Shown here: in pieces, positions 1 through 64,000 of the stretch | Numbering within the stretch: position 1 is the stretch's first letter | Layout of the letters: each line of letters starts with the position of its first letter | Source: an uncultured Veillonellaceae bacterium | GTDB taxonomy: Bacteria; Bacillota; Negativicutes; Selenomonadales; Selenomonadaceae | Assembly (NCBI GenBank): GCA_902801565.1 | Contig: CADCIX010000012.1 | Location: 1-64,000, forward strand | Length of the DNA: 64,000 bases | Direction: 5' to 3' | Program-made: the position numbers and the translations under genes | Notes under the pieces: generated by a model | Told to the model about the DNA's origin: nothing | Databases searched by the model: none | What the model saw: only the letters and a program-made list of their open reading frames with translations

Positions 1-5
1 CGTAA

Positions 6-1060
6 CTATTCAGTCGCCCCTCCTAAGGCCAGCATAGGAGTTCCCTGAAACAGCAATTCCAATGCCCGCAGAGAAGTACAGCCTCTCTTCTTTGCCGTGC
101 TCAAATAGGAATTGAACTTGGCGAAAAGTTTGGCACCTTCATCTGTGCGGAAACAGCCGCTTACTTTCTGCTTGACCTTTGCATGACGCAAATCACGCTC
201 TGCCAGGTTGTTGTCAAACGGCACACTAAAATCACAGAAGAACAGGCAGACTGCCTCATATAGCCGCTCCATGCGCTTTATGAAGGCATTCGCCTTTCCT
301 CTGGCCTTGCGTCACCTTTTTGTCTCCGCCTCCTGCTGTATGGGAGGATGCTGAACCTGCCCTATCTTGACAGCGTTGCTGAAGATTGTCAGGAACCGCC
401 TCATATAGTATTGACCAGGGAGCTGGCACTGATGGTGCATGATGTCATCTCGCGAAGCAGCTGGCTGGCTTTCTTGAAGCTGACAGCGCATTCCGTGACC
501 AGGGCTACTCCCAGGGCTTTGATCTTGTGGCCGTATTGCTTGGAGGCAATAGCATCTGCCGGGAATTCTCCGATTAGCAGCTCATTGTTCCTGCAGGGGC
601 AGAGTGCTTCCATCTGCTGATATTCCGTTCTCTCCAGCTTCACGCTTATATCTATGACATTGCGCCGATTCCGCACACGGAAAGCGCACTCATGCCGCTG
701 CGCGCAGTTCTGGCACAGGCTTGGGAGACAGGCTACCTCAAAATCCACTTTCTGCATCATCTTGAAGCCGTGTCCCTCATGCCCGTTCTGGCCACCTTTT
801 TTCCTGCTGGAAGGCTCACGAAGAGATCCAGAGGCAGGTTTCTTTAAACCGTCCGAGGATGGAGGCTTGCTGCTGTTCTGGCTGGTGGTGTTAAGTTTTG
901 CTTTCAATTCGACAATCTCAGCTTTCAATTTATCGTTTTCAGCCTTGAGTTCAGCAATGACCTTGTCGCGCTTGGCAATTTCATGAGCAGCCCAAGCTTT
1001 TAAGGTGGTGATCTCATTTTGGAGCGACAATACCAATTCTTCGAGTTGTTTGCTTTCCAT
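6..1060 (-). pseudogene. Decayed IS66-family transposase (tnpC)
   Basis: The N-terminal part (401-1060) has the leucine-rich coiled coil, the SQNSSKPPSSDG segment and a Cys-rich zinc-finger region (CQNCAQRHEC) typical of IS66 TnpC. It stops at 401 in another frame from the rest. The C-terminal part (6-272) carries the conserved PFDNNLAERDLRHAKVKQK block of the catalytic domain. Between them the reading continues in the C-terminal frame (FLTIFSNAVKIGQ), meets one in-frame stop near 303, then resumes (RKARGKANAFIKRM). The central DDE domain is therefore mostly deleted, with one frameshift and one nonsense codon on top. No tnpA or tnpB partner or terminal repeat was recognised. The element is inactive by this reading. 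Its left end may lie outside the window. Confidence 0.88.
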
Positions 1061-1115
1061 GACAAATCACACCACCTTTCAGATTTTTATCATGTATATC
1101 GACAATTCGTTTCAA

Positions 1116-1131
1116 TGTTTCACGTGAAACA
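1116..1131. other. parS centromere-like site 1
   Basis: Perfect 16-bp palindrome TGTTTCACGTGAAACA, identical to the bacterial ParB-binding parS consensus. It lies just upstream of the IS66 remnant. It is one of four identical copies in the first 12 kb of the window. Confidence 0.9.
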
Positions 1132-1228
1132 TTACGTCCTTCCGAACCGTGATTTTCCATGAGATATCATCATTATACCGCTTATTTACTGACTTTTCAA
1201 TTGATTTATACCGTATTCTCTACCGACA

Positions 1229-1264
1229 AAAATCCCCTGCCCGTTCACTTGACAGGCAGGGGAT
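1229..1264 (-). terminator. Rho-independent terminator of brnTA
   Basis: Read on the minus strand, ATCCCCTGCC pairs with GGCAGGGGAT around a loop of about 16 nt and is followed by TTTTTG. It sits just after the antitoxin stop codon. Confidence 0.8.
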
Positions 1265-1286
1265 CTTATCCAATAACAATAACTCT

Positions 1287-1466
1287 CTATACGGAAACCT
1301 TGGTTTCTTTGTGTGCATTCACTCGCTGCATTCTTGCCAATTGTTCATCGGTCAAAGGCGGAATGTCCTCATAATTGATGGGGCGCTTCCTGGCTTCTTC
1401 GATTTCTCGCTTTTGTTCCTCCGTCAAGGGAGGGAATTTTCCGTTCTTAATAATAACCCTGCCCAT
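1287..1466 (-). CDS. BrnA-like antitoxin (short)
   Basis: A 59-residue charged protein. It contains PPLTEEQ and, further on, EDIPPLTDEQLARM, the motif usual in BrnA-type antitoxins that neutralise BrnT RNases. The start is the ATG at 1466, preceded by GGAGG; a longer reading to 1556 lacks a ribosome site and would run through the toxin gene. The first 20 nt overlap the end of brnT, so the two are probably translationally coupled. It is shorter than typical BrnA and shows no clear ribbon-helix-helix DNA-binding tail. Autoregulation by this protein is therefore uncertain. Confidence 0.7.
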   Translation of the reverse strand: MGRVIIKNGKFPPLTEEQKREIEEARKRPINYEDIPPLTDEQLARMQRVNAHKETKVSV

Positions 1467-1758
1467 AATACTTTGCCTCCTCCTTCTTGTTGGCTGGTCG
1501 TGCCGATATGATGCGGATAGCATTTTCCCGATCCGTATGCACCACCACCAAAACATCCCTCACGAATCCAATGGAAATATACCTATCCTCTTGGTCGCTG
1601 TGCTTCTCATCGTATTCCTCCAAACGGTTTTCATCTGCAAAAACATTCAAGGCGATTTCAAAACTGATGCCGTGTTTCCGCTTATTGATTTCGTTTTTCT
1701 TATCATCCCATTCAAAACAAATATCATCTATGATTAGGTTTTCTATGACATTCACCAC
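1447..1758 (-). CDS. brnT: BrnT-family toxin (RNase-like)
   Basis: A 103-residue protein with the BrnT (DUF497) layout: FEWDDKKNEINKRKHGISF near residues 15-33, a central DRYISIGFV strand and the C-terminal AIRIISARPANKKE. BrnT proteins are RelE-fold ribonucleases that stop growth by cutting RNA. No ATG lies near the family's usual start, so a GTG at 1758 is assumed; the first GTG-GTG pair overlaps the stop of the small upstream reading frame. The antitoxin follows with a 20-nt overlap and the pair ends in a strong terminator. Toxin-first order matches known brnTA operons. Confidence 0.82.
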   Translation of the reverse strand: MVNVIENLIIDDICFEWDDKKNEINKRKHGISFEIALNVFADENRLEEYDEKHSDQEDRYISIGFVRDVLVVVHTDRENAIRIISARPANKKEEAKYYGQGYY

Positions 1759-1952
1759 TCTTTTTCATGCATTGCTTTCCGATACTCCATATATGCAGAT
1801 AGCTGTTTTCCTCCAGATGCTTCATATGTTGTTATTTCGCCACAAAGAAGAAGAATCCTTCCCGCATTTTGATTCAATCCTATCAGGGATTCTTCCTGAA
1901 GCCAACTTTCATTGGATGAGTGTTCTCTCCTTACATAGATATAAGTGCCCAT
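1752..1952 (-). CDS. Small hypothetical protein upstream of brnT
   Basis: A 66-residue frame from the ATG at 1952, extendable to 2021. I do not recognise it. No Shine-Dalgarno sequence is visible at 1952. Its TGA overlaps the GTGGTG start of brnT, which could provide coupling, and this is the only real argument that it is expressed. It may equally be leader DNA of the toxin operon. Confidence 0.25.
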   Translation of the reverse strand: MGTYIYVRREHSSNESWLQEESLIGLNQNAGRILLLCGEITTYEASGGKQLSAYMEYRKAMHEKEW

Positions 1953-2023
1953 TAAAAAATTTGGTATAATTGTTCTAGCACTATTTGTTGCATTTGACCC
2001 ATTTACAGCATAAGGAGACACTT

Positions 2024-2410
2024 ATGAGAAACTTATGGATTGCGCTGGCCGTTTCTATCACCGTGAACCTGCTTTGCATGTACGTCAATTACCAGACGTA
2101 TCAGGAGACGCATTATCTCAAATGGGCCAGCCGAAATCACTGCGGCGAAAGCACCATTGAATTTGCCCCGGGCTGGGAGGCGGTCCATACCTATGCCATG
2201 CTGCCGGAGGACAGGGACCTGCACCGTTTGTCATTTGCGCCCGCCAGCCTTGCCTTCTCTGTGATGACGCTCATGCTGGCTGGATGCGCGGTACTCGCCA
2301 AACTGTCCACCGGCGAACCTCTCAAGGACTTCCTCCTTCTGTTCCTCGGCTGCATTGCCATACTCTTCAGCTATTGGGCGGTCACGGAACTGTGGGACGA
2401 ATTCCTTTGA
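2024..2410 (+). CDS. Small membrane protein of unknown function
   Basis: A 128-residue protein with three likely membrane segments, near residues 3-22 (LWIALAVSITVNLLCMYV), 66-90 and 100-120 (FLLLFLGCIAILFSYWAV). The first loop is predicted to be extracytoplasmic. The start is the ATG at 2024, preceded by AAGGAGA; the frame is open further upstream but without a ribosome site. A TATAAT at 1965-1970 could be its -10 box, but no good -35 is seen. It converges with the activating-enzyme gene. No family was recognised. Confidence 0.6.
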   Translation: MRNLWIALAVSITVNLLCMYVNYQTYQETHYLKWASRNHCGESTIEFAPGWEAVHTYAMLPEDRDLHRLSFAPASLAFSVMTLMLAGCAVLAKLSTGEPLKDFLLLFLGCIAILFSYWAVTELWDEFL

Positions 2411-2443
2411 GCCGGCTCTCATGCGCTCTTGCAGCAGGGCCCA

Positions 2444-3235
2444 TCAACCATGTTCCCCCGCAATCACGATGGAAATCCCCACCCCTAATTGCCGGAATTC
2501 GTTCCAGTAGGTTTGGGGGATTTCCTCTTTTCCTTTGATGGGATAGGGGATTCCGAGCCGTTGGTACTTGCCCTTCCCCAACGTGTGGTAGGGAAGGATG
2601 TCCACCCGCTTTACACAGGCGCCAAGGCTCTTGACCAGTTCCATGCGCTTTCTGACATCTTCCAGATCATCATTGTACTCCGGCACGATCACCATGCGGA
2701 TGATGAGCATCCGGCCTTTGGCTGCCAGCTTCTTCAGATTCTCCAGGATGCGGGCGTTGCTCCTGCCCGTGCATCTCCTGTGCATGGCATCGTCAAAGGT
2801 CTTGACATCGTAAAGCACATATTCCATATCCTCCGTGACGGCGTCCAGCACCTCCCAGGGCACATCTCCCGCCGTGTCCAGGGCACTGGAAATGCCCATC
2901 CCGGAGAGTATCTTTGCCGTTTCCGCCACGAACTTCCATTGGAGCGCCGCCTCGCCGCCGGAGAAGGTCACGCCGCCTCCCGTTTCCGCGTAGAACATGC
3001 GGTCACGGGCGAGCTTTTCCGCAAGGGCCCGGCTCTCGATCTCATAGCCCACCTCCTGCTGCCGTTCCTCTCCTCCCAAGGAGAAGCGCATGACCTTCTT
3101 TCCCGGCAGCATGAGTTCAGGATTGGAGCACCACCGACAGCGAAGATTGCAGCCCACGCAGAACACGGTGCTTCGGATGCCGGGGCCGTCCTTGATGGAA
3201 TAGCCCTGTATGGTCGATATGAGTCCTTTTTCCAT
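2444..3235 (-). CDS. Glycyl-radical enzyme activating protein (radical SAM)
   Basis: A 263-residue radical-SAM enzyme of the pyruvate formate-lyase activase type. It would use S-adenosylmethionine and a [4Fe-4S] cluster to abstract a hydrogen from the glycine of a partner glycyl-radical enzyme. Visible features are the N-terminal GYSIKDGPGIRSTVF, the cluster motif CNLRCRWC (CxxxCxxC), and GGVTFSGGE, the glycine-rich SAM-binding stretch. No extra ferredoxin-type cysteine cluster follows the SAM cluster, so this is the short form, as in PflA. The start is the ATG at 3235; the frame is open to 3313 but that part overlaps the upstream gene. It begins 5 nt after the stop of the glycyl-radical fragment and is presumably its cognate activase. 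The partner is truncated, so its present target may be another enzyme. Confidence 0.9.
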   Translation of the reverse strand: MEKGLISTIQGYSIKDGPGIRSTVFCVGCNLRCRWCSNPELMLPGKKVMRFSLGGEERQQEVGYEIESRALAEKLARDRMFYAETGGGVTFSGGEAALQWKFVAETAKILSGMGISSALDTAGDVPWEVLDAVTEDMEYVLYDVKTFDDAMHRRCTGRSNARILENLKKLAAKGRMLIIRMVIVPEYNDDLEDVRKRMELVKSLGACVKRVDILPYHTLGKGKYQRLGIPYPIKGKEEIPQTYWNEFRQLGVGISIVIAGEHG

Positions 3236-3240
3236 CTTCC

Positions 3241-4104
3241 TCACCACACATTTTCTGTTCTGGCAATCACCGCATCCTGGGTTTCCGGCATCAGGGAAAC
3301 GAATTGGGCGCAATAGCCCGCCACCCGGACGATCAGGTCCGTGTACTGCTCCGGGTGTTTCTGTGCATCGCGGAGGGTTTTGGAGTCGATGACGTTGAAC
3401 TGGTTATGGTAAATGCCCATGCGCTGGCTGGCCCGGAGGAACCCGACGAACTTGTGCAGATTTTCCTCTCCCGCAAGGGTTCCCGGCGCAAAGCGCATGT
3501 TGAGGAGCTGCCCTGCCGCCACCTTCCAGTTGGGCAGTTTGGCAACGGAACGGATGACCGCCGTCGGCCCGTTCACGTCCGTGCCCTGTGTGGGGGAGCA
3601 GCCCTCGTTGAGGGGGGGAATGGGCATGCGCCCGTCCGGTGTCGCGCCCACATCCAGACCGTTGGGGACATAGGAGGTGATGTTGCTGGTGGACATGGTG
3701 TAGCAGCTGATCTCAGGGCCTTTTCCCGTGCGGTCCGTCTTGTAAGCGGGCAAAAGCTCCAGATAGGACTCGAAAATATCCGCCACGATGCCGTCCACCT
3801 CGTCCTCGTCATTGCCGAACTTGGGAGCCTCCTTGCAGAGCTTGCGGATGCGCTTTCCATCCTCGCCCTCCCAATTGGCTTCCATTGCCTGCTTGAGCTC
3901 TTCCCAGGAAACCTTCTTTTCATCAAAGACCAGTTTCTTGATGGCGGCAAAGGAGTTGCCCAGCACCGCAGGGCCGATGTTGGACTGGGAAATCACATCA
4001 TACTGGCAGCCGCCGTTCTTGAGGAGCTTGCCCTTTTCCATGCAGTTGTCGATGAAGGCAGAGGCAAAGGGATCGGCATCGTAGATGGCCAGGAACTTTG
4101 CCAT
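3241..4104 (-). CDS. Glycyl-radical enzyme, C-terminal third only
   Basis: A 287-residue protein matching only the C-terminal region of pyruvate formate-lyase/diol dehydratase-type glycyl-radical enzymes, which are usually about 750-850 residues. It has the internal NSFAAIKKLVFDEKKVSWEE segment, DVGATPDGR and the radical-site box RVAGYCAQF, in which the glycine carries the radical. The N-terminal barrel and the active-site cysteine loop are absent; deoC occupies the DNA where they should be. The start chosen is the ATG at 4104, preceded at good spacing by AAGGGAG; a TTG two codons earlier is less likely. It may be a truncated remnant or a separately translated radical-domain subunit. It cannot catalyse a normal reaction alone. 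Its substrate class is not assignable. Confidence 0.8.
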   Translation of the reverse strand: MAKFLAIYDADPFASAFIDNCMEKGKLLKNGGCQYDVISQSNIGPAVLGNSFAAIKKLVFDEKKVSWEELKQAMEANWEGEDGKRIRKLCKEAPKFGNDEDEVDGIVADIFESYLELLPAYKTDRTGKGPEISCYTMSTSNITSYVPNGLDVGATPDGRMPIPPLNEGCSPTQGTDVNGPTAVIRSVAKLPNWKVAAGQLLNMRFAPGTLAGEENLHKFVGFLRASQRMGIYHNQFNVIDSKTLRDAQKHPEQYTDLIVRVAGYCAQFVSLMPETQDAVIARTENVW

Positions 4105-4129
4105 CTCCAAATCTCCCTTCTATGAAACA

Positions 4130-4153
4130 GGGCTGTCGCATATGCGGCAGCCC
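4130..4153. terminator. Hairpin between deoC and the glycyl-radical fragment
   Basis: A near-perfect palindrome with arms GGGCTG-CGCA and TGCG-CAGCCC. In the leftward direction it is followed by only a short T stretch (TGTTTC). It could terminate or process the deoC transcript. It lies only 26 nt before the start of the glycyl-radical fragment. Confidence 0.5.
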
Positions 4154-4188
4154 ACAACAGTTTCAAAACAGTTCCAAAACAAGCTCTA

Positions 4189-4896
4189 TTACTTCAAGCC
4201 CAATACCACCGGAGTGGAACGGTAGCCGATGCCCATGCGGTCAATGCCCATGTCGATGAGCTGGAGGAAATGCTCGCGGGTACGGATGCAGCCGGAGCCC
4301 TTGACCTTGATCTTGCCCTCGCCGGCCTCCATCATGGTCTGCACGACTTCGATGGTTGCGCCGACGCACTCGCCGCCCGTGAAGAATCCCGTGGAGGACT
4401 TGATGAAGTCCGCGCCTGCCGCCACCGCGCACTTTGTACCGTCAATGATCTGTTGCTTCGTAAGGGAGTCCGTCTCGATGATGACCTTGACCTGGGTGCC
4501 ATACTTGTGGCAAACATCGACCACTGCCTTGATGTCCCTGGTCACATAGTCGAGATTGCCGCTCCGGAGCTGGCCATAGTTGGCAACAATATCGAGATCC
4601 ATGATCTTGTACTTGCTGCAATATTCCTCCGCCTGCTTCACCTTGGACTCCGTGGTGGACAGCCCGAAGGGGAAGTCGCAGACCACGCAGATGCCCGTCT
4701 CGGTTCCCTCCACCATCTTGGAGACCATCTCCAGTGAGGAAGGATTGATGCAGATGGTGGCGCAGCCGAAGTCGATGCCCTCCTGGGTGTACTTCCTGAT
4801 GTCTTCCTGCGTGAACTCCGGCTTCAGGACGGACTGGTCGATATAGCGGGCCAATTCCTTCGTAGTCATTTCAGCAGCTTTCTTTGTCGGTTTCAT
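4189..4896 (-). CDS. deoC: Deoxyribose-phosphate aldolase
   Basis: A 235-residue class I aldolase that splits 2-deoxyribose 5-phosphate into glyceraldehyde 3-phosphate and acetaldehyde, the last step of deoxynucleoside catabolism. The Schiff-base lysine sits in ADFIKSSTGF, and KVIIETDSL and GSGCIRT are family blocks. The start is the ATG at 4896 (MKPTKKAAEM), with AAAGGAGAG upstream; nine extra codons to 4923 have no ribosome site. A sigma-70-like promoter lies at 4946-4974. A DeoR-family regulator diverges from it and probably controls it. No deoxyribokinase, phosphopentomutase or nucleoside phosphorylase lies nearby. DeoC may therefore serve a dedicated pathway with the broken glycyl-radical enzyme downstream. 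Confidence 0.93.
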   Translation of the reverse strand: MKPTKKAAEMTTKELARYIDQSVLKPEFTQEDIRKYTQEGIDFGCATICINPSSLEMVSKMVEGTETGICVVCDFPFGLSTTESKVKQAEEYCSKYKIMDLDIVANYGQLRSGNLDYVTRDIKAVVDVCHKYGTQVKVIIETDSLTKQQIIDGTKCAVAAGADFIKSSTGFFTGGECVGATIEVVQTMMEAGEGKIKVKGSGCIRTREHFLQLIDMGIDRMGIGYRSTPVVLGLK

Positions 4897-4945
4897 AAAC
4901 AGATCTCTCCTTTTTGTGTCCATCGCTTTATCTTTGTCTGGCTTT

Positions 4946-4974
4946 AGTATAAACAGGATAAGCTCTCCTTACAA
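4946..4974 (-). promoter_or_regulatory. Promoter of deoC
   Basis: On the minus strand, -35 TTGTAA (4974-4969), a 17-nt spacer and -10 TATACT (4951-4946). It faces deoC and lies in the intergenic region shared with the divergent DeoR-type gene. Confidence 0.65.
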
Positions 4975-5031
4975 GCATATTTTGTTCATTTCCTGAGGAT
5001 TTGAGCCACTTTTCCTTGCTTTTTGTGCGGT

Positions 5032-5060
5032 TTGCATGATATTCTTGTGACAAATACAAC
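5032..5060 (+). promoter_or_regulatory. Promoter of the DeoR-type regulator
   Basis: -35 TTGCAT, a 17-nt spacer and -10 TACAAC, placed 34 nt before the regulator start codon. The -10 is weak, which suits an autoregulated gene. Confidence 0.5.
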
Positions 5061-5093
5061 AATCAAACAATTATCCGAAAAATGGAGGTGCCG

Positions 5094-5861
5094 ATGATGC
5101 AGGCAAGAAATCGACGGAAAGAGGTCATGGCGACGCTGAAGCATCAAAAGACCGTCTATGTGAAAGATCTGGCAGATTCCCTGGAGGTATCCGACATGAC
5201 AATCCGGCGGGATCTGCATCGCCTGGCCGACCTTGGCATGGTGACGCTCATCCATGGAGGCGCCGTCCTCAACGAGGGTACGGCAACCCTGGATTCCGTC
5301 CGGGCCAGGGCAACGCGCATGTCCAAGGAAAAGAGCGCCATTGCCGCCCGCTGCGCCGGTCTGGTCAAGGAGGGAAATGCGGTGTATCTGGACACGGGCA
5401 CCACCGTCATGGAGATTGCGGAGGCATTAAAAATGCGCCAGAACATCGTTGTCCTGACGCATTCCCTGCCCATCTGCAATATTCTTGCCAACTCCGAGAA
5501 AATCCAGTTCATTTCCATGCCCGGCATCTACAATCCCACACTCAAGGGATTCGTGGGGGATATGACCTGCCGCATGATCCGCAGCTTCCGCATCGACATC
5601 GCCTTTCTGGGCATCTCCTCCATCGATCTTGATACGGGCATCATGACCCCCGACTTCCACGACCAGGCCGTGAAGATTGCCCTGACGGAACGGGCCAGCC
5701 GAAAAGTCGTCGCCTGCGACCACAGCAAGATCGGCCATGTCTCCTTTGCCCAGGTATGCCCCCTCAATGCCGTGGACATGATCGTCACGGACAAGATGGC
5801 AGACAAGGATTTCCTGCGAAGGGCAGAACGCATGGGAGTCGAGGTCGTGGCGGTGGGGTAG
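5094..5861 (+). CDS. DeoR/GlpR-family transcriptional regulator
   Basis: A 255-residue repressor of the DeoR family. The N-terminal winged helix holds VKDLADSLEVSDMTIRRDL (recognition helix) and then IHGGAVL. The C-terminal DeoRC sugar-phosphate sensor domain contains DTGTTVMEIAEAL, which resembles ribose-5-phosphate isomerase. Start at ATG 5094 (the first of two ATGs), with GGAGGTG just upstream. It diverges from deoC-GRE-activase and probably represses that operon until a phosphorylated sugar such as deoxyribose 5-phosphate binds. The effector is inferred from context only. Confidence 0.88.
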   Translation: MMQARNRRKEVMATLKHQKTVYVKDLADSLEVSDMTIRRDLHRLADLGMVTLIHGGAVLNEGTATLDSVRARATRMSKEKSAIAARCAGLVKEGNAVYLDTGTTVMEIAEALKMRQNIVVLTHSLPICNILANSEKIQFISMPGIYNPTLKGFVGDMTCRMIRSFRIDIAFLGISSIDLDTGIMTPDFHDQAVKIALTERASRKVVACDHSKIGHVSFAQVCPLNAVDMIVTDKMADKDFLRRAERMGVEVVAVG

Positions 5862-5897
5862 AATGAATGGCTGCTTTGCCGCACATCAATCTCTGAT

Positions 5898-5913
5898 TGT
5901 TTCACGTGAAACA
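5898..5913. other. parS centromere-like site 2
   Basis: Perfect TGTTTCACGTGAAACA in the gap between the convergent DeoR-type and DAHP synthase genes, 3 bp before the stop codon of the latter. Confidence 0.9.
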
Positions 5914-5915
5914 AT

Positions 5916-6956
5916 TTAATCTTCCTCACCATAGAGCTGCATGGAAGGATCTGATTTCATGAAGTGGGCGAGTTTGCCGATGCCGGCCATGATGTCACGA
6001 TAATGCTCCGGTGTCAGGGACTGGGGTCCATCGGACAGTGCCTTTGCGGGATTGGGATGGACTTCCATCATCAGGCCGTCTGCCCCGGCTGCAATGGAGG
6101 CAAAGGCCATGGGCTTCACCATGCGCCACTTGCCCGTTCCATGGCTGGGGTCCACAATGACAGGCAGATGGGAAAGATGCTTGATGGCAGCAACGGCACT
6201 CATATCCAGGGTGTTGCGGGTATAAGTCTCATAGGTGCGAATGCCCCGCTCACAGAGAACCACATCCGAGTTGCCGGAAGCCATGATGTACTCTGCCGCA
6301 TTGAGCCATTCGTCGATGGTCGCCGCAAGGCCGCGCTTCAGCATGACGGGTTTCCCGCACTTCCCCACTTCCTTCAGGAGGCCGAAATTCTGCATGTTGC
6401 GGGCGCCGATCTGCAGCATATCCGCATACTGGCAGACCTTCTCAATCGCCTCCACAACAGTGACCTCTGTGACCACCTTCAGCCCTGTGCGCTCCCTGGC
6501 CTCGGCAAGATACTCCAGGCCCTTTTCCTCCAGCCCCTGGAAGGAATAAGGGCTGGTGCGCGGCTTGTAAGCTCCGCCCCGCAGGAACTGTGCGCCTCCG
6601 GCCTTGACAATGTCCGCTGCCTCAAAGAGCTGCTCCCTGGATTCCACGGCACAGGGCCCCGCCATGACCACCGGGGTTTCCCCGCCGATTTCCACATCGC
6701 CCACCCGGACAATGCTGGGCTGTGGATGGAACTCACGGCTGGCCAGCTTGTAGCTCTTGGAAATGGGAACGCTCTTCTCCACTCCCTTCATAGCCTCCAC
6801 GGGAACGGATGCCATGCGGGACTTGTCCCCGATGACGCCCACGATTTTCTGGTGGGCGCCCTCCATGACCTTCGCTTCCAGTCCAACCGATACGATAGCA
6901 TCGATGACATCCTGAATGTTCTTTTGCGTAGCGTCTGAATTCATAATGATTACCAT
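5916..6956 (-). CDS. aroF: 3-deoxy-7-phosphoheptulonate synthase (DAHP synthase)
   Basis: A 346-residue first enzyme of the shikimate pathway. It condenses phosphoenolpyruvate with erythrose 4-phosphate. Residues 1-70 form a small ferredoxin-like regulatory domain, as in the Thermotoga-type enzyme, where it binds Phe or Tyr for feedback inhibition. The barrel carries [31 protein letters not shown] and [10 protein letters not shown]. The start is the ATG at 6956, preceded by AAGGGAG; a TTG at 6965 is possible. It is a single gene controlled by a T-box leader. Its stop codon lies 3 bp from parS site 2. Confidence 0.95.
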
Positions 6957-6989
6957 AAAGACCAACTCCCTTTCTGCAAACCCGGAAAC

Positions 6990-7282
6990 AAAAAAGCCCC
7001 GTCCTGAAAAGGACGAGGCTCTGCCCGCGGTACCACCTTATTACCTCCCAAAAGAAGGCACTCTATGCGCGTCCATCAACGCGCTCCTCTTGTAACGGCG
7101 AGGACTCCGTCACCGCCTACGCCCATCGGGTTCAGCGGGCAACTCCCAGGGGAACTTCGTTGCTCTTCCGTCCACCGGCTCCCAGCCCCCCGGCTCTCTG
7201 CAGGACAGACACCCTAACAACTACTTTTCCTGTTCATCGTCTTTCCCATCGCAGATGCAAGCATCTGCTTGAAATTGTATCA
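6990..7282 (-). promoter_or_regulatory. T-box riboswitch leader of aroF
   Basis: The minus strand shows the T-box AAGGTGGTACCGCG (7039-7026). It is followed by a strong terminator (7020-6990: CCTCGTCC, loop, GGACGGGG, then TTTTTTG) that the T-box would disrupt when uncharged tRNA binds. Upstream is a Stem I with the AGAGAG apical motif, an AGTA/GAA loop-E pair and helix GTTGTT/AGCAAC. The specifier position after GAA reads GTTCC; TTC (Phe) at 7154-7152 fits best, but the register is not certain. Antitermination on low charged tRNA would raise aromatic amino acid synthesis. Confidence 0.92.
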
Positions 7283-7311
7283 AGCATACCACAGAAAATC
7301 TCATAGGGCAA
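7283..7311 (-). promoter_or_regulatory. Promoter of the T-box-aroF transcript
   Basis: -35 TTGCCC (7311-7306), a 17-nt spacer and -10 TATGCT (7288-7283) on the minus strand, directly upstream of the T-box leader. Confidence 0.55.
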
Positions 7312-7483
7312 GTGTTTTTTAGTATTTAATCTCATTTCTTCTCAAGATGTGTTGGCAAAATGTAAACAATCTCTCATGAAAAGTAAAGAGAATTTATAAA
7401 ACCATTGACCAAAACAGCAAATAAATATAAAATAAAACATTAAATATGAAACAAAAAGGTAAAACATAAAGAGGAAACATAAA

Positions 7484-8959
7484 ATGACGGAAGAAGAACT
7501 GCAAGAAAAGATAAAATATGTGCAACAAGTAAAATCCGAATCCCAAAATCTGGAACTAAAGGCGGCCAAAGAAGGTTGTCCCAAACGGTTATACGATACC
7601 CTCTCCAGCTTTTCCAATCAGGATGGCGGTGGTATCATTCTCTTTGGCATAGATGAAGAAAACAACTTTGCCCCAGTCGGCGTATATGATGCACAGGACA
7701 TCCAAAAGAAAATCAATGCACAGTGTCTCCAGATGGAGCCGGTTGTACGCCCTGTAATGACTGTAACAGAATTTGAGGGCAAAAACTTTGTAGCAGCAGA
7801 GATTCCGGCCCTGGACATTGCAGAACGCCCCTGTTACTACCGCGGAACAGGCCGCATCAAAGGTTCCTTTGTACGTGTAGGTGACAGCGACGAGCACATG
7901 ACAGAATATGAGATTTACAGCTATGAGGCTTTCCGACGAAAATACCAGGATGAAGTGAGGACAGCAGACCGTGTAACCATGGCCTCCTTGGACACGAACA
8001 AGCTGAATGAATGTCTCCATCGCCTGCGCTTGGACAAGCCCAACCTTTCCCAGCTATCTGATGCGCAGATAGAATCCCTTATGAGCATTACCAGAGAAGA
8101 CGGCATCACCCTATGGGCTGCCCTGCTCTTTGGCCTATACCCTCAGGCATGCTTTCCCCAGCTTTCCATCATAGCCACGGTAGTGCCAGGACTTCAAGTG
8201 GGAGATTCAGGCACAAGCGAAGAACGGTTCCTCGACAATGAGCGGATCGAAGGAGATCTGCCCCAAATGCTGGAACGCGCCATGCAGTTCGTCCGCCGGA
8301 ACATCAAGAGCAAGACAATCGTGAATGAGGCCACCGGCAAGCGTGAAGATCGCACAGAGTATCCTATGAAGGCCGTACGTGAAGCCATACTCAATGCACT
8401 GGTACACCGTGACTACAGTATACACACAGAGGGGATGCCTATACAAATCCAGCTGTTCGATGACCGGCTGGAAATCCGCAGTCCCGGCGGACTTTATGGC
8501 AGGATTGCAATCGATCAGCTGGGCAAAGTGCAGCCGGACACCCGCAATCCCATGCTGGCCACAGCCATGGAAACCCTGCATATCACAGAAAACCGCTATT
8601 CCGGTATTCCAACCATCAGGAACGAAATGGCACGATTTGGCCTGCCTCCTGCAGAACTGGAAGATATGCGCGGCACCTTCATTGTCAGGCTTCGAAAGCA
8701 ATCACAACCTATAGTATCTGCTCCTCATTCCAATAACGACAGAAAGGCAGCAGACCTGCTCGACTTTTGTCGGCAACCACGAAGCCGGGCGGAAATCAGT
8801 GATTTTCTTGGTATAAAGACCATCGGGTATGTCATGCAACAATACATAAAGCCTCTGCTCGACTCAAATCAACTGCAAATGACACTCCCTGACCAGCCTC
8901 GCAGCCACAAACAGAAATATGTAAAAACGTCAAAGACAGCTGAAGAATGTTTCACGTGA
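7484..8959 (+). CDS. Schlafen/AlbA_2-type ATP-binding regulator
   Basis: A 491-residue protein. The N-terminal AlbA_2 (Schlafen-like, formerly AAA_4) domain spans about residues 15-140, with ESQNLELKAA and SFSNQDGGGIILFGIDE. It is followed by a GHKL-like HATPase_C_4 region at about 290-400 (AVREAILNALVHRDYS, EIRSPGGLYG, NPMLATAMETLHI). The C-terminus is winged-helix-like (SRAEISDFLGIKTIGYVMQQ). Such proteins are common accessory genes proposed to act as transcription regulators or in phage defence; no function is proven for this type. The AT-rich 200 bp upstream and solitary position suggest acquired DNA. The ATG has a weak ribosome site (AAAGAGGAAAC). The last codons and the stop lie inside parS site 3. 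Confidence 0.8.
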   Translation: MTEEELQEKIKYVQQVKSESQNLELKAAKEGCPKRLYDTLSSFSNQDGGGIILFGIDEENNFAPVGVYDAQDIQKKINAQCLQMEPVVRPVMTVTEFEGKNFVAAEIPALDIAERPCYYRGTGRIKGSFVRVGDSDEHMTEYEIYSYEAFRRKYQDEVRTADRVTMASLDTNKLNECLHRLRLDKPNLSQLSDAQIESLMSITREDGITLWAALLFGLYPQACFPQLSIIATVVPGLQVGDSGTSEERFLDNERIEGDLPQMLERAMQFVRRNIKSKTIVNEATGKREDRTEYPMKAVREAILNALVHRDYSIHTEGMPIQIQLFDDRLEIRSPGGLYGRIAIDQLGKVQPDTRNPMLATAMETLHITENRYSGIPTIRNEMARFGLPPAELEDMRGTFIVRLRKQSQPIVSAPHSNNDRKAADLLDFCRQPRSRAEISDFLGIKTIGYVMQQYIKPLLDSNQLQMTLPDQPRSHKQKYVKTSKTAEECFT

Positions 8960-8963
8960 AACA
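8948..8963. other. parS centromere-like site 3
   Basis: Perfect TGTTTCACGTGAAACA. It overlaps the 3' end of the preceding gene: its bases encode Cys-Phe-Thr and the TGA stop. Confidence 0.9.
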
Positions 8964-8966
8964 TTT

Positions 8967-9146
8967 TCAAATCCATCGGTGAAAGGATGCAATGGCCAAT
9001 CCCAGGCAGATGGAAAGAAGCATGGACAGCAGGAACACCCGAAAGGAGTCCCATCCTGTCACGGTCCACTCGGTTCGCCAAGCATTGAGTACCACAGCGA
9101 GGTTTGCCACATGAAGGGCAATCAGGATAATCATGAAATATGCCAT
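8967..9146 (-). CDS. Small two-helix membrane protein
   Basis: A 59-residue protein with a membrane helix at residues 2-22 (AYFMIILIALHVANLAVVL), a short polar loop and a second helix at about 36-55 (FLLSMLLSICLGLAIASF). The ATG at 9146 comes 4 nt after the stop of the SGNH hydrolase, so both are probably on one mRNA. A longer frame to 9194 would overlap that gene. I do not recognise a family. Confidence 0.5.
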   Translation of the reverse strand: MAYFMIILIALHVANLAVVLNAWRTEWTVTGWDSFRVFLLSMLLSICLGLAIASFHRWI

Positions 9147-9150
9147 ATCG

Positions 9151-10287
9151 CTACCTGTCCTTTTCCATTTCGAGAGTTCCGCTATCCCAACCAAGGATAC
9201 CTGCTACCTTGTCCTTGAGGTAATCAGCGATCTTCCCGGAGCCGGCTTTCGTTGGGTGGGTGTTGTCCCCTATATAATCGCTTTCCTCCAACAAGGCTCC
9301 ATGTTCATTGATTGGAATGAAGTAGATGTTCCGGTCCCCCTTCTTGTTTTCCTCCCTGACAACCTGCTCTATCCACTTGCGGGCATCAGGGCCGATAACG
9401 GAGGGAATCGGCTCCGTGCAGATGATGGGCTTCCCTGGGTTCATTTCGCGGACAACAGTGACAAGATTCCTGTAGCCTTCCTTGAACTCACTGGAGGTCG
9501 GTTTGCGTTCCTTATCGGAGAAATCATTCGTCCCGATTGCCAATATAACCGCATCCACCGGAAATCTTTCCGTATCCCATATCAGGTGTTCCTCATCGAA
9601 ACGATTGGAAAAGAAGGTCCATGGGTAACTGTCGCTTGCATGGACGCCCCTATCGGGCCATTCCCCTGCATAGTTATGTACCACCCCTTGGCCGGATTTC
9701 GCGATGACGCTGTAATCCGCCTCAAGCATCCGCGCCAATTGTGGACCATAGGACATATCATTGTCCTCCACATCATGGTATTTTTTACCAGTCCGCTCGC
9801 CATCGTTCCACGCCCCTGCCATGATTGAGTCACCGACGAATTCCAGCCGACGTTCCTTCAAGGGATCCGGGGCTGCAAGCCCTGATCCATCATCCACCGC
9901 AAAGCCGCGGAACTCACTGATGCCTGCCTGCCCTTCCGTTGAGCGGACAAAAAGCACCTTATGTTCCCCCATCGCAAGATCCTTCGCAAGGACCGTATCC
10001 TTTCCCTTCGGCTTCAAGCGTCGGAATTCCCCGCCATCAATACTGACGCGCCACCAGATTCCATCCCCTGAGATATCTGCCTTGAGACTGGTGCCGGTAA
10101 AATTTGCCTTGATATAGGTTGCACCATACCCGCAGCGATAGACCCCCTCCTGGGCATCCCAACGGCCAAAATACTGGATCTCCGGGGAATCGGCAGGAAT
10201 CTCTGCCGCATATCCTGTAAATACGCTTGCACTCATAATGGCAAGTGATAAGATAGAACTGCCCAGAAGCGTACGTAAGTATCCCAT
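9151..10287 (-). CDS. Secreted SGNH/GDSL carbohydrate esterase (CE2-like)
   Basis: A 378-residue exported hydrolase. Residues 1-28 are a signal peptide ending near GYAAEIP. A beta-sandwich follows (about 35-135; YFGRWD, IWWRVSIDGG), as in the N-terminal domain of CE2 acetyl esterases. An SGNH domain then carries the catalytic Ser in FVGDSIMAG, the block II/III residues (SGQGVV, AIGTNDF) and the Asp-His pair in DNTHPT. CE2 enzymes remove acetyl groups from xylan or mannan. That makes deacetylation of plant or bacterial polysaccharide the likely role, with the exact substrate unknown. AAAGGATGG precedes the ATG at 10287. The small membrane protein follows immediately. Confidence 0.85.
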   Translation of the reverse strand: MGYLRTLLGSSILSLAIMSASVFTGYAAEIPADSPEIQYFGRWDAQEGVYRCGYGATYIKANFTGTSLKADISGDGIWWRVSIDGGEFRRLKPKGKDTVLAKDLAMGEHKVLFVRSTEGQAGISEFRGFAVDDGSGLAAPDPLKERRLEFVGDSIMAGAWNDGERTGKKYHDVEDNDMSYGPQLARMLEADYSVIAKSGQGVVHNYAGEWPDRGVHASDSYPWTFFSNRFDEEHLIWDTERFPVDAVILAIGTNDFSDKERKPTSSEFKEGYRNLVTVVREMNPGKPIICTEPIPSVIGPDARKWIEQVVREENKKGDRNIYFIPINEHGALLEESDYIGDNTHPTKAGSGKIADYLKDKVAGILGWDSGTLEMEKDR

Positions 10288-10688
10288 TCCATATCCATCC
10301 TTTCCATCCCTTGATTTCTAGCATTTCCTATATTATAACTCATTGTTCAGATTTTGCCGACAACAAAATCTGCAAGAAAGGGGTGTTGAATATCGTATGG
10401 GACAGCATCCCCTTTACCTAAAGACAATGACAATAATATTTTTGTTATGTATATGATATGATTTATATACTGTAATTTAGTGTAAATTACAGTATATAGC
10501 ACTTATTGTAATTATAATATTAAATATATAGTGTAATAAAATAGATAACAAGGATGAAATGCTAACGCACATTCAGCCTCGTCTATGGAAAATTCTAACG
10601 CCGCTTGGCCTTATGGCAGGAGAATCCCTTTCTTTCTTGAATATCTATACTATATGAGTTGGTTTCAGATGGAAACGGAGATGATATC
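10288..10688. other. AT-rich divergent intergenic region
   Basis: About 400 bp between the divergent SGNH esterase and transglutaminase-like genes. No coding frame is convincing. A TATAAT on the minus strand near 10331-10336 may serve the esterase. The main structure is the perfect inverted repeat at 10464-10498, listed separately. The rest is AT-rich and otherwise featureless by eye. Confidence 0.5.
10464..10498. repeat. Perfect 15-bp inverted repeat
   Basis: Arms TATATACTGTAATTT and AAATTACAGTATATA separated by AGTGT. There is no T-run of terminator type. Its position between two divergent genes for secreted proteins suggests an operator, but no regulator is encoded beside it. Confidence 0.6.
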
Positions 10689-11813
10689 ATGATACAAAAA
10701 ATCAGCAAAAGCCTTCTCTTTATACTGTTTGGGTGCGTCCTATTTCTTCAGCATACTGCTTCCGCCCATGAAGCGGATTGGGGCTCTGCGCCGCATTTCA
10801 GCGACCAACAGGAGTTCATACAATATATCATAGAATGTAATAAGAATCTGCAATCAGAAATCGCCGTGGTCTTTGATGATATGTACGTGGATGAGGATGA
10901 GCTTTTTGATATTGCCCCGATTTGGGCAGGAAACATAACCCTCGTCAATTATGACGGCAGGGATTCCTATGTAACAGGAAGCTTCACCCATACCCCCGGG
11001 GAACGTGTAGCGTATGCATATCTCAATGGAGACACGTCATTCCTGGAGGATGATGAAATCCAGCTTTACAACGAGGCTGTGGATATCGTCAATGAGGCAA
11101 ACGCACAGCCCACGCTTCTTCGGACAGAGCTCCTTCTTCATGACATTCTGGCTGACCGCATCACCTACTTTACCGAGCCCACGGTTGCCTATCTTGCGCC
11201 ATATTCCGCCGCCAGCGGGGCAATCCTTGACGGGCAGGCGAATTGCCAAGGGTATTCCGACGCTTTTATCATGCTGGCAAGGATGTGCGGAATAGATGCA
11301 AACAGGATCAACGGCCATGCAGGCGGTGGAAGGCACACATGGTCTGTCGTGTACCTTGATGGCAACAGCTACTTTGTTGATGTCACCTTTGATGATGCCT
11401 CATTCCACATGAATGACATAGATTTCACGGATCACATTTACTTCAATGTCCCCAGGGATGTCATCTCAGGAAGCCATTCCTGGGATTGGGCCGTCGAACC
11501 TCCCGGCCTGCAGGAATATCCGGATGAGAATTATTACTACACGACCAGCGAATATGACCGGACCCACGGGAAATATTTCGGCATGTATGCTTCGACAGCA
11601 GAGGACGCTTTACAGAGAATCGCAGATAATGTCGTGAGCAATGGATGGAGATTTTCTTATGCCATGTGTCCCTATGATGATGAATACAACGATGCGAATT
11701 TTTCCAATTCTTATCTGCTGAATGATCTTTTGCCGTACGATGGATGGTATTCCACCATGAATATCAACACATGCGGAAACTATATGTTCTTTACGACGGA
11801 TACACATCATTAA
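10689..11813 (+). CDS. Secreted transglutaminase-like protein
   Basis: A 374-residue protein with a signal peptide (residues 1-27, LFILFGCVLFLQHTASA). It has a transglutaminase-like core bearing a Cys-His-Asp triad: ANCQGYSDAF, GGRHTWSVVYL and YFVDVTFDD. Such domains in bacterial exported proteins act as peptidases or cross-linkers; the actual substrate is unknown. The start is the ATG at 10689 with GGAG upstream; the frame is open ten codons earlier without a ribosome site. The C-terminal 110 residues (about 265-374) are rich in Tyr, Asp and Asn and match nothing I recognise. The gene stands alone, 12 bp before parS site 4. Confidence 0.82.
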   Translation: MIQKISKSLLFILFGCVLFLQHTASAHEADWGSAPHFSDQQEFIQYIIECNKNLQSEIAVVFDDMYVDEDELFDIAPIWAGNITLVNYDGRDSYVTGSFTHTPGERVAYAYLNGDTSFLEDDEIQLYNEAVDIVNEANAQPTLLRTELLLHDILADRITYFTEPTVAYLAPYSAASGAILDGQANCQGYSDAFIMLARMCGIDANRINGHAGGGRHTWSVVYLDGNSYFVDVTFDDASFHMNDIDFTDHIYFNVPRDVISGSHSWDWAVEPPGLQEYPDENYYYTTSEYDRTHGKYFGMYASTAEDALQRIADNVVSNGWRFSYAMCPYDDEYNDANFSNSYLLNDLLPYDGWYSTMNINTCGNYMFFTTDTHH

Positions 11814-11824
11814 GAAACAAGGCA

Positions 11825-11840
11825 TGTTTCACGTGAAACA
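11825..11840. other. parS centromere-like site 4
   Basis: Perfect TGTTTCACGTGAAACA, 17 bp upstream of the start of the methionine synthase activation-domain gene, so ParB spreading could touch that promoter region. Confidence 0.9.
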
Positions 11841-11857
11841 TTTTGAAGGAGGCCGCC

Positions 11858-12538
11858 ATGCCCATCTACAATGCTCCCCTGATGAAAATCGACCCAAAGG
11901 AAACACGACGCTATGCCGGCCTCATGAAAGCGGAGAACTTTGAGGAAAGCCGCATTGAAGAAGCCTGTGAAGAAGCTCTTCTCTTGGCCATGCCGAAAGG
12001 AATCTGGGAGATATACGACTACGACTGCAACACCCAAAGGATAGCAACCGATCCCCCCTTCACCATCCTTGGCGAAAAAATAGGAGGGCATCTCGCGGGA
12101 TGCGACAAGGTCATCCTCCTTGCTGCCACCGTTGGCGAGGACATCGAGGAAACCGTGACAAAACGCTTCCAGAAGGGCGACTACGCCTTTTCCGTGCTCC
12201 TGGATGCTGCCGCCACAACGGCAGTGGAACAGATCGCGGATGCCATGGAAAAGGCCATCCGTCCCAAGGCTGCCGCCAAAGGCTATGACATGCGCTGGAG
12301 GTTCAGCCCGGGATATGGAGACTGGCCCCTGGAACAGCAGCCGGATCTCGTTCGCCTGAGTCATGCAGAGAAAATCGACATATCCCTTTCGGAATCCCTC
12401 ATGCTCATGCCGAGGAAATCCATCACTGCCATCATCGGATTGTACAAGAAAGACATCACAACAACAAAAGCTCCTGCACATACACCAAAGGGCTGCGCAG
12501 CCTGCGATAAGCTGGACTGCCCCTCCCGCAGGGCATGA
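11858..12538 (+). CDS. Methionine synthase reactivation-domain protein
   Basis: A 226-residue stand-alone protein resembling the AdoMet-binding activation domain that forms the C-terminus of E. coli MetH. Supporting blocks are RFSPGYGDWPLEQQ (compare the RxxPGYxxxP motif), CDKVILLAATVG and the C-terminal Cys pairs in GCAACDKLDC. It would help reduce and remethylate cob(II)alamin. The start is the ATG at 11858, with GAAGGAGG upstream. It is followed 32 nt later by a metH that lacks this domain, so the two proteins together make a complete, reactivatable enzyme. The C-terminal cysteines are unusual and might bind metal or an electron donor; that part is inference. Confidence 0.85.
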   Translation: MPIYNAPLMKIDPKETRRYAGLMKAENFEESRIEEACEEALLLAMPKGIWEIYDYDCNTQRIATDPPFTILGEKIGGHLAGCDKVILLAATVGEDIEETVTKRFQKGDYAFSVLLDAAATTAVEQIADAMEKAIRPKAAAKGYDMRWRFSPGYGDWPLEQQPDLVRLSHAEKIDISLSESLMLMPRKSITAIIGLYKKDITTTKAPAHTPKGCAACDKLDCPSRRA

Positions 12539-12570
12539 TATCGATACAACACAGACTGAGGAGGACTCAT

Positions 12571-14946
12571 ATGATCCATATATTCGACGGTGCCATGGGC
12601 ACCATGCTGCAAGCAGAAGGACTTGCATCCGGCGCCTGCCCGGAGTCCATGAACATCGAGCACCCCGATATTGTCCAAAAAGTGCATGAGGCATATATCG
12701 AGGCAGGTTCCACCATCATTGAAACGAACACCTTCGGCGGAAGCGCATTGAAACTGGCCCATTACGGCCTTGCAGACCGCATGGAGGAAATCAATATCGC
12801 CGCGGTAAATATCGCCAAAAAGGCCGCCGGGGGAAAGGCAAAGGTTGCAGGTTCCATGGGGCCAACAGGCCGCTTCATCAAGCCTCTGGGAGACCTTGAT
12901 TTCGAGGAAGCCTATCAGGTGTTCCATGAACAGGCCGCTGCCTTGGCAAAGGGCGGCGCAGACTATATCATCATTGAGACCTGCATCGACCTCCAGGAAA
13001 TGCGGGCAGCGCTTCTGGCAGCAAAGGATGCCTGTGACCTCCCGGTCATCTGCCAGCTTTCCTACAGCGAGGATGGACGGACGGTCACAGGAACGGATCC
13101 CCAATCCGCCGCCGTCACCCTCTCCGCCATGGGAGCCGACATCATCGGCGTCAACTGCTCCCTTGGCCCGGAACAGCTTGTGCCCATTGTCAGGACACTG
13201 GCCGAGAACTGCGATGTTCCCATCAGTGTCCAGCCCAATGCCGGCATGCCCTACCTTGAGAACGGGGAAACAAAATTCCCCATGGGGCCGGAGGATTTCG
13301 GCACCTGGGGAGCAAAACTTGTCGAGGCCGGCGCAACCTTTCTCGGTGGATGTTGTGGCACGACACCGGCTCATATCACGGCACTGGTCAAAGCACTCAA
13401 GGGCATTTCTGAACCGGAGCGGAAAAAAGAGGCCCGCCCCCTCATCCTCTCCAGCCGCAGCAAGACCGTTGCCATAGACAAAACCCTTCCCACGCGTCTC
13501 ATTGGAGAGCGCATCAATCCCACGGGACGCAAGAAGCTCGCCGCAGAAATCCGTGAGGGTTCCCTGCTCTCCGTGAAAAAGGAAGCCGTGAACCAGGTCA
13601 AGGCAGGTGCCCATCTTCTCGATGTGAACATGGGTGTCGGCGGCATCGACCAAAGTGCCGCCATGAAGCGGGCTGTCATGGAAATCGCCCAGATCACCGA
13701 CGCGCCTCTCGCCATCGACACAGGGGATGCCAAGGCTCTGGAAGCAGGGCTCCGCGCCTACCCCGGACGCGCCCTCATCAATTCCGTCACAGCGGAAACC
13801 AGCCGCCTGAAGGAATTCCTTCCCCTGGCAAAAAAATACGGTGCTGCCATCCTCTGCCTTCCCATCACAGATGATGGCGTTCCCAAGACGGCAGAAGAAC
13901 GCATCAAGGTCATGGGAACCATCCTCAAGGCAGCCAGGGAACAGGGGCTGCGGGATGGTGATTTCCTGTTGGATTCCCTTGTGATGACGGTATCTGCCGA
14001 TGCCAATGCCTGCCATGAGGTACTGGCCACCCTCAAGGGCTACCGGAAGGAGTACGGCTATCCCTCCACCATGGGACTCAGCAACATATCCTTCGGCCTT
14101 CCCAACCGTCCACTCATCAACAGCACCTTCTTCGCCATGTGCCTCGCGGCGGGACTGGATGCCCCCATCATGAATCCCTATGACGAGGCCATGCAGAACG
14201 CCCTCATGGCAAGCGCCGCCCTCCTGGGAAAAGATCCCAACGGGCTTGCCTTCAGCAAAAACGAGGCAAACCTCAGCGTCCCCAAAAAGGCTGCCGAGGC
14301 CAAGGAGATCACGACGGATGTCCTCTCTGCCATCAAGCTCGCCGTCATCGACGGGGAAAAGGACAGCATTGCGGAGCTGGTGGAAAAGGCCATACAGGAA
14401 GGCCATGATACCAATGAGATCACGGAAAAGAGCCTGACCGCTGCCATGACCGATATCGGCGAGGATTTCGGCGCAGGGCGCATGTTCCTGCCCCAGGTGC
14501 TCCTTTCGGCAGAGACCATGCGGGAAGCCTTCAACAAACTCAAGGAACTCCTCCCCGCCCAGAACACTGCCGACAAGGGAACCTTTGTCATCGCAACGGT
14601 GAAGGGCGACGTCCATGATCTCGGAAAAAATATCACAGGGGCGCTCCTTGCCAACAGCGGCTTCAAGCTCATCGACCTCGGCAAGGACGTGGATTCCCAG
14701 GAGATCGTCAAGGCCGCCATCGAAAACAGTGCCGATATCGTAGGCCTGTGCGCTCTCATGACCACCACCATGGTGCAAATCGACAAGGTCATCAAGGAAC
14801 TTCACGAAGCCGGCTCCAAGGCGAAAGTCATGGTAGGCGGAGCCGCCCTCACACAGGAATACGCCGATGCCGCCGGAGCCGATGCCTACGCTGCCGATGG
14901 CGTAAAGGCCGTAGAACTCGCCAAGGCAATGCTGGAAAATAATTGA
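12571..14946 (+). CDS. metH: Cobalamin-dependent methionine synthase, without activation domain
   Basis: A 791-residue enzyme that moves a methyl group from methyltetrahydrofolate to homocysteine through cobalamin. The homocysteine domain (about 1-285) has the zinc ligands Cys in GVNCSLGP and Cys-Cys in LGGCCGTTPAH. The pterin domain (about 300-560) has IGERINPTGRKKL. The cobalamin cap and Rossmann domains (about 590-791) have DVHDLGKNI, whose His ligates cobalt. E. coli MetH is about 1,230 residues. The missing part corresponds to the reactivation domain encoded just upstream. Start at ATG 12571, after GGAGG. No methylenetetrahydrofolate reductase gene is nearby. Confidence 0.94.
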   Translation: MIHIFDGAMGTMLQAEGLASGACPESMNIEHPDIVQKVHEAYIEAGSTIIETNTFGGSALKLAHYGLADRMEEINIAAVNIAKKAAGGKAKVAGSMGPTGRFIKPLGDLDFEEAYQVFHEQAAALAKGGADYIIIETCIDLQEMRAALLAAKDACDLPVICQLSYSEDGRTVTGTDPQSAAVTLSAMGADIIGVNCSLGPEQLVPIVRTLAENCDVPISVQPNAGMPYLENGETKFPMGPEDFGTWGAKLVEAGATFLGGCCGTTPAHITALVKALKGISEPERKKEARPLILSSRSKTVAIDKTLPTRLIGERINPTGRKKLAAEIREGSLLSVKKEAVNQVKAGAHLLDVNMGVGGIDQSAAMKRAVMEIAQITDAPLAIDTGDAKALEAGLRAYPGRALINSVTAETSRLKEFLPLAKKYGAAILCLPITDDGVPKTAEERIKVMGTILKAAREQGLRDGDFLLDSLVMTVSADANACHEVLATLKGYRKEYGYPSTMGLSNISFGLPNRPLINSTFFAMCLAAGLDAPIMNPYDEAMQNALMASAALLGKDPNGLAFSKNEANLSVPKKAAEAKEITTDVLSAIKLAVIDGEKDSIAELVEKAIQEGHDTNEITEKSLTAAMTDIGEDFGAGRMFLPQVLLSAETMREAFNKLKELLPAQNTADKGTFVIATVKGDVHDLGKNITGALLANSGFKLIDLGKDVDSQEIVKAAIENSADIVGLCALMTTTMVQIDKVIKELHEAGSKAKVMVGGAALTQEYADAAGADAYAADGVKAVELAKAMLENN

Positions 14947-14981
14947 TAAAAATCTTTATAAAGTTATTTTATCCCAAATTA

Positions 14982-15026
14982 AAAATCCCGAAAGCCCTTT
15001 CTTTACAAGGACTTCCGGGATTTTCT
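14982..15026. terminator. Bidirectional terminator between metH and the metal ATPase
   Basis: Long imperfect hairpin (AAATCCCG...CCCTT against AAGGACTTCCGGGATTT) with T-rich flanks on both strands, between convergent genes. Confidence 0.8.
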
Positions 15027-15047
15027 TCTTATCTCGGATATTTTTGG

Positions 15048-18000
15048 TCAGAACTTCTTATAAAGTATGCGGCAGGCGTTCAGCACGCAGAGCACGGACA
15101 CACCGGTATCCGCAAATACCGCAGCCCACATGGAAGCATAGCCGAAGAGGCCCGCTGCCATGATGATGACCTTGACCACCAGGGCAAAGACCACGTTCTG
15201 CCAGGCCACACTGTTGACTGCCTTGGCAATGGCAATGGCCTTCGGGATGGCCCCCATCTCGGAATTCATGAAGACCACGTCCGCCGCCTCAATCGCCGCG
15301 TCCGCGCCACTTCCCATGGCCGCGCCCACATCTGCGCCGGCCAGCACGGGAGCATCGTTGATACCGTCGCCTACGAACATGACGCCGCCGTATTTGTTGC
15401 GCAGGGCGTTCATTTCTTTCAGCTTGTCCTGGGGCAGGAGTTCCGCCCGCACTTCCTGAATACCGGCGACACTTGCCACGGCTTCCGCTTCCCTCCGGGC
15501 ATCGCCGGTGAGCATGACCGTTGTCAGGCCCAGCCCGGCAATCTCTGCCACGGCCTGTTTGGCATCCTCCTTCAAAGTATCGTTGATGAAGATGTTGCCC
15601 AGGAATGTCCCATTCTTTGCCACCAGCACTTCGCTGCCGTAAGCTGCAGGCTGGTAGGCACGGTAATCGATCTTGTAGCGGTCCATGAGGCGGGTATTGC
15701 CCACCAGGAGCACATCCTTGCCGAAATAGGCCACCAGCCCTTCACCGGCAATCTCATCAAACCGGTTCGGGCGCTCAATGGGCAGGTTCCTCTCTTTGGC
15801 CGCAACCACGATGCTGACCGCAATCGGATGGGTGGAAACCTGTTCCGCCCCGGCCGTTGCCTGCAGGATCTCATCCTCACTGGCACTACTGGTCGTGACG
15901 ACCCGCTGCACCACGAAGTTGCCCTTGGTGACGGTACCGGTCTTGTCCATGACAACCGCTGCCACATTCTTCAGCATTTCCATGGCGTTGCCGCCCTTGA
16001 ACAGGATGCCCAGCTTGGAACCGGCACCGATGCCCGCAAAGAAGGACAGGGGAACGGAGAGTACCAGAGCACAGGGACAGCTGATGACCAGGAAGGTCAG
16101 GGCCGTGTAGATCCATTTGTGCCAGTCGCCGGTGACCAGGGAAGGCACGATGGCCACCAGAAGGGCCAATGCCACAACGATGGGAGTATAGACCCGTGCA
16201 AAACGGGTGATGAATTTATCAATATAAGGTTTGTTGGCCGCTGCGTTTTCCACAGAATCCAGGATCTTGGTCACCATGGATTCCTGCAGTTCCTTTTCCA
16301 CGCGGATCTTCAGCATGCCGGAAGTGTTCACGCAGCCGGAGAGCACCTCGTCGCCGTAGGATTTGCGGACGGGCACCGGCTCACCGGTTACCGGAGACGT
16401 ATCCAGCAGGCTTTCGCCGTCGATGACAATGCCGTCCAGAGGGATGCGGTCCCCCACGCGCACCAGCAGGATGTCGCCCACCCGGGCTTCCGCGGAAGGA
16501 ATCACCTTCACATCTTCGCCAATCAGCAGATTGACCACTTCCGGGCGCATATCCACCGCGTCCATGATCTGGTCGCGGCTCCTGTCCGCAGCCCTGTCCT
16601 GGAACCACTCGCCTACCCGGTAGAAGAAGATAACGCCTACCGCTTCCTCCCATGCCTGAATGGCAAAGGCGCCCAAGGTGGCTACGGTCATCAGGAAGTT
16701 CTCGTCAAAGAATTCGCCCTTGGCCAGGTTCTTCAATGCGGTAAGCACGATCTTCCAGCCCAGGATCACATAGGCGATGACCAGGAAGTACATGTGGTAT
16801 TCTTCCGGCACCAGGCCCAGCCATTCCGTCACAATGAAGATGGCGCCGCCTACAACCAGTTCAAAAAGTTCTCTGGCGTTTTCTTTGAGGAAGGATTTCT
16901 TTTCCCTTTCCCGTTCCGGAACAGCTTCCTTGCGTTCCACGATGGTCACGCCATCCTCCACCTTGTCGGCAGCCTCCTGCATCCTGGCAGTGAGGCCGTC
17001 ATAGCTGCGGGCGGTAACACGCAGTTGGCCGGTAGCGTATACCAGCACCGCTTCCTCCACTTCCGGCAGGGCCTTGATGGCATCCTCCACCTTGCCGGCG
17101 CAGACCGCGCAGTCCAGGCCCTGCACCTCATAGGTGCGGGATTTCCCAGCGCCGAACTGCTCTTTTTCGGAGATCTTCACGCCCTCTTCCACCCGGTCGG
17201 CAGCCTCCTGCATGAGGGGCAGCAATCCATCGTAGCTGCGGGCGCTGATGCGAAGCTGGCCGGTCTCATAAACCAATACCGCTCCATCCACAATCGGCAG
17301 CGCAGCAATGGCATCCTGTACCTTTACGGAGCAGGCGGCGCAATCCAGGCCTTCCACTTTATACACACGGTATTTCTTCTGGGCAGTGGCGCGAACCCGT
17401 TCCGTAATGATGACGCCGTCCTCCGCTTTTTCGGCAGCCGCCTGCATTTTGGGCAACAGGCCGTCATAATCATCCGCGGTAACGCGCAACTGGCCGGTTT
17501 CGTAGACCAGGGTAGCCATCTTTACGCCGGGAATGGCGGCAATGGCATCCTGCACCTTGATGGAGCAGGCGGCGCAATCCAGGCCCTTTACGTTATAGGT
17601 GCGGAACTTGCTGGACGTTTCCGGTCCTTCATCCCTGGGAACCACTGTCACATAGGACAGGAAGGAACGGCAGATCTCCTGAAACACCGGCAGCATGGCG
17701 TCCGGATTCTTGGCGGAAACGCGGAGCTGTTTCGTGCTGTAGCTGACAGAGGAATAGGATACGCCCGGCAGGGACTTGATCTTATGCTCAATCTTCGAGG
17801 CGCAGATGGGGCAGTCCAGATTGATCAGGCTGTAAACGCGCTTGACATTGTCCGCATCCGGCATCCGGCACTTGCAGTGGGCCAGACTTTCCCCGCAAAA
17901 ATCGCAGTACTCTTCGTGGGAATTGCAGACCTCACAGTCACATGCGTCCGGATGGCCGGGCACATGCGCCTCATGGGTATAAGAAGCGTTGTGGTGCACC

Positions 18001-18335
18001 AGCTCATGTTCGCTGTGATCATGCACCTCGCAACAGCTGCAGCCATCACCGTGGTCGTGGTCGTGCCCATGGTCATGCCCGTGGTCGTGCCCGTGGTCGT
18101 GCCCGTGGTCATGCCCATGGTCGTGCCCGTGGTCGTGTTCATGGTCATGCCCATGGTCGTGTTCATGGTCATGCCCGTGGTCGTGCCCATGGTCATGCCC
18201 GTGGTCGTGCCCATGGTCATGCCCGTGGTCGTGTTCATGGTCATGCCCGTGGTCGTGTTCATGGTCATGCCCGTGGTCGTGTTCATGGTCATGCCCATGG
18301 TCGTGTTCATGGTCATGCTCGTGGTCGTGTGGCAT
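15048..18335 (-). CDS. Heavy-metal P1B ATPase with His-rich repeat tail and four HMA domains
   Basis: A 1,095-residue metal-exporting ATPase. Residues 3-96 are about 23 tetrapeptides His-Asp-His-[Glu/Gly], followed by a Cys/His-rich stretch (GDGCSCCEVHDH, CDFCGESLAHCKC). Four HMA domains follow, starting near residues 167, 245, 322 and 398, each with a CxxC site (LDCPIC, then three LDCAAC/LDCAVC). The ATPase core has TGEP, SCPCAL in the membrane, DKTGTVTKG, STHPIA and GDGINDAPVL. A Lys in the penultimate helix region (VVKVIIMAAG) and Asp in FADTGVSV point to the Zn/Cd/Pb (P1B-2) class. Ordinary CadA/ZntA proteins are about 700 residues with one or two HMA domains. AAAGGGGATGG precedes the start. 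It lies 67 bp after a MATE gene and may belong to the same metal-handling block. Confidence 0.92.
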   Translation of the reverse strand: MPHDHEHDHEHDHGHDHEHDHGHDHEHDHGHDHEHDHGHDHGHDHGHDHGHDHGHDHEHDHGHDHEHDHGHDHGHDHGHDHGHDHGHDHGHDHDHGDGCSCCEVHDHSEHELVHHNASYTHEAHVPGHPDACDCEVCNSHEEYCDFCGESLAHCKCRMPDADNVKRVYSLINLDCPICASKIEHKIKSLPGVSYSSVSYSTKQLRVSAKNPDAMLPVFQEICRSFLSYVTVVPRDEGPETSSKFRTYNVKGLDCAACSIKVQDAIAAIPGVKMATLVYETGQLRVTADDYDGLLPKMQAAAEKAEDGVIITERVRATAQKKYRVYKVEGLDCAACSVKVQDAIAALPIVDGAVLVYETGQLRISARSYDGLLPLMQEAADRVEEGVKISEKEQFGAGKSRTYEVQGLDCAVCAGKVEDAIKALPEVEEAVLVYATGQLRVTARSYDGLTARMQEAADKVEDGVTIVERKEAVPEREREKKSFLKENARELFELVVGGAIFIVTEWLGLVPEEYHMYFLVIAYVILGWKIVLTALKNLAKGEFFDENFLMTVATLGAFAIQAWEEAVGVIFFYRVGEWFQDRAADRSRDQIMDAVDMRPEVVNLLIGEDVKVIPSAEARVGDILLVRVGDRIPLDGIVIDGESLLDTSPVTGEPVPVRKSYGDEVLSGCVNTSGMLKIRVEKELQESMVTKILDSVENAAANKPYIDKFITRFARVYTPIVVALALLVAIVPSLVTGDWHKWIYTALTFLVISCPCALVLSVPLSFFAGIGAGSKLGILFKGGNAMEMLKNVAAVVMDKTGTVTKGNFVVQRVVTTSSASEDEILQATAGAEQVSTHPIAVSIVVAAKERNLPIERPNRFDEIAGEGLVAYFGKDVLLVGNTRLMDRYKIDYRAYQPAAYGSEVLVAKNGTFLGNIFINDTLKEDAKQAVAEIAGLGLTTVMLTGDARREAEAVASVAGIQEVRAELLPQDKLKEMNALRNKYGGVMFVGDGINDAPVLAGADVGAAMGSGADAAIEAADVVFMNSEMGAIPKAIAIAKAVNSVAWQNVVFALVVKVIIMAAGLFGYASMWAAVFADTGVSVLCVLNACRILYKKF
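18048..18329. repeat. 12-bp minisatellite encoding the His-rich tail
   Basis: About 23 tandem 12-bp units of the type CATGGTCGTGCC (plus strand), in frame in the metal ATPase on the minus strand. Units differ mainly at two positions that switch Glu/Gly or synonymous His/Asp codons. Length polymorphism between strains would keep the frame, since 12 is divisible by 3. Confidence 0.9.
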
Positions 18336-18402
18336 CTTGCCATCCCCTTTCGCAAATATACGAATATAAACCCTAAATTGTAGCTATTACAAGATAAAAC
18401 AT

Positions 18403-19731
18403 TTACTCTATCGGTTTCGTTTTTCGAAAAGCCGCGCCAAAAACGATCAGCCGGAAAAACCAATCCATGAACATGGCATACCATACCCAAAGTACGTCTT
18501 TCCCAAGCCATGCCACAAAGATATAGGCAAAACCGAGTCGAAAAACAAGCATCGCACTTATGGCGACCAGCATAGGAAAGACTGCCCTGCCGATTGCCCG
18601 GAAATAATACGGAAGCAGGAACGCAACGGGCCATAGGATCATCGCCAGCGAATGGGCCAGAAGAAGTTCCTCCGCCATATACGCGGACTGAGAAGAAAGA
18701 TGATAGAACCCGACCCAGATGTTCCTTCCAAAGATCATGACAGCACAGATGGGAAGCAGTCCTGCGTAATTCAGCAAGGTCAAGAGCTTTGTATAGTCTT
18801 TTGCCTGTCCCAGTTCACCCGCTCCCCTGCATTGCCCGACAATGGTCATCATGGCAGCGCCCAATGCGTTTCCTGGAAGATACAGGTAGGTCACCAGGTT
18901 GCCCGCCACAGCATAGGCGGCAATGGAAGCCGTGCCCAGCGTGGACACGAGGCTTTGGAGCAGCACTTTTCCCACATTGAACAGGCTGCTTTCCACGCCG
19001 CTTGGAATTCCGATGGAAAGGATTTCCCGCAGGATCCTCCCGTCCAGCTTGCATTGCCCGAAGTTGTCAATGCGAAGCGCATTGTCCGACGACTGGAGAA
19101 AGATACAAATGACAGCAGCGGCAACCATCCGGGAGAGCAGCGTAGGAATCGCAACCCCCTCCACACCCATGCCCAAGCCGAAAATGCACAGCACGTCTCC
19201 GGAAATATTCAGCAGGTTCATTCCGAGGGAAACCAGCATGGACAGCCTCGTATTCCCCACCGCGCGGAAAATGGAAACCGCCGAGTAGTAAATCGCCAGG
19301 AAGGGGAAAGAGACTGCGGTAAACCGCATATACACCTCCGCGTCCCGCATGACCTCCGGCGAAACCGTACCAAAGAGAAGATGAAGGATAGATTCCTCGC
19401 CGAAGAACAGCAGGAGGGACAAAAGAAGCATGAGGAACGTCGTCACAGAAAAGAGCTGTCCTCCGCTTTTTTTCGCCAAAGCATAATCTCCGCTGCCGAT
19501 GTACCTGGCGCAGACAACAGTCCCGCCCGCAGTCATGGCAAACAGGAATTGAAGAACCAAATGATTGATGGAATCCACCAGGGAAACGCCCGAAACCGTC
19601 GCCTCTCCCACAAAAGCAACCATCAAGACATCGACCATGCCGACCAAAACGGACAAAAGCTGCTCCACCAGCAGCGGCCAAATCATCTGCAAGAGCTGGC
19701 GCCAGCTGAACATTCCTTCCTTACCGCCCAT
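18403..19731 (-). CDS. MATE-family efflux transporter
   Basis: A 442-residue membrane protein with about twelve helices in two halves, typical of multidrug and toxin extrusion antiporters that use Na+ or H+. Diagnostic stretches are VDVLMVAFVGEATVSGVSLV in the first half and GLGMGVEGVAIPTLLSRM mid-protein. The start is the ATG at 19731 with GGAAGG upstream; a later ATG at 19713 has its ribosome site too close. It begins 13 nt after the stop of the ABC ATPase gene and so is probably the last gene of the importer operon. An exporter and an importer in one operon suggest cycling of a small molecule. Confidence 0.88.
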   Translation of the reverse strand: MGGKEGMFSWRQLLQMIWPLLVEQLLSVLVGMVDVLMVAFVGEATVSGVSLVDSINHLVLQFLFAMTAGGTVVCARYIGSGDYALAKKSGGQLFSVTTFLMLLLSLLLFFGEESILHLLFGTVSPEVMRDAEVYMRFTAVSFPFLAIYYSAVSIFRAVGNTRLSMLVSLGMNLLNISGDVLCIFGLGMGVEGVAIPTLLSRMVAAAVICIFLQSSDNALRIDNFGQCKLDGRILREILSIGIPSGVESSLFNVGKVLLQSLVSTLGTASIAAYAVAGNLVTYLYLPGNALGAAMMTIVGQCRGAGELGQAKDYTKLLTLLNYAGLLPICAVMIFGRNIWVGFYHLSSQSAYMAEELLLAHSLAMILWPVAFLLPYYFRAIGRAVFPMLVAISAMLVFRLGFAYIFVAWLGKDVLWVWYAMFMDWFFRLIVFGAAFRKTKPIE

Positions 19732-19744
19732 TGCACCATCCTTC

Positions 19745-20707
19745 CTATTTCGCAAACCGATGGCAGGCCACCTTGTGACCCGGTTCGATCTCCACTAGTT
19801 TCGGCTTTTCCTGTGTGCAGCGATCCTGGCAATCCGAACAGCGGTTGCTGAAGGGACAGCCCGGCGGCAAATCCAGAGGACTGGGGGGTTCCCCATTGAT
19901 GTTCTCGATTTTCCTGGAAAAATCCATCCTGACATCAAACACAGAGTTCAAGAGCGCCCTGGAATAGGGATGGCAGCAGACATCGGAAAGGCCTTCCCCC
20001 GGCATGACCTCCACAATATTGCCCAGATACATGACCGCCACCTGATGGGAAAAGGACTCGATGAGGGCAATATCATGGCAGATAAAGCCAATGGAAATGT
20101 TCTTCTCCCTCTGCAGACGGGTGACGAGTTCGATGATCGTTTTCTGCACGGAAACGTCCAGGGCACTGGTAGCCTCGTCCATGACGATGAACTCCGGCTC
20201 AAGGGCAATGGCCCGGGCGATTGCCACACGCTGGCGCTGGCCGCCGGACATGTTATGGGGGTACCGGTCCGCAAAATCCCCCGGAAGCTCTACCAGTTCC
20301 AGGAGTTCCCGCGCCTTCTTGTCCATTTCGGACCGGCGGATGCGGTCAAAGTTTAAGAGCGGCTCGCAGACGATCTCCTTGATCTTCATTTTGGGATTGA
20401 AGGATGTGGAGGGGTCCTGGAAGACCATCTGGATATGCTGGCGGTTCTCGTGCAGCTCTTTCCCCTTCATTTTCGTGATATCCTTCCCATGGAAGAATAT
20501 CTCACCCTCCGTGGGAGTGTCAAGGCTCACCAGGAAGCGCATGAACGTACTCTTGCCGCAGCCGGATTCGCCAACGATGCCCAGTGTCTTTCCCTTATAG
20601 AATTTCAAGTTCACATCATTGCAGGCGGTCAGCATGCGTCCGTCATTGGTAGGAAAGCGACGCGTCACATGACGCGCCTCAATCAGAAGATCCTTTTCAT
20701 CAAACAT
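19745..20707 (-). CDS. ABC transporter ATPase, DppF/NikE type
   Basis: A 320-residue ATP-binding subunit of a peptide/nickel-type importer. Walker A GESGCGKST, Q-loop QDPSTSFNP, signature MSGGQRQRV and Walker B FIVMDEATSALD are intact. The C-terminus is the oligopeptide-transporter tail with four cysteines (CPFSNRCSDCQDRC). Start at ATG 20707, after GGGAGG. It overlaps the end of the upstream ATPase gene by 8 nt, which indicates coupled translation. It pairs with that ATPase on the two permeases to drive uptake of the lipoprotein's ligand. Confidence 0.92.
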   Translation of the reverse strand: MFDEKDLLIEARHVTRRFPTNDGRMLTACNDVNLKFYKGKTLGIVGESGCGKSTFMRFLVSLDTPTEGEIFFHGKDITKMKGKELHENRQHIQMVFQDPSTSFNPKMKIKEIVCEPLLNFDRIRRSEMDKKARELLELVELPGDFADRYPHNMSGGQRQRVAIARAIALEPEFIVMDEATSALDVSVQKTIIELVTRLQREKNISIGFICHDIALIESFSHQVAVMYLGNIVEVMPGEGLSDVCCHPYSRALLNSVFDVRMDFSRKIENINGEPPSPLDLPPGCPFSNRCSDCQDRCTQEKPKLVEIEPGHKVACHRFAK

Positions 20708-21488
20708 AGCGTCTACCTCCCAAAGTCGGCACCGCATCCAGGAGAAGCTTGGTATACGGATTGGTTGACTGATGGAGTATGTAATCTCGTTCCCCCCGGT
20801 CAACGACCTCACCGTGCTTCATGACCACGATCTTGTCGCCCATATAAGCAGCTACCCCAAGGTTGTGGGTTACAATGACGATGCTGGTTCCATACTCGTC
20901 GCGAAGCTCCATGAACTGCCGGACAATCTGCGCCTGGGTCGTCACGTCAAGGGCCGAGGTGGGCTCATCGGCCAGGAGGAGCCTGGGCTGGTAGGTCATG
21001 CCCATGGCAATTCCGACGCGCTGGCGCTGCCCACCGGAAAGCTGGAAGGGATAGGAACGCATGATGCGGTCCCCATCCGGAAGACGCATCCGCTCAATCA
21101 TTTCGACGCCCTTCGCCCAGGCCGCCTTCCTGGAAAGTTTCTCATGGGTAATGATATATTCCACATAGCTGTCCCCGATCAGCCGCGTCTGGTTCATCAT
21201 GGTGCCACTGTCCTGAAAGATCATGGACACATCGAGGCCGCGCAGACCCCGCCATTCCTCATCCGTCAGGTTCAGCAAATCCGTGCCGTCGTAGGTAATG
21301 CTGCCGGCAGAAACTCTGCCCCCTCCGGGAAGCAGTCCCATGATCGCTCGGATCACGGTGGTTTTTCCGCTGCCGGACTCGCCAACGATACTGCAGATTT
21401 CTCCCTTTTCCAGACTCAGGCTGCAATTCTTTACCGTAAGGTTCTTGCCATAGGAAATATCCACGTTCTTCAATTCTAATAACGACAT
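20700..21488 (-). CDS. ABC transporter ATPase, DppD/NikD type
   Basis: A 262-residue partner ATPase. Walker A is GESGSGKTT, the signature LSGGQRQRV and Walker B LLLADEPTSALD. It is about 70 residues shorter than typical DppD/OppD because the C-terminal oligopeptide tail is missing, which is the length of NikD or CntD from nickel/cobalt importers. That length difference is a modest hint that the cargo is metal-related and not a peptide. It lies between the DppC-like permease (12 nt upstream) and the second ATPase (8-nt overlap). Confidence 0.9.
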   Translation of the reverse strand: MSLLELKNVDISYGKNLTVKNCSLSLEKGEICSIVGESGSGKTTVIRAIMGLLPGGGRVSAGSITYDGTDLLNLTDEEWRGLRGLDVSMIFQDSGTMMNQTRLIGDSYVEYIITHEKLSRKAAWAKGVEMIERMRLPDGDRIMRSYPFQLSGGQRQRVGIAMGMTYQPRLLLADEPTSALDVTTQAQIVRQFMELRDEYGTSIVIVTHNLGVAAYMGDKIVVMKHGEVVDRGERDYILHQSTNPYTKLLLDAVPTLGGRRYV

Positions 21489-21500
21489 GATATTCCCTCC

Positions 21501-22331
21501 TTACTCTTCCCGCGGGTCCAGAATATCCCGGAGATTATCGCCCAGCATATTGAAGACCACCACCGTAATGAAGATTGCCATGCCCGGATATATCATCATC
21601 CAGGGCGCCGACTGCATGAAGTCGCGGCTCTCGTTCAGCATGGCGCCCCATTCCGCCGCCGGCGGCTGCGCGCCAAATCCCAGGAAGGACAATGCCGCAA
21701 GCTCCATCATCATGCTGCCGATATCCGTCGCCGCCGTGATGACCAGCGTCGTGATCGTATTGGGCAGCATATACTTCCATAGCATGCGCCAGGTACCGGA
21801 CCCCGTGACGATTGCCGCATCCACATAATCCGTGTGCCGGACCTTCAACACCAGCGAACGCGCCATGCGCGCATACTTTGGCCAGGTCACCAGCATGATT
21901 GCAATAATCGCATTGCGCATGCTGGGCCCCATCATACCGGCTACAGCAATGGCCAGGACCAGGCCGGGAAAGGCAATCATCATATCGGCGAGACGCATGA
22001 TCGTCGCATCCACCCAGCCGCCAAAGTATCCGGAGACCACACCCAGAGCCGTGCCAACCACGAAAATCAATGTCACCAGGATGAAAGTGGAAGAAAGGGA
22101 TATCCGGGCGCCATAGAGGACACGGGCATAAACATCCCGTCCCATCTTGTCCGTGCCGAAAATATGCTCCGCATCCGGCGGCTTGATGGCACACTCCAGA
22201 CTGCCGGCCTCCGGGTCAATACCACCGGAAAGCATCGGGGCAAAGATAGCGATCAGGACAATGATGGATGCCAATATCCCAAAGAGGACGAAGCCCCGGT
22301 TGCTCAAAAATCGATTCTTTGTTGCGTCCAT
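21501..22331 (-). CDS. ABC transporter permease, DppC/NikC type
   Basis: A 276-residue inner-membrane permease with an N-terminal helix (VLFGILASIIVLIAIFAPML) and five more helices. It has the EAA-type coupling loop (GSGTWRMLWKYMLPNT) that contacts the ATPases. FGTDKMGRDVYARVLYGARI is the family signature. It starts 4 nt after the DppB-like gene stop and is followed 12 nt later by the ATPase. Confidence 0.92.
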   Translation of the reverse strand: MDATKNRFLSNRGFVLFGILASIIVLIAIFAPMLSGGIDPEAGSLECAIKPPDAEHIFGTDKMGRDVYARVLYGARISLSSTFILVTLIFVVGTALGVVSGYFGGWVDATIMRLADMMIAFPGLVLAIAVAGMMGPSMRNAIIAIMLVTWPKYARMARSLVLKVRHTDYVDAAIVTGSGTWRMLWKYMLPNTITTLVITAATDIGSMMMELAALSFLGFGAQPPAAEWGAMLNESRDFMQSAPWMMIYPGMAIFITVVVFNMLGDNLRDILDPREE

Positions 22332-22335
22332 ACAC

Positions 22336-23274
22336 TTACCTCCTCAGACGCATGCGGGGATCCACATAATAGTAGGAGATATCCACAATAAGATTGATCA
22401 GCATATAAATGACAGAAACCCACAGCACATATCCCTGAACCAGGAAATAATCGGCAGAGGTGATGGCCGCTACCGCAAGATTGCCCAGTCCCGGATAGGA
22501 AAAGATGATCTCGACCACACTGGTGCCGCCCAGCAGGGAACCTATGGACAGGCCCAGCATCGTGATCAGCGGCAGCAGGGAATTCGGAAGCACATTGCAC
22601 CACAGGATCTTTTTTTCCGATATGCCACGGGCGCGGGCACCAATCACATAGTCCGAGTGAAGCTCTTCCAGCACCGCCGTGCGGACCTGACGCGTATATT
22701 TGGCCGTCATGGCCACCGCCAGCGTCACCGCCGGAAGGATCAGCGACTCAAGGTCTGCGCCGGAGGAAACAACCGGCAGAAGTCCCATCTTTACACAGAA
22801 AACAAGGATCAGCATCAGGCCCAGCCAGAAGTTCGGGATGGACACGCCGAAGAAGGTGATGGCACGCACGAAATAATCGATGGGCTTGTTATGATGCACA
22901 GCGGAAATCACACCCAGTGGTACCGAGAAAAGCAGCATCAGTATGGTGGAAGCCAGAGTCAGCTTCAGTGTCGGCCACAGGCGGGCCATGAGCAGCTCTG
23001 ACACCGGTTTGTGCAGCATGAAGGATTCCCCAAAATTGCCCTGCAGGCAGTTGAGGACCCAGTCCTTGTACTGGATGAAAAAAGGCTTATTGAGTCCCAG
23101 TATCTCCCTGGTCTCTTCAATCTGTTCCGTCGTGGGCATGATGCCGCTTGCCGTGAACAGGTTGCGGGCAGGATCTCCCGGGGACAGATAGGTCAGCAAA
23201 AAGGTCAGAAAGCTGATGCCGATGAGTACGATCAGCATCTGCAGCAATCTGGAAAGTATCTGGTTCTTATTCAT
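22336..23274 (-). CDS. ABC transporter permease, DppB/NikB type
   Basis: A 312-residue permease. The N-terminal helix and LTYLSPGDPA are typical of DppB/NikB, and RARGISEKKILWCNVLPN is the coupling loop. The start is the ATG at 23274 after GGAGAG; the frame is open to 23319 with no ribosome site. A 46-nt hairpin separates it from the upstream substrate-binding protein gene. Confidence 0.92.
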   Translation of the reverse strand: MNKNQILSRLLQMLIVLIGISFLTFLLTYLSPGDPARNLFTASGIMPTTEQIEETREILGLNKPFFIQYKDWVLNCLQGNFGESFMLHKPVSELLMARLWPTLKLTLASTILMLLFSVPLGVISAVHHNKPIDYFVRAITFFGVSIPNFWLGLMLILVFCVKMGLLPVVSSGADLESLILPAVTLAVAMTAKYTRQVRTAVLEELHSDYVIGARARGISEKKILWCNVLPNSLLPLITMLGLSIGSLLGGTSVVEIIFSYPGLGNLAVAAITSADYFLVQGYVLWVSVIYMLINLIVDISYYYVDPRMRLRR

Positions 23275-23295
23275 TGTCGTTCTCTCCGTCAAAAC

Positions 23296-23341
23296 ATCAC
23301 AAGAGGATACAGCATGCACCGTATCCCCTTGCAGTTTCTTG
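23296..23341 (-). promoter_or_regulatory. Intercistronic hairpin after the substrate-binding protein gene
   Basis: Nested inverted repeats CACAAGA/TCTTGTG and GGATAC/GTATCC lie in the 98-nt gap between the lipoprotein and permease genes, without a T-run. Such hairpins often protect the mRNA 3' end, so that the binding protein is made in excess. Confidence 0.5.
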
Positions 23342-23372
23342 TGTAGCCACTCGAAAGCGGATTTTTTCTCTA

Positions 23373-24971
23373 TTACTTCGCGCCGACGGGCTTGATCTCG
23401 TCGGTAATCCAGTAATAGTCAAGCGGATAAATGTGGGCATACCCAACCTTGTCTGTGTTGTAGACAATGCAGCTGTTATAGTAGCCGTCTACCAGAACGG
23501 CTGCCTCATCAATCAGGATCTGCTGCAGCTGGACCATAAGCTCCTCATACCGCTTCGGATCCATGGTAACCTGCAGTTCTTCATAGGCCTTGTCATAGGC
23601 ATCACTCTTGAAGCCGCAGTAATTATCCTTGTTCTTGCTCCACCAATTGCCCATGTAGGATGTATTGGAACCGGCAATCATGGTATTCCAGTTATTATTA
23701 TTGAGATCGTACTCACCGGCAACCAGCTTCTGCCACTGGTCGTCAGAACTTCCGTACTCACTCTTCACGCCAATGCCTATCGCCTTCAGATACTGGGTAT
23801 GGGCATCGGAGAAGTCATTCAGCAGACGGTTCGCATAAGAGACATAGCGGAGCTGGATGTTCTGTCCGTTGAGCTCGCGGATGCCATCGCCGTCCGTATC
23901 CTTGATGCCAGCATCGTCCAGCATCTTCTTGGCGCCTTCCGGATCGTATTCATCGGGATTCTTCAGCTGGTCAAAGCCATGCCCCAAAGAACTCGGGATG
24001 ACAGACGGACCGGGGCTGTACAGGCCGCCGATGGTGTTGGACTGGCAGATGGCCTTGTAGTCGATTGCCTTATGGATGGCCTGTCGCAGCGTCTTGTTTG
24101 CCAGCGGATGGCCTTCCTGCATATTCATCCAGCTGAAACCGCAACGGGTACCGGCAGTGACTTCCACCTTGAACTTCTTGTCCTCCTGCATGGCTTTCAG
24201 GTCAGCAACGCTCATGATGTTCTCCGCCAGATCGATCTGACCGGCGCGAAGCGCGTTGGCCTTGGCGGAAGCATCCCCCATGAACAGGATCTTGACCTCG
24301 TCATAAGGCGGCTTGCCGTTCCAGTAATGGGGATTGGCAACCATCTCATAGCCTACCTGGTCCTTGAAACTCTTCACCATGTAAGGGCCGGTGCCGATGG
24401 CGCCGGTGTCAAGGTTCTCGGATCCCGCAATGTCAAGGATGCACATGGAAGGGTCAGCCAGATTTGCCGGCATATCGGCATAGGCCTTCTCGGACTTGAT
24501 GGTAACAGTGCCCGCCGCATCGTCAGCCGTAACAACTGCCCCTTCATCCAGGAACTTGGTGGGATTGGTGGAGCCCTTCTTGCCTGCTTCACGAATCCAG
24601 TCCAGGGATTCCTTCACCTTGGTAGCCGTCATTTCCGTGCCGTTGCTGAACTTTACATCCTTGCGCAGCTTAAAGGTCCAGGTCTTGTAGTCATCGCTGT
24701 GGGTGGCAGATTCCGCCAGTTGAGGGACTGCCTTTACATTGTCGTCAAAGCGGAACAGCGTCTGTCCGACACCAAAACGGCTGCAGTTCCAAGCCGTGTT
24801 GACCTGAAGCGCAGGGTTGATCAGACCGTCGGAATACATCTGGCATCCAAAGGTCAATACCTTGCCGTCCTTGCCGGAATCCGCCGTCTGGCCGCCACAG
24901 CCTGCAATCACGCTGCAGGTCAGAAGGCCTGCTGCCAATAAGGAAGCGACTTTTTTGGAAAACTTTTTCAT
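23373..24971 (-). CDS. Substrate-binding lipoprotein (SBP_bac_5, NikA/DppA-like)
   Basis: A 532-residue extracytoplasmic binding protein of the family that serves peptide, nickel and metallophore importers. The signal peptide ends in the lipobox VIAGC, so the cysteine at about residue 25 is lipidated. Family blocks include ESATHSDDYKTWTFKLRKDV and FSNGTEMTATKVKESLDW. The ligand cannot be read from sequence. GGGAGGAAT precedes the start. It lies 102 nt after the first MATE gene, with only a weak hairpin between, so read-through from the cobalamin-riboswitch transcript is plausible. Confidence 0.93.
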   Translation of the reverse strand: MKKFSKKVASLLAAGLLTCSVIAGCGGQTADSGKDGKVLTFGCQMYSDGLINPALQVNTAWNCSRFGVGQTLFRFDDNVKAVPQLAESATHSDDYKTWTFKLRKDVKFSNGTEMTATKVKESLDWIREAGKKGSTNPTKFLDEGAVVTADDAAGTVTIKSEKAYADMPANLADPSMCILDIAGSENLDTGAIGTGPYMVKSFKDQVGYEMVANPHYWNGKPPYDEVKILFMGDASAKANALRAGQIDLAENIMSVADLKAMQEDKKFKVEVTAGTRCGFSWMNMQEGHPLANKTLRQAIHKAIDYKAICQSNTIGGLYSPGPSVIPSSLGHGFDQLKNPDEYDPEGAKKMLDDAGIKDTDGDGIRELNGQNIQLRYVSYANRLLNDFSDAHTQYLKAIGIGVKSEYGSSDDQWQKLVAGEYDLNNNNWNTMIAGSNTSYMGNWWSKNKDNYCGFKSDAYDKAYEELQVTMDPKRYEELMVQLQQILIDEAAVLVDGYYNSCIVYNTDKVGYAHIYPLDYYWITDEIKPVGAK

Positions 24972-25011
24972 CGAGGTTATTCCTCCCTTTCAATAATTTA
25001 TAAATAAACGA

Positions 25012-25037
25012 TGAAAGAAAAAGCATCCTTTCATCTT
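25012..25037 (-). promoter_or_regulatory. Hairpin upstream of the substrate-binding protein gene
   Basis: GATGAAAG/CTTTCATC, 8-bp arms with a 10-nt loop. On the leftward transcript it is followed by GTTTATTT. It could be a weak terminator after the MATE gene or leader structure of the lipoprotein gene. Confidence 0.4.
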
Positions 25038-25060
25038 TACTTATGTCATCCATTTCTCCC

Positions 25061-25092
25061 GGCGCACCCTCCACTAACGCGAAGGGTGCGCC
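25061..25092 (-). terminator. GC hairpin overlapping the MATE gene stop
   Basis: Perfect 10-bp arms GGCGCACCCT/AGGGTGCGCC spanning the stop codon at 25074. No T-run follows on the minus strand, so termination is likely to be partial at best. Confidence 0.45.
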
Positions 25093-26405
25093 ATCCATGT
25101 GCCCTTCCGGTAATACCAGTACAGCATGGCACCTGCCGTGCCCCATGTGATGGGATAGACGGCTGCCAGCAGACGGATGTCATGGGCCATCTGCATGAAT
25201 CCGAACAGGATTGCCGTCCGGAGCAGGCATTGATTGAAGAGCACGATATACATGGGAACCACTGACAGGCCTGCGCCTCGCAGCGTGTCCGCAAAGGTTT
25301 CAAGAAACACATAAAAGAAATAGAAGGGAAAAGCGATCCAGATAATGGTGACTCCCATGTCAATGACGGCAGGGTCGGAGTAAAAGATGCCGAAGGTCTC
25401 CCGTCCAAAGTAGAGCAGGATGGCTGCCAGCACAAGGGAGTAACCCACGCCAAACCCCAGTGTCAGGCGAAGGCCGCGCTTCACGCGGTCATAGAGCCTT
25501 GCCCCCACATTCTGCCCCGCGAAAGTCATCATGGACTGCCCCAGAGCACACAGGGGCATGTAGAACAGAAGCTCGATACGGTAGTAGGCGGTGAAGGCCG
25601 CTATGGCCACCACATCGAATCCATTAATGAAATACTGTACGAATACATTCGAAAGGGTCACCACTACGCCCTGCAGACCCGCAGGCAGGCCGATGCGGAT
25701 GATCTCCCGCATCAATGGGACGTCCACTGCCAGTTTCGATGCATGCATGACCCCGCTTTTCAGCAGATAGTACACAGAAATGAGTGCCGCAAGCACCTGG
25801 GAGAGAACCGACGACCATGCCACAGCGAGAATGCCGTTCTCCATGTACACGATAAACAGATAATTGGTCACAACATGAATGATGCCGCACACCAGCTGGA
25901 TCAGCATGGGAGTCTGTGAATTGCCAAGAGCCCGCATGACACCCGCCGCCATATTGAAGACCAGCATGAATACCAGGCCGAGGAAGAATACCTCCACATA
26001 ATCAAAGGCATCCTGAAAGATGCTCGCCGGGGTATCCACCACACGCAAGAATTCGGAGGCGGAAAGCTCGCCAACAATGGTCAGCAGAACACCGCCAATG
26101 AGCCCAAGGGCCATCGACGTATGGATGGATTTGCTGAGCTGTACCTCATCCCTGCGTCCAAAGGCCTGGGCAATGACGACACCTGCGCCGATGCTGATGC
26201 CCGTGAACAGGTTGACGAGGGCCGAGTTCAAGAGCACGCTGGCCCCCACAGCCGCCGAAGCCTCCACACCCAAAAAATTGCTGACAAAGAGGATGTCGAC
26301 GGTGGTATAAAGCTGTTGGATCAAGCTGGCTCCCAAGAGGGGCATCGCGAACAGCAACAGCCTCCGGGCGATGGAGCCCTGGGTAAGGTCCAGAGTCTTA
26401 GCCAA
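25074..26405 (-). CDS. MATE-family efflux transporter
   Basis: A 443-residue exporter with the MATE signature start LDLTQGSIARRLLLFAMPLL and TTVDILFVSNFLG. About twelve helices are visible, with the second half from near residue 240. It begins at a TTG (26405) whose first bases overlap the end of the zinc-hydrolase gene by 8 nt, so its expression is tied to that gene and thus to the cobalamin riboswitch. The exported molecule is unknown. It is a different paralogue from the MATE at 18403-19731. Confidence 0.9.
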   Translation of the reverse strand: MAKTLDLTQGSIARRLLLFAMPLLGASLIQQLYTTVDILFVSNFLGVEASAAVGASVLLNSALVNLFTGISIGAGVVIAQAFGRRDEVQLSKSIHTSMALGLIGGVLLTIVGELSASEFLRVVDTPASIFQDAFDYVEVFFLGLVFMLVFNMAAGVMRALGNSQTPMLIQLVCGIIHVVTNYLFIVYMENGILAVAWSSVLSQVLAALISVYYLLKSGVMHASKLAVDVPLMREIIRIGLPAGLQGVVVTLSNVFVQYFINGFDVVAIAAFTAYYRIELLFYMPLCALGQSMMTFAGQNVGARLYDRVKRGLRLTLGFGVGYSLVLAAILLYFGRETFGIFYSDPAVIDMGVTIIWIAFPFYFFYVFLETFADTLRGAGLSVVPMYIVLFNQCLLRTAILFGFMQMAHDIRLLAAVYPITWGTAGAMLYWYYRKGTWMAHPSR

Positions 26406-27435
26406 TCTTCTTCACATCTCCCGGCACCGCATTGGTGTGAACATGGGTTTGCGAAGCCTGGGGCACATAGCCCTCCGGCAGTTCCGCGTAAGCGCAGAGC
26501 ACCCGGCCCGGGGTGATGGAAAAGGCCGGTGTCATATAGAGCATGATGCCGCTGAACTTGGCATGGAATTCCTCCTGTTTCTCACCAAAGAAATCAGTGG
26601 TATAGCCCAGCAACTCTCCCTTTTCCACCATTTCGCCGCTGTGCTTTGCGTGGTACCAGCAAGCCGGCCTGTCAGCCTCAAGGTATTCGATCCTGGTCAG
26701 TTCCTGTGGCGTGAAAGTGTGGAGATGACTGTGATCGTACCCGGGCGTCATGCCCACATGCTTCAGCACGTGCATGACATCATCCTTGTACGCGTCGATG
26801 TCCTCGCGGCAGCAGAATCCCGTGCCGCCGCGCTCCACAAGAATGCTGGGCACACCGTTGAGTGCGGCGCAGTTATACGCCCCCGTTGTCGCGGTGGAGC
26901 GGACCATGTATTCCACATTGATCTGGCTTGCAAGCTCCCGCGACTTATTATTGACCTCTTCCGAAGCGTTTCCGGGGAAGTAGGCATAGGGATGCAGATC
27001 CTCCTGAAGGTCGCCGCTGTGCAGGTCAAGGTAGTAATCCGCCTTGAGGATGAATTCATGCAGCAGGAAATCGGCGAGCTTATAGGTGCGGCTGAGGGTT
27101 GAGTTGCCGGGAAAGACGCGGTTCAGATTCAGTCCATCCTCGGGACCGAGCTCCGCCATGCGCGCCCAAAAAGCCGAAACATTCACCGGGTGCATGAGGA
27201 TGAGACAGCCGTGAATTTCTTCGGGATCCAGATCCCTGCCCAATTCCATGGACGCGGCAATCCCCGGATACTCGCTGCCGTGCACGCCGGAGGTAACCAG
27301 CACGGTGGGGCCGTCATATTTTCCGTTGATGAAGGTTGTTGGAATGGCATTTAACGTGCGCGGCACATCAACAAGCGTGCGAAATTTGGTGCATGGTTCC
27401 ACATGAAAATTCGAGAAACAGACAGTATGTAACAT
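26398..27435 (-). CDS. M14-like zinc hydrolase (succinylglutamate desuccinylase/aspartoacylase family)
   Basis: A 345-residue cytoplasmic zinc enzyme of the AstE/AspA branch of M14 carboxypeptidases. Zinc ligands are in GVHGSEYPG (HxxE) and in YYLDLHSGD (His). The catalytic Glu is probably in SILVERGG, and GLNLNRVFPG is another family block. The family cleaves N-acyl amino acids or small amide bonds. No signal peptide is present. AAAGGAGAAT precedes the ATG at 27435. It is the first gene behind a cobalamin riboswitch and two terminators, an unusual setting for this family. It may hydrolyse an amide in a cargo brought in by the downstream importer; that is inference. Confidence 0.85.
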   Translation of the reverse strand: MLHTVCFSNFHVEPCTKFRTLVDVPRTLNAIPTTFINGKYDGPTVLVTSGVHGSEYPGIAASMELGRDLDPEEIHGCLILMHPVNVSAFWARMAELGPEDGLNLNRVFPGNSTLSRTYKLADFLLHEFILKADYYLDLHSGDLQEDLHPYAYFPGNASEEVNNKSRELASQINVEYMVRSTATTGAYNCAALNGVPSILVERGGTGFCCREDIDAYKDDVMHVLKHVGMTPGYDHSHLHTFTPQELTRIEYLEADRPACWYHAKHSGEMVEKGELLGYTTDFFGEKQEEFHAKFSGIMLYMTPAFSITPGRVLCAYAELPEGYVPQASQTHVHTNAVPGDVKKIG

Positions 27436-27455
27436 ATATTCTCCTTTGTTTCAAT

Positions 27456-27484
27456 AAAAAAACCCTTTTCCCGCAAGAAAAGGG
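27456..27484 (-). terminator. Second tandem terminator of the cobalamin leader
   Basis: Read on the minus strand, CCCTTTT/AAAAGGG with an 8-nt loop followed by seven T. It ends about 10 nt before the ribosome site of the zinc-hydrolase gene. Confidence 0.85.
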
Positions 27485-27500
27485 CATAGTTATACTGCAG

Positions 27501-27530
27501 AAAAAAAATCCTGAACACCGCCAGGATTTT
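27501..27530 (-). terminator. First tandem terminator of the cobalamin leader
   Basis: Read on the minus strand, AAAATCCTG/CAGGATTTT with a short loop followed by eight T. This is probably the expression platform of the aptamer just upstream. Confidence 0.88.
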
Positions 27531-27607
27531 CCGTTACAGACGCATCTGCAAATCCCCATCCCCATCGCTCGCGGGTCACAGAAGCCTTGCGGGGCTCCCC
27601 CACAGGT

Positions 27608-27760
27608 TCCTACGGTGATTGTCAATCAGGCAGTTCTCCTGGCTCCAGGTCATCGCTCCCCCGTGCCTTCCCAAGGCTCTCGCCCCAGTGACATAACTAT
27701 ACGGGTTTGCTCTCTGCTACAGTGGCGGGACCGCGCCGGATTCTACCGGACTTCCCTATT
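27608..27760 (-). promoter_or_regulatory. Cobalamin riboswitch
   Basis: On the minus strand the conserved elements come in order: AGGGAAGTCCGGTAGAATCC, GCGGTCCCGCCACTGT, then CACTGGGGCGAGAGCC and TGGGAAGGC, and the B12 box GAGCCAGGAGAACTGCC (about 27645-27629). It is followed by two intrinsic terminators, so bound adenosylcobalamin should stop transcription of the zinc hydrolase, MATE exporter and, by read-through, the ABC importer. Confidence 0.94.
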
Positions 27761-27762
27761 AA

Positions 27763-27930
27763 GTCTTAGGAACTGTACATCAATAATCGCTTCATTCTGC
27801 TTGTCTGAATCCGCCATGGCTGCGTTGTCGTCGTTCGACATAGCCCCGCTATGACTCACTCCTCCGCCTTGTCATGACGAATCCATTCTGCGCATACTGT
27901 AGCGATTATTTTCGCCCAATTCCTTACGAC
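27763..27930. repeat. Divergent MITE-like inverted-repeat element in the riboswitch leader
   Basis: Imperfect terminal inverted repeats of about 29 bp (left GTCTTAGGAACTG..., right GTCGTAAGGAATTG... read inward), each ending in AATAATCGC. A central hairpin CATAGC/GCTATG follows a TGCGTTGTC segment. The layout and central segment resemble the CTAGTGTCCC elements at 55.7 and 60.4 kb. It lies between the promoter and the cobalamin aptamer. Confidence 0.6.
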
Positions 27931-27991
27931 ACCTGATCCAATCCATATTCAACTGTAACTCCTGCAGGAAAGTCCCTACAGATTTGAAACT

Positions 27992-28020
27992 ATTGTATCA
28001 CTTCCAAAGTCCCATGTCAA
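27992..28020 (-). promoter_or_regulatory. Promoter of the cobalamin-riboswitch operon
   Basis: -35 TTGACA (28020-28015), a 17-nt spacer and -10 TACAAT (27997-27992) on the minus strand. The transcript would have a leader of more than 500 nt before the first gene. Confidence 0.75.
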
Positions 28021-28183
28021 TCAAATGGGGGCCTTATTGTCCCTTCTATTATTCAAATAAGACAGTAAATATATATTGACATGCCTGAAGAAGCAATCAT
28101 TTCAAACAAAAAAATTTCTTTCTTCTTATTATATATTATGATATAATTCTCTAAAAAAATCCAAAAGAAACGGAGCCTTTCCC

Positions 28184-29818
28184 ATGGATGATCATCCTTC
28201 CAATAAAAGAAACAAAAATTCCTTTGCGTCATCCCTTGTATGGCAGCAAAAACCGCTCAGCAAATCGGAAATATCGGCTCTGGAATACGATGAATGCCGG
28301 AAAATGTCCATCCGCACCAAGATCATCCTCTTCCTCGCCGCCGCCCTCTTCATTTTCGGTTTTCTTTCCGTCCTCATCAGCTACCAGGTCTATATGGATT
28401 CCGCCATCCAGCATCACAAGCATATCGGCGAAGGCATGGCAAGGCTGGTCGTCAGTGCCATCAATCCAAACAAGGTAAACGAATACCTTGCCCTTGGCAG
28501 TACCGCAGAAGGATATGAAGAAACAAAACGCACATTGTACCGCATCAAGGAAACCATGCCTGCCACCGAGTTCATCTATGTCTACAAGATTGAAGAAGAT
28601 GGCTGCCATGTGGTATTTGACCTGGACACTGACACAGTGAAAGGAGAGGCTCCCGGAACTGTTATCCCTCTTGATGATTCCCTGCAAGAACACCGCCCGT
28701 TGCTCCTGCAAGGAGGAAACATCCATTCCATCCTTTCCGAAGACAAAGAACATGGCTGGCTTCTCGGCATATACAGCCCTATTTACGATGAGAAAGGCGT
28801 CTGCCAGTGCTATGCCGCCATCGACATTTCCATAGACCACATCCAGACCGAGGCAAGGGATTTCATTGTGACGCAGAGCCTTCTCTTTCTCTTCATCCTT
28901 GTTGTCATCCTTCTCGCCGCCTTCTGGCTTGCCAAGTACAACCTGATTCTCCCCATCAACACCATGGCACATTCTGCCGGCATATTCGCCTACCACAACG
29001 AGGAAGCCCTGGAAAAGAGCCTGGAAAGAATCAGCAAACTCGATATACGCACAGGGGATGAGGTGGAAAACCTTTACCGCTCCTTTGTCACCATGACGAG
29101 AAACAGTGTCCGCTACATGACGGATATCCGCAAGAAAAGCGAGACCATCGCCAAGATGCAGACTGCCCTGATCCTGACCCTTGCTGACATGGTGGAGCGC
29201 CGGGACAAGAATACAGGGCAGCATATCAGGAAAACGGCAGCCTATGTGAAGATCATCGCGGAGGAAATGCAACGCAGGGGCATCTACCCGGAAATACTGA
29301 CCGACGAATACGTCCAGAACATGGTGGAATCCGCGCCGTTGCACGATGTGGGGAAAATCACCATTCCCGACGCCATCCTGAACAAGCCCGGCAAACTGAC
29401 CGAGGAGGAATTCGAGCTGATGAAGTCCCATTCCTCTGCGGGAGGGAAAATCATCGACACTCTTATCGAAACAGTTCCCGACTCCGATTATCTGTATGAG
29501 GCAAAGAATCTGGCGACATATCACCATGAACGATGGGATGGAACGGGCTATCCCGCAGGGCTCTCCGGGGAGGGAATCCCCCTTTCCTCGCGCATCATGG
29601 CCGTGGCAGACGTTTTCGATGCCCTGATATCGACACGAAGTTACAAAAAGGGCTTTCCCTATGAAAAGGCTCTTGAAATCATCCAGGAGGAAAGCGGCTC
29701 CCACTTCGACCCGAATGTGGTCGACGCCTTCCTTGCATCCAAGGACAAGATATTGGCCATCGCAGAAGAATTCCATGAGATGGAATTGGACCATTTCTCC
29801 TTCGGGAAAAATCTTTGA
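28184..29818 (+). CDS. Membrane sensor with HD-GYP phosphodiesterase domain
   Basis: A 544-residue protein. There is a membrane helix at about 46-67, an extracytoplasmic sensor domain at about 68-227, a second helix at about 228-250, a linker resembling HAMP, and an HD-GYP domain from about 320. Catalytic motifs are intact: APLHDVGKITIPD, HHERWDGTGYP (the GYP) and RIMAVADVFDAL. HD-GYP enzymes hydrolyse cyclic di-GMP, so it should link an outside signal to motility or surface behaviour. GGAG precedes the ATG at 28184. It is followed 15 nt later by a MNT/HEPN pair, probably unrelated in function. Confidence 0.9.
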   Translation: MDDHPSNKRNKNSFASSLVWQQKPLSKSEISALEYDECRKMSIRTKIILFLAAALFIFGFLSVLISYQVYMDSAIQHHKHIGEGMARLVVSAINPNKVNEYLALGSTAEGYEETKRTLYRIKETMPATEFIYVYKIEEDGCHVVFDLDTDTVKGEAPGTVIPLDDSLQEHRPLLLQGGNIHSILSEDKEHGWLLGIYSPIYDEKGVCQCYAAIDISIDHIQTEARDFIVTQSLLFLFILVVILLAAFWLAKYNLILPINTMAHSAGIFAYHNEEALEKSLERISKLDIRTGDEVENLYRSFVTMTRNSVRYMTDIRKKSETIAKMQTALILTLADMVERRDKNTGQHIRKTAAYVKIIAEEMQRRGIYPEILTDEYVQNMVESAPLHDVGKITIPDAILNKPGKLTEEEFELMKSHSSAGGKIIDTLIETVPDSDYLYEAKNLATYHHERWDGTGYPAGLSGEGIPLSSRIMAVADVFDALISTRSYKKGFPYEKALEIIQEESGSHFDPNVVDAFLASKDKILAIAEEFHEMELDHFSFGKNL

Positions 29819-29833
29819 TTAAGGAAGCCTGAC

Positions 29834-30118
29834 ATGAACCTGCCAAAGAAAATACATCAAGGCATTCTCAACCTGGCAAAAAAATACCAACTATCCAAAG
29901 TCATCCTCTTCGGCAGCCGGGCACGGGGAGATAACAAAGAAAGAAGCGATATAGACCTGGCAGTATCGGGAGGCGATGTCATTCGCTTCTCCCTTGACGC
30001 AGACGAGGATTTGCCCACATTGCTTATGTTCGATGTAGTGAACCTTGATGCCCCACTGCAGAAAGACTTGCTGGAATCCATCCGGAAAGAGGGAATTGTT
30101 CTCTATGAAAAAAGTTGA
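29834..30118 (+). CDS. MNT-domain nucleotidyltransferase antitoxin
   Basis: A 94-residue minimal nucleotidyltransferase. The catalytic motif GSRARGDNKERSDIDLAV has the GS and DxD residues intact. In studied HEPN-MNT pairs the MNT protein neutralises its partner by adding AMP groups to it. It overlaps the HEPN gene by 14 nt, the usual coupled arrangement. Confidence 0.85.
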   Translation: MNLPKKIHQGILNLAKKYQLSKVILFGSRARGDNKERSDIDLAVSGGDVIRFSLDADEDLPTLLMFDVVNLDAPLQKDLLESIRKEGIVLYEKS

Positions 30119-30494
30119 AAACTTCTTCCGCGCTTTAAAAAACCTAAAAGAAATCGAAGGAAAAGAACCTCCCTTCGATACGATCAGCTTAACCGGAATG
30201 GTATCCCTTTTTGAAATATGCTTCGAACAATCCTGGAATGCCATGAAGGAGCAGCTGGAAGCCTGTGGATACGGAGGTCACAAGACCGGATCACCAAAAG
30301 CCGTCATCAAACTGGCCTACCAATCGGAAATGATTGATGACGAAGCTTCTTGGCTGGCCGCTCTTCAAGCCAGAAACAATGTTGCACATTCCTACAATGA
30401 ATCCATTGCTCTTTCCATTATCCGAGAAAGTCAAAAAATATATATTGAAATGTTCGAGAAATTGCAGAAAGAATTGCAGGAACATTGGATGTAA
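30105..30494 (+). CDS. HEPN-domain toxin (nucleotidyltransferase partner)
   Basis: A 129-residue all-helical protein of the HI0074/HEPN type. The RNase motif RNNVAH (Rx4H) near residue 96 is intact. FEICFEQSWNAMKEQL is the helix typical of the nucleotidyltransferase substrate-binding subfamily. Start at ATG 30105, overlapping the MNT gene; the frame is open to 30045 without support. It likely cuts RNA when freed from its partner. Confidence 0.83.
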   Translation: MKKVENFFRALKNLKEIEGKEPPFDTISLTGMVSLFEICFEQSWNAMKEQLEACGYGGHKTGSPKAVIKLAYQSEMIDDEASWLAALQARNNVAHSYNESIALSIIRESQKIYIEMFEKLQKELQEHWM

Positions 30495-30528
30495 AAAGGA
30501 GGACTGCTACGGCAGTCCTCTCTTTTAT
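30493..30528. terminator. Bidirectional terminator
   Basis: Perfect 9-bp stem GAGGACTGC/GCAGTCCTC with T-rich flanks on both strands, between the convergent HEPN and esterase genes. Confidence 0.85.
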
Positions 30529-31514
30529 TTCGTCTTGGACTTCTTCTCCTTTACCTTCATATGCTTGTCCAGGAATCTGAAGATCTTCTCCATATTCTCC
30601 TCGCCCATGAAATCCTTCACATGATGTCCCGCACCCTCCAGGGAAACAAAGGTCACATTGCTGGAACCGATGGTGTGACGCAGCCTGTCAGCGAAGCGCT
30701 CGCTCTGGGTGATGGGGCAGACATTGTCTGCAGTACCATGCTCGATAAAGAAAGGAACCGCATCTGCCGATATGTAGCGGGTAGGGTCGTGGAATGCCAC
30801 CAGATCCGGTATGCTCTGGATAGGCGCTCCATACATCTCCATGCCATATGCTTCTTCATTGCGGGGCAAGGCAGGTGTGATGCCAAGGCTCTTGAAATCA
30901 CTGTCCATGTGTACCTCATCCAGGGCAGGAAACAATACCACAGCAGCATTGACACGGCTGCTCTGCCCACGGGGCCCAACCGATAAATCATCCAATTCAC
31001 GATGGCTCGAGGTCGTTCCGATAAACGCCGCAAGCTTCCCGCCAAAGGAATCTCCCCATGCGGCAACATGGGAACCATCCAGATGGAACTTGGAGGCATT
31101 TGCCTTCAGGAAACGGACAGCCGCCTTGACATCCATCACATCGGCAGGAAAACGTGCTTCCTCCGCCTCACGATAGTTGACACAGGCCACGGCATAGCCA
31201 CGGGAAAGCCCCATCAACGGTGCTTCCATCTCCGGTCCTGTCTTGTCCTCATGACGTCCATGGAATGCAACGATGACCGGGTATGGCCCCTTGCCCGTAG
31301 ACGGCAGATAGATATCCATTTTCTGCTTTCCAGACAGACTGCCATAAGCAACATCTTTCCACTCTGTCGGCTTGTTCTCCGCAGCCTGCGCATCGGCAGT
31401 CTCCTTTGCGTCCTTTGCCGCAGCATCCACAGGAGACGGCAGGCATAATACAGCCATGCACAGAACCATCATCCATGCGGAAATCACTCGAAACAATCCC
31501 GCTTCCTTCTTCAT
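30525..31514 (-). CDS. Exported alpha/beta-hydrolase (esterase/lipase-like)
   Basis: A 329-residue secreted hydrolase with signal peptide residues 1-31 (ending near SPVDAAAK). Family motifs are VIVAFHGR (oxyanion strand), AAWGDSFGGKLA (nucleophile elbow GxSxG), and the Asp and His in EHGTADNVCP and GAGHHVKDF. The shape is that of BD-FAE or hormone-sensitive-lipase-like enzymes acting on small esters, possibly feruloyl or acetyl groups on plant sugars. The start is the ATG at 31514 after GGTGGAG; an open frame to 31613 overlaps the pfkA terminator and is unlikely to be used. Confidence 0.85.
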   Translation of the reverse strand: MKKEAGLFRVISAWMMVLCMAVLCLPSPVDAAAKDAKETADAQAAENKPTEWKDVAYGSLSGKQKMDIYLPSTGKGPYPVIVAFHGRHEDKTGPEMEAPLMGLSRGYAVACVNYREAEEARFPADVMDVKAAVRFLKANASKFHLDGSHVAAWGDSFGGKLAAFIGTTSSHRELDDLSVGPRGQSSRVNAAVVLFPALDEVHMDSDFKSLGITPALPRNEEAYGMEMYGAPIQSIPDLVAFHDPTRYISADAVPFFIEHGTADNVCPITQSERFADRLRHTIGSSNVTFVSLEGAGHHVKDFMGEENMEKIFRFLDKHMKVKEKKSKTK

Positions 31515-31541
31515 ATCCTTCTCCACCTTTCTCCAAGAAAA

Positions 31542-31574
31542 ATGGATATCCGAAGCAAGCCATCGGATATCCAT
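31542..31574 (-). terminator. Terminator of pfkA
   Basis: On the minus strand, ATGGATATCCG and CGGATATCCAT pair around a short loop and are followed by TTTTTC. Confidence 0.85.
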
Positions 31575-31593
31575 CTTTTTACATAATCGATCA

Positions 31594-32556
31594 TCAAGCG
31601 AGAACCTTGGCAAGATGTATGTATTCCGGATCCAGTTTCTTCTTGTTTGTCACCGCATCATGGAGATTGATGGAAACCACATTGCCACGGTTGAAGCCGA
31701 ACACGATATCCGAAAGCCCGGAAATGATGGCCAAAGCAGCCTTCTCGCCCAACTGGGAAGCCTTCACGCGGTCAATGACCGTCGGGGAGCCGCCGCGCTG
31801 GACATAGCCTAGAATCGATACGCGGGTATCCAGCCCTGTCTTCTCCGAAATGGCCTTGCCGATCTCCTTGCCACTGCCGGCACCCTCGGCAACCACCACA
31901 AGGATATAGCGCTTGCCCGCCTCATAGGCGATCTTCATCTCTGTGCAGATCTCGTCCAAATCGTACTCTTCCTCCGGCACGAGAATGTACTCCGCGCCGC
32001 CGGAAATACCGGATACCATGGCAAGCCATCCGCTATTGCGCCCCATGACCTCAAGGACGATGACACGACGATGGGCAGATGCGGTATCCCTCAATTTGTT
32101 GATGGCATCGATGATCGTATTCGCTGCCGTATCGCAACCGATGGTGTAGTCAGAGCCCCAGACATCATTGTCGATGGTTCCGGGCAGGCCAACGATGGGG
32201 ATCCCCGTCTCCTGGGAAAGAAGCTGGGCACCGCGCAGGCTTCCGTCACCGCCGATGACCACCAGTCCCTGTATGCCGCGATCCACGAGGTTCTTATATC
32301 CCTGCATGCGGCCTTCCGGTGTCTGCCAGCGCTTACAGCGAGCCGTGCCGAGGAAAGTGCCTCCACGCTGGATGATATCGCCAACATTCTTGGACTGCAT
32401 CTCAAACATATCCTCTTCCAGCAGCCCATGATAGCCATTGTTGATGCCCCAGACCCTCGCACCCACGAACAAGGCCGTACGCACAACAGCACGCGCCGCT
32501 GCATTCATTCCCGGGCTGTCGCCGCCACTGGTCATTACCGCGATGCTCTTCAACAT
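31594..32556 (-). CDS. pfkA: 6-phosphofructokinase
   Basis: A 320-residue glycolytic enzyme that phosphorylates fructose 6-phosphate. Motifs are TSGGDSPGMNAA at the N-terminus, VIGGDGSLRGA (the Gly that marks ATP rather than pyrophosphate use), PGTIDNDVWGSDYTIGCDTA at the active site, and RVSILGYVQRGGSP. The length is standard for the bacterial ATP enzyme. It forms a single-gene unit with its own terminator; the ATG at 32556 follows an AGGGGGAC ribosome site. Confidence 0.96.
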   Translation of the reverse strand: MLKSIAVMTSGGDSPGMNAAARAVVRTALFVGARVWGINNGYHGLLEEDMFEMQSKNVGDIIQRGGTFLGTARCKRWQTPEGRMQGYKNLVDRGIQGLVVIGGDGSLRGAQLLSQETGIPIVGLPGTIDNDVWGSDYTIGCDTAANTIIDAINKLRDTASAHRRVIVLEVMGRNSGWLAMVSGISGGAEYILVPEEEYDLDEICTEMKIAYEAGKRYILVVVAEGAGSGKEIGKAISEKTGLDTRVSILGYVQRGGSPTVIDRVKASQLGEKAALAIISGLSDIVFGFNRGNVVSINLHDAVTNKKKLDPEYIHLAKVLA

Positions 32557-32684
32557 TTCAAGTCCCCCTCGCTGTTTTATCTAAAGTTCCTAAATTTCTC
32601 AAGGAATCCATTTCAAAATAATCCTAACCAACTTTAATGATACCATAAAATCTGCAAATAAAACAGTATTTTCTTGTAAATCCA

Positions 32685-32713
32685 TTGACAAAAAGCAACG
32701 GGGATGCTACATT
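32685..32713 (+). promoter_or_regulatory. Promoter of the ZTP riboswitch transcript
   Basis: -35 TTGACA, a 17-nt spacer and -10 TACATT, placed just before the riboswitch. Confidence 0.75.
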
Positions 32714-32723
32714 GAAACCAGAG

Positions 32724-32818
32724 ACTGTACGACTGACGGAAGTGGAGCACCACATGGGAGTACAGTGGGAAAAGCCGACCGTCTGGGCACTCATTGCCCA
32801 CGTGTCGGCTTTTTCGAT
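32724..32818 (+). promoter_or_regulatory. ZTP (pfl-type) riboswitch with terminator
   Basis: The conserved elements GACTGACGG, CACCACATGGGAG and GCCGACCGTCTGGGCA match the pfl/ZTP consensus. A terminator (GCCGAC...GGGCA against TTGCCC...TGTCGGC, then TTTTTC, 32774-32815) overlaps the last conserved block. ZTP/ZMP accumulates when 10-formyl-tetrahydrofolate is scarce; binding should prevent termination and induce the AICAR formyltransferase gene downstream. Confidence 0.88.
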
Positions 32819-32846
32819 GATGATGACAGAGGAAAAGGAGAAGAAC

Positions 32847-34019
32847 ATGAAAGAACTCGAACTGAAGTACGGCTGCAACCCGAACCAAAAGCCCGCCAAG
32901 GTCTTCATGCAGGAAGGAGACCTGCCCTTCCAGGTACTGAATGGCAAGCCCGGCTATATCAATCTGCTGGATGCCATGAACAGCTGGCAGCTTGTAAAGG
33001 AACTCAAAGAGGCAACAGGACTTCCTGCCGCCGCCTCCTTCAAGCATGTGAGTCCCGCAGGAGCAGCCGTTGCCGTCCCCCTTTCCGATACCCTGAAACA
33101 GGTCTACTTCGTGGAGGGCATTGATCTGAGCCCCATCGCCACAGCCTATATCCGTGCCCGGGGTGCGGACCGCATGTCCTCCTACGGCGATTTCGTCGCC
33201 CTGTCCGACGAATGCGACACCCAGACGGCCTCCTTCCTGAAGCGGGAGGTATCCGACGGCATCATCGCCCCCTCCTACTCCGCTGAGGCACTGGAAATCC
33301 TCAAATCCAAGCGCAAGGGCACCTATCTCGTCATTCAGATGGATCCCGACTATACACCGGAACCCCTTGAACAGAAGCAGGTTTTCGGCATCTGCTTCGA
33401 GCAGAAAAGAAATGACATGGAAATCACCATGGACTGCCTCAAGGACATTCCCACCAAGAACAAGGAGATTCCCGAAAATGCCCGCCGCGACCTCCTGATC
33501 GCCCTCATCACCTTGAAGTACACCCAGTCCAACTCCGTCTGCTATGCCAAGGACGGGCAGGCCATCGGCATCGGCGCCGGACAACAGTCCCGCGTCCACT
33601 GCACGCGCCTTGCGGGAAACAAGGCGGATGTATGGTATCTCCGCCAGAGCCCGCAGGTCCTTTCCCTGCCCTTCCGCGAGGATGTGCGCCGTCCTGACAG
33701 GGACAACGCCATTGATGTCTACATCTCCGACGAGTGCATGGATCTCCTCGGGACAGATGACTGGAAGCGGATCTTCACGGAAAAGCCGCCCGTCTTCACC
33801 CGCGAGGAAAAACAGGAATGGCTGAAGACAGCCAAGGGAGTTGCCCTCGGTTCCGATGCCTTCTTCCCCTTCGGGGACAACATCGAGCGCGCCCACAAGA
33901 GCGGCGTTGCCTACGTTGCCCAGTCCGGCGGCTCCATCCGCGATGACAATGTGATCGAGACCTGTGACAAATACGGGATCGCCATGGCCATGACACATAT
34001 CCGCCTCTTCCATCATTGA
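32847..34019 (+). CDS. purH: AICAR formyltransferase, stand-alone (PurH without IMP cyclohydrolase)
   Basis: A 390-residue enzyme that formylates AICAR with 10-formyltetrahydrofolate, the penultimate step of purine synthesis. It begins LKYGCNPNQKPA and contains ASFKHVSPAGAA and GAGQQSRVHC, all from the transformylase domain of bifunctional PurH. The N-terminal IMP cyclohydrolase domain (about 200 residues) is absent; that activity must come from another gene, not seen here. Start at ATG 32847 after AAAAGGAGAAG. The open frame upstream to 32685 runs through the riboswitch and is not coding. It is a monocistronic unit with a terminator at 34037. Confidence 0.92.
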   Translation: MKELELKYGCNPNQKPAKVFMQEGDLPFQVLNGKPGYINLLDAMNSWQLVKELKEATGLPAAASFKHVSPAGAAVAVPLSDTLKQVYFVEGIDLSPIATAYIRARGADRMSSYGDFVALSDECDTQTASFLKREVSDGIIAPSYSAEALEILKSKRKGTYLVIQMDPDYTPEPLEQKQVFGICFEQKRNDMEITMDCLKDIPTKNKEIPENARRDLLIALITLKYTQSNSVCYAKDGQAIGIGAGQQSRVHCTRLAGNKADVWYLRQSPQVLSLPFREDVRRPDRDNAIDVYISDECMDLLGTDDWKRIFTEKPPVFTREEKQEWLKTAKGVALGSDAFFPFGDNIERAHKSGVAYVAQSGGSIRDDNVIETCDKYGIAMAMTHIRLFHH

Positions 34020-34036
34020 TTATCCACAGAAAAAAC

Positions 34037-34076
34037 AGGAGGAAACCCTCTTTTCAGCGGGTTTCCTCCTAATTTT
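34037..34076 (+). terminator. Terminator of the AICAR formyltransferase gene
   Basis: Perfect 12-bp stem AGGAGGAAACCC/GGGTTTCCTCCT with a 10-nt loop, followed by AATTTTT. Confidence 0.9.
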
Positions 34077-34150
34077 TCCCCTATTGCAGCAAGCTATCAA
34101 CATCTTTGCAAAAGAACCTGTGGATATGTGGAAGATTTTGTGGATAACTC

Positions 34151-34810
34151 CTAAAAAATACCTCCGATGCGGAGCGTATCATCCCAGAAATCATAGTCGC
34201 TCTTTCTCTTCTTCACCGCTCCGGACTTCTCAAGCTCCTTCATATGCTCAACAACTGCATAGTATATTTCTTCCTCCGTGCTTCCCGGCACGAGATTCTC
34301 CCAGTTCTCATACCTGTACTGGCGCTCCTTTATGGCATTCTGCGGCTTTCCCGTCACCTCAAGCTCGCTGAGGAACTGTATTTGCTGCCTTTCAGGGCGA
34401 AGATAGAAATGTTCCATGTAATATTTCTGTGGATAACTGTATTCCGCATCCTCTGAGATATCTTCCAGCCTGACCCATATATCGATGATGGACTCCAGAG
34501 AGGAATAGGGCATATCAATCCAGCGGACATTCTGCGTGTCCAGCCAGTAAATGAAGGAATCATCCTGGCAGAGCATCAGATACCGTTCTCGTTTCTTTCC
34601 TTCCTGTGTTCTACGTGAGGATGTCCCATCCTCCCAGTCTTCCCTGTCCTTCGTAAACCAGTCATCCGCCCATGTGGTATCCGTGGTATTTATGTTATCC
34701 GGAATCTCCTCCACTTCCTCGGGAATCTCCCCATAATAGGCCCAGGAACTCTGGGATGCCAAAAGCATTGCGCCAAATATTGCAACAGCCATGAAAAATA
34801 TCCTACCCAT
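34151..34810 (-). CDS. Secreted protein of unknown function
   Basis: A 219-residue protein with a signal peptide (residues 1-24, ending SQSSWAYYG). The remainder is rich in Trp, Tyr, Asp and Glu, contains the stretch DTTWADDWFTKDREDWEDG and ends DYDFWDDTLRIGGIF. No catalytic motif or lipobox is seen. GGGAGGG precedes the ATG at 34810. It stands alone between the AICAR formyltransferase and ClC genes. Confidence 0.65.
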   Translation of the reverse strand: MGRIFFMAVAIFGAMLLASQSSWAYYGEIPEEVEEIPDNINTTDTTWADDWFTKDREDWEDGTSSRRTQEGKKRERYLMLCQDDSFIYWLDTQNVRWIDMPYSSLESIIDIWVRLEDISEDAEYSYPQKYYMEHFYLRPERQQIQFLSELEVTGKPQNAIKERQYRYENWENLVPGSTEEEIYYAVVEHMKELEKSGAVKKRKSDYDFWDDTLRIGGIF

Positions 34811-34890
34811 CGAAAACCCTCCCCTGCATGCAGGCTATTTTTGATATATTTCGTCCTGTCCTCTCCATTTTCCTTTTTCTGCAAAAAATT

Positions 34891-36183
34891 TCAATGCCTC
34901 CTCATGGACTTCTTTCCTGAGCTTCTCCGCAGGATCGCATCATAAATCGGGAGGACCCCGAACATATCCAGTATCAGGCAGGCAGAAAGAGAAATGCAGA
35001 GCAATATCAGCATATGGTCAAAGGAACCAGTCAATTCCATGATGAGGATGCTGCTCGATACAGGGGACTTCACCGCTCCGGCAAAATACCCTGCCATGCC
35101 AAAGACAATGCAGCAAGGGGCCAGGGAAGGATCCATGATCCCAAAAAACAAGGCGCCCTTGGCAAAAATAGCCCCGGCAGTCGCGCCAAGGGCCATCATG
35201 GGAAGGAAAATCCCACCGGGAGAACCGGAGCCAAAACAAAGAAGCGTAAAGAAATACTTCGCAACCAGGAGAACCAGAAGAAAAGAGAGCTCATAGTCCA
35301 TGACCAACAGCTTGTCCACCAGGGTATTTCCTCCGCCAAGAACCTCGGGAAGAAAGAATCCAAGAATCCCTGCCAAAAGCAGGGCGGGCATCACTTTTGC
35401 CATGCTCTGCAGGGAAAGGCGGTCATACATCTCCAGGGAAAAGAGCAGCCCCCGGTTGAACAGCAATCCCAGAAAGCCGCAGAAAAGCCCCAGAAGGAGG
35501 AACGTCACATAATCTCCTCCCAGCAAAATGACAGGAAGATCCTCCAGATGGAACACAGGCTGAGCCCCAAAGACCGTCCGGGAAACCGCCGTGGAGACTG
35601 CTGCGGCTAAAATGCCCGACAAAACCTGCACCGCAGAAAAACCAGGAGCCAGCTCCTCCATGCAGAAAACCACGCCTGCCAGCGGTGCATTGAATGCTGC
35701 TGCCAATCCCGCCCCTGCTCCTGCCGTCAGGAGATTTCGTTCCTCCCGAAACCCGGACCTCCCCCACAGGCGGCTAATTCCCTGCCCAATGCATGCGCCA
35801 AACTGCACACTTGGCCCCTGCCGTCCAAGGGAAAGCCCTGCGCCAATTCCCAGCACAGCCCCAAGAAATTTCAGGTATAATACCCGAAACCAGTTCATTC
35901 TCATCCTTCCAAGCAGGATTCCCTTGACCTGCGGGATGCCGCTTCCCGATGCCATGGGCTCTTTCTCTGCAATCCGGCAAAGGACTGCAGCAACGAGAAA
36001 CAGCAGGGAAAACCAGAGCAAAAGCACCGAAGGAGAACTCTCCCCCCAGGAATAGACTACTTCCCGAACCACTTCCGACCAATCCAGCAGCCATCGAAAG
36101 GCCGACACCACCGTCCCGGTCAGGATTCCCACCAAAGCTCCCTCAAACAGGAGCTGGATCTCATAGATACGCTTCTTGTACAT
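34891..36183 (-). CDS. ClC-family chloride channel/antiporter
   Basis: A 430-residue membrane protein with the ClC selectivity motifs GSGIPQV, GRQGPSVQFG and GSGSPGGIFLP. The external gating glutamate of ClC-ec1 (GREGP) is glutamine here (GRQGP). The internal proton-path glutamate region (FCMEELAPGFS) keeps its acidic pair. In studied ClC proteins, loss of the gating Glu turns a Cl-/H+ exchanger into an ungated chloride conductor, so this may be a channel-like member. The start is the ATG at 36183 after AAGGAAG; the frame is open to 36261. No cytoplasmic CBS or TrkA_C domain follows. Confidence 0.9.
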   Translation of the reverse strand: MYKKRIYEIQLLFEGALVGILTGTVVSAFRWLLDWSEVVREVVYSWGESSPSVLLLWFSLLFLVAAVLCRIAEKEPMASGSGIPQVKGILLGRMRMNWFRVLYLKFLGAVLGIGAGLSLGRQGPSVQFGACIGQGISRLWGRSGFREERNLLTAGAGAGLAAAFNAPLAGVVFCMEELAPGFSAVQVLSGILAAAVSTAVSRTVFGAQPVFHLEDLPVILLGGDYVTFLLLGLFCGFLGLLFNRGLLFSLEMYDRLSLQSMAKVMPALLLAGILGFFLPEVLGGGNTLVDKLLVMDYELSFLLVLLVAKYFFTLLCFGSGSPGGIFLPMMALGATAGAIFAKGALFFGIMDPSLAPCCIVFGMAGYFAGAVKSPVSSSILIMELTGSFDHMLILLCISLSACLILDMFGVLPIYDAILRRSSGKKSMRRH

Positions 36184-36306
36184 CACTATATCTTCCTTAC
36201 AAAAAAAAAGGGACGATTGCTCATCCCTTTCCATGATATCCCATAAAAACCAACTGGTCAAGAATTTCCTGTATTTAGATGTGAATATATCTTTATAAAG
36301 TTTCTG

Positions 36307-37146
36307 TTAATAATCTAAGGAAATATCATCCATGGCTTCCTGCATAGCCTTTTGGACAGACCTCTCAATCACTCTTCCATTGATATACCCATTATGAGTT
36401 TTTCCTTTTGTCACGATATCATTGCAATAGACATAGTCCCCCGTGTTCACATCTACCAAACGGATGCACAGCCAAATGTTCTTTTCAACGGTATGTGTTT
36501 CGAACAGAACAAAGTCATGATAATATTTTATTGCCTTGCCATTACTGAAGGAAAGAACAAATACATAGTCATAGTTGCATTCCCTGCCTGCACGAACATA
36601 ATCCATCCGCTGCATATCTGCAAGCCCTCTGGGCTGCATTCCCACAGGCATGCCATCTACATCCACTTTGGAAGACTTGCTCACATTTGCCCCATCTGCA
36701 GCATGTTTTGCATTATATCTATTTTCTTGTGTCCCCGCAGTCTCCCTCTGATCATAATACATTTCCTCTGCATATTGAAGTAGGCGGGTATTTACATCCG
36801 TTCCCTTCATTACCGCAAAGTTCTCCCGAGGAAACTTAGTTCTGAGCTGGCTATAAATTTGATTCTTGACTCGATCCTCAACAATAACATTCTCATCCCC
36901 ATTAATGATCACAGCAATACGTACACGATCATCATGGGGCTTTCTCCCGCCATAGATGATATGGTGCGCCCGTCCATAGATGTCAGATGGTTCATAATTT
37001 TTATCTTTTTTCAGTTCACGATCAGCTGTCCGTATCCCTGCTGCCTCTGCTATCTGAATACCACTTTCCTGCCCACCCACCGGCAGAAAGAGAAAAGAGG
37101 ATACGGCAAAGAATGCCGCTGCTCCACTGACAAATGCCTTTCGCAT
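36307..37146 (-). CDS. Secreted protein of unknown function
   Basis: A 279-residue protein with a signal peptide (residues 1-35, ending QIAEAAG). It contains RIAVIINGDENVIVEDRVKNQI and later DYVFVLSFSNG and VEKNIWLCIRLVDVNTGDYVY. The pattern of an alpha/beta domain followed by a conductance-like 'respond and report' strand pair recalls LpoB/CsgG-type periplasmic domains, but this is only a visual impression. No lipobox is present. AGGTAGTG precedes the ATG. Confidence 0.6.
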   Translation of the reverse strand: MRKAFVSGAAAFFAVSSFLFLPVGGQESGIQIAEAAGIRTADRELKKDKNYEPSDIYGRAHHIIYGGRKPHDDRVRIAVIINGDENVIVEDRVKNQIYSQLRTKFPRENFAVMKGTDVNTRLLQYAEEMYYDQRETAGTQENRYNAKHAADGANVSKSSKVDVDGMPVGMQPRGLADMQRMDYVRAGRECNYDYVFVLSFSNGKAIKYYHDFVLFETHTVEKNIWLCIRLVDVNTGDYVYCNDIVTKGKTHNGYINGRVIERSVQKAMQEAMDDISLDY

Positions 37147-37245
37147 AACGCACTACCTCCAAAGCCTACAAATCACCCAAGATACACCTACATCATATCT
37201 CCATCGGAAATGCACAGATATTTTCCTAATGGATGCGGATTTTAT

Positions 37246-37524
37246 TTACAAAGCAGTATTCATATCGGACAAGACTTCACAAGGCTTTCCATACTCATAA
37301 ATAGCATCACTTGGAAGATCTATTTCATCATTCCAAAATACACATGTCCTGCTACTATCCAATTGCACTTGCTTAAACAAGCCATATATCGTCATAAGGG
37401 TACGATAACTTGGAATATCCCTCATATCTTCTTTGACATCATACAAAACAGATTTTCCATCATCAAACTCAACAAACAGAAAATAATTCTCAAGTGGTTC
37501 AAGGTGCTTGATTCTTGGCATCAT
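37246..37524 (-). CDS. DUF2442-domain protein
   Basis: A 92-residue protein beginning MMPRIKHLEPLENYFLFVEF, with the DUF2442 pattern FDDGKSVLYDVK and later WNDEIDLPSDAIYEYG. Function is unknown. Start at the first of two ATGs (37524) after GGGAGG. It follows a DUF4160 gene by 28 nt. These two families are very often paired in bacteria and are suspected to be a toxin-antitoxin-like unit. Confidence 0.75.
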   Translation of the reverse strand: MMPRIKHLEPLENYFLFVEFDDGKSVLYDVKEDMRDIPSYRTLMTIYGLFKQVQLDSSRTCVFWNDEIDLPSDAIYEYGKPCEVLSDMNTAL

Positions 37525-37552
37525 GGACAACCTCCCTCCTTGCTTGACAAGC

Positions 37553-37807
37553 TCATTTCAGAGGTGGAAGTTTTTTAATTTTTTGAGAATCCCACATTTC
37601 CTGCAACTCTGATTGATGCTCTTTCATCCATTCTATAACCAAATCCTGTGCTTTCTGCGGAAGATCGCCTTGCAACATCTCCAGCGTCCTGATGTTAAAT
37701 TCCCCAAGATACTCACCGTACAAGGCATGAATATGGCTCGGTTCGTGTTCCTTCGGTTTGAAGAACATTTTAATGATAATTCCATAAAATCTCGATATTT
37801 CCGGCAT
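37553..37807 (-). CDS. DUF4160-domain protein
   Basis: An 84-residue protein with the DUF4160 signature: MPEISRFYGIIIKMFF, then EHEPSHIHALYGEY. The E-H-x-P-H-I-H cluster is conserved in the family and could be catalytic or metal-binding, though no activity is proven. Start at ATG 37807; an in-frame ATG at 37831 is possible. It precedes and is probably co-transcribed with the DUF2442 gene. Confidence 0.75.
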   Translation of the reverse strand: MPEISRFYGIIIKMFFKPKEHEPSHIHALYGEYLGEFNIRTLEMLQGDLPQKAQDLVIEWMKEHQSELQEMWDSQKIKKLPPLK

Positions 37808-37931
37808 ACTCACTTCATCTCTCTCAATCATATCATAAAAATAAGAAAATTTCTTTTATTATATCATAGAAAGATTCATATTTCAACGATATCATTCTAC
37901 AACCTCAAAAGACATGCTTCCATGCCTTCTT

Positions 37932-38654
37932 TCATCTTTCAAGCCCCAACGGCTTCTTCACCGGCATTCCCGCCTTGCGGGGATAGGCTTTGGGCGTTGG
38001 CTTTGTTTTTTGGATACAGAGAATCGCACGAACATCCTCCATACCCGGAAGATGCACCCTTTTGATCTCTATGCCGCTGCCTCCCAAAAGGACAACGGCT
38101 TTTTTTGCTTCTTCTGCCTCCTCCTGGTACTGCATGCCCTTCCATGCGAAGAAGGCGCCCCCGACGCGCACGAAGGGAAGACAGTATTCCGCAAGAACCG
38201 GAAGACGTGCAACGGCGCGGGAAACGGCGATATCGAAATCTTCCCTGAACTCCTTGCGTGCTGCCTCCTCTGCCCGTCCATGGACACATGTCACATCCTG
38301 CAGGCCCAGTTCCTCCACCACGGTCTGCAAGAATCTTACTCTCTTATTGAGGGAATCCAATAGGGTAAGGCGCAGATTGGGCTGAAAGATCTTCAGGGGA
38401 ATCCCAGGAAAGCCCGCGCCTGTCCCCACATCAATGATACCGGCATCCCCCGACATCCTCTTTTCATCCCATCCGGCAAGGGAATCCAGCATATGCTTGA
38501 CGGCCACTTCCCTTGGTTCCGTGATGGCAGTCAGATTGATCTTCCCGTTCCATTCCATGAGAAGCTCATAATACCGCTGGAACTGTCCCTGTTGTTTTTC
38601 CGTGAGGTCCAGTCCATAGGCCTCTGCTGCCTTTCGCATCTCGTCATTGAACAT
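37932..38654 (-). CDS. rsmG: 16S rRNA (guanine-N7) methyltransferase RsmG
   Basis: A 240-residue SAM-dependent enzyme that methylates G527 of 16S rRNA. It contains [29 protein letters not shown] (SAM-binding loop), [12 protein letters not shown] and [14 protein letters not shown]. The start is the ATG at 38654, overlapping the end of mnmG by 11 nt, so the two are coupled. The open frame to 38972 is mnmG sequence in another phase. In many Firmicutes parA/parB follow here; instead this gene is followed by the DUF4160/DUF2442 pair. Confidence 0.95.
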
Positions 38655-40527
38655 TGTTCCCCATCCTTCTCTGCTGTTCCAGATATACCAGAAGCACGGA
38701 CACATCCGCAGGAGACACACCGGAAATCCGTCCTGCCTGCCCAACGGAGCGCGGGCGGATGGCGGCAAGCTTCTCCCTGGCCTCGTCCCGAAGGCTCGCC
38801 ACCTGGGCGTAATCGATGTTTTCCGGCAAAAGCTTGTTCTCCAGCTTCTCCATGCGCTCCACTTGTTCCTTCTGCTTTCTGATATATCCCTCATAGGAAA
38901 TGCTGATTTCCACTTGCTTCCTGACTTCCGGCTCCAGATCCGGCAAATCGAAAACCTTCTGCAAGCCCTCATAAGTCACTCCGGGACGCCGCAAAAGCTC
39001 TCCCAGGGGCATTGCCGTGCGGATGAGTTCCATGCCGGCAGCGCGAAGCTTTTCCTGGGTTTCCTGGCTCGGCGTGAGGATCTCTTTTTGAAGAAACTCC
39101 AAGGCTCCCTGCACTGCCTCCTGCTTCTTCCTAAATCTCTCCCAACGGTCATCCTTCACCAGCCCTATGCGGCGGCCTATGGGGGTAAGGCGGCTGTCTG
39201 CATTGTCCTGCCGCAGGAGCAGGCGGTATTCTGCCCGGGAGGTCATCATGCGATAGGGCTCATTTGTCCCCTTAGTCACAAGGTCATCGATGAGAACGCC
39301 GATATATCCCTCAAAGCGGCGAAGAACCAAGGGTTCCTTCCTCTGTGTCCGCAGAGCCGCATTGATTCCGGCAATCAAGCCCTGGGCCGCCGCTTCCTCA
39401 TATCCCGATGTTCCGTTGGACTGTCCTGCGGAAAAGAGTCCCCCGATGGACTTGAACTCCAGAGACGGCTTCAGCTGCAGGGGATCCACGCAATCGTATT
39501 CGATGGCATATCCTGCCCGCATAACCCTTGCATTCTCAAGGCCGGGAATCGTATGGAGAAAGTCGAGCTGCACATCCATGGGCATGCTTGTAGACATTCC
39601 CTGCACGTAAATCTCGTTGGTGTGAAGCCCCTCCGGCTCCAGAAAGAGCTGATGCCGCTCCTTGTCTGGGAATCGCAGGATCTTCGTCTCGATGGAAGGG
39701 CAGTACCTTGGCCCGATGCCCTCGATGACGCCATTTGCCATGGGCGCCCGGTGCATGTTGTCCCGCAGGATCTTGTGGGTTGCCTCGTTGGTATAAGTGA
39801 GCCAGCAGGAAACCTGCTCCCTTGTCCTTTCCTCACTCATGAAGGAGAAATTGCGGCATTCCTCGTCCCCCGGCTGCAGCTGCATCTTGCTGTAATCGAG
39901 GGTGCGGGCATCCACCCGCGCCGGCGTTCCTGTCTTGAAGCGCATGAGGCGGATGCCGTGCTCTAAGAGGGAAGCCGACAATTTGACAGCGGCTCTCTGC
40001 CCATTCGGCCCGCCGTCATGGGTGCTCTCCCCGATGATGATGCGCCCCTTGAGATACGTTCCAGTAGCGATGATGACATTTTCCGCAAGGTATTGCTCCC
40101 CTGTCTCCGTCTCCACCCCCTTGACCATATTTCCCTCTACCATGAGGGATTCCACCAGAAGCTGCTTCACATCAAGGTTTTTCGTATTCTCACAGGTCTC
40201 CTTCATGACAAGCTGATAGAGCTTCTTGTCCGCCTGTGCCCGAAGAGCCTGGACCGCAGGCCCCTTTCCCGTATTGAGCATGCGGAACTGGATGCAGGTC
40301 TTGTCCGCATTGATTCCCATCTCCCCGCCAAGGGCATCGATTTCCCGCACAAGATGCCCCTTTGCAGGCCCTCCCACGGAAGGATTGCAGGGCATCATGG
40401 CAATATTTTCCATGGAAAGGGTGGTGAGAAGTGTCTGGCAGCCCATGCGCGCTGCCGCCAGGGCCGCCTCCACTCCCGCATGGCCAGCGCCGATTACTAT
40501 GACATCGTATTTTCCCGCAATAAACAT
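38644..40527 (-). CDS. mnmG: tRNA uridine-5-carboxymethylaminomethyl modification enzyme MnmG
   Basis: A 627-residue FAD enzyme that, with MnmE, builds the cmnm5 group on the wobble uridine of tRNAs. FAD-binding [14 protein letters not shown] is at residues 9-22; [25 protein letters not shown] and [18 protein letters not shown] are family blocks. The C-terminal helical domain starts near residue 550. Start at ATG 40527 after AGGGA, 8 nt past the mnmE stop. It overlaps rsmG. Confidence 0.96.
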
Positions 40528-40534
40528 GGTTTCC

Positions 40535-41917
40535 CTACTTTCCGATACAGAACTGGCTGAAAATCTGGTCGATGATATCCTCTCCCACGGTTTCGCCGGT
40601 GATTTCTCCCAATTTCTCCCATGCAGAACGCAGATCAATGGAGACAAAATCCACACTCATACCCGCCTGTATGGTATTTTGGGCCGCTTCCAGATGCTTT
40701 TCTGCCTGACGCAGGATCTCCGCCTGACGCTCATCGTTGACAAAGGAGCCTTCTTCTCCGGAAAAATTGCTCCCATACACCTTTTGGACGATGGCCTTCT
40801 CAAGCTCCTGAAGCCCCGTTTCTTCCTTGGTGGATATCGGACATAGCGTAAGCGCCGGAAAACGCTCCTGGAGCCTCTCAGGAGGAAATGCGAGCTTCAG
40901 GTCCTTTTTGTTCAAAAGAAGAATGGCTTCCCTTCCCTCAACCAGCCCCATGATTTCCTCATCTTCCTCAGTGAGCTCACGGGAACCATCGAAAATGGCC
41001 AGAAGAAGGGACGCCTCCTCCGCATAGCTTCTGGAACGCTCCACGCCGATGCGCTCCACAGCATCCTCCGTCCTTCGGATTCCCGCGGTATCGATGATGC
41101 GCAAGGGAACCCCCCCGATATCCGCATATTCCTCGATGCTGTCCCGCGTGGTACCAGGGATATCGGTGACGATCGCCCTTTCCTCCCGCAGAAGGGCATT
41201 GAGCAGGCTGGACTTCCCGACATTCGGCTTCCCGATGATGGCTGCCGTAAGCCCGTCCCGCAAGATCTTTCCCGCATGGGCCGTCCGAAGCATTTCCTTT
41301 AAAAGGTTGATAAAATCAACCACTTTCTTTTCCACATGCTCAAGAACAACTTCCTCTATTTCATCCTCCGGAAAATCGATGCTTGCCTCCAGATGGGCAA
41401 TCTGCTCCAAGATATCATGGCGCAGGTTCCTGATCCTGCCGGAAAACTGCCCGGAAAGATGCCCTTCCGCCACCTTCAGGGAGGTTCTCGTCCTCGCCTG
41501 TATCACATCCATGACTGCCTGAGCCTGGGAAAGATCCAGACGTCCGTTGAGAAAGGCACGTTTCGTGAATTCCCCACGTTCTGCGGATCTTGCTCCCGCC
41601 TCATAGGTCAATGCCAGAGTCCGGCGCAGGGGCATCGTTCCCCCATGGCATTGAAGCTCCACAACATCCTCCTTCGTATAGGAATGAGGACTTCGCATGA
41701 CGAGGGCAATGGCCTCATCCACAAGTTCTCCCTGAAAATCGCGGATATGACCATAAACAGCCCGATGGGACTCCATATCAGACAACTTCTTTCCACAAAC
41801 AGGGAAGAATATCTTCTCTGCTGTCCCGATAGCTGTTTCGCCGCTGATCCTTATGATGCCGATCCCTGCGGTTCCCTGTGGAGTCGCAATGGCACTGATG
41901 GTATCGCTTTGCTGCAT
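40535..41917 (-). CDS. mnmE: tRNA modification GTPase MnmE
   Basis: A 460-residue GTPase, partner of MnmG. The N-terminal folate-binding domain starts [20 protein letters not shown]. The G domain has [23 protein letters not shown] and NKKDL. The C-terminus is CIGK, the conserved CxGK motif. The ATG at 41917 is preceded by AAAGGAG. A perfect AT-rich inverted repeat lies immediately upstream, between the jag terminator and this ribosome site, so mnmE may have its own promoter. Confidence 0.96.
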
Positions 41918-41933
41918 AAGCGTCTCCTTTACT

Positions 41934-41968
41934 ATAGGATATAAATACTGTTATCATTTATATCCTAT
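41934..41968. repeat. Perfect 13-bp inverted repeat upstream of mnmE
   Basis: Arms ATAGGATATAAAT and ATTTATATCCTAT separated by 9 bp, ending about 5 nt before the mnmE ribosome site on the minus strand. On the plus strand it is followed by TTTTTTATTT. It could be an operator or an mRNA hairpin. Confidence 0.6.
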
Positions 41969-42002
41969 TTTTTATTTCATTATTTATTTATTCATATATC
42001 TG

Positions 42003-42033
42003 CAAAAAAGGACTGCCCCTTAGGACAGCCCTT
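42003..42033 (-). terminator. Terminator of the rpmH-jag operon
   Basis: On the minus strand, GGCTGTCC and GGGCAGTCC form a stem with one bulge and are followed by TTTTTT, just after the jag stop codon. Confidence 0.8.
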
Positions 42034-42053
42034 TCACAGCTTCGTTCCATCAA

Positions 42054-42827
42054 TCATTCGTATGATTTTTTCTCTTTTTCATGCCGTCCCAAACGCTTCG
42101 GCACGATGACGACATAGCGGTAAGGCTCTTCTCCATCGCTGTAGGTGGATACCCTCCGATGATCCTGCAGGGCCATATGGATAATCTTGCGCTCATGGCG
42201 GTTCATGGGCTCCAGCTTGACCTCCGCGCGGATGCGATTCGCCTTGTCTGCCAAACGCATGGCAAGACGCTTCAGGGTCTCCTCACGGCGACGGCGGTAC
42301 TTTTCAACATCCAGGATTACCCGAATGCGATCCTCTGCCAGTCCCCTGTTTGCCGCGAGATTTGCAAGATACTGCAGGGAATCCAGCGTCTGCCCGTGCT
42401 TGCCGATGAGAATTCCAAGCTTCTCGCCCACGAGATTGAAGACATATCCTTCCTCGGTCTTTTCCCGCTCCATCTTCACATCCAGGTGCATGGCAGCAAA
42501 AAGATCCTTGAGGAAATTTTCCGTCCTTCCCAGTGGCAGGGAATCATCCCGTTCCACGTTCTCCGGCACCGGCTGCTCTTCCTGCCTGGTTTCCTGCTCC
42601 ACTTCCACGGGAGCTTCCACTGGCTGCTGAACAGCAACAGGCACTTCCTCCTGCTCCTTCCGCATCACACGGATGCGGGCAGGCTTTGCGCCGAAACCAA
42701 AGATTCCCTTGCTTGGCTGTGCAAGGACTTCATAGGATACCTGGTCTTCCGACGCACCGAGTTCCAGCAATGCGCTTCTCAATGCCTCTTCCACGGTTTT
42801 TCCTGTCTTTTCCACCATATCTGCCAT
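42054..42827 (-). CDS. jag: RNA-binding protein Jag (KhpB)
   Basis: A 257-residue cytoplasmic RNA chaperone-like protein. It has a Jag_N domain (residues 1-50; QPSKGIFGFGAKPARIRV), an acidic Glu/Gln/Pro-rich linker (about 55-95), a KH domain with the GxxG loop (LIGKHGQT) and an R3H domain (NRHERKIIHMAL). Start at ATG 42827 after AAGGAGG, one nucleotide past the yidC stop. The yidC-jag pair is conserved across Firmicutes. Confidence 0.94.
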   Translation of the reverse strand: MADMVEKTGKTVEEALRSALLELGASEDQVSYEVLAQPSKGIFGFGAKPARIRVMRKEQEEVPVAVQQPVEAPVEVEQETRQEEQPVPENVERDDSLPLGRTENFLKDLFAAMHLDVKMEREKTEEGYVFNLVGEKLGILIGKHGQTLDSLQYLANLAANRGLAEDRIRVILDVEKYRRRREETLKRLAMRLADKANRIRAEVKLEPMNRHERKIIHMALQDHRRVSTYSDGEEPYRYVVIVPKRLGRHEKEKKSYE

Positions 42828-42828
42828 A

Positions 42829-43506
42829 TCAGGCAGCCTCCTTTTTCGGATTGCGGTCATCGCCGCGATACATCCACCACTGCTGAATAATCTGGGTAAT
42901 ATTCATCGTCACCCAGTAAAGAACAAGCCCGGAAGGGAACTGCAAGCTGATCCAGCCGATGAAGATGGGCATGACCGTCATCATGATCTTCATCTGCTGA
43001 TTCATTTCCGTACTCGTCTGCTTCTGCTGCAGGAATGTCGTCAATGCAGAGAGTATGGGCAGGATATACATGGGGTCCGGCTCGGAAAGACTGGGAAGCC
43101 AGAAGAATGCCTCCATCCCTTCCTCGAAGTGGAAATTGTAAAGAGAATAGTACATTCCCATGAGAATCGGCATCTGGATGAGAAGGGGAAGGCAACCCGC
43201 CAGGGGATTTACCCCCGCGTCCTTGTAAAGTTCAGCGATTTTCTGCTGCATCACCTGGGGATCGTCCTTGTACTTCTCCTGCAGCTTCTTCATCTTAGGG
43301 GAAAGTTCCTGCATGGCCTTCATGGACTTTACCTGCTTGACCGTCAGCGGGTACAGGATCATCTTGACGATGATCGTGAGAAGCACGATGGCCCATCCAT
43401 AGCTGATGAAACCAGCAGAAGCCGTGAGACTGTGAAGACTCGTAAGGACAAAGGTCAAAATACTCTCAATCGGCGAAAAAAGCGTTCCAAAGAAACCTGG
43501 CTCCAA
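42829..43506 (-). CDS. yidC: Membrane protein insertase YidC (SpoIIIJ/Oxa1 type)
   Basis: A 225-residue insertase with five helices and the Oxa1 signature from YGWAIVLLTIIVKMILYPL through NPLAGCLPLLIQMPIL. A hydrophilic-groove Arg is not obvious; Lys residues are near KMILYPLTVKQVKSMK. Unlike SpoIIIJ of Bacillus it shows no lipobox signal peptide, so the N-terminus is membrane-embedded directly. No ATG fits; a TTG at 43506, about 10 nt after AGGA, is taken as the start. Confidence 0.93.
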   Translation of the reverse strand: MEPGFFGTLFSPIESILTFVLTSLHSLTASAGFISYGWAIVLLTIIVKMILYPLTVKQVKSMKAMQELSPKMKKLQEKYKDDPQVMQQKIAELYKDAGVNPLAGCLPLLIQMPILMGMYYSLYNFHFEEGMEAFFWLPSLSEPDPMYILPILSALTTFLQQKQTSTEMNQQMKIMMTVMPIFIGWISLQFPSGLVLYWVTMNITQIIQQWWMYRGDDRNPKKEAA

Positions 43507-43566
43507 TTCATCACATCCTATCCTATTCCTAAAGCAGAAAAATTCCTGCCCATTGTTACAATTAAT

Positions 43567-43779
43567 CTATGGCACGGGATCATAGCCACCCTTGTGAAAG
43601 GGATGGCAGCGCAATATGCGCCGAAGGGCCATCCAGCCCCCCTTGAGAGCCCCATATCTTTCAACAGCAATCCATGCATATTCCGAGCAGGTGGGAACAA
43701 AGCGGCAGGAAGGCGCTTTCAACGGTGACAGGAAGTCACGATAGAACTTGATGAGGAATATCAAGATCTTCTTCATCAT
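43567..43779 (-). CDS. yidD: Membrane protein insertion efficiency factor YidD
   Basis: A 70-residue protein with the YidD core: [32 protein letters not shown] and [16 protein letters not shown]. The three conserved cysteines are present. It starts at the first of two ATGs overlapping the rnpA stop (ATGA type). It supports membrane insertion with YidC, its downstream neighbour. Confidence 0.93.
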
Positions 43780-44132
43780 CCCTGCCTCCCAAGAAAGATT
43801 CCCGCCTTTTTCCCAAGACCCAGAAAAGCATTTTGCGCCACAGCGCATTTTTCGTCCACCAGGGCACGGCGCCCAACCAAAAGCAAGGCAATCCCGGGAC
43901 GCACCTGATCCTGATGCAGCCGGTAACTCTCCCGAAGCAGTCTCTTAACCCGATTGCGGACCACCGCATTCCCGAGCTTCTTTCCGGCAGCGAAACCGAC
44001 CTTCCCTCCCAGGGAATCCGAAGGATACACATAGAGGACAAGATAACGATTCGCATAGGATTTTCCGTATCGATAAACCGTCTGAAAATTTTCTTTTTTT
44101 TGGAGAATCCTGCGTTTCGGCAGCTTCAACAT
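43776..44132 (-). CDS. rnpA: Ribonuclease P protein component
   Basis: A 118-residue basic protein subunit of RNase P, which matures tRNA 5' ends. The RNR motif is in [32 protein letters not shown] is the first conserved block. Start at ATG 44132 (MLKLPKR) after AAAGGAG. It overlaps yidD by 4 nt and lies behind rpmH, separated by a hairpin that may lower its expression relative to L34. Confidence 0.95.
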
Positions 44133-44191
44133 ATCATGCTCCTTTGACTCGTCCAAGGAACCCTTCCAAAGGAGGATTCTCCATGAAATGG

Positions 44192-44213
44192 AAAAAGGCC
44201 ACCTCAGTGACCT
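44192..44213 (-). terminator. Attenuator between rpmH and rnpA
   Basis: GGTCAC/GTGGCC hairpin followed by TTTTT on the minus strand. It probably lets much of the transcript end after rpmH. Confidence 0.75.
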
Positions 44214-44219
44214 GTAACG

Positions 44220-44354
44220 TTACGCCGTAAGCTTCTTCCTGCCACGCTGACGCCTTCTCTTGATGACGAGACGGCCACCCTTCGTCTTCATGCGCTCACG
44301 AAAACCATGGGTCTGCTTGCGCCAATGATTGTTCGGCTGATAGGTTCTCTTCAT
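44220..44354 (-). CDS. rpmH: Ribosomal protein L34
   Basis: A 44-residue protein that begins [18 protein letters not shown] and ends GRKKLTA, the complete universal L34 sequence pattern. The ATG at 44354 is preceded by AAGGAGGTG. A consensus promoter lies 71 bp upstream of the start. Confidence 0.98.
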
Positions 44355-44424
44355 TCTCTTAACACCTCCTTGAACCTCTGAGGCAATTTCTGGGGGAGCA
44401 ACCCCCGAAAAATCAGCTATGTAG

Positions 44425-44453
44425 ATTATAGACTAGCTCTCTATAGGTGTCAA
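44425..44453 (-). promoter_or_regulatory. Consensus promoter of the rpmH operon
   Basis: -35 TTGACA (44453-44448), a 17-nt spacer and -10 TATAAT (44430-44425) on the minus strand: a perfect sigma-70-type promoter. The leader contains a GGGGG/CCCCC hairpin at 44391-44406. Confidence 0.9.
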
Positions 44454-44506
44454 GCAAGAAACTATGCTTATTTTTGCCTTTTTCCACGGAATCCCCTACA
44501 AAACTG

Positions 44507-44535
44507 TTGATAACTTCCCTCTATTTTGTTATGAT
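44507..44535 (+). promoter_or_regulatory. Promoter of dnaA
   Basis: -35 TTGATA, a 17-nt spacer and -10 TATGAT. DnaA boxes at 44596-44627 lie just downstream, fitting autorepression by DnaA. Confidence 0.75.
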
Positions 44536-44595
44536 ATTCCTGCATTCTCCCAAATTTACCAATCATATCCAGTTTTTCATGCCATATGGCAAAGC

Positions 44596-44627
44596 TTATC
44601 CACAGCTGTGGAAAAATATGTGGATAA
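44596..44627. promoter_or_regulatory. DnaA-box pair upstream of dnaA
   Basis: Perfect DnaA boxes TTATCCACA (44596-44604, plus) and TGTGGATAA (44619-44627, reverse) in convergent orientation, 14 bp apart, within the dnaA leader. Confidence 0.9.
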
Positions 44628-44652
44628 TGTATAGATAGAAAGGATTTTTTCA

Positions 44653-46095
44653 ATGGATGAAACACAGATGCAGGCGGTCTGGGAAAAGATACTGTCCAAG
44701 GTACAGGAGTCCCTCTCTGAAATTGTCTGCAATCAATGGCTTCGTCCGGTCCGTCCCGTCTCTTTCACGAACCAGACATTGACCATCGGTGCTCCCAACG
44801 AATTCCATAAGGACTATATCATCAACCGTCGCTACATTCCCTTCATCGAAGACGCTACCCTGGATGTCACAGGCAACAGGCTTACCGTATCTGTCGTCAG
44901 CCTGGACCTCCCTCAAAAAGAGAAATCTTCCAAGAAATCCGCAAAAAATGATATCGTCAAGGAAGGCACCCCCATCCAGGACTCCCTCATCAACGAGGAA
45001 ACGCCTTCCATAGAAACGGGAAGCCCCCATCAATGGCACGATATCCCGGAACAGATTTCCCCTGGGGATTCCTCCACATTGAACCCAAGATATACCTTTG
45101 ATACCTTTGTCACAGGAAAATCCAACCAGCTCGCCCATGCTGCCGCCCTTGCCGTGGCAGCCTCCCCGGGCAAGGCATACAACCCATTCTTCATGTACGG
45201 CGGCGTCGGTCTCGGCAAGACACACCTCATGCACGCCATCGGCCACCAGATCCTCAAGAACAATCCCGACAAACGCGTCCTCTACGTGTCCAGCGAGAAA
45301 TTCACCAACGAACTCATCAACGCCATCCGCGACAACAATCCGGAAGTCTTCCGGCAGAAATACCGCACCGTCGATGTTCTCCTCGTGGACGATATCCAGT
45401 TCCTGTCGGGAAAAACAGGAACCCAGGAGGAATTCTTCCATACCTTCAACACCCTGCGGGATGCCGACAAGCAGATCATCCTCTCCTCCGACCGTCCACC
45501 CAAGGAAGTGGAAAAACTGGAGGAACGCCTTCGCTCCCGGTTCGAATGGGGACTCATCACCGACGTGCAGGCGCCGGATCTGGAAACCCGCATCGCCATC
45601 CTCAAAAAGAAGGCCATCATCGACCATCTCGATGTCCCCAACGATGTCATGGTGTACATTGCCAGCCGCATCGACAGCAACATCCGCGAACTGGAAGGAG
45701 CGCTCACCCGCACCGTCGCCTACGCCTCCCTCACCCAGCAGCCCGTGACCAAGGAAGTTGCTGCAGAAGCCCTCAAGAACATCTTCGAGGGCAACAAAGC
45801 CAAAGAGATCACACTTGATCTCATACAGGAAATCATAGCAGACCATTTCAAAGTAAAGATTGAAGAACTCCACTCCAAGAAACGCACAAGGGAAATCGCC
45901 TATCCCCGCCAGATTGCCATGTATCTCAGCCGCGAGCTGACGGACATCTCACTTCCCCAAATCGGCACCTTCTTCGGCGGGCGCGACCATACAACAGTCA
46001 TGCATGCCTGCAATAAGGTAATGGATGAGAGGAAATCCAACAAGCAGGTGGACAACACGATCTCCAAGCTCATCGAACGCATCCAGCAAGTCTAG
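44653..46095 (+). CDS. dnaA: Chromosomal replication initiator DnaA
   Basis: A 480-residue initiator. Domain I is at residues 1-85, a charged linker (domain II) at about 90-130, and the AAA+ domain has Walker [11 protein letters not shown] near residue 183 and Walker [11 protein letters not shown] near 243. Domain IV carries the DNA-recognition signature [22 protein letters not shown] lies upstream of the ATG. It binds the boxes on both sides of its own gene to open the origin. Confidence 0.98.
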
Positions 46096-46345
46096 AACAC
46101 AGTAGTGCATAAACATGTGGGCAACCTGTCCATTATCCTGTAGATGAAATGTGCATAAGCCAAAGGGAGGTTATTCCAGTGAATAATGTGGATAACCTCC
46201 CCTCTTGCTATCAACAGGTTATCCACATCCAAATTCCCCAGACAGAAAAACGCCAAGGCACTTTCCAACATTTCCACAGGGCCTACTACTACGGCGACTA
46301 ATTCTTTTAATCTATAAGTTATTGTAAAAAGAAAGAAGGCTCACC
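46096..46345. other. Origin of replication oriC (dnaA-dnaN interval)
   Basis: Perfect DnaA boxes lie at 46187-46195 (TGTGGATAA) and 46219-46227 (TTATCCACA), with a one-mismatch box TGTGCATAA at 46150-46158. Near the right end a degenerate box (ATTTCCACA, 46270-46278) is followed by a short GC spacer, the DnaA-trio CTACTACTA at 46283-46291, another CTA, and the AT-rich stretch 46301-46335. This matches the box-spacer-trio-unwinding layout known from Bacillus. Gene orientation diverges from here. Confidence 0.9.
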
Positions 46346-47458
46346 ATGAAATTTTCCTGCAGCAAAAAAGACTTTACAGAAGCTCTTCAGGTCGTATCCA
46401 AAGCAGCCTCCAACAAACAGCAAATGCCCATCCTCTCGGGTATCTACCTGAAAGCAGACAATTATTCACTGGAATTGCAGGCAACCGATTACGAACTGGG
46501 CTTCATCGTCAAGATACAGGCAAATGTCGAATCCCCCGGACAAATCGTGCTTTCAGGCCGCTTTCTGCAAGAGGTTGTCCGCAAACTCCCAACGGAACAG
46601 GTCATCTTCTCCTTTGACAAAGAAGAAAACATCGCCCACATCCAGTCCGGACAGGCAAACTTCACTCTCCTGAGCATGAACGCCAGCGAATTTCCTATCA
46701 TCCATCACTTTGAAGGAGACCTGGAATTTGCCATGGAAAACGACGTACTCCAGGATCTCGTCAAAAAAACCGTATTCTCCTGTTCCACAGACGAAACACG
46801 CCCGGTCTTCACAGGATGCTACATGGAGGTCGACAACGATACGATCACCATGGCAGCCACCAATACGCACCGCCTCTCTGTGAAAAGCATCACCCTGGAT
46901 CTTCCCATAGGAGCCATCAAGATCATCATTCCGGCCAAATCCCTGAACGAACTCCTTCATATCATGAACCCGGACAATCCGACTACCGTTCATATCACAT
47001 GCTCCCACAACAGAATCAGCTTCTCTTTTGACAATATCTACATGACCTCTCGTCTGATAGAAGGAGCATTTCCGGACTACAAGAAGGTCATCCCGAACGA
47101 TTTCTCCACAAAGGTCACGGTGGACACAGACCTCTTCAGTGCAGCAATCGATCGCGTCTCCCTTATATCACGATCCAATGAGTACAACATCATACGACTC
47201 AGCTTTACCCAAGGCCAGATTCATATATCATCCAACAATCCCGACATTGGCAAGGCAGAAGAGACCGTACCTGCCTCTGTGGAGGGACCTGACGTCAACA
47301 TTGCCTTCAATGCGAAATACGTAACCGATGTATTTAAGAATATTCAAACGAATGAATGTGTTTTGTATCTGCAGCAAAGTCTCAGACCCATGTCTGTCCG
47401 CGAGAACAATAATGATACCTTCCTCTATGTGGTAACACCGGTAAGAACGGCACACTGA
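46346..47458 (+). CDS. dnaN: DNA polymerase III beta clamp
   Basis: A 370-residue sliding clamp with three repeated folds. The sequence begins MKFSCSKKDFTEALQVVSKA and ends with the VTPVRT family terminus. MLHGGR-type frames here are shadows. Conserved blocks include VLSGRFLQEVVRKLP, TDETRPVFTGCYMEV and ATNTHRLS. GAAAGAAGG precedes the ATG. recF begins 3 nt after the stop; no S4-domain yaaA gene intervenes, unlike in Bacillus. Confidence 0.97.
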   Translation: MKFSCSKKDFTEALQVVSKAASNKQQMPILSGIYLKADNYSLELQATDYELGFIVKIQANVESPGQIVLSGRFLQEVVRKLPTEQVIFSFDKEENIAHIQSGQANFTLLSMNASEFPIIHHFEGDLEFAMENDVLQDLVKKTVFSCSTDETRPVFTGCYMEVDNDTITMAATNTHRLSVKSITLDLPIGAIKIIIPAKSLNELLHIMNPDNPTTVHITCSHNRISFSFDNIYMTSRLIEGAFPDYKKVIPNDFSTKVTVDTDLFSAAIDRVSLISRSNEYNIIRLSFTQGQIHISSNNPDIGKAEETVPASVEGPDVNIAFNAKYVTDVFKNIQTNECVLYLQQSLRPMSVRENNNDTFLYVVTPVRTAH

Positions 47459-47460
47459 AG

Positions 47461-48567
47461 ATGATTGTCCATTCTTTGTCCCTAAAAAATTACAGGAACT
47501 ATGCTGCATTGGATCTCCAGCTTTCTCCCAATATCAATATTCTTCTGGGAGCCAATGCCCAAGGAAAGACAAACCTCATAGAAGCCATATACTATGCATC
47601 CTTTGGACACTCCCACCGCACAAGGACGGATGCAGAGCTTATCCTATGGGAAGAGAGGGAAGGAACCCTCAGGATCGATTTCGAGCGCATGGGAGTTCCC
47701 AATGTCCTTGAGTTCCTCTTTCACCGGGAAAAACGCCGCAATATCCTCTTCAACGGGCATCCCATCCGTCCACGAGAACTGATCGGCAACCTGAACACCG
47801 TCCTGTTCTCCCCTGAGGATCTTCTGCTGGTCAAGGGAGCACCGGCGGGGAGGCGCCGTTTCCTGGACGGGGAGATATCACAGGCCAGCCCGTCTTATTA
47901 TCAGGAACTCCTGCGGTACAACAAGATTCTCGTGCAGCGCAATACCCTCCTCAAACGCGTGCGGGAGCACAAGGCAAGGCTAGAGATGCTGGAGCCTTGG
48001 GATATCCAGCTGGCAGAAAGCGCAGAAAAGATCACTTCCAAGCGTCTGGAGGCTATCAAGAAACTCAACATGCTGGCAAATCTCATGCACCGGCGCATTT
48101 CAGGAAACCGGGAGAATCTTTCGGTTTCTTATGAAATCCATGGACAAAAGTCCGGAGAAATGACAAATGACCTGAAAACATGGTATAATAAAAAGATGGA
48201 GGAATCGAGAGAGCAGGATGTTTTTCGTGGCTCCACGGGAATCGGGCCGCATCATGACGATGTGATTCTCGAGGTGAACGGCATCAACTTGCGTTCCTTT
48301 GGCTCCCAGGGACAGCAGCGCACCGGCATACTTGCCCTGAAACTCGCCGAGCTGGAATTCCTTCGCTCCGGGACAGGTGAGTATCCTGTACTTCTTTTGG
48401 ATGATGTCATGAGCGAACTGGACGCCGCAAGAAGGAATCAGCTTCTGGACTTTATTCGGCGGGAACGCATCCAGACGCTCGTTGCCGCGACGGAGGAAGC
48501 CTATTTCCCACAGGAGTCTATCGGCACCTGTTACGATGTCAGAGAGGGAACTGTGTCAAAGCGATGA
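47461..48567 (+). CDS. recF: DNA replication and repair protein RecF
   Basis: A 368-residue SMC-like ATPase that loads RecA at gaps. It has Walker A GANAQGKTNL near residue 31, signature FGSQGQQRTGILALKLAEL near 282, and Walker B PVLLLDDVMSELD. The start is an ATG 2 nt after the dnaN stop, so translation is coupled. The C-terminus is immediately followed by the DciA-like gene. Confidence 0.97.
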   Translation: MIVHSLSLKNYRNYAALDLQLSPNINILLGANAQGKTNLIEAIYYASFGHSHRTRTDAELILWEEREGTLRIDFERMGVPNVLEFLFHREKRRNILFNGHPIRPRELIGNLNTVLFSPEDLLLVKGAPAGRRRFLDGEISQASPSYYQELLRYNKILVQRNTLLKRVREHKARLEMLEPWDIQLAESAEKITSKRLEAIKKLNMLANLMHRRISGNRENLSVSYEIHGQKSGEMTNDLKTWYNKKMEESREQDVFRGSTGIGPHHDDVILEVNGINLRSFGSQGQQRTGILALKLAELEFLRSGTGEYPVLLLDDVMSELDAARRNQLLDFIRRERIQTLVAATEEAYFPQESIGTCYDVREGTVSKR

Positions 48568-48583
48568 TGAGGAAGGTGGTCTC

Positions 48584-49526
48584 ATGGCAAAACGCACGCC
48601 GGGAATCGAGCAGGTGAATACCATCCTTCCCAAGAGCATCCATGCCCTTGGACCGAAGGTGGAAAAGCTGTATCGGCGCCATTTTGTCCTCTGGCACTGG
48701 TCCCATATCGTAGGTGAGACCATCGCTGCCCATGTGCATCCCATGGGAATCGAGCAGGGAAGGCTCTGGCTCTATTCCATGGACTCCAGCTGGCGCAACG
48801 AGATCCAGATGATGCAGACGGAAATCCTGCAGAAGGTCAACCGATATGCAGGGGAGTGTCTGGTTACTGAGATGCGTTTCGGAAGGAAATGGGAAAAGCC
48901 GGAATTGCAAGGAATAGTGCGGGATAAAGAATATAATGAAGAGACTTTAAAAAGAAATGTTATAAAAGAAAATCTCACGGATGACGAGATGGAATGCATG
49001 AAAAAGGAATGTTCCTCTGTGGAAGATGAGGAAATTGCAGGACATCTGTACCATTTGATGATTCGTCAGAAGAAGCTCATGAAGTGGAAGGAAAGCCAGT
49101 CCTGGCATCCGTGCCTTGATTGTGGGACTCTCTGCCCAAGGGAGGAAGAGAGATGCAATGTCTGTGACCGGCGCCATAGAAGCGAGGTGCGGGCGAAAGT
49201 GCGCCATATCCTTCAGGAGATTCCATGGATGCGCTATGGGGAGATCCGGAAACAGGTACAGGAGAGCACGCCTTACATGGTCAACAGCCTGAGGGCTTCC
49301 ATGGTGCAGGAGATGGCAAAGACGGTGAACTTCGGGGATTTTGAGAGCATGGCGGCAAAGCGGCTGGTGATGCTTCATTGTTGCCTGCCTCCTGAACAGC
49401 TTACGGAGGAGGTCATGCGAAGGACGCTTTACTATCTAAGGAAGGATCTTTCCAAACCCCGGGAGTTCAAGACTGTGAAGCGTTATGATTACATTCCGCG
49501 AGGAAGAAGGAAGGCGGGTGGAACAA

Positions 49527-49549
<23 letters not shown>
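48584..49549 (+). CDS. DciA-like (DUF721) protein with zinc-ribbon extension
   Basis: A 321-residue protein. The N-terminal 95 residues match DUF721/DciA, the replicative-helicase loader or operator of bacteria that lack DnaC: WSHIVGETIAAHVHP and LWLYSMDSSWRNEIQMM. Typical DciA proteins are about 100-170 residues. Here a long C-terminal extension has a four-cysteine ribbon (CLDCGTLCPREEERCNVC) near residues 180-200, followed by a basic helical region. Start at ATG 48584 after GGAAGGTGG. It sits between recF and remB, the usual DUF721 position in this clade. The role of the extension is unknown. Confidence 0.82.
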
Positions 49550-51858
<2,309 letters not shown>

Positions 51859-51863
51859 TATTT

Positions 51864-52823
51864 ATGATGAAATTGATTTCAATAGTGGTTCCTGTCTATA
51901 ATGAAGAGGACAACATCCGACATTTCTACGAGGCAATCTGCAAAGTGATGCAGGAATTGCCTTATGACTGGGAATTGGTGTTCGTGGACGATGGCTCCAG
52001 GGACAGGAGCTGGGAAATTTTGCAGGAAATGGAGCAGTCCGACAGCCGCGTCCAGCCCATCCAGCTTTCGCGCAACATGGGGCATCAACTTGCCCTGACC
52101 TGCGGTATGGATTATGCGGAGGGAGATGCCGTCATCACCATGGACGGCGATATGCAGCACCCTCCGGAATTGCTTCCCGTTCTGATTCATGAGTGGGAGC
52201 AGGGATTTGAGATTGTCCAGACCGTGCGAAAGACAACGGAAGGGGTATCCTGGGCAAAGAATTTTTCGTCCAATGGATTCTATTGGCTGCTCAATCATAT
52301 TTCGGATACCCATATCATTGAGGGAGGATCGGATTTTCGCCTGATGGATGCCAAGGTCGTCCGTGCCTTCCGTCATTACCGCGAGCACGTCCGGTTCATC
52401 CGGGGCATGATCAGTGAGATGGGATACCGCCAGACGACGATTGAGTTCGTGGCGCCGCCGCGTTTTGCGGGGGAATCGAAATTCTCGCTGAAGAAGATGT
52501 TCCGCCTTGCCGTCGATGGGGTGCTGGCCTATTCTTCCTTTCCCCTTCGTTTCGGATTGTATGTGGGCATGCTCTGCGCCTGCATCAGCGTCCTGATTTT
52601 CCTGCATGTGCTCTACGTCACCTATATCGGGGGAGATGCAGAACGCGGCTGGCCCACGATCATTGGCTGCATCGTCTTTTTTGGAGGCGTGCAGCTGATG
52701 ACCCTGGGAATCATTGGTGTCTACATTGGGCGGATTTTCGAGGAAGTCAAGCGCAGGCCCCTGTATCTGGTGGAACGGGAGAAACCGACAGCGCGAAGGC
52801 GCATGAGGGAAGAAAATCAGTAA
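51864..52823 (+). CDS. Family 2 glycosyltransferase, polyprenyl-phosphate type
   Basis: A 319-residue membrane-anchored GT2 enzyme like GtrB/DPM synthases. It has VVPVYNEEDNI, VFVDDGSRDRSWE and the DxD metal motif in MDGDMQHPPE. Two C-terminal helices (about residues 227-250 and 265-292, GVQLMTLGIIGVYIGRIFEE) anchor it. Such enzymes load a sugar from a nucleotide donor onto undecaprenyl phosphate for later transfer to glycans. It starts 5 nt past gyrB; the gyrB operon may extend to it. It ends in a terminator. Confidence 0.88.
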   Translation: MMKLISIVVPVYNEEDNIRHFYEAICKVMQELPYDWELVFVDDGSRDRSWEILQEMEQSDSRVQPIQLSRNMGHQLALTCGMDYAEGDAVITMDGDMQHPPELLPVLIHEWEQGFEIVQTVRKTTEGVSWAKNFSSNGFYWLLNHISDTHIIEGGSDFRLMDAKVVRAFRHYREHVRFIRGMISEMGYRQTTIEFVAPPRFAGESKFSLKKMFRLAVDGVLAYSSFPLRFGLYVGMLCACISVLIFLHVLYVTYIGGDAERGWPTIIGCIVFFGGVQLMTLGIIGVYIGRIFEEVKRRPLYLVEREKPTARRRMREENQ

Positions 52824-52834
52824 AACTTATCAAA

Positions 52835-52868
52835 TGTACAGCGGGAGACTTTTCTCGCTGTACATTTT
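52835..52868 (+). terminator. Terminator of the gyrB-glycosyltransferase unit
   Basis: TGTACAGCGGGAGA and TCTCGCTGTACA form a stem (one mismatch/bulge) followed by TTTTTAT. Confidence 0.88.
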
Positions 52869-52883
52869 TATGGAGTGAGAAAT

Positions 52884-53477
52884 ATGGATAATCGTTTACA
52901 AAAACAGCTGACATTTGCCCTGGAAATCGACAAGGCAAAGAACATTTTCAGACAGACCCATCTTTCCGGCCACGGGCGCAGGGAGAACGATGCCGAGCAT
53001 TCCTGGCACATGGCGGTCATGGCATATCTGCTGAGGGAACATTCCAATGAGGAAGTCGACATTGCAAAGGTCATGCTGATGTGCCTCTTGCACGACATTG
53101 TGGAAATCGAGGCAGGGGATACCTACGCCTATGATGCGGAAGGGCTCAAAACCCAGAAAGAACGGGAAAATGCCGCCAAGGAGAAAATCTATTCCCTGTT
53201 GCCGGAGGACCAGAAGAAGGAACTCATGAGCATCGTGGATGAATTCGATGCATACACTACAGCAGAGGCGAAATTCGCCCATGCCATGGATAACCTGCAG
53301 CCGCTCATGCTCAATCACAGCAACGATGGAGGCGACTGGAGAGAGCATAAGGTGACAGCAAAGCAGGTATACGGACGGCAGGAAAAGACGCGGTTGGGCT
53401 CAGAGGTTCTGTATCAGGCAACGGATGAGATCCTGCGGGAAAACATCGCGAAGGGCAGCATCATCTCTGTGCCCTGA
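52884..53477 (+). CDS. HD-domain hydrolase (YfbR-like)
   Basis: A 197-residue metal-dependent phosphohydrolase. The HD motif is spread over AEHSWHMAVMAYLL (His) and MCLLHDIVEIEAGD (His-Asp), with the fourth ligand likely in EFDAYTTAEAKFAHAMDNLQ (Asp). The pattern matches HD_3/YfbR 5'-deoxynucleotidases, which remove phosphate from dNMPs. Start at ATG 52884 after GGAGTGAG. It follows the glycosyltransferase terminator and is probably transcribed alone. Confidence 0.85.
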   Translation: MDNRLQKQLTFALEIDKAKNIFRQTHLSGHGRRENDAEHSWHMAVMAYLLREHSNEEVDIAKVMLMCLLHDIVEIEAGDTYAYDAEGLKTQKERENAAKEKIYSLLPEDQKKELMSIVDEFDAYTTAEAKFAHAMDNLQPLMLNHSNDGGDWREHKVTAKQVYGRQEKTRLGSEVLYQATDEILRENIAKGSIISVP

Positions 53478-53634
53478 ATTCAAAGCTCTGCCACACCAAG
53501 GATTTCTTTCAGTGCATTGCGGTAATCCGTGGCATTCCGGCCATCGTATTCGGCTTGATATATTTCTCATGTTGTATTATTATTAACTTAATATGATTTA
53601 AGTTAAAATGAATTAAGTACAAGTGGTGATAGCA
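53478..53634. other. Intergenic region with a possible gene remnant
   Basis: On the minus strand, 53482-53556 reads as a plausible coding tail (YDGRNATDYRNALKEILGVA...) ending in TGA, with an in-frame stop just before it and no start: a likely leftover of a lost gene. To its right, AACTTAAT/TTTAAGTT forms an imperfect inverted repeat near 53587-53606, in the probable promoter of the AAA ATPase. Confidence 0.35.
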
Positions 53635-55014
53635 ATGCAGTTTGTGGGCAGGCAGCGAGAGTTATCTTTAATAAGAGAAAGGATCGACAGCGACAAATCG
53701 GAAGCCGTTCTTGTGTATGGCAGGAGGCGTGTCGGAAAAAGCCACTTGATTATGGAAGCCTTGAAGGACATGAAGTTTCCTGTCATACAATATGTTTGCA
53801 GAAAATCTTCCTTTCAAAGAAACATGGAGGGATTGAGCCGGGAAGCCGCGAAAACATTCCAGGAGCCGTTTGTCAGGTTTGAGACCATTGACCAGTTGCT
53901 GGAGTATGCCTATGGCAAAGCCTCACAGCAAAAGGTAGTTCTTTTCATCGATGAATACCCTTTCCTGCGTGGGGATGACGAGGCCATTGATTCAGAGTTC
54001 CAGATTGCCATAGACAAATGGCAGCACAGGGCATGCCTGAAGATCATACTCTGCGGCTCCTATGTGGAAACCATGCAGAAGCTTGTGGACAGCAGGGCAC
54101 CGCTTTTCGGGAGATTTACGGAAATGCTGAAGCTGAAGCCATTTGACTACTATGATGTTGCCAAGTTCTTCCCAGGCAGGAGCAACGAGGACAAGCTTCT
54201 TCTTTATAGTGTTTTCGGTGGCGTTCCATTTTATCTGATGCAGCTGGATGACAGGCTTTCCCCGGCAGGGAATATCAAAAAACTGCTGATTCCAGAGGGA
54301 TCTGTTTTGGAAAGCGAAATCAGGCTTCAGCTGACAGCAGAACTCTCCAAGGAAGAAAATGCCAATTTTGTTCTGGAGAAGATTGCAAGCGGCGTTTGCA
54401 AGTATAGCGACATATCCAGGGACTTCTCCGGAAGCAGCGGCAGGCTTAGCCATACCCTTGGAAAGCTGGAAGGGATGGGGCTTATTGAGAAAGATTCCCC
54501 GATGAATGCCTCCTCCAATAAGCGCCAGCATCGTTACGTAATATGCGATAATCTTCTGGATTTCTATTACACGTTCCTGTTTCGGGAGACAACGGCGCGA
54601 AGTGCCATGTCGCCGGATGACTTTTTCCAGGCCCATGTAGAGGAACCTCTTGAGAATGATTACCTGCCGAGAAAATTTGAGCAAGCGGCAAGGGAGTATC
54701 TGTTGAGGCAGAATCGGGCTGGTAAAATAAACCCTCCATTTTCTGCAATTGGAAGATATGTCTATCATGACAAGGCCAAAAAGCAGAATGGGGAGTTTGA
54801 TGTCGTCACGAAGGATGCTAAGGGACTGTTCTCCTACGAGTGCAAGTACAAGAAGGCTCCTTTGGGGATGAAGGTTGTCCATAAGGAAGAATGGAAGGCA
54901 AAGGAACTTGGGCTTGACTTCTATGGATTCGGCTTCTTCTCCCGCAGCGGGTTCGCGGAAGATGTGGATGCCAGTTCTTATCGTTTGATCACTTTGCAGG
55001 ATATGTATGTCTGA
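53635..55014 (+). CDS. AAA ATPase with C-terminal nuclease-like domain (DUF234 type)
   Basis: A 459-residue protein of the archaeal-ATPase family found sporadically in bacteria. It has Walker A YGRRRVGKSHLI, Walker B VVLFIDEYPFL and sensor LKIILCGSY. A winged-helix segment follows at about 255-300. The C-terminal DUF234-like region contains NGEFDVVTK and YECKYK, whose D and ExK resemble the PD-(D/E)xK nuclease core. Function is unproven; such genes are often mobile. Start at ATG 53635 after GGTGAT; a GTG at 53623 is possible. It stands alone. Confidence 0.82.
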   Translation: MQFVGRQRELSLIRERIDSDKSEAVLVYGRRRVGKSHLIMEALKDMKFPVIQYVCRKSSFQRNMEGLSREAAKTFQEPFVRFETIDQLLEYAYGKASQQKVVLFIDEYPFLRGDDEAIDSEFQIAIDKWQHRACLKIILCGSYVETMQKLVDSRAPLFGRFTEMLKLKPFDYYDVAKFFPGRSNEDKLLLYSVFGGVPFYLMQLDDRLSPAGNIKKLLIPEGSVLESEIRLQLTAELSKEENANFVLEKIASGVCKYSDISRDFSGSSGRLSHTLGKLEGMGLIEKDSPMNASSNKRQHRYVICDNLLDFYYTFLFRETTARSAMSPDDFFQAHVEEPLENDYLPRKFEQAAREYLLRQNRAGKINPPFSAIGRYVYHDKAKKQNGEFDVVTKDAKGLFSYECKYKKAPLGMKVVHKEEWKAKELGLDFYGFGFFSRSGFAEDVDASSYRLITLQDMYV

Positions 55015-55057
55015 TAGACATCAATCTTGTGAACCTTTCAATGCTCTTTTCTTGTTT

Positions 55058-55576
55058 TCATGATGCCCCAGCTTCCATGCTATCGATTCTTGTGTAGATC
55101 ATGCCGTTTTTCCCACGGTCTGACCGCATGAGCGAAATCTCAGCCACCTTCATGGTGTCTGTCGGAAGCTTCATCAGCAGTTTTTCCATGCTGCCGGGAA
55201 AGTCTGCTCTTCGCACCAGGGTAATATGGGGAGCGAATCTTTTGCGGTCATAGGGGATGTCGTGTTCGGCAAGGGCTCTCCGCAGTTGGCGGACGCAGGC
55301 AGAGAGGGCATCCTTTGGCGCTATCCCTGCCCAAAGGGTATCGTGGAAGTTTCCTGCCCCGTCAAGCTGAAGGGAAAAGGACTTGAAAGAGACAGAGGAT
55401 ATGGCATCCATGACGATATCGGGATTGCCGTACTCGCCGATAAAAGCGAGGGTCAGGTGCATGTTTTCGGCAGGAACGAAGTGCCCCCTCACACCGAGGG
55501 CCTTCCAATGCTCCTGAAGATGGAGAAGGGATTCCTGCATGGCTCCCTCTATGGGTATGGCAAGAAAAAGTCTCAT
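55058..55576 (-). CDS. thpR: RNA 2',3'-cyclic phosphodiesterase
   Basis: A 172-residue 2H phosphoesterase, also called 2'-5' RNA ligase. The two catalytic HxT motifs are HLTLAFIGE near residue 40 and HITLVRRAD near 124. It begins MRLFLAIPIEGAMQESL, typical for ThpR. GGGGAGCAAAT precedes the ATG. It opposes replication direction, in a region of accessory genes. Confidence 0.9.
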   Translation of the reverse strand: MRLFLAIPIEGAMQESLLHLQEHWKALGVRGHFVPAENMHLTLAFIGEYGNPDIVMDAISSVSFKSFSLQLDGAGNFHDTLWAGIAPKDALSACVRQLRRALAEHDIPYDRKRFAPHITLVRRADFPGSMEKLLMKLPTDTMKVAEISLMRSDRGKNGMIYTRIDSMEAGAS

Positions 55577-55679
55577 GGTATTTGCTCCCCTTTTTAGATT
55601 TGCAAATATTTTAACATGAAGAAATGGATGAGGGCAAGTATTGCAAGTCCATGTTCTCCTGCCTCGTTGCGACGCAACG

Positions 55680-55822
55680 CTAGTGTCCCGCCTCGTTCAT
55701 ATCCATAATAATTGCCCGATATGCAGTCATCTGCGTTGTCATCGTCAGTTGGCGTAGCCACCGCTACGCCGCCCTCATCTCGAACAATTATTTTTATGTT
55801 TCTGAACGAGGTGGGACACTAG
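55680..55822. repeat. MITE-like element, copy 1
   Basis: 143 bp with terminal inverted repeats of about 40 bp (CTAGTGTCCCGCCTCGTTCA on the left; CTAGTGTCCCACCTCGTTCA read inward from the right), each running into AATAATTG. The central hairpin is GGCGTAGC/GCTACGCC. It is non-coding and close to identical in its right arm to copies 2 and 3. Confidence 0.85.
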
Positions 55823-55922
55823 TGTAAACCCTCGTTCACATTTATATGAATCGCCCGATATGCAGCCACCTGCTACGTCTCGAACAATTATTTTTATGTT
55901 TCTGAACGAGGTGGGACACTAG
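55819..55922. repeat. MITE-like element, copy 2
   Basis: 104 bp sharing its first CTAG with the end of copy 1. The left end is diverged (CTAGTGTAAACCCTCGTTCA) and the central GGCGTAGC hairpin is missing. The right 45 bp match copy 1 exactly by eye. Confidence 0.75.
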
Positions 55923-56032
55923 TCCCGCAGGGGAAACGTCAATTGGAAGATTTTGCCGTCGGCAAAATTTGAACAATGCGTTATAATTTCATTGGGGAGA
56001 AGTCCCGCGAGTTTAATGCATGGTGGGAGTGG

Positions 56033-57355
56033 ATGGAGCAGATGAATCGACGTAATTTCTTGAAATTTCTTGTCGGTGGCGTTTTCCTGTTGGGGGGCGG
56101 CGCTTTTCTCAGCAAGGGAGCGTGGTATCGGCAAGCGGCCAATGGAGTGCGGGAACTTGCCGGTGATCTGGATGCACAGTATCTGCGGCAGATCATTGCT
56201 GCGGATCCGTCTACAAGCCGGACGCTCATGTGGCAGTCTGCCGCTCCTCTTTCCAATCCCCGCATAGAGTATCGCCAGAAGAGGCAGGAGGAAGCAGCAG
56301 CCGTTTCTGCCAGCGAAGATTTCTTTACGGACGATGGCGTGACGAACTATCAATATGCTGCCAGCCTTGCGGGGCTTTTACCGGATACGGCTTATGAGTA
56401 CCGCCTGGTTTCCGAAACCTCTGCCAGCGATTGGCATCCTTTGCATACAGCGGGGGAGGACAGTTTTCAATGCCTCATCTTCCCTGATTCCCAATCCAAC
56501 GATTACAGTGATTGGGAAAGGGTGGCACAGGAAGCCGCGAAGCGAAATCCGGAGGCGGCGTTTTTCATCAATATGGGGGACATCGTGGACAATGGGGAGG
56601 ATCATACCCAATGGCAGGCATGGTTTCATGCGGTGGAAAACATCATGGACAGCATTCCCTTCGTTCCTGTCATGGGGAATCATGAGACCTATGACCAAAA
56701 CTGGAACGTGCGCCTGCCCGAGGCGTATCTGCGCTATTTCGTTGTGCCGGAAAACGGGAGCCGTGATTTTGCGCGGTATTATTATTCCTTCGACTATGGC
56801 GCGGTGCATTTCATCGTGCTGAACAGCCAATGGGAGGAGACGGAGGACTTCAAGCCCGGCCTCATGGAGGAGCAGATGGAATGGTTTCGGGAGGATGTCC
56901 GCAAGAGCAAGAAGAAATGGAAGATCGTGCTGATTCACAGGGATGTCCTGCAATACCGCATCCACAATCGCCCGGAACGGCAGGAAGGAATTTCCGATGT
57001 GGGGGAGGTGTTCATGCCCCTTTTTGAGGAACTTGGCATTGACATCGTGTTCACGGCTCATCTTCATACCTACCGCAACCGCGGGCATATCCGGGACATG
57101 AGCCATGACAGCAATGGCCCTCTCTATATCCTTACGGGGGTGGCGGGGAACGTGCGCTATCCGGGCCTCTGGATCGACCATGCTCTGGATGAAAGAGTGG
57201 CGCCCCAGCCGGAGACGGATAACTATCTCACCATGGATGTATCAAAAGAGCGCATCCTCATCCAATGCTTCCTGCCGGACGGACAGGAAATCGACCGGGT
57301 GGAAGTGGATAAGGCGGATTTAGAGCAAAGTCCTTTTCAAGGTGTAGTGCTATGA
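56033..57355 (+). CDS. Tat-exported metallophosphoesterase (purple acid phosphatase-like)
   Basis: A 440-residue phosphatase. The N-terminus MEQMNRRNFLKFLVGG has a twin-arginine export motif (NRRNFLK) and a hydrophobic helix. Residues about 55-135 form a fibronectin-like purple-acid-phosphatase N-domain. The calcineurin-like core has IFPDSQSND, MGDIVDNGED, VMGNHETYD and the metal-binding FTAHLHTYR. It probably releases phosphate from organic esters outside the cytoplasm; the first core motif is D-x-Q rather than the usual D-x-H. The start is the ATG at 56033 or 56042; both have GGAG close by. Confidence 0.85.
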   Translation: MEQMNRRNFLKFLVGGVFLLGGGAFLSKGAWYRQAANGVRELAGDLDAQYLRQIIAADPSTSRTLMWQSAAPLSNPRIEYRQKRQEEAAAVSASEDFFTDDGVTNYQYAASLAGLLPDTAYEYRLVSETSASDWHPLHTAGEDSFQCLIFPDSQSNDYSDWERVAQEAAKRNPEAAFFINMGDIVDNGEDHTQWQAWFHAVENIMDSIPFVPVMGNHETYDQNWNVRLPEAYLRYFVVPENGSRDFARYYYSFDYGAVHFIVLNSQWEETEDFKPGLMEEQMEWFREDVRKSKKKWKIVLIHRDVLQYRIHNRPERQEGISDVGEVFMPLFEELGIDIVFTAHLHTYRNRGHIRDMSHDSNGPLYILTGVAGNVRYPGLWIDHALDERVAPQPETDNYLTMDVSKERILIQCFLPDGQEIDRVEVDKADLEQSPFQGVVL

Positions 57356-57361
57356 TTTGCA

Positions 57362-57398
57362 TTTACATTGTATGTTATTCATGCTATGATGTAATCAT
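57362..57398 (+). promoter_or_regulatory. Promoter and possible operator of the relB-yoeB pair
   Basis: -35 TTTACA (57362-57367), a 17-nt spacer and -10 TATGAT (57385-57390), followed by the inverted repeat ATGAT-GTA-ATCAT (57386-57398). The repeat overlaps the -10, as expected for autorepression by the antitoxin complex. Confidence 0.65.
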
Positions 57399-57415
57399 AA
57401 GAGGAGGGTGATTTT

Positions 57416-57685
57416 ATGAAAACAGTATCTATTACAACCAGAGTCAATCCTGACCTCAAGGCACAAGCAGAGTTTTTATGCGAACAGATGGGACTGACGC
57501 TCTCAACAGTATACACCATGCTGTTGAAAGCCATCGTCCGTACGGGCTCAATCCCTTTTGAAATCAAGGCGGATAGTTTTTACAGTGAAGCAAACCAGCA
57601 ACATTTAAGGGCAGCGATTGCACGATTAGAGGATGGCGAGGGAGAGGAGCATGACCTGGTAGATGTTGATAACATGGGACAGTGA
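57416..57685 (+). CDS. RelB/DinJ-family antitoxin
   Basis: An 89-residue antitoxin. The ribbon-helix-helix N-terminus reads VSITTRVNPDLKAQAEFL and continues to STVYTMLLKAIVRTGSIPFE, the RelB/DinJ signature. The acidic C-terminus (EDGEGEEHDLVDVD) should wrap the toxin. AGAGGAGGG precedes the ATG. It overlaps the toxin gene by 23 nt and probably represses their shared promoter. Confidence 0.9.
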   Translation: MKTVSITTRVNPDLKAQAEFLCEQMGLTLSTVYTMLLKAIVRTGSIPFEIKADSFYSEANQQHLRAAIARLEDGEGEEHDLVDVDNMGQ

Positions 57686-57926
57686 GGCATGGGCTGACTA
57701 TGTATGGTGGCAAAGCCAGGACAAGAAAATCGTCAAACGCATTAACGCTCTTATAAAGGACATCATGAGAAATGGTGTTATGGAAGGTATAGGAAAGCCA
57801 GAGCCATTGAAATATGATTTGTCCGGGTGGTACAGCCGCAGGATTGATGAAACAAACCGGCTTGTTTACAAAATTGTTGGCGATTCGCTGAAAATTGCAC
57901 AATGTAAAGAGCATTACGACTGTTGA
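57663..57926 (+). CDS. yoeB: Txe/YoeB-family toxin
   Basis: An 87-residue ribosome-dependent mRNA endonuclease. Catalytic residues of E. coli YoeB are preserved: Glu in GKPEPLKYDLSG, Arg in WYSRRIDETNRLVYKI, and the terminal His-Tyr in CKEHYDC. It is encoded directly after, and overlapping, a RelB/DinJ antitoxin rather than the more common YefM. Confidence 0.92.
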   Translation: MLITWDSEAWADYVWWQSQDKKIVKRINALIKDIMRNGVMEGIGKPEPLKYDLSGWYSRRIDETNRLVYKIVGDSLKIAQCKEHYDC

Positions 57927-58055
57927 TGAACTGAGAAACCTGCTGCAACCACGGGCATATCAGGGATATGAGCCATGAGATGCAAATTTTGCTGTTCGCG
58001 AGCATAGAATAAGATTATCATGGTTGCAAAGAGAAGAACGCAGGAGGGGACCGTT
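57927..58055. other. Intergenic region with a metallophosphoesterase gene echo
   Basis: The stretch 57940-57976 (GCAACCACGGGCATATCAGG..., ATGAGCCATGAG) closely resembles 57070-57110 inside the metallophosphoesterase gene (GCAACCGCGGGCATATCCGG..., ATGAGCCATGAC). It is a short partial duplicate or a remnant of a second copy. Nothing else is seen. Confidence 0.4.
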
Positions 58056-58274
58056 TTGCAGAGCAGATATCAGATTCCATTGGTAGCCCTTGGCACAGGT
58101 GCTGCTTTTACCGTAATTTTTGGCGTGGCCAATCCTATGGAGGCCTATGCGGAAGTCAGGACTTATACCGGGGGGGACATGCGCCATTGGAGATATAGGG
58201 ACGCCGGCCTAGGCGAAGAACCGTGTGAGGTGATGATGTGGAATTTTTTGCCGATGGCACCATCCTGTTCCTGA
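58056..58274 (+). CDS. Small exported or membrane-anchored protein
   Basis: A 72-residue protein from a TTG at 58056, preceded at ideal spacing by AGGAGG. The N-terminal stretch IPLVALGTGAAFTVIFGVAN is a signal peptide or single helix, with a possible cleavage after MEAYA. The C-terminal part overlaps the permease gene start by 37 nt, and its own coding sequence carries that gene's ribosome site. I do not recognise it. Confidence 0.45.
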   Translation: MQSRYQIPLVALGTGAAFTVIFGVANPMEAYAEVRTYTGGDMRHWRYRDAGLGEEPCEVMMWNFLPMAPSCS

Positions 58275-59002
58275 TACTGATGGGCTTTCTGGCTGCCTTT
58301 ATTGATGCCGTGGCAGGGGGCGGGGGACTGATTACCATTCCTTCCATCATGTGCACGGGAATCCCCTTGGTGGAAGTCCTGGGGACGAACAAGATGGCCT
58401 CGGTGATGGGGGCCCTTTCCAGTTTCCTGACCTTTATCCGTGCGGGGAAAATGGATACGGCTCTTATCCGCAAGCTGTTCCCTGTTTCCTTCCTGGGCTC
58501 GGCTGCCGGAGTCATGCTGGTGCGCCAGATGCCCTCTGATTTCTTGCGGCCGCTGGTCCTGGTCATGTTGATCGCGGTGGCGGTCTATAGCGTCGTAAAG
58601 AAGGACTGGGGAACGGAAAATGTCTATCACGGCATGACACGAAAGATGTTTGTCCTGAGTCTGGCTGTGGCATTCGTTTTTGGATTCTACGATGGCTTTT
58701 TCGGTCCGGGGACAGGTTCTTTCCTGCTCTTTGCCTTTCTTCTGGCAGGCTTTGATTTTCTAGGTGCCGCCGCCAATGCCCGGGCACTGAATTTTGCCAG
58801 CAATATCGCCGCTGCGCTTATCTTCAGCTATTTTGGCGCAGTGAATTTTTCCTATGCGATTCCCATGGGGATTGCCATGATCTTCGGAGCCACCTGCGGT
58901 GCAAAAATGGCATTAAAGAAAGGGACCGGCTATGTCCGGCCGCTTTTTATCCTTATGACTACAGTGCTGATTGGAAAGCAGATCCTTGAACTTTTCAGGT
59001 AA
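58238..59002 (+). CDS. TSUP-family (TauE/SafE) permease
   Basis: A 254-residue membrane protein with about eight helices and the paired TSUP motifs: GFLAAFIDAVAGGGGLITIP near residue 15 and FGFYDGFFGPGTGSFLL near 147. The family exports or imports small sulfur-containing or organic anions such as sulfite or sulfoacetate. Start at GTG 58238 after GAGGTG. Its neighbours give no clue to the substrate. Confidence 0.9.
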   Translation: MEFFADGTILFLILMGFLAAFIDAVAGGGGLITIPSIMCTGIPLVEVLGTNKMASVMGALSSFLTFIRAGKMDTALIRKLFPVSFLGSAAGVMLVRQMPSDFLRPLVLVMLIAVAVYSVVKKDWGTENVYHGMTRKMFVLSLAVAFVFGFYDGFFGPGTGSFLLFAFLLAGFDFLGAAANARALNFASNIAAALIFSYFGAVNFSYAIPMGIAMIFGATCGAKMALKKGTGYVRPLFILMTTVLIGKQILELFR

Positions 59003-59027
59003 ATTTTCATGGAATGAGGGGACGTAC

Positions 59028-59117
59028 ATGGATATGATCTTCCATAAATGCGGCCATAAGTTTGGACGCTGGTACAATATGATATGGATGGAGAAAATCA
59101 TCGGAAAGCATGAGTGA
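59028..59117 (+). pseudogene. Remnant of a GNAT acetyltransferase (C-terminus)
   Basis: A 29-codon frame reading FHKCGHKFGRWYNMIWMEKI, the C-terminal signature of phosphinothricin/amino-acid N-acetyltransferases (GYKFGRWYD..WMEK), ending in TGA. The N-terminal acetyl-CoA-binding domain is absent. GAGGGGAC lies before the ATG, but such a fragment cannot be active. Confidence 0.7.
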
Positions 59118-59126
59118 AAGTAGTGT

Positions 59127-60143
59127 TCATGACAGGCAGATCGGGGTTTCGATATGGGCGACACGCTGCTCTTTCAGGTCAGGATAGTTCCAGGGCATCT
59201 CTTTTCCTAAGAGCTGCTGCAGTGCGATGGCGGGCAGGTTGATGCCTGTGGCCAGACAGGAGAGCTGCAGGCCTCCCGACATGCGGGGGTTGATTTCCAG
59301 CAGGAAGGTTTTTCCCTGGTGCAGGCGGAACTGCAGGTTGAGGGGCGCATTGAGGTTCAGGATGTCCAGAATCCGGTTGCTGAGAGCCATGATTTGTGCG
59401 TCGAACCTCACGACAGAATAGCGGGTGTTTGTTTTATAGCGCGGGATGACGATATTTCCCCGGGAGGTCCTCAGGCAGTCCACACTGATTTCCGGGCCGT
59501 CCAGATATGGCATGACAAGCATCGGCACAGAGAAGTCATAGTCTTGCAGGATGCTTTTTGCCGCAGAAAGAGTGACTTTCGTATTGGGCTTGGAATAGAG
59601 TGCGGACAGCTGCTCCAGATTGTTGTCAATGACGCGGAAGGTGAGGGCGCCTTCATCTTCTGCGAGCTTGTAGCAGACGCGGAAGCCTTTGCTGTGAAGT
59701 GTCTCGTATGCAGTACAAAATTCCGGGAAGGAATGTGTCGACAGATATTCGGGGATGCAATCGGCCAGTCCATGTTCTGCGAAGAAGGCATAGGTCTCCT
59801 GCTTGCTGTCCAGAATCTGCATTAGTTCCGCGTTGCGTCCGCAGAGGACAAGAACACCAATCTCCTTGAAGGAATCCACCTGCTTTGCAATGGCTGTGAT
59901 GCGATGACGTGGCACAAAGATATCGACCTTATGCTGCTTGCAGAATTCCAGGCAGAAGGAAACATATTCCTCATCGGACCGGATTTCCGGCTCTGTATGC
60001 CATTCCTCGCAAGCACGGCGGTATATGGCATGTTCGTTTCGATTGGACCCGATGATGCAAAGGGGCTCATCGGTGCCATCCCGCATGAGCTGGATCAGAT
60101 GATACGCTGTGCTGAACCAATGGTTGAACCATATTCTTGTCAT
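59127..60143 (-). CDS. ATP-grasp enzyme (carboxylate-amine ligase-like)
   Basis: A 338-residue ATP-grasp protein of the CarB/PylC-like type. The N-terminal Rossmann-like domain spans about 1-115 (IFVPRHRITAIAKQVD). The ATP-grasp fold has GFRVCYKLAEDEGALTFRVI, PMLVMPYLDGPEISVDCL and the metal-binding LLEINPRMSGGLQLSC. It should join a carboxylate to an amine via an acyl phosphate; substrates are unknown and no peptide-biosynthesis partner lies nearby. Start at ATG 60143 after GGGAGG. A strong hairpin at 60188-60230 lies just upstream. Confidence 0.85.
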   Translation of the reverse strand: MTRIWFNHWFSTAYHLIQLMRDGTDEPLCIIGSNRNEHAIYRRACEEWHTEPEIRSDEEYVSFCLEFCKQHKVDIFVPRHRITAIAKQVDSFKEIGVLVLCGRNAELMQILDSKQETYAFFAEHGLADCIPEYLSTHSFPEFCTAYETLHSKGFRVCYKLAEDEGALTFRVIDNNLEQLSALYSKPNTKVTLSAAKSILQDYDFSVPMLVMPYLDGPEISVDCLRTSRGNIVIPRYKTNTRYSVVRFDAQIMALSNRILDILNLNAPLNLQFRLHQGKTFLLEINPRMSGGLQLSCLATGINLPAIALQQLLGKEMPWNYPDLKEQRVAHIETPICLS

Positions 60144-60187
60144 ATGATGTATACCTCCCAAATGTTGACGATGTATTTATTTGAAAC

Positions 60188-60230
60188 AAAAATCCTGCCC
60201 ATCAAGGTTTTGCCTTTGGGCAGGATTTTC
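60188..60230. terminator. Strong hairpin upstream of the ATP-grasp gene
   Basis: AAATCCTGCCCA/TGGGCAGGATTT with A/T flanks works in either direction. Leftward, it would end the transcript of the 41-codon frame or attenuate the ATP-grasp gene. Confidence 0.75.
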
Positions 60231-60269
60231 CTTGTTCTTTGGCAGAAGTGCAGAAAACACGCAAATGTC

Positions 60270-60395
60270 TCATTTTGCATCTACCGCCCAATTCGAGAAA
60301 ATGAATGGCACATTGTCAAGCGTGGAATCAGTCAACCCAACCCACTGGTCGGGATAGGCTTCCTGAATCTCCTTCCATGTCATCCGCTTTTCCAT
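60270..60395 (-). pseudogene. Short, probably truncated hypothetical gene
   Basis: A 41-residue frame starting MEKRMTWKEIQEAYPDQWVG, with a strong ribosome site (AAAGGAG) at good spacing. The opening resembles the start of a family of roughly 100-residue hypothetical proteins (MTWKEIQERYPDQWVGL); here it ends early at NWAVDAK. It is probably the surviving head of that gene, cut by the rearrangements nearby. Confidence 0.5.
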
Positions 60396-60669
60396 GACCA
60401 GCGCTCCTTTCGCAAAACATTCACACATTTCCTAGTGTCCCACCTCGTTCAGAAACATAAAAATAATTGTTCGAGATGTAGTCAGATGCTAGGAAGAGGA
60501 GGGCGGCGTAGCGGTGGCTACGCCAACAACGAGGCGGGACACTAGCTCTATCATAGCTTTTTTTCCGATTCCTGTCAATCAATAGAAATGGAGGTCATAA
60601 ACTCTTGAAAATCTCTCAGAAAGTGATAGAATAAAGATGTCCCTGCACAGGGTTGGACAATTGCATATG
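60396..60669. other. Intergenic region with MITE copy 3
   Basis: Holds the MITE-like element (60432-60545) and then about 120 bp of AT-rich DNA leading to the TPP riboswitch. The riboswitch promoter was not clearly located; AAAATCTC/AGAATAAAG near 60605-60633 is a weak candidate area. Confidence 0.4.
60432..60545. repeat. MITE-like element, copy 3
   Basis: 114 bp, inverted relative to copy 1. It starts CTAGTGTCCCACCTCGTTCA, continues through AATAATTGTTCGAGATG, has the GGCGTAGC/GCTACGCC hairpin, and ends ACGAGGCGGGACACTAG. CTAG borders both ends. Confidence 0.85.
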
Positions 60670-60793
60670 AATGGGGAGCTTGCAAACAGGCTGAGAGGAA
60701 AGTGCGCCTTTCGACCCATAGACCTGATTTGGGTAATGCCAACGTAGGGATATTGACTTTTCTTGGGATTGCTGTCAGGCAATCCCTTTTTTG
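60670..60793 (+). promoter_or_regulatory. TPP riboswitch with terminator
   Basis: Thi-box elements ATGGGGAGC, GGCTGAGAGGA, GACCCATAGACCTGATTTGG and GTAATGCCAACGTAGGGA appear in order (60671-60751). They are followed by a terminator (GGGATTGC/GCAATCCC, 60765-60786, then TTTTTT). Thiamine pyrophosphate binding should stop transcription of thiSGHE. Confidence 0.96.
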
Positions 60794-60810
60794 ATGGGAG
60801 GTGCAGGTGG

Positions 60811-61005
60811 TTGCTCAAGATCAACGGGCAGGAGACGGATGCTGCAGGAAAGAGCATCAGCGAATACCTGTCATCTGCAAACTATGAGCCCAGGCAGATT
60901 GTCGTCGAAATCAATGAGGAAATCATTGCGAAGGAGCGGTATGGTGAGACCATTCTCAAGGACGGCGATGTGGTGGAAATCATCAGCTTCATGGGCGGCG
61001 GTTGA
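60811..61005 (+). CDS. thiS: Sulfur carrier protein ThiS
   Basis: A 64-residue ubiquitin-like sulfur carrier. It starts with [18 protein letters not shown] and ends SFMGGG; the C-terminal Gly-Gly is thiocarboxylated. The TTG at 60811, after GGGAGG, gives the family's usual start; the frame upstream runs through the riboswitch terminator. The adenylating enzyme ThiF is not in the window. Confidence 0.9.
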
Positions 61006-61045
61006 ATATCGGAAGACATGGGACAATAGGAGAGGAGATTTTCAT

Positions 61046-61828
61046 ATGCAGGAAAAAGATGAAAAAGATACGCTGGTTCTCGGTGGGAAGGAGTTCCATT
61101 CGAGGTTTATCCTAGGTTCGGGGAAATATTCCCTGCAGCTGATCGAGGCGGCTGTCAGGGATGCAGGTGCGGAGATTGTCACACTGGCGGTTCGCCGTGC
61201 TCAGACAAAAGAGCATGAGAACATTTTGAGTTATATCCCGGAGGGGGTGACGCTCCTTCCCAATACATCCGGCGCGCGGGATGCCCATGAGGCTGTCCGC
61301 ATTGCCCATCTTGCGAGGGAATTGTGCGGGAGCAATTTCGTGAAGATCGAGATCATGCGCGACACGAAGTATCTTCTGCCTGATAACGCGGAAACCATTC
61401 GTGCGACGGAAATCCTTGCGAAGGAAGGCTTTGTCGTGCTCCCCTATATGTACCCCGACCTCAATGTGGGGCGGGATCTTGTGAGCGCGGGAGCGGCGGC
61501 AGTCATGCCCCTTGCTGCGCCGATTGGCTCCAACCGGGGACTTGCCACCCGTGACTTCATCCAGATGCTCATTGATGAGCTGGATCTTCCCGTCATCGTC
61601 GATGCGGGAATCGGAAAGCCTTCCCAGGCATGCGAGGCTATGGAAATGGGCGCGGCAGCGGTCATGGCAAACACGGCCCTTGCAACGGCTGGGAATCTTA
61701 CGATGATGGCCTCGGCCTTCCGTCAGGCCATCGATGCGGGGCGCAAGGCGTACCTGTCAGGGCTTGGCCGGGTGCTCGTGCGGGGGGCGGCTTCCTCGGA
61801 CCCGCTGACGGGATTTCTGCGGGATTAG
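61046..61828 (+). CDS. thiG: Thiazole synthase ThiG
   Basis: A 260-residue barrel enzyme that forms the thiazole ring from deoxyxylulose 5-phosphate, ThiS thiocarboxylate and dehydroglycine. It has [40 protein letters not shown], and [13 protein letters not shown]. Start at ATG 61046 after GGAGAGGAG; the open frame further upstream is thiS sequence in another phase. Confidence 0.96.
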
Positions 61829-61840
61829 GAGGGTGTAGTC

Positions 61841-63046
61841 ATGGACAGAAAATACCAGTTGGAGAACGACCCATCCTCCCGCATCAATCATATGGAATAC
61901 TTGCCGGATATGGAAGTGATTGAGTCGGACATTTGCGACAAGGTTCTGGAGGAAATGAATTCCTATGATGCCTCACGCTATACGGCAAGGGATGTCAGGA
62001 ATGCCCTTTCACACGAGAACTGCTCCATCGAGGATGTCAAGGCACTGCTGTCCCCTGCGGCAGAACCATTCCTTGAGGAAATGGCTCAGCGGGCACAAAG
62101 GGAAACTTCGCGCCATTTCGGCAACACCGTTTACATCTTTACGCCCCTTTATATCGACAATCACTGCGAGAACTACTGCGTCTACTGCGGGTTCAACCGC
62201 TACAACAAGATCCGGCGGCTGAAACTGAACATGGAAGAGATTGAGCATGAGATGGATGTCATCGCCAGGAGCGGCATGGAGGAGATCCTGCTGCTGACCG
62301 GGGAGAGCAGGGGCAGCAGCAGCATCCGCTATATCGGGGAGGCATGCCGCCTCGCGGCGAAGTATTTCCGCATGGTGGGGCTTGAGGTCTACCCGGTGAA
62401 TACGGAGGACTACCGTTATTTCCACGAGTGCGGGGCGGATTATGTGACGGTGTTCCAGGAGACCTACAACAGCGACCGCTATGAGGAACTTCATCTCGAC
62501 GGGCGCAAGCGCATTTGGCCCTATCGTTTCCATACGCAGGAACGGGCACTCATGGCGGGCATGCGGGGCGTCGGTTTCTCCGCATTGCTGGGGCTTTCGG
62601 ATTTTCGGCGGGATGCCCTTGCGACGGCGCTTCATGTCTATTATCTGCAGCGGAAATACCCGAGAGCCGAAATGTCCCTTTCCTGTCCCCGCATTCGGCC
62701 GATTGTGGGCGGCACGGATCTGTGCTACGAAAAGGTCAGCGAGAGGCAGCTTTGCCAGATCCTCTGCGCCTACCGCATTTTCCTTCCCTTTGCCGGCATC
62801 ACGGTTTCCTCGCGGGAAAGTTCTGCCTTCCGCAACGGCATTGTCCGCATTGCCGCGACAAAGGTTTCTGCCGGGGTTTCCACCGGGATTGGCGACCATG
62901 CGGAAAAATATGGCGAGGAGTGCGGGGAATGCAAGGAGGGCGATGAGCAGTTCGAGATCAATGATACCCGCAGCCTCGACACAATGTACAACGACATACG
63001 GGGAGCGGGCCTGCAGCCTGTGTTGAATGACTATGTCAGCCTTTGA
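61841..63046 (+). CDS. thiH: 2-iminoacetate synthase ThiH
   Basis: A 401-residue radical-SAM enzyme that splits tyrosine to make dehydroglycine for ThiG. The cluster motif is CENYCVYCGF (CxxxCxxC). LLTGESRGSSSI and ETYNSDRYEELH are family blocks. A CGECKEGDEQFEINDTRS segment lies at the C-terminus. Use of ThiH rather than the oxygen-dependent ThiO fits an anaerobe. It overlaps thiE. Confidence 0.95.
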   Translation: MDRKYQLENDPSSRINHMEYLPDMEVIESDICDKVLEEMNSYDASRYTARDVRNALSHENCSIEDVKALLSPAAEPFLEEMAQRAQRETSRHFGNTVYIFTPLYIDNHCENYCVYCGFNRYNKIRRLKLNMEEIEHEMDVIARSGMEEILLLTGESRGSSSIRYIGEACRLAAKYFRMVGLEVYPVNTEDYRYFHECGADYVTVFQETYNSDRYEELHLDGRKRIWPYRFHTQERALMAGMRGVGFSALLGLSDFRRDALATALHVYYLQRKYPRAEMSLSCPRIRPIVGGTDLCYEKVSERQLCQILCAYRIFLPFAGITVSSRESSAFRNGIVRIAATKVSAGVSTGIGDHAEKYGEECGECKEGDEQFEINDTRSLDTMYNDIRGAGLQPVLNDYVSL

Positions 63047-63638
63047 TTCCAAGGTCATCTGCGTGACCAACAGGAAACTCTGTCCCGACGATTTTCTGGA
63101 GAGGATCCGTCGGATTGCCCGTTGCCATCCCCATGCCATCCTGCTTCGCGAAAAGGACCTGGCGCCAAGGGAATATGAGCAGCTTGCAAGGGCCGTGATG
63201 GAAATTTGCGACATGGAGCATACGCCATGCATCCTGCATAGCTTCATTGACGTTGCAAGAGAACTTCAATCCAGAGCTCTTCATTTGCCGCTGCCCCTTC
63301 TTCGTGTAACGGGAAAATCCCTTTTGGAAGAGTTTGAGGTTCTGGGGACTTCCTGCCATTCCATGGAAGAGGCGCAGGAGGCGGAGGCTATGGGGTGCAG
63401 CTACATCACGTTGGGGCATATCTTTGCCACGGACTGCAAGAAGGGACTTTCCCCGCGAGGCATTCCCTTTCTGAAGGAGGTTTGCGGAAGGGTCCGGATT
63501 CCCGTGTATGCCATCGGCGGAATCTCGCCCCAAAACATTGCCGAGGCAGCGGCTGCAGGAGCCAGTGGCGCATGCATTATGAGCGGGCTGATGCAGTGTG
63601 TGGATGTTGAAACCTATATGCATGAGTTGAAACCGTGA
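63033..63638 (+). CDS. thiE: Thiamine phosphate synthase family protein (ThiE/TenI)
   Basis: A 201-residue barrel protein that would couple the thiazole and pyrimidine moieties to thiamine phosphate. It has ILLREKDLAP, VLGTSCHSMEEAQEAEAMG, YITLGHIFATDCKKG and IPVYAIGGISPQN. The GHIFATDCKKG loop is the form seen in many Firmicute ThiE/TenI paralogues, so a TenI-like role cannot be excluded. Start at ATG 63033, overlapping thiH by 14 nt. The operon ends in a terminator. Confidence 0.85.
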   Translation: MSAFDSKVICVTNRKLCPDDFLERIRRIARCHPHAILLREKDLAPREYEQLARAVMEICDMEHTPCILHSFIDVARELQSRALHLPLPLLRVTGKSLLEEFEVLGTSCHSMEEAQEAEAMGCSYITLGHIFATDCKKGLSPRGIPFLKEVCGRVRIPVYAIGGISPQNIAEAAAAGASGACIMSGLMQCVDVETYMHELKP

Positions 63639-63650
63639 AACGGTTGGCAG

Positions 63651-63690
63651 CAGCCGAAGAATCCTTTTGAAAAGGGATCTTCGGCTGTTT
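63651..63690 (+). terminator. Terminator of the thi operon
   Basis: CAGCCGAAGA and TCTTCGGCTG pair (with an internal ATCC/GGAT extension) and are followed by TTTTATTGTTTTT. Confidence 0.9.
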
Positions 63691-63722
63691 TATTGTTTTT
63701 CAAGATTTTTCCTATTTCTCCC

Positions 63723-63751
63723 TTGACATGGTTGAAAGTGTGTGTTAATTT
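63723..63751 (+). promoter_or_regulatory. Promoter of the right-edge glycyl-radical enzyme gene
   Basis: -35 TTGACA, a 17-nt spacer and -10 TAATTT, about 60 bp before the start codon. Confidence 0.6.
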
Positions 63752-63814
63752 ATGATTAAAAGTTGGAAACAATAATGTAATCTGTAAAATAAACTCTTAA
63801 AAAGGAGGGAAAAT

Positions 63815-64000
63815 ATGAAAAATATGGAAATGAGCTTGCGTATTCGCGCCCTGCGGGACAAAATGCTGTCCGAGCCGCGCTATGCATCCATCGAGCAAGC
63901 CCGCATCATCACGAATACTTACAAGGCCAATGAGGGAAAGCCGCGCATCCTGCAACGGGCACTGGCGCTCAAGGCGGCTTTGGAGCAGATGGAGATTCGC
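63815..64000 (+). CDS. Glycyl-radical enzyme, N-terminus (runs off the window)
   Basis: The first 62 codons of a pyruvate formate-lyase/diol-dehydratase-type enzyme. RIRALRDKMLSEPRYASIEQ, ARIITNTYKANEGKPRI and LQRALALKAALEQM form the standard N-terminal helices of this superfamily. AAAGGAGGG precedes the ATG at 63815. The active-site cysteine and glycyl-radical region would lie beyond the window, so completeness cannot be judged. The left part of the window holds only a C-terminal piece of such an enzyme. Confidence 0.85.
   Translation, partial: MKNMEMSLRIRALRDKMLSEPRYASIEQARIITNTYKANEGKPRILQRALALKAALEQMEIR

Follow-up and report, generated by a model that had tools for sequence, protein, structure and literature searches.

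The analysis covered a stretch of 64,000 nucleotides (referred to here as the window) at the start of contig CADCIX010000012.1 of an uncultured Veillonellaceae bacterium (GenBank assembly GCA_902801565.1). A cobalamin riboswitch in this window is followed, on the same strand, by a run of nine genes that starts with a zinc hydrolase and ends with a heavy-metal ATPase (Table 1).

Table 1. Elements of the leader and genes of the run behind it, in order of reading (positions in the window)
Feature	Position	Strand	Basis
Promoter-like site, TTGACA-N17-TACAAT, extended -10	27992-28020	-	Consensus scan, 11/12 matches; predicted
Cobalamin riboswitch aptamer	27612-27791	-	RF00174, 83.8 bits, E 3.7e-19
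Predicted antiterminator, CCCGCGAG (27575-27568) with CUUGCGGG (27477-27470)	27470-27575	-	Minimum-energy fold
Proximal terminator-like hairpin, then eight T	about 27500-27530	-	Sequence; -9.6 kcal/mol
Distal intrinsic terminator, predicted, then T run	27462-27485	-	-13.0 kcal/mol
Hydrolase (HYD), AstE/AspA-family zinc amidohydrolase, 345 aa	26398-27435	-	PF24827
MATE exporter 1	25074-26405	-	MatE 160 bits; TIGR00797 above cut-off
Substrate-binding lipoprotein, family 5 (NikA/Opp-like)	23373-24971	-	SBP_bac_5 254.6 bits
ABC permease B (Opp2B/NikB type)	22336-23319	-	NF045470 386.5 bits, cut-off 350
ABC permease C (Opp2C/NikC type)	21501-22331	-	NF045474 328 bits, cut-off 300
ABC ATPase D (NikD/OppD type)	20700-21488	-	ABC_tran
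ABC ATPase F (NikE/OppF type); true start probably ~20707	19745-20812	-	ABC_tran, oligo_HPY
MATE exporter 2	18403-19755	-	TIGR00797 above cut-off
P1B-type heavy-metal ATPase, His-rich N-terminus, repeated heavy-metal-binding-like domains	15048-18335	-	TIGR01512, CPC motif

A covariance search for the conserved aptamer folding, set beforehand as the check on the claim that this is a genuine B12 aptamer with terminators, returned a full-length match (model positions 1-189, gathering score 31.5), and the same aptamer was recovered when the whole genome was scanned. Between the aptamer and the hydrolase gene an expression platform is predicted, consisting of the two terminator-like hairpins and a competing antiterminator; terminators had already been described in the sequence-only reading. 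In the minimum-energy fold the pairing of the antiterminator strands blocks the distal terminator, with which it is mutually exclusive in the prediction, and the proximal hairpin is still formed. Because the predicted fold pits the antiterminator against the distal terminator, control of transcription termination by the leader is plausible. An interspersed repeat of approximately 133 bp (27780-27912) separates the promoter-like site from the aptamer and at one end runs into the 5' edge of the aptamer match; elsewhere in the genome there are two further near-full copies (90-94% identity), as well as four partial copies. Elsewhere in the window a ZMP/ZTP riboswitch (32719-32795), a TPP riboswitch (60662-60767) and a T-box leader (7246-7006) were found.

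The sequence-only reading had described a hydrolase and a MATE exporter behind the riboswitch, with genes overlapping by 8 nt. This description was correct, including the overlap (26398-26405), but the extent was not, as the run goes on to the ATPase gene: beyond the first MATE gene, the same strand carries a five-gene ABC importer of the NikABCDE/Opp type, a second MATE gene and the P1B ATPase gene. The gene spacing and the shared strand suggest that the nine genes form one operon. The next gene past the ATPase encodes a MetH-like protein (12535-14946) and is located on the opposite strand. The two MATE proteins scored 186 and 193 on TIGR00797 (cut-off 147). The ATPase scored 471 bits on TIGR01512 (cut-off 313.5) and has His repeats; its CPC motif together with the match to this cadmium-family model places it in the P1B-2 (Zn/Cd-type) class. 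A long repeat of the HDHGHDHEH type (18060-18335) encodes the His-rich end of the ATPase, and its length and pattern differ among relatives. No methyltransferase was found in the 64-kb window at E 1e-6.

The importer has the make-up of NikABCDE, as one cluster encodes a family-5 binding protein along with a pair of permeases and a pair of ATPases, and both permeases score above the curated nickel cut-offs for Opp2B and Opp2C. The binding protein was under every NikA, CntA and Opp cut-off, scoring 191 bits on Opp5A_nikA (cut-off 600), 165 bits on TIGR02294 (cut-off 393) and 98 bits on the CntA model (cut-off 800). Compared to E. coli NikABCDE, the five-subunit make-up is the same and the subunits are related, but the binding protein is only approximately 23% identical to NikA and in the alignment misses the equivalents of R137 and H416, which we take to be nickel-site residues (E. 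coli numbering). Moreover, a B12 riboswitch is present in front of the operon and no nikR was seen beside it. The staphylopine and pseudopaline (Cnt) systems also combine an Opp/Nik-type importer with a dedicated exporter, a plan that they have in common with the operon described here. In contrast to the Cnt systems, in which the CntA score sets the binding protein apart as well, the exporter here is of the MATE type and a hydrolase is present. A search of this genome for nicotianamine-synthase homologues with PF03059 gave no match, although that model may miss enzymes of the CntL type. No ligand-making biosynthetic gene was identified.

Besides that of the riboswitch operon, only one family-5 binding protein was found in this genome. 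It is encoded on contig C42, where a class I methyltransferase belongs to the same Nik-like cluster, and scored 356 bits on the nikA model, versus 191 bits for the protein of the riboswitch operon. Since it has no B12 riboswitch, contains a methyltransferase and has the higher nikA score, the C42 system is a better nickel candidate than the riboswitch operon. This bears on the alternative that the operon encodes a nickel or zinc importer, or one for several divalent metals, which happened to come under a B12 switch: its permease families are named for nickel, its ATPase matches the Zn/Cd/Pb type and Nik relatives often carry several metals, but within this genome nickel fits the C42 system better.

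The hydrolase scored 76.3 bits on PF24827 (cut-off 25) and keeps the zinc and catalytic residues of the AstE/AspA family (HxxE, H, NR and E); H52, E55, H139, E201, N105 and R106 were invariant among 9 relatives. The solved structures nearest to its predicted structure (mean pLDDT 74) were those of DoeB/EutE (Z 28.6), with CphZ further off (Z 21.7); this search reports likeness of fold only, and families outside its list stay possible. The curated equivalog cut-off for DoeB was missed (96.3 bits versus 402.7). The hydrolase has the fold and the conserved zinc and catalytic residues in common with DoeB/EutE, AstE/AspA and CphZ, but unlike those enzymes it has metal transport genes as neighbours. 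Judged by its family, it would act on the amide of a small compound resembling an amino acid. A literature search for an aspartoacylase or desuccinylase together with a cobalamin riboswitch or nickel transport yielded nothing relevant.

At E <= 1e-40 the hydrolase was present in 13 of the 189 genomes of the order, and a search of genome contigs gave 80 loci. It adjoins a Nik/Opp-type run of permease, permease, binding protein and ATPase in Negativicutes, Blautia, Lacrimispora, Lachnoclostridium and Merdimonas, and also in Tissierella, Geosporobacter, Enterococcus, Deltaproteobacteria, Sutterella and others. Close relatives (approximately 87% identity) contain the same genes in shuffled order, with the riboswitch before the hydrolase gene, an extra binding-lipoprotein gene or the gene for the family-5 binding protein. 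MATE genes recur as cluster members in Merdimonas (L076), Lachnoclostridium (L080) and a deltaproteobacterium (L057); a P-type ATPase is encoded in L080 too, as well as in L082 and L090. The hydrolase and the MATE exporter had been proposed as a system by themselves; such a two-gene system was rejected, as the conserved partner of the hydrolase is the ABC importer, of which both are companions. The recurrence of the hydrolase beside such metal importers across phyla suggests that it handles a molecule that carries metal. At three loci (L023, 10330-11343; L021; L026) an SBP_bac_6-type binding lipoprotein without an adjacent permease of its own adjoins the hydrolase; in L023 and L026 it is located between the riboswitch and the hydrolase.

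Fusions of the hydrolase with one or two methyltransferases were seen next to Nik genes in Blautia and relatives. In L065 (9230-11680) and L070 (9143-11599), each time beside a Nik-type importer, there is a methyltransferase at either end of the hydrolase, the fusion is partial in L069, and the methyltransferase gene is adjacent to the hydrolase gene in L076 and Succiniclasticum. These fusions suggest linked steps on one small molecule. The family of these methyltransferases, to which the one on contig C42 belongs, was found in 101 of the 189 genomes of the order.

A cobalamin riboswitch was counted only if cmscan confirmed it in the locus itself, and L090, which is the same place as L032, was treated as such. 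On this basis, 11 of the 36 loci with scanned genomes had a riboswitch within the fetched stretch, versus 0.79 expected (P 4e-11) under the assumption of uniform riboswitch placement; three Enterococcus loci and two Phascolarctobacterium loci are not independent. L050, L057, L062 and L070 were negative in the cmscan of the locus. The hydrolase and a Nik importer occur without riboswitch in Lacrimispora, Sutterella and Blautia, and in some close relatives (Succiniclasticum) the locus also has none. Mapped onto the tree of the hydrolase, the riboswitch label requires 7 changes, at least 4 of which are forced by supported branches. In L080 one riboswitch precedes a run of binding protein, permease, ATPase and hydrolase, and a second one lies directly past the P-type ATPase gene, in front of the gene for a CbiK lipoprotein. 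CbiC was encoded in all 11 riboswitch genomes of other lineages and was not found in the two Sutterella genomes tested. Because riboswitch-free Nik neighbours occur and these two Sutterella genomes are without CbiC, the hydrolase is not specific to cobalt. For the riboswitch-bearing loci, however, the repeated changes of the riboswitch association on the tree and the presence of CbiC, and thus of corrin synthesis, in every riboswitch genome checked both speak against a nickel or zinc importer under a chance B12 switch, and we consider that explanation unlikely.

The genome under study encodes CbiC as well; neither CbiM nor NicO was found in it. The absence of CbiM was rejected as proof of a cobalt role, since this evidence is weak: CbiM is above its family cut-off in only 47 of the 189 genomes of the order, versus 181 with CbiC, and 5 of the 11 riboswitch genomes of other lineages keep a full-length CbiM. 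As CbiM coexists with the module in those five, the module is no simple CbiM replacement. The genes behind the other cobalamin riboswitches of this genome include that of an exported CbiK cobaltochelatase, a CbiL-like gene accompanied by BtuFCD, one that was named methylmalonyl-CoA mutase-like by eye, and an unassigned gene. In L036 (7105-7401) the cobalamin riboswitch is followed by the methylmalonyl-CoA mutase-like gene, which would encode a B12-dependent enzyme; as repression of such a gene by B12 would be odd, this riboswitch is possibly an ON switch. In L035 (8889-9377) the riboswitch is followed by the gene for a 162-aa protein without Pfam match.

Corrinoid salvage, one of the roles offered by the sequence-only reading, would make cobamides or incomplete corrinoids the cargo of the ABC importer and an amide on them the target of the hydrolase, a CbiZ-like job. 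Such uptake and salvage is often under cobalamin riboswitches, the hydrolase family cleaves amide bonds, and the Enterococcus neighbours include a DUF4430 lipoprotein as well as a possible ECF component. The role became less likely because the genome has a separate riboswitch-controlled BtuFCD-like locus and because a heavy-metal P-type ATPase is part of the cluster, as it is in several lineages. Since, in addition, the importer belongs to the Nik/Opp type and its permeases are classed as those of nickel, and the hydrolase also lies beside Nik-type importers in the Sutterella genomes without CbiC, we regard corrinoid salvage as improbable.

The MetH-like gene that adjoins the operon could point to scavenging of methionine or other amino acids in B12 shortage: if MetH fails, peptides or N-acyl amino acids would be imported and the hydrolase would free the amino acid. 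Opp relatives carry peptides, AstE/AspA relatives deacylate amino acids, and cases are known in which an isozyme of a B12-dependent enzyme is under a B12 riboswitch (PMC3766115). This would leave the P1B ATPase, the MATE pumps and the neighbouring riboswitch-CbiK pair in L080 unexplained, however, and MetH was no recurrent neighbour in the clustering of neighbours, which makes scavenging very unlikely.

We consider it fairly probable that the operon serves B12-repressed cobalt acquisition, by a Nik/Opp-type importer with a ligand-processing hydrolase, an exporter and a metal-efflux pump. A role in cobalt supply, also among the earlier suggestions, fits the importer next door, the cobaltochelatase and B12 genes under sister riboswitches, and the recurrence in genomes that make corrins. 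From the RNA, the gene content, its conservation and the genome context, we infer the metal, the ligand, the reaction and the direction of each pump as follows. With sufficient cobalamin the aptamer would fold in response to its ligand and transcription would stop at the leader terminators; when cobalamin is short, the operon would be transcribed. The ABC transporter would then import cobalt, most likely complexed with a small organic ligand, and the cytoplasmic zinc hydrolase would cut an amide bond of this ligand for release or recycling. The MATE pumps may export the free ligand or its products, and the P1B ATPase may expel other heavy metals imported by mistake. The cobalt would feed the corrin pathway that this genome encodes.

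Secretion of a cobalt-binding molecule, the other role in the sequence-only reading, is possible. In its full form, which we put forward tentatively and hold to be rather doubtful, this would be a B12-controlled metallophore cycle dedicated to cobalt: a MATE pump exports a small amino-acid-derived chelator, the Nik-type ABC transporter re-imports the cobalt complex and the hydrolase dismantles it inside the cell. The SAM-dependent transferases fused to the hydrolase in Blautia may build or modify the ligand. A search of open-access papers found none on a cobaltophore or cobalt metallophore.

Importers of the NikABCDE family under B12 riboswitches were predicted earlier in C. tetani and D. hafniense (cited in PMC2667541), with the same importer family, control by RNA and a predicted role in cobalt uptake. 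In the account given there the transporter alone is named, whereas here a hydrolase, two MATE exporters and a P1B ATPase accompany it and the link to the hydrolase spans several phyla. A limited check, mostly of open-access papers, found no literature that names a hydrolase, MATE exporter or ATPase as companion of the importer, or that describes the fusions of hydrolase and methyltransferase in Blautia. Within that check, these companions and fusions are what is new here; control of the importer family by B12 riboswitches had already been predicted.

Beyond a few families, little is known of how bacteria that make B12 but have no CbiMNQO acquire scarce cobalt. The recurrent hydrolase, sometimes with a methyltransferase, beside Nik-type importers suggests that a metal-ligand complex is transported and that its ligand is chemically processed, and the hydrolase and methyltransferase genes are defined handles for finding this ligand.
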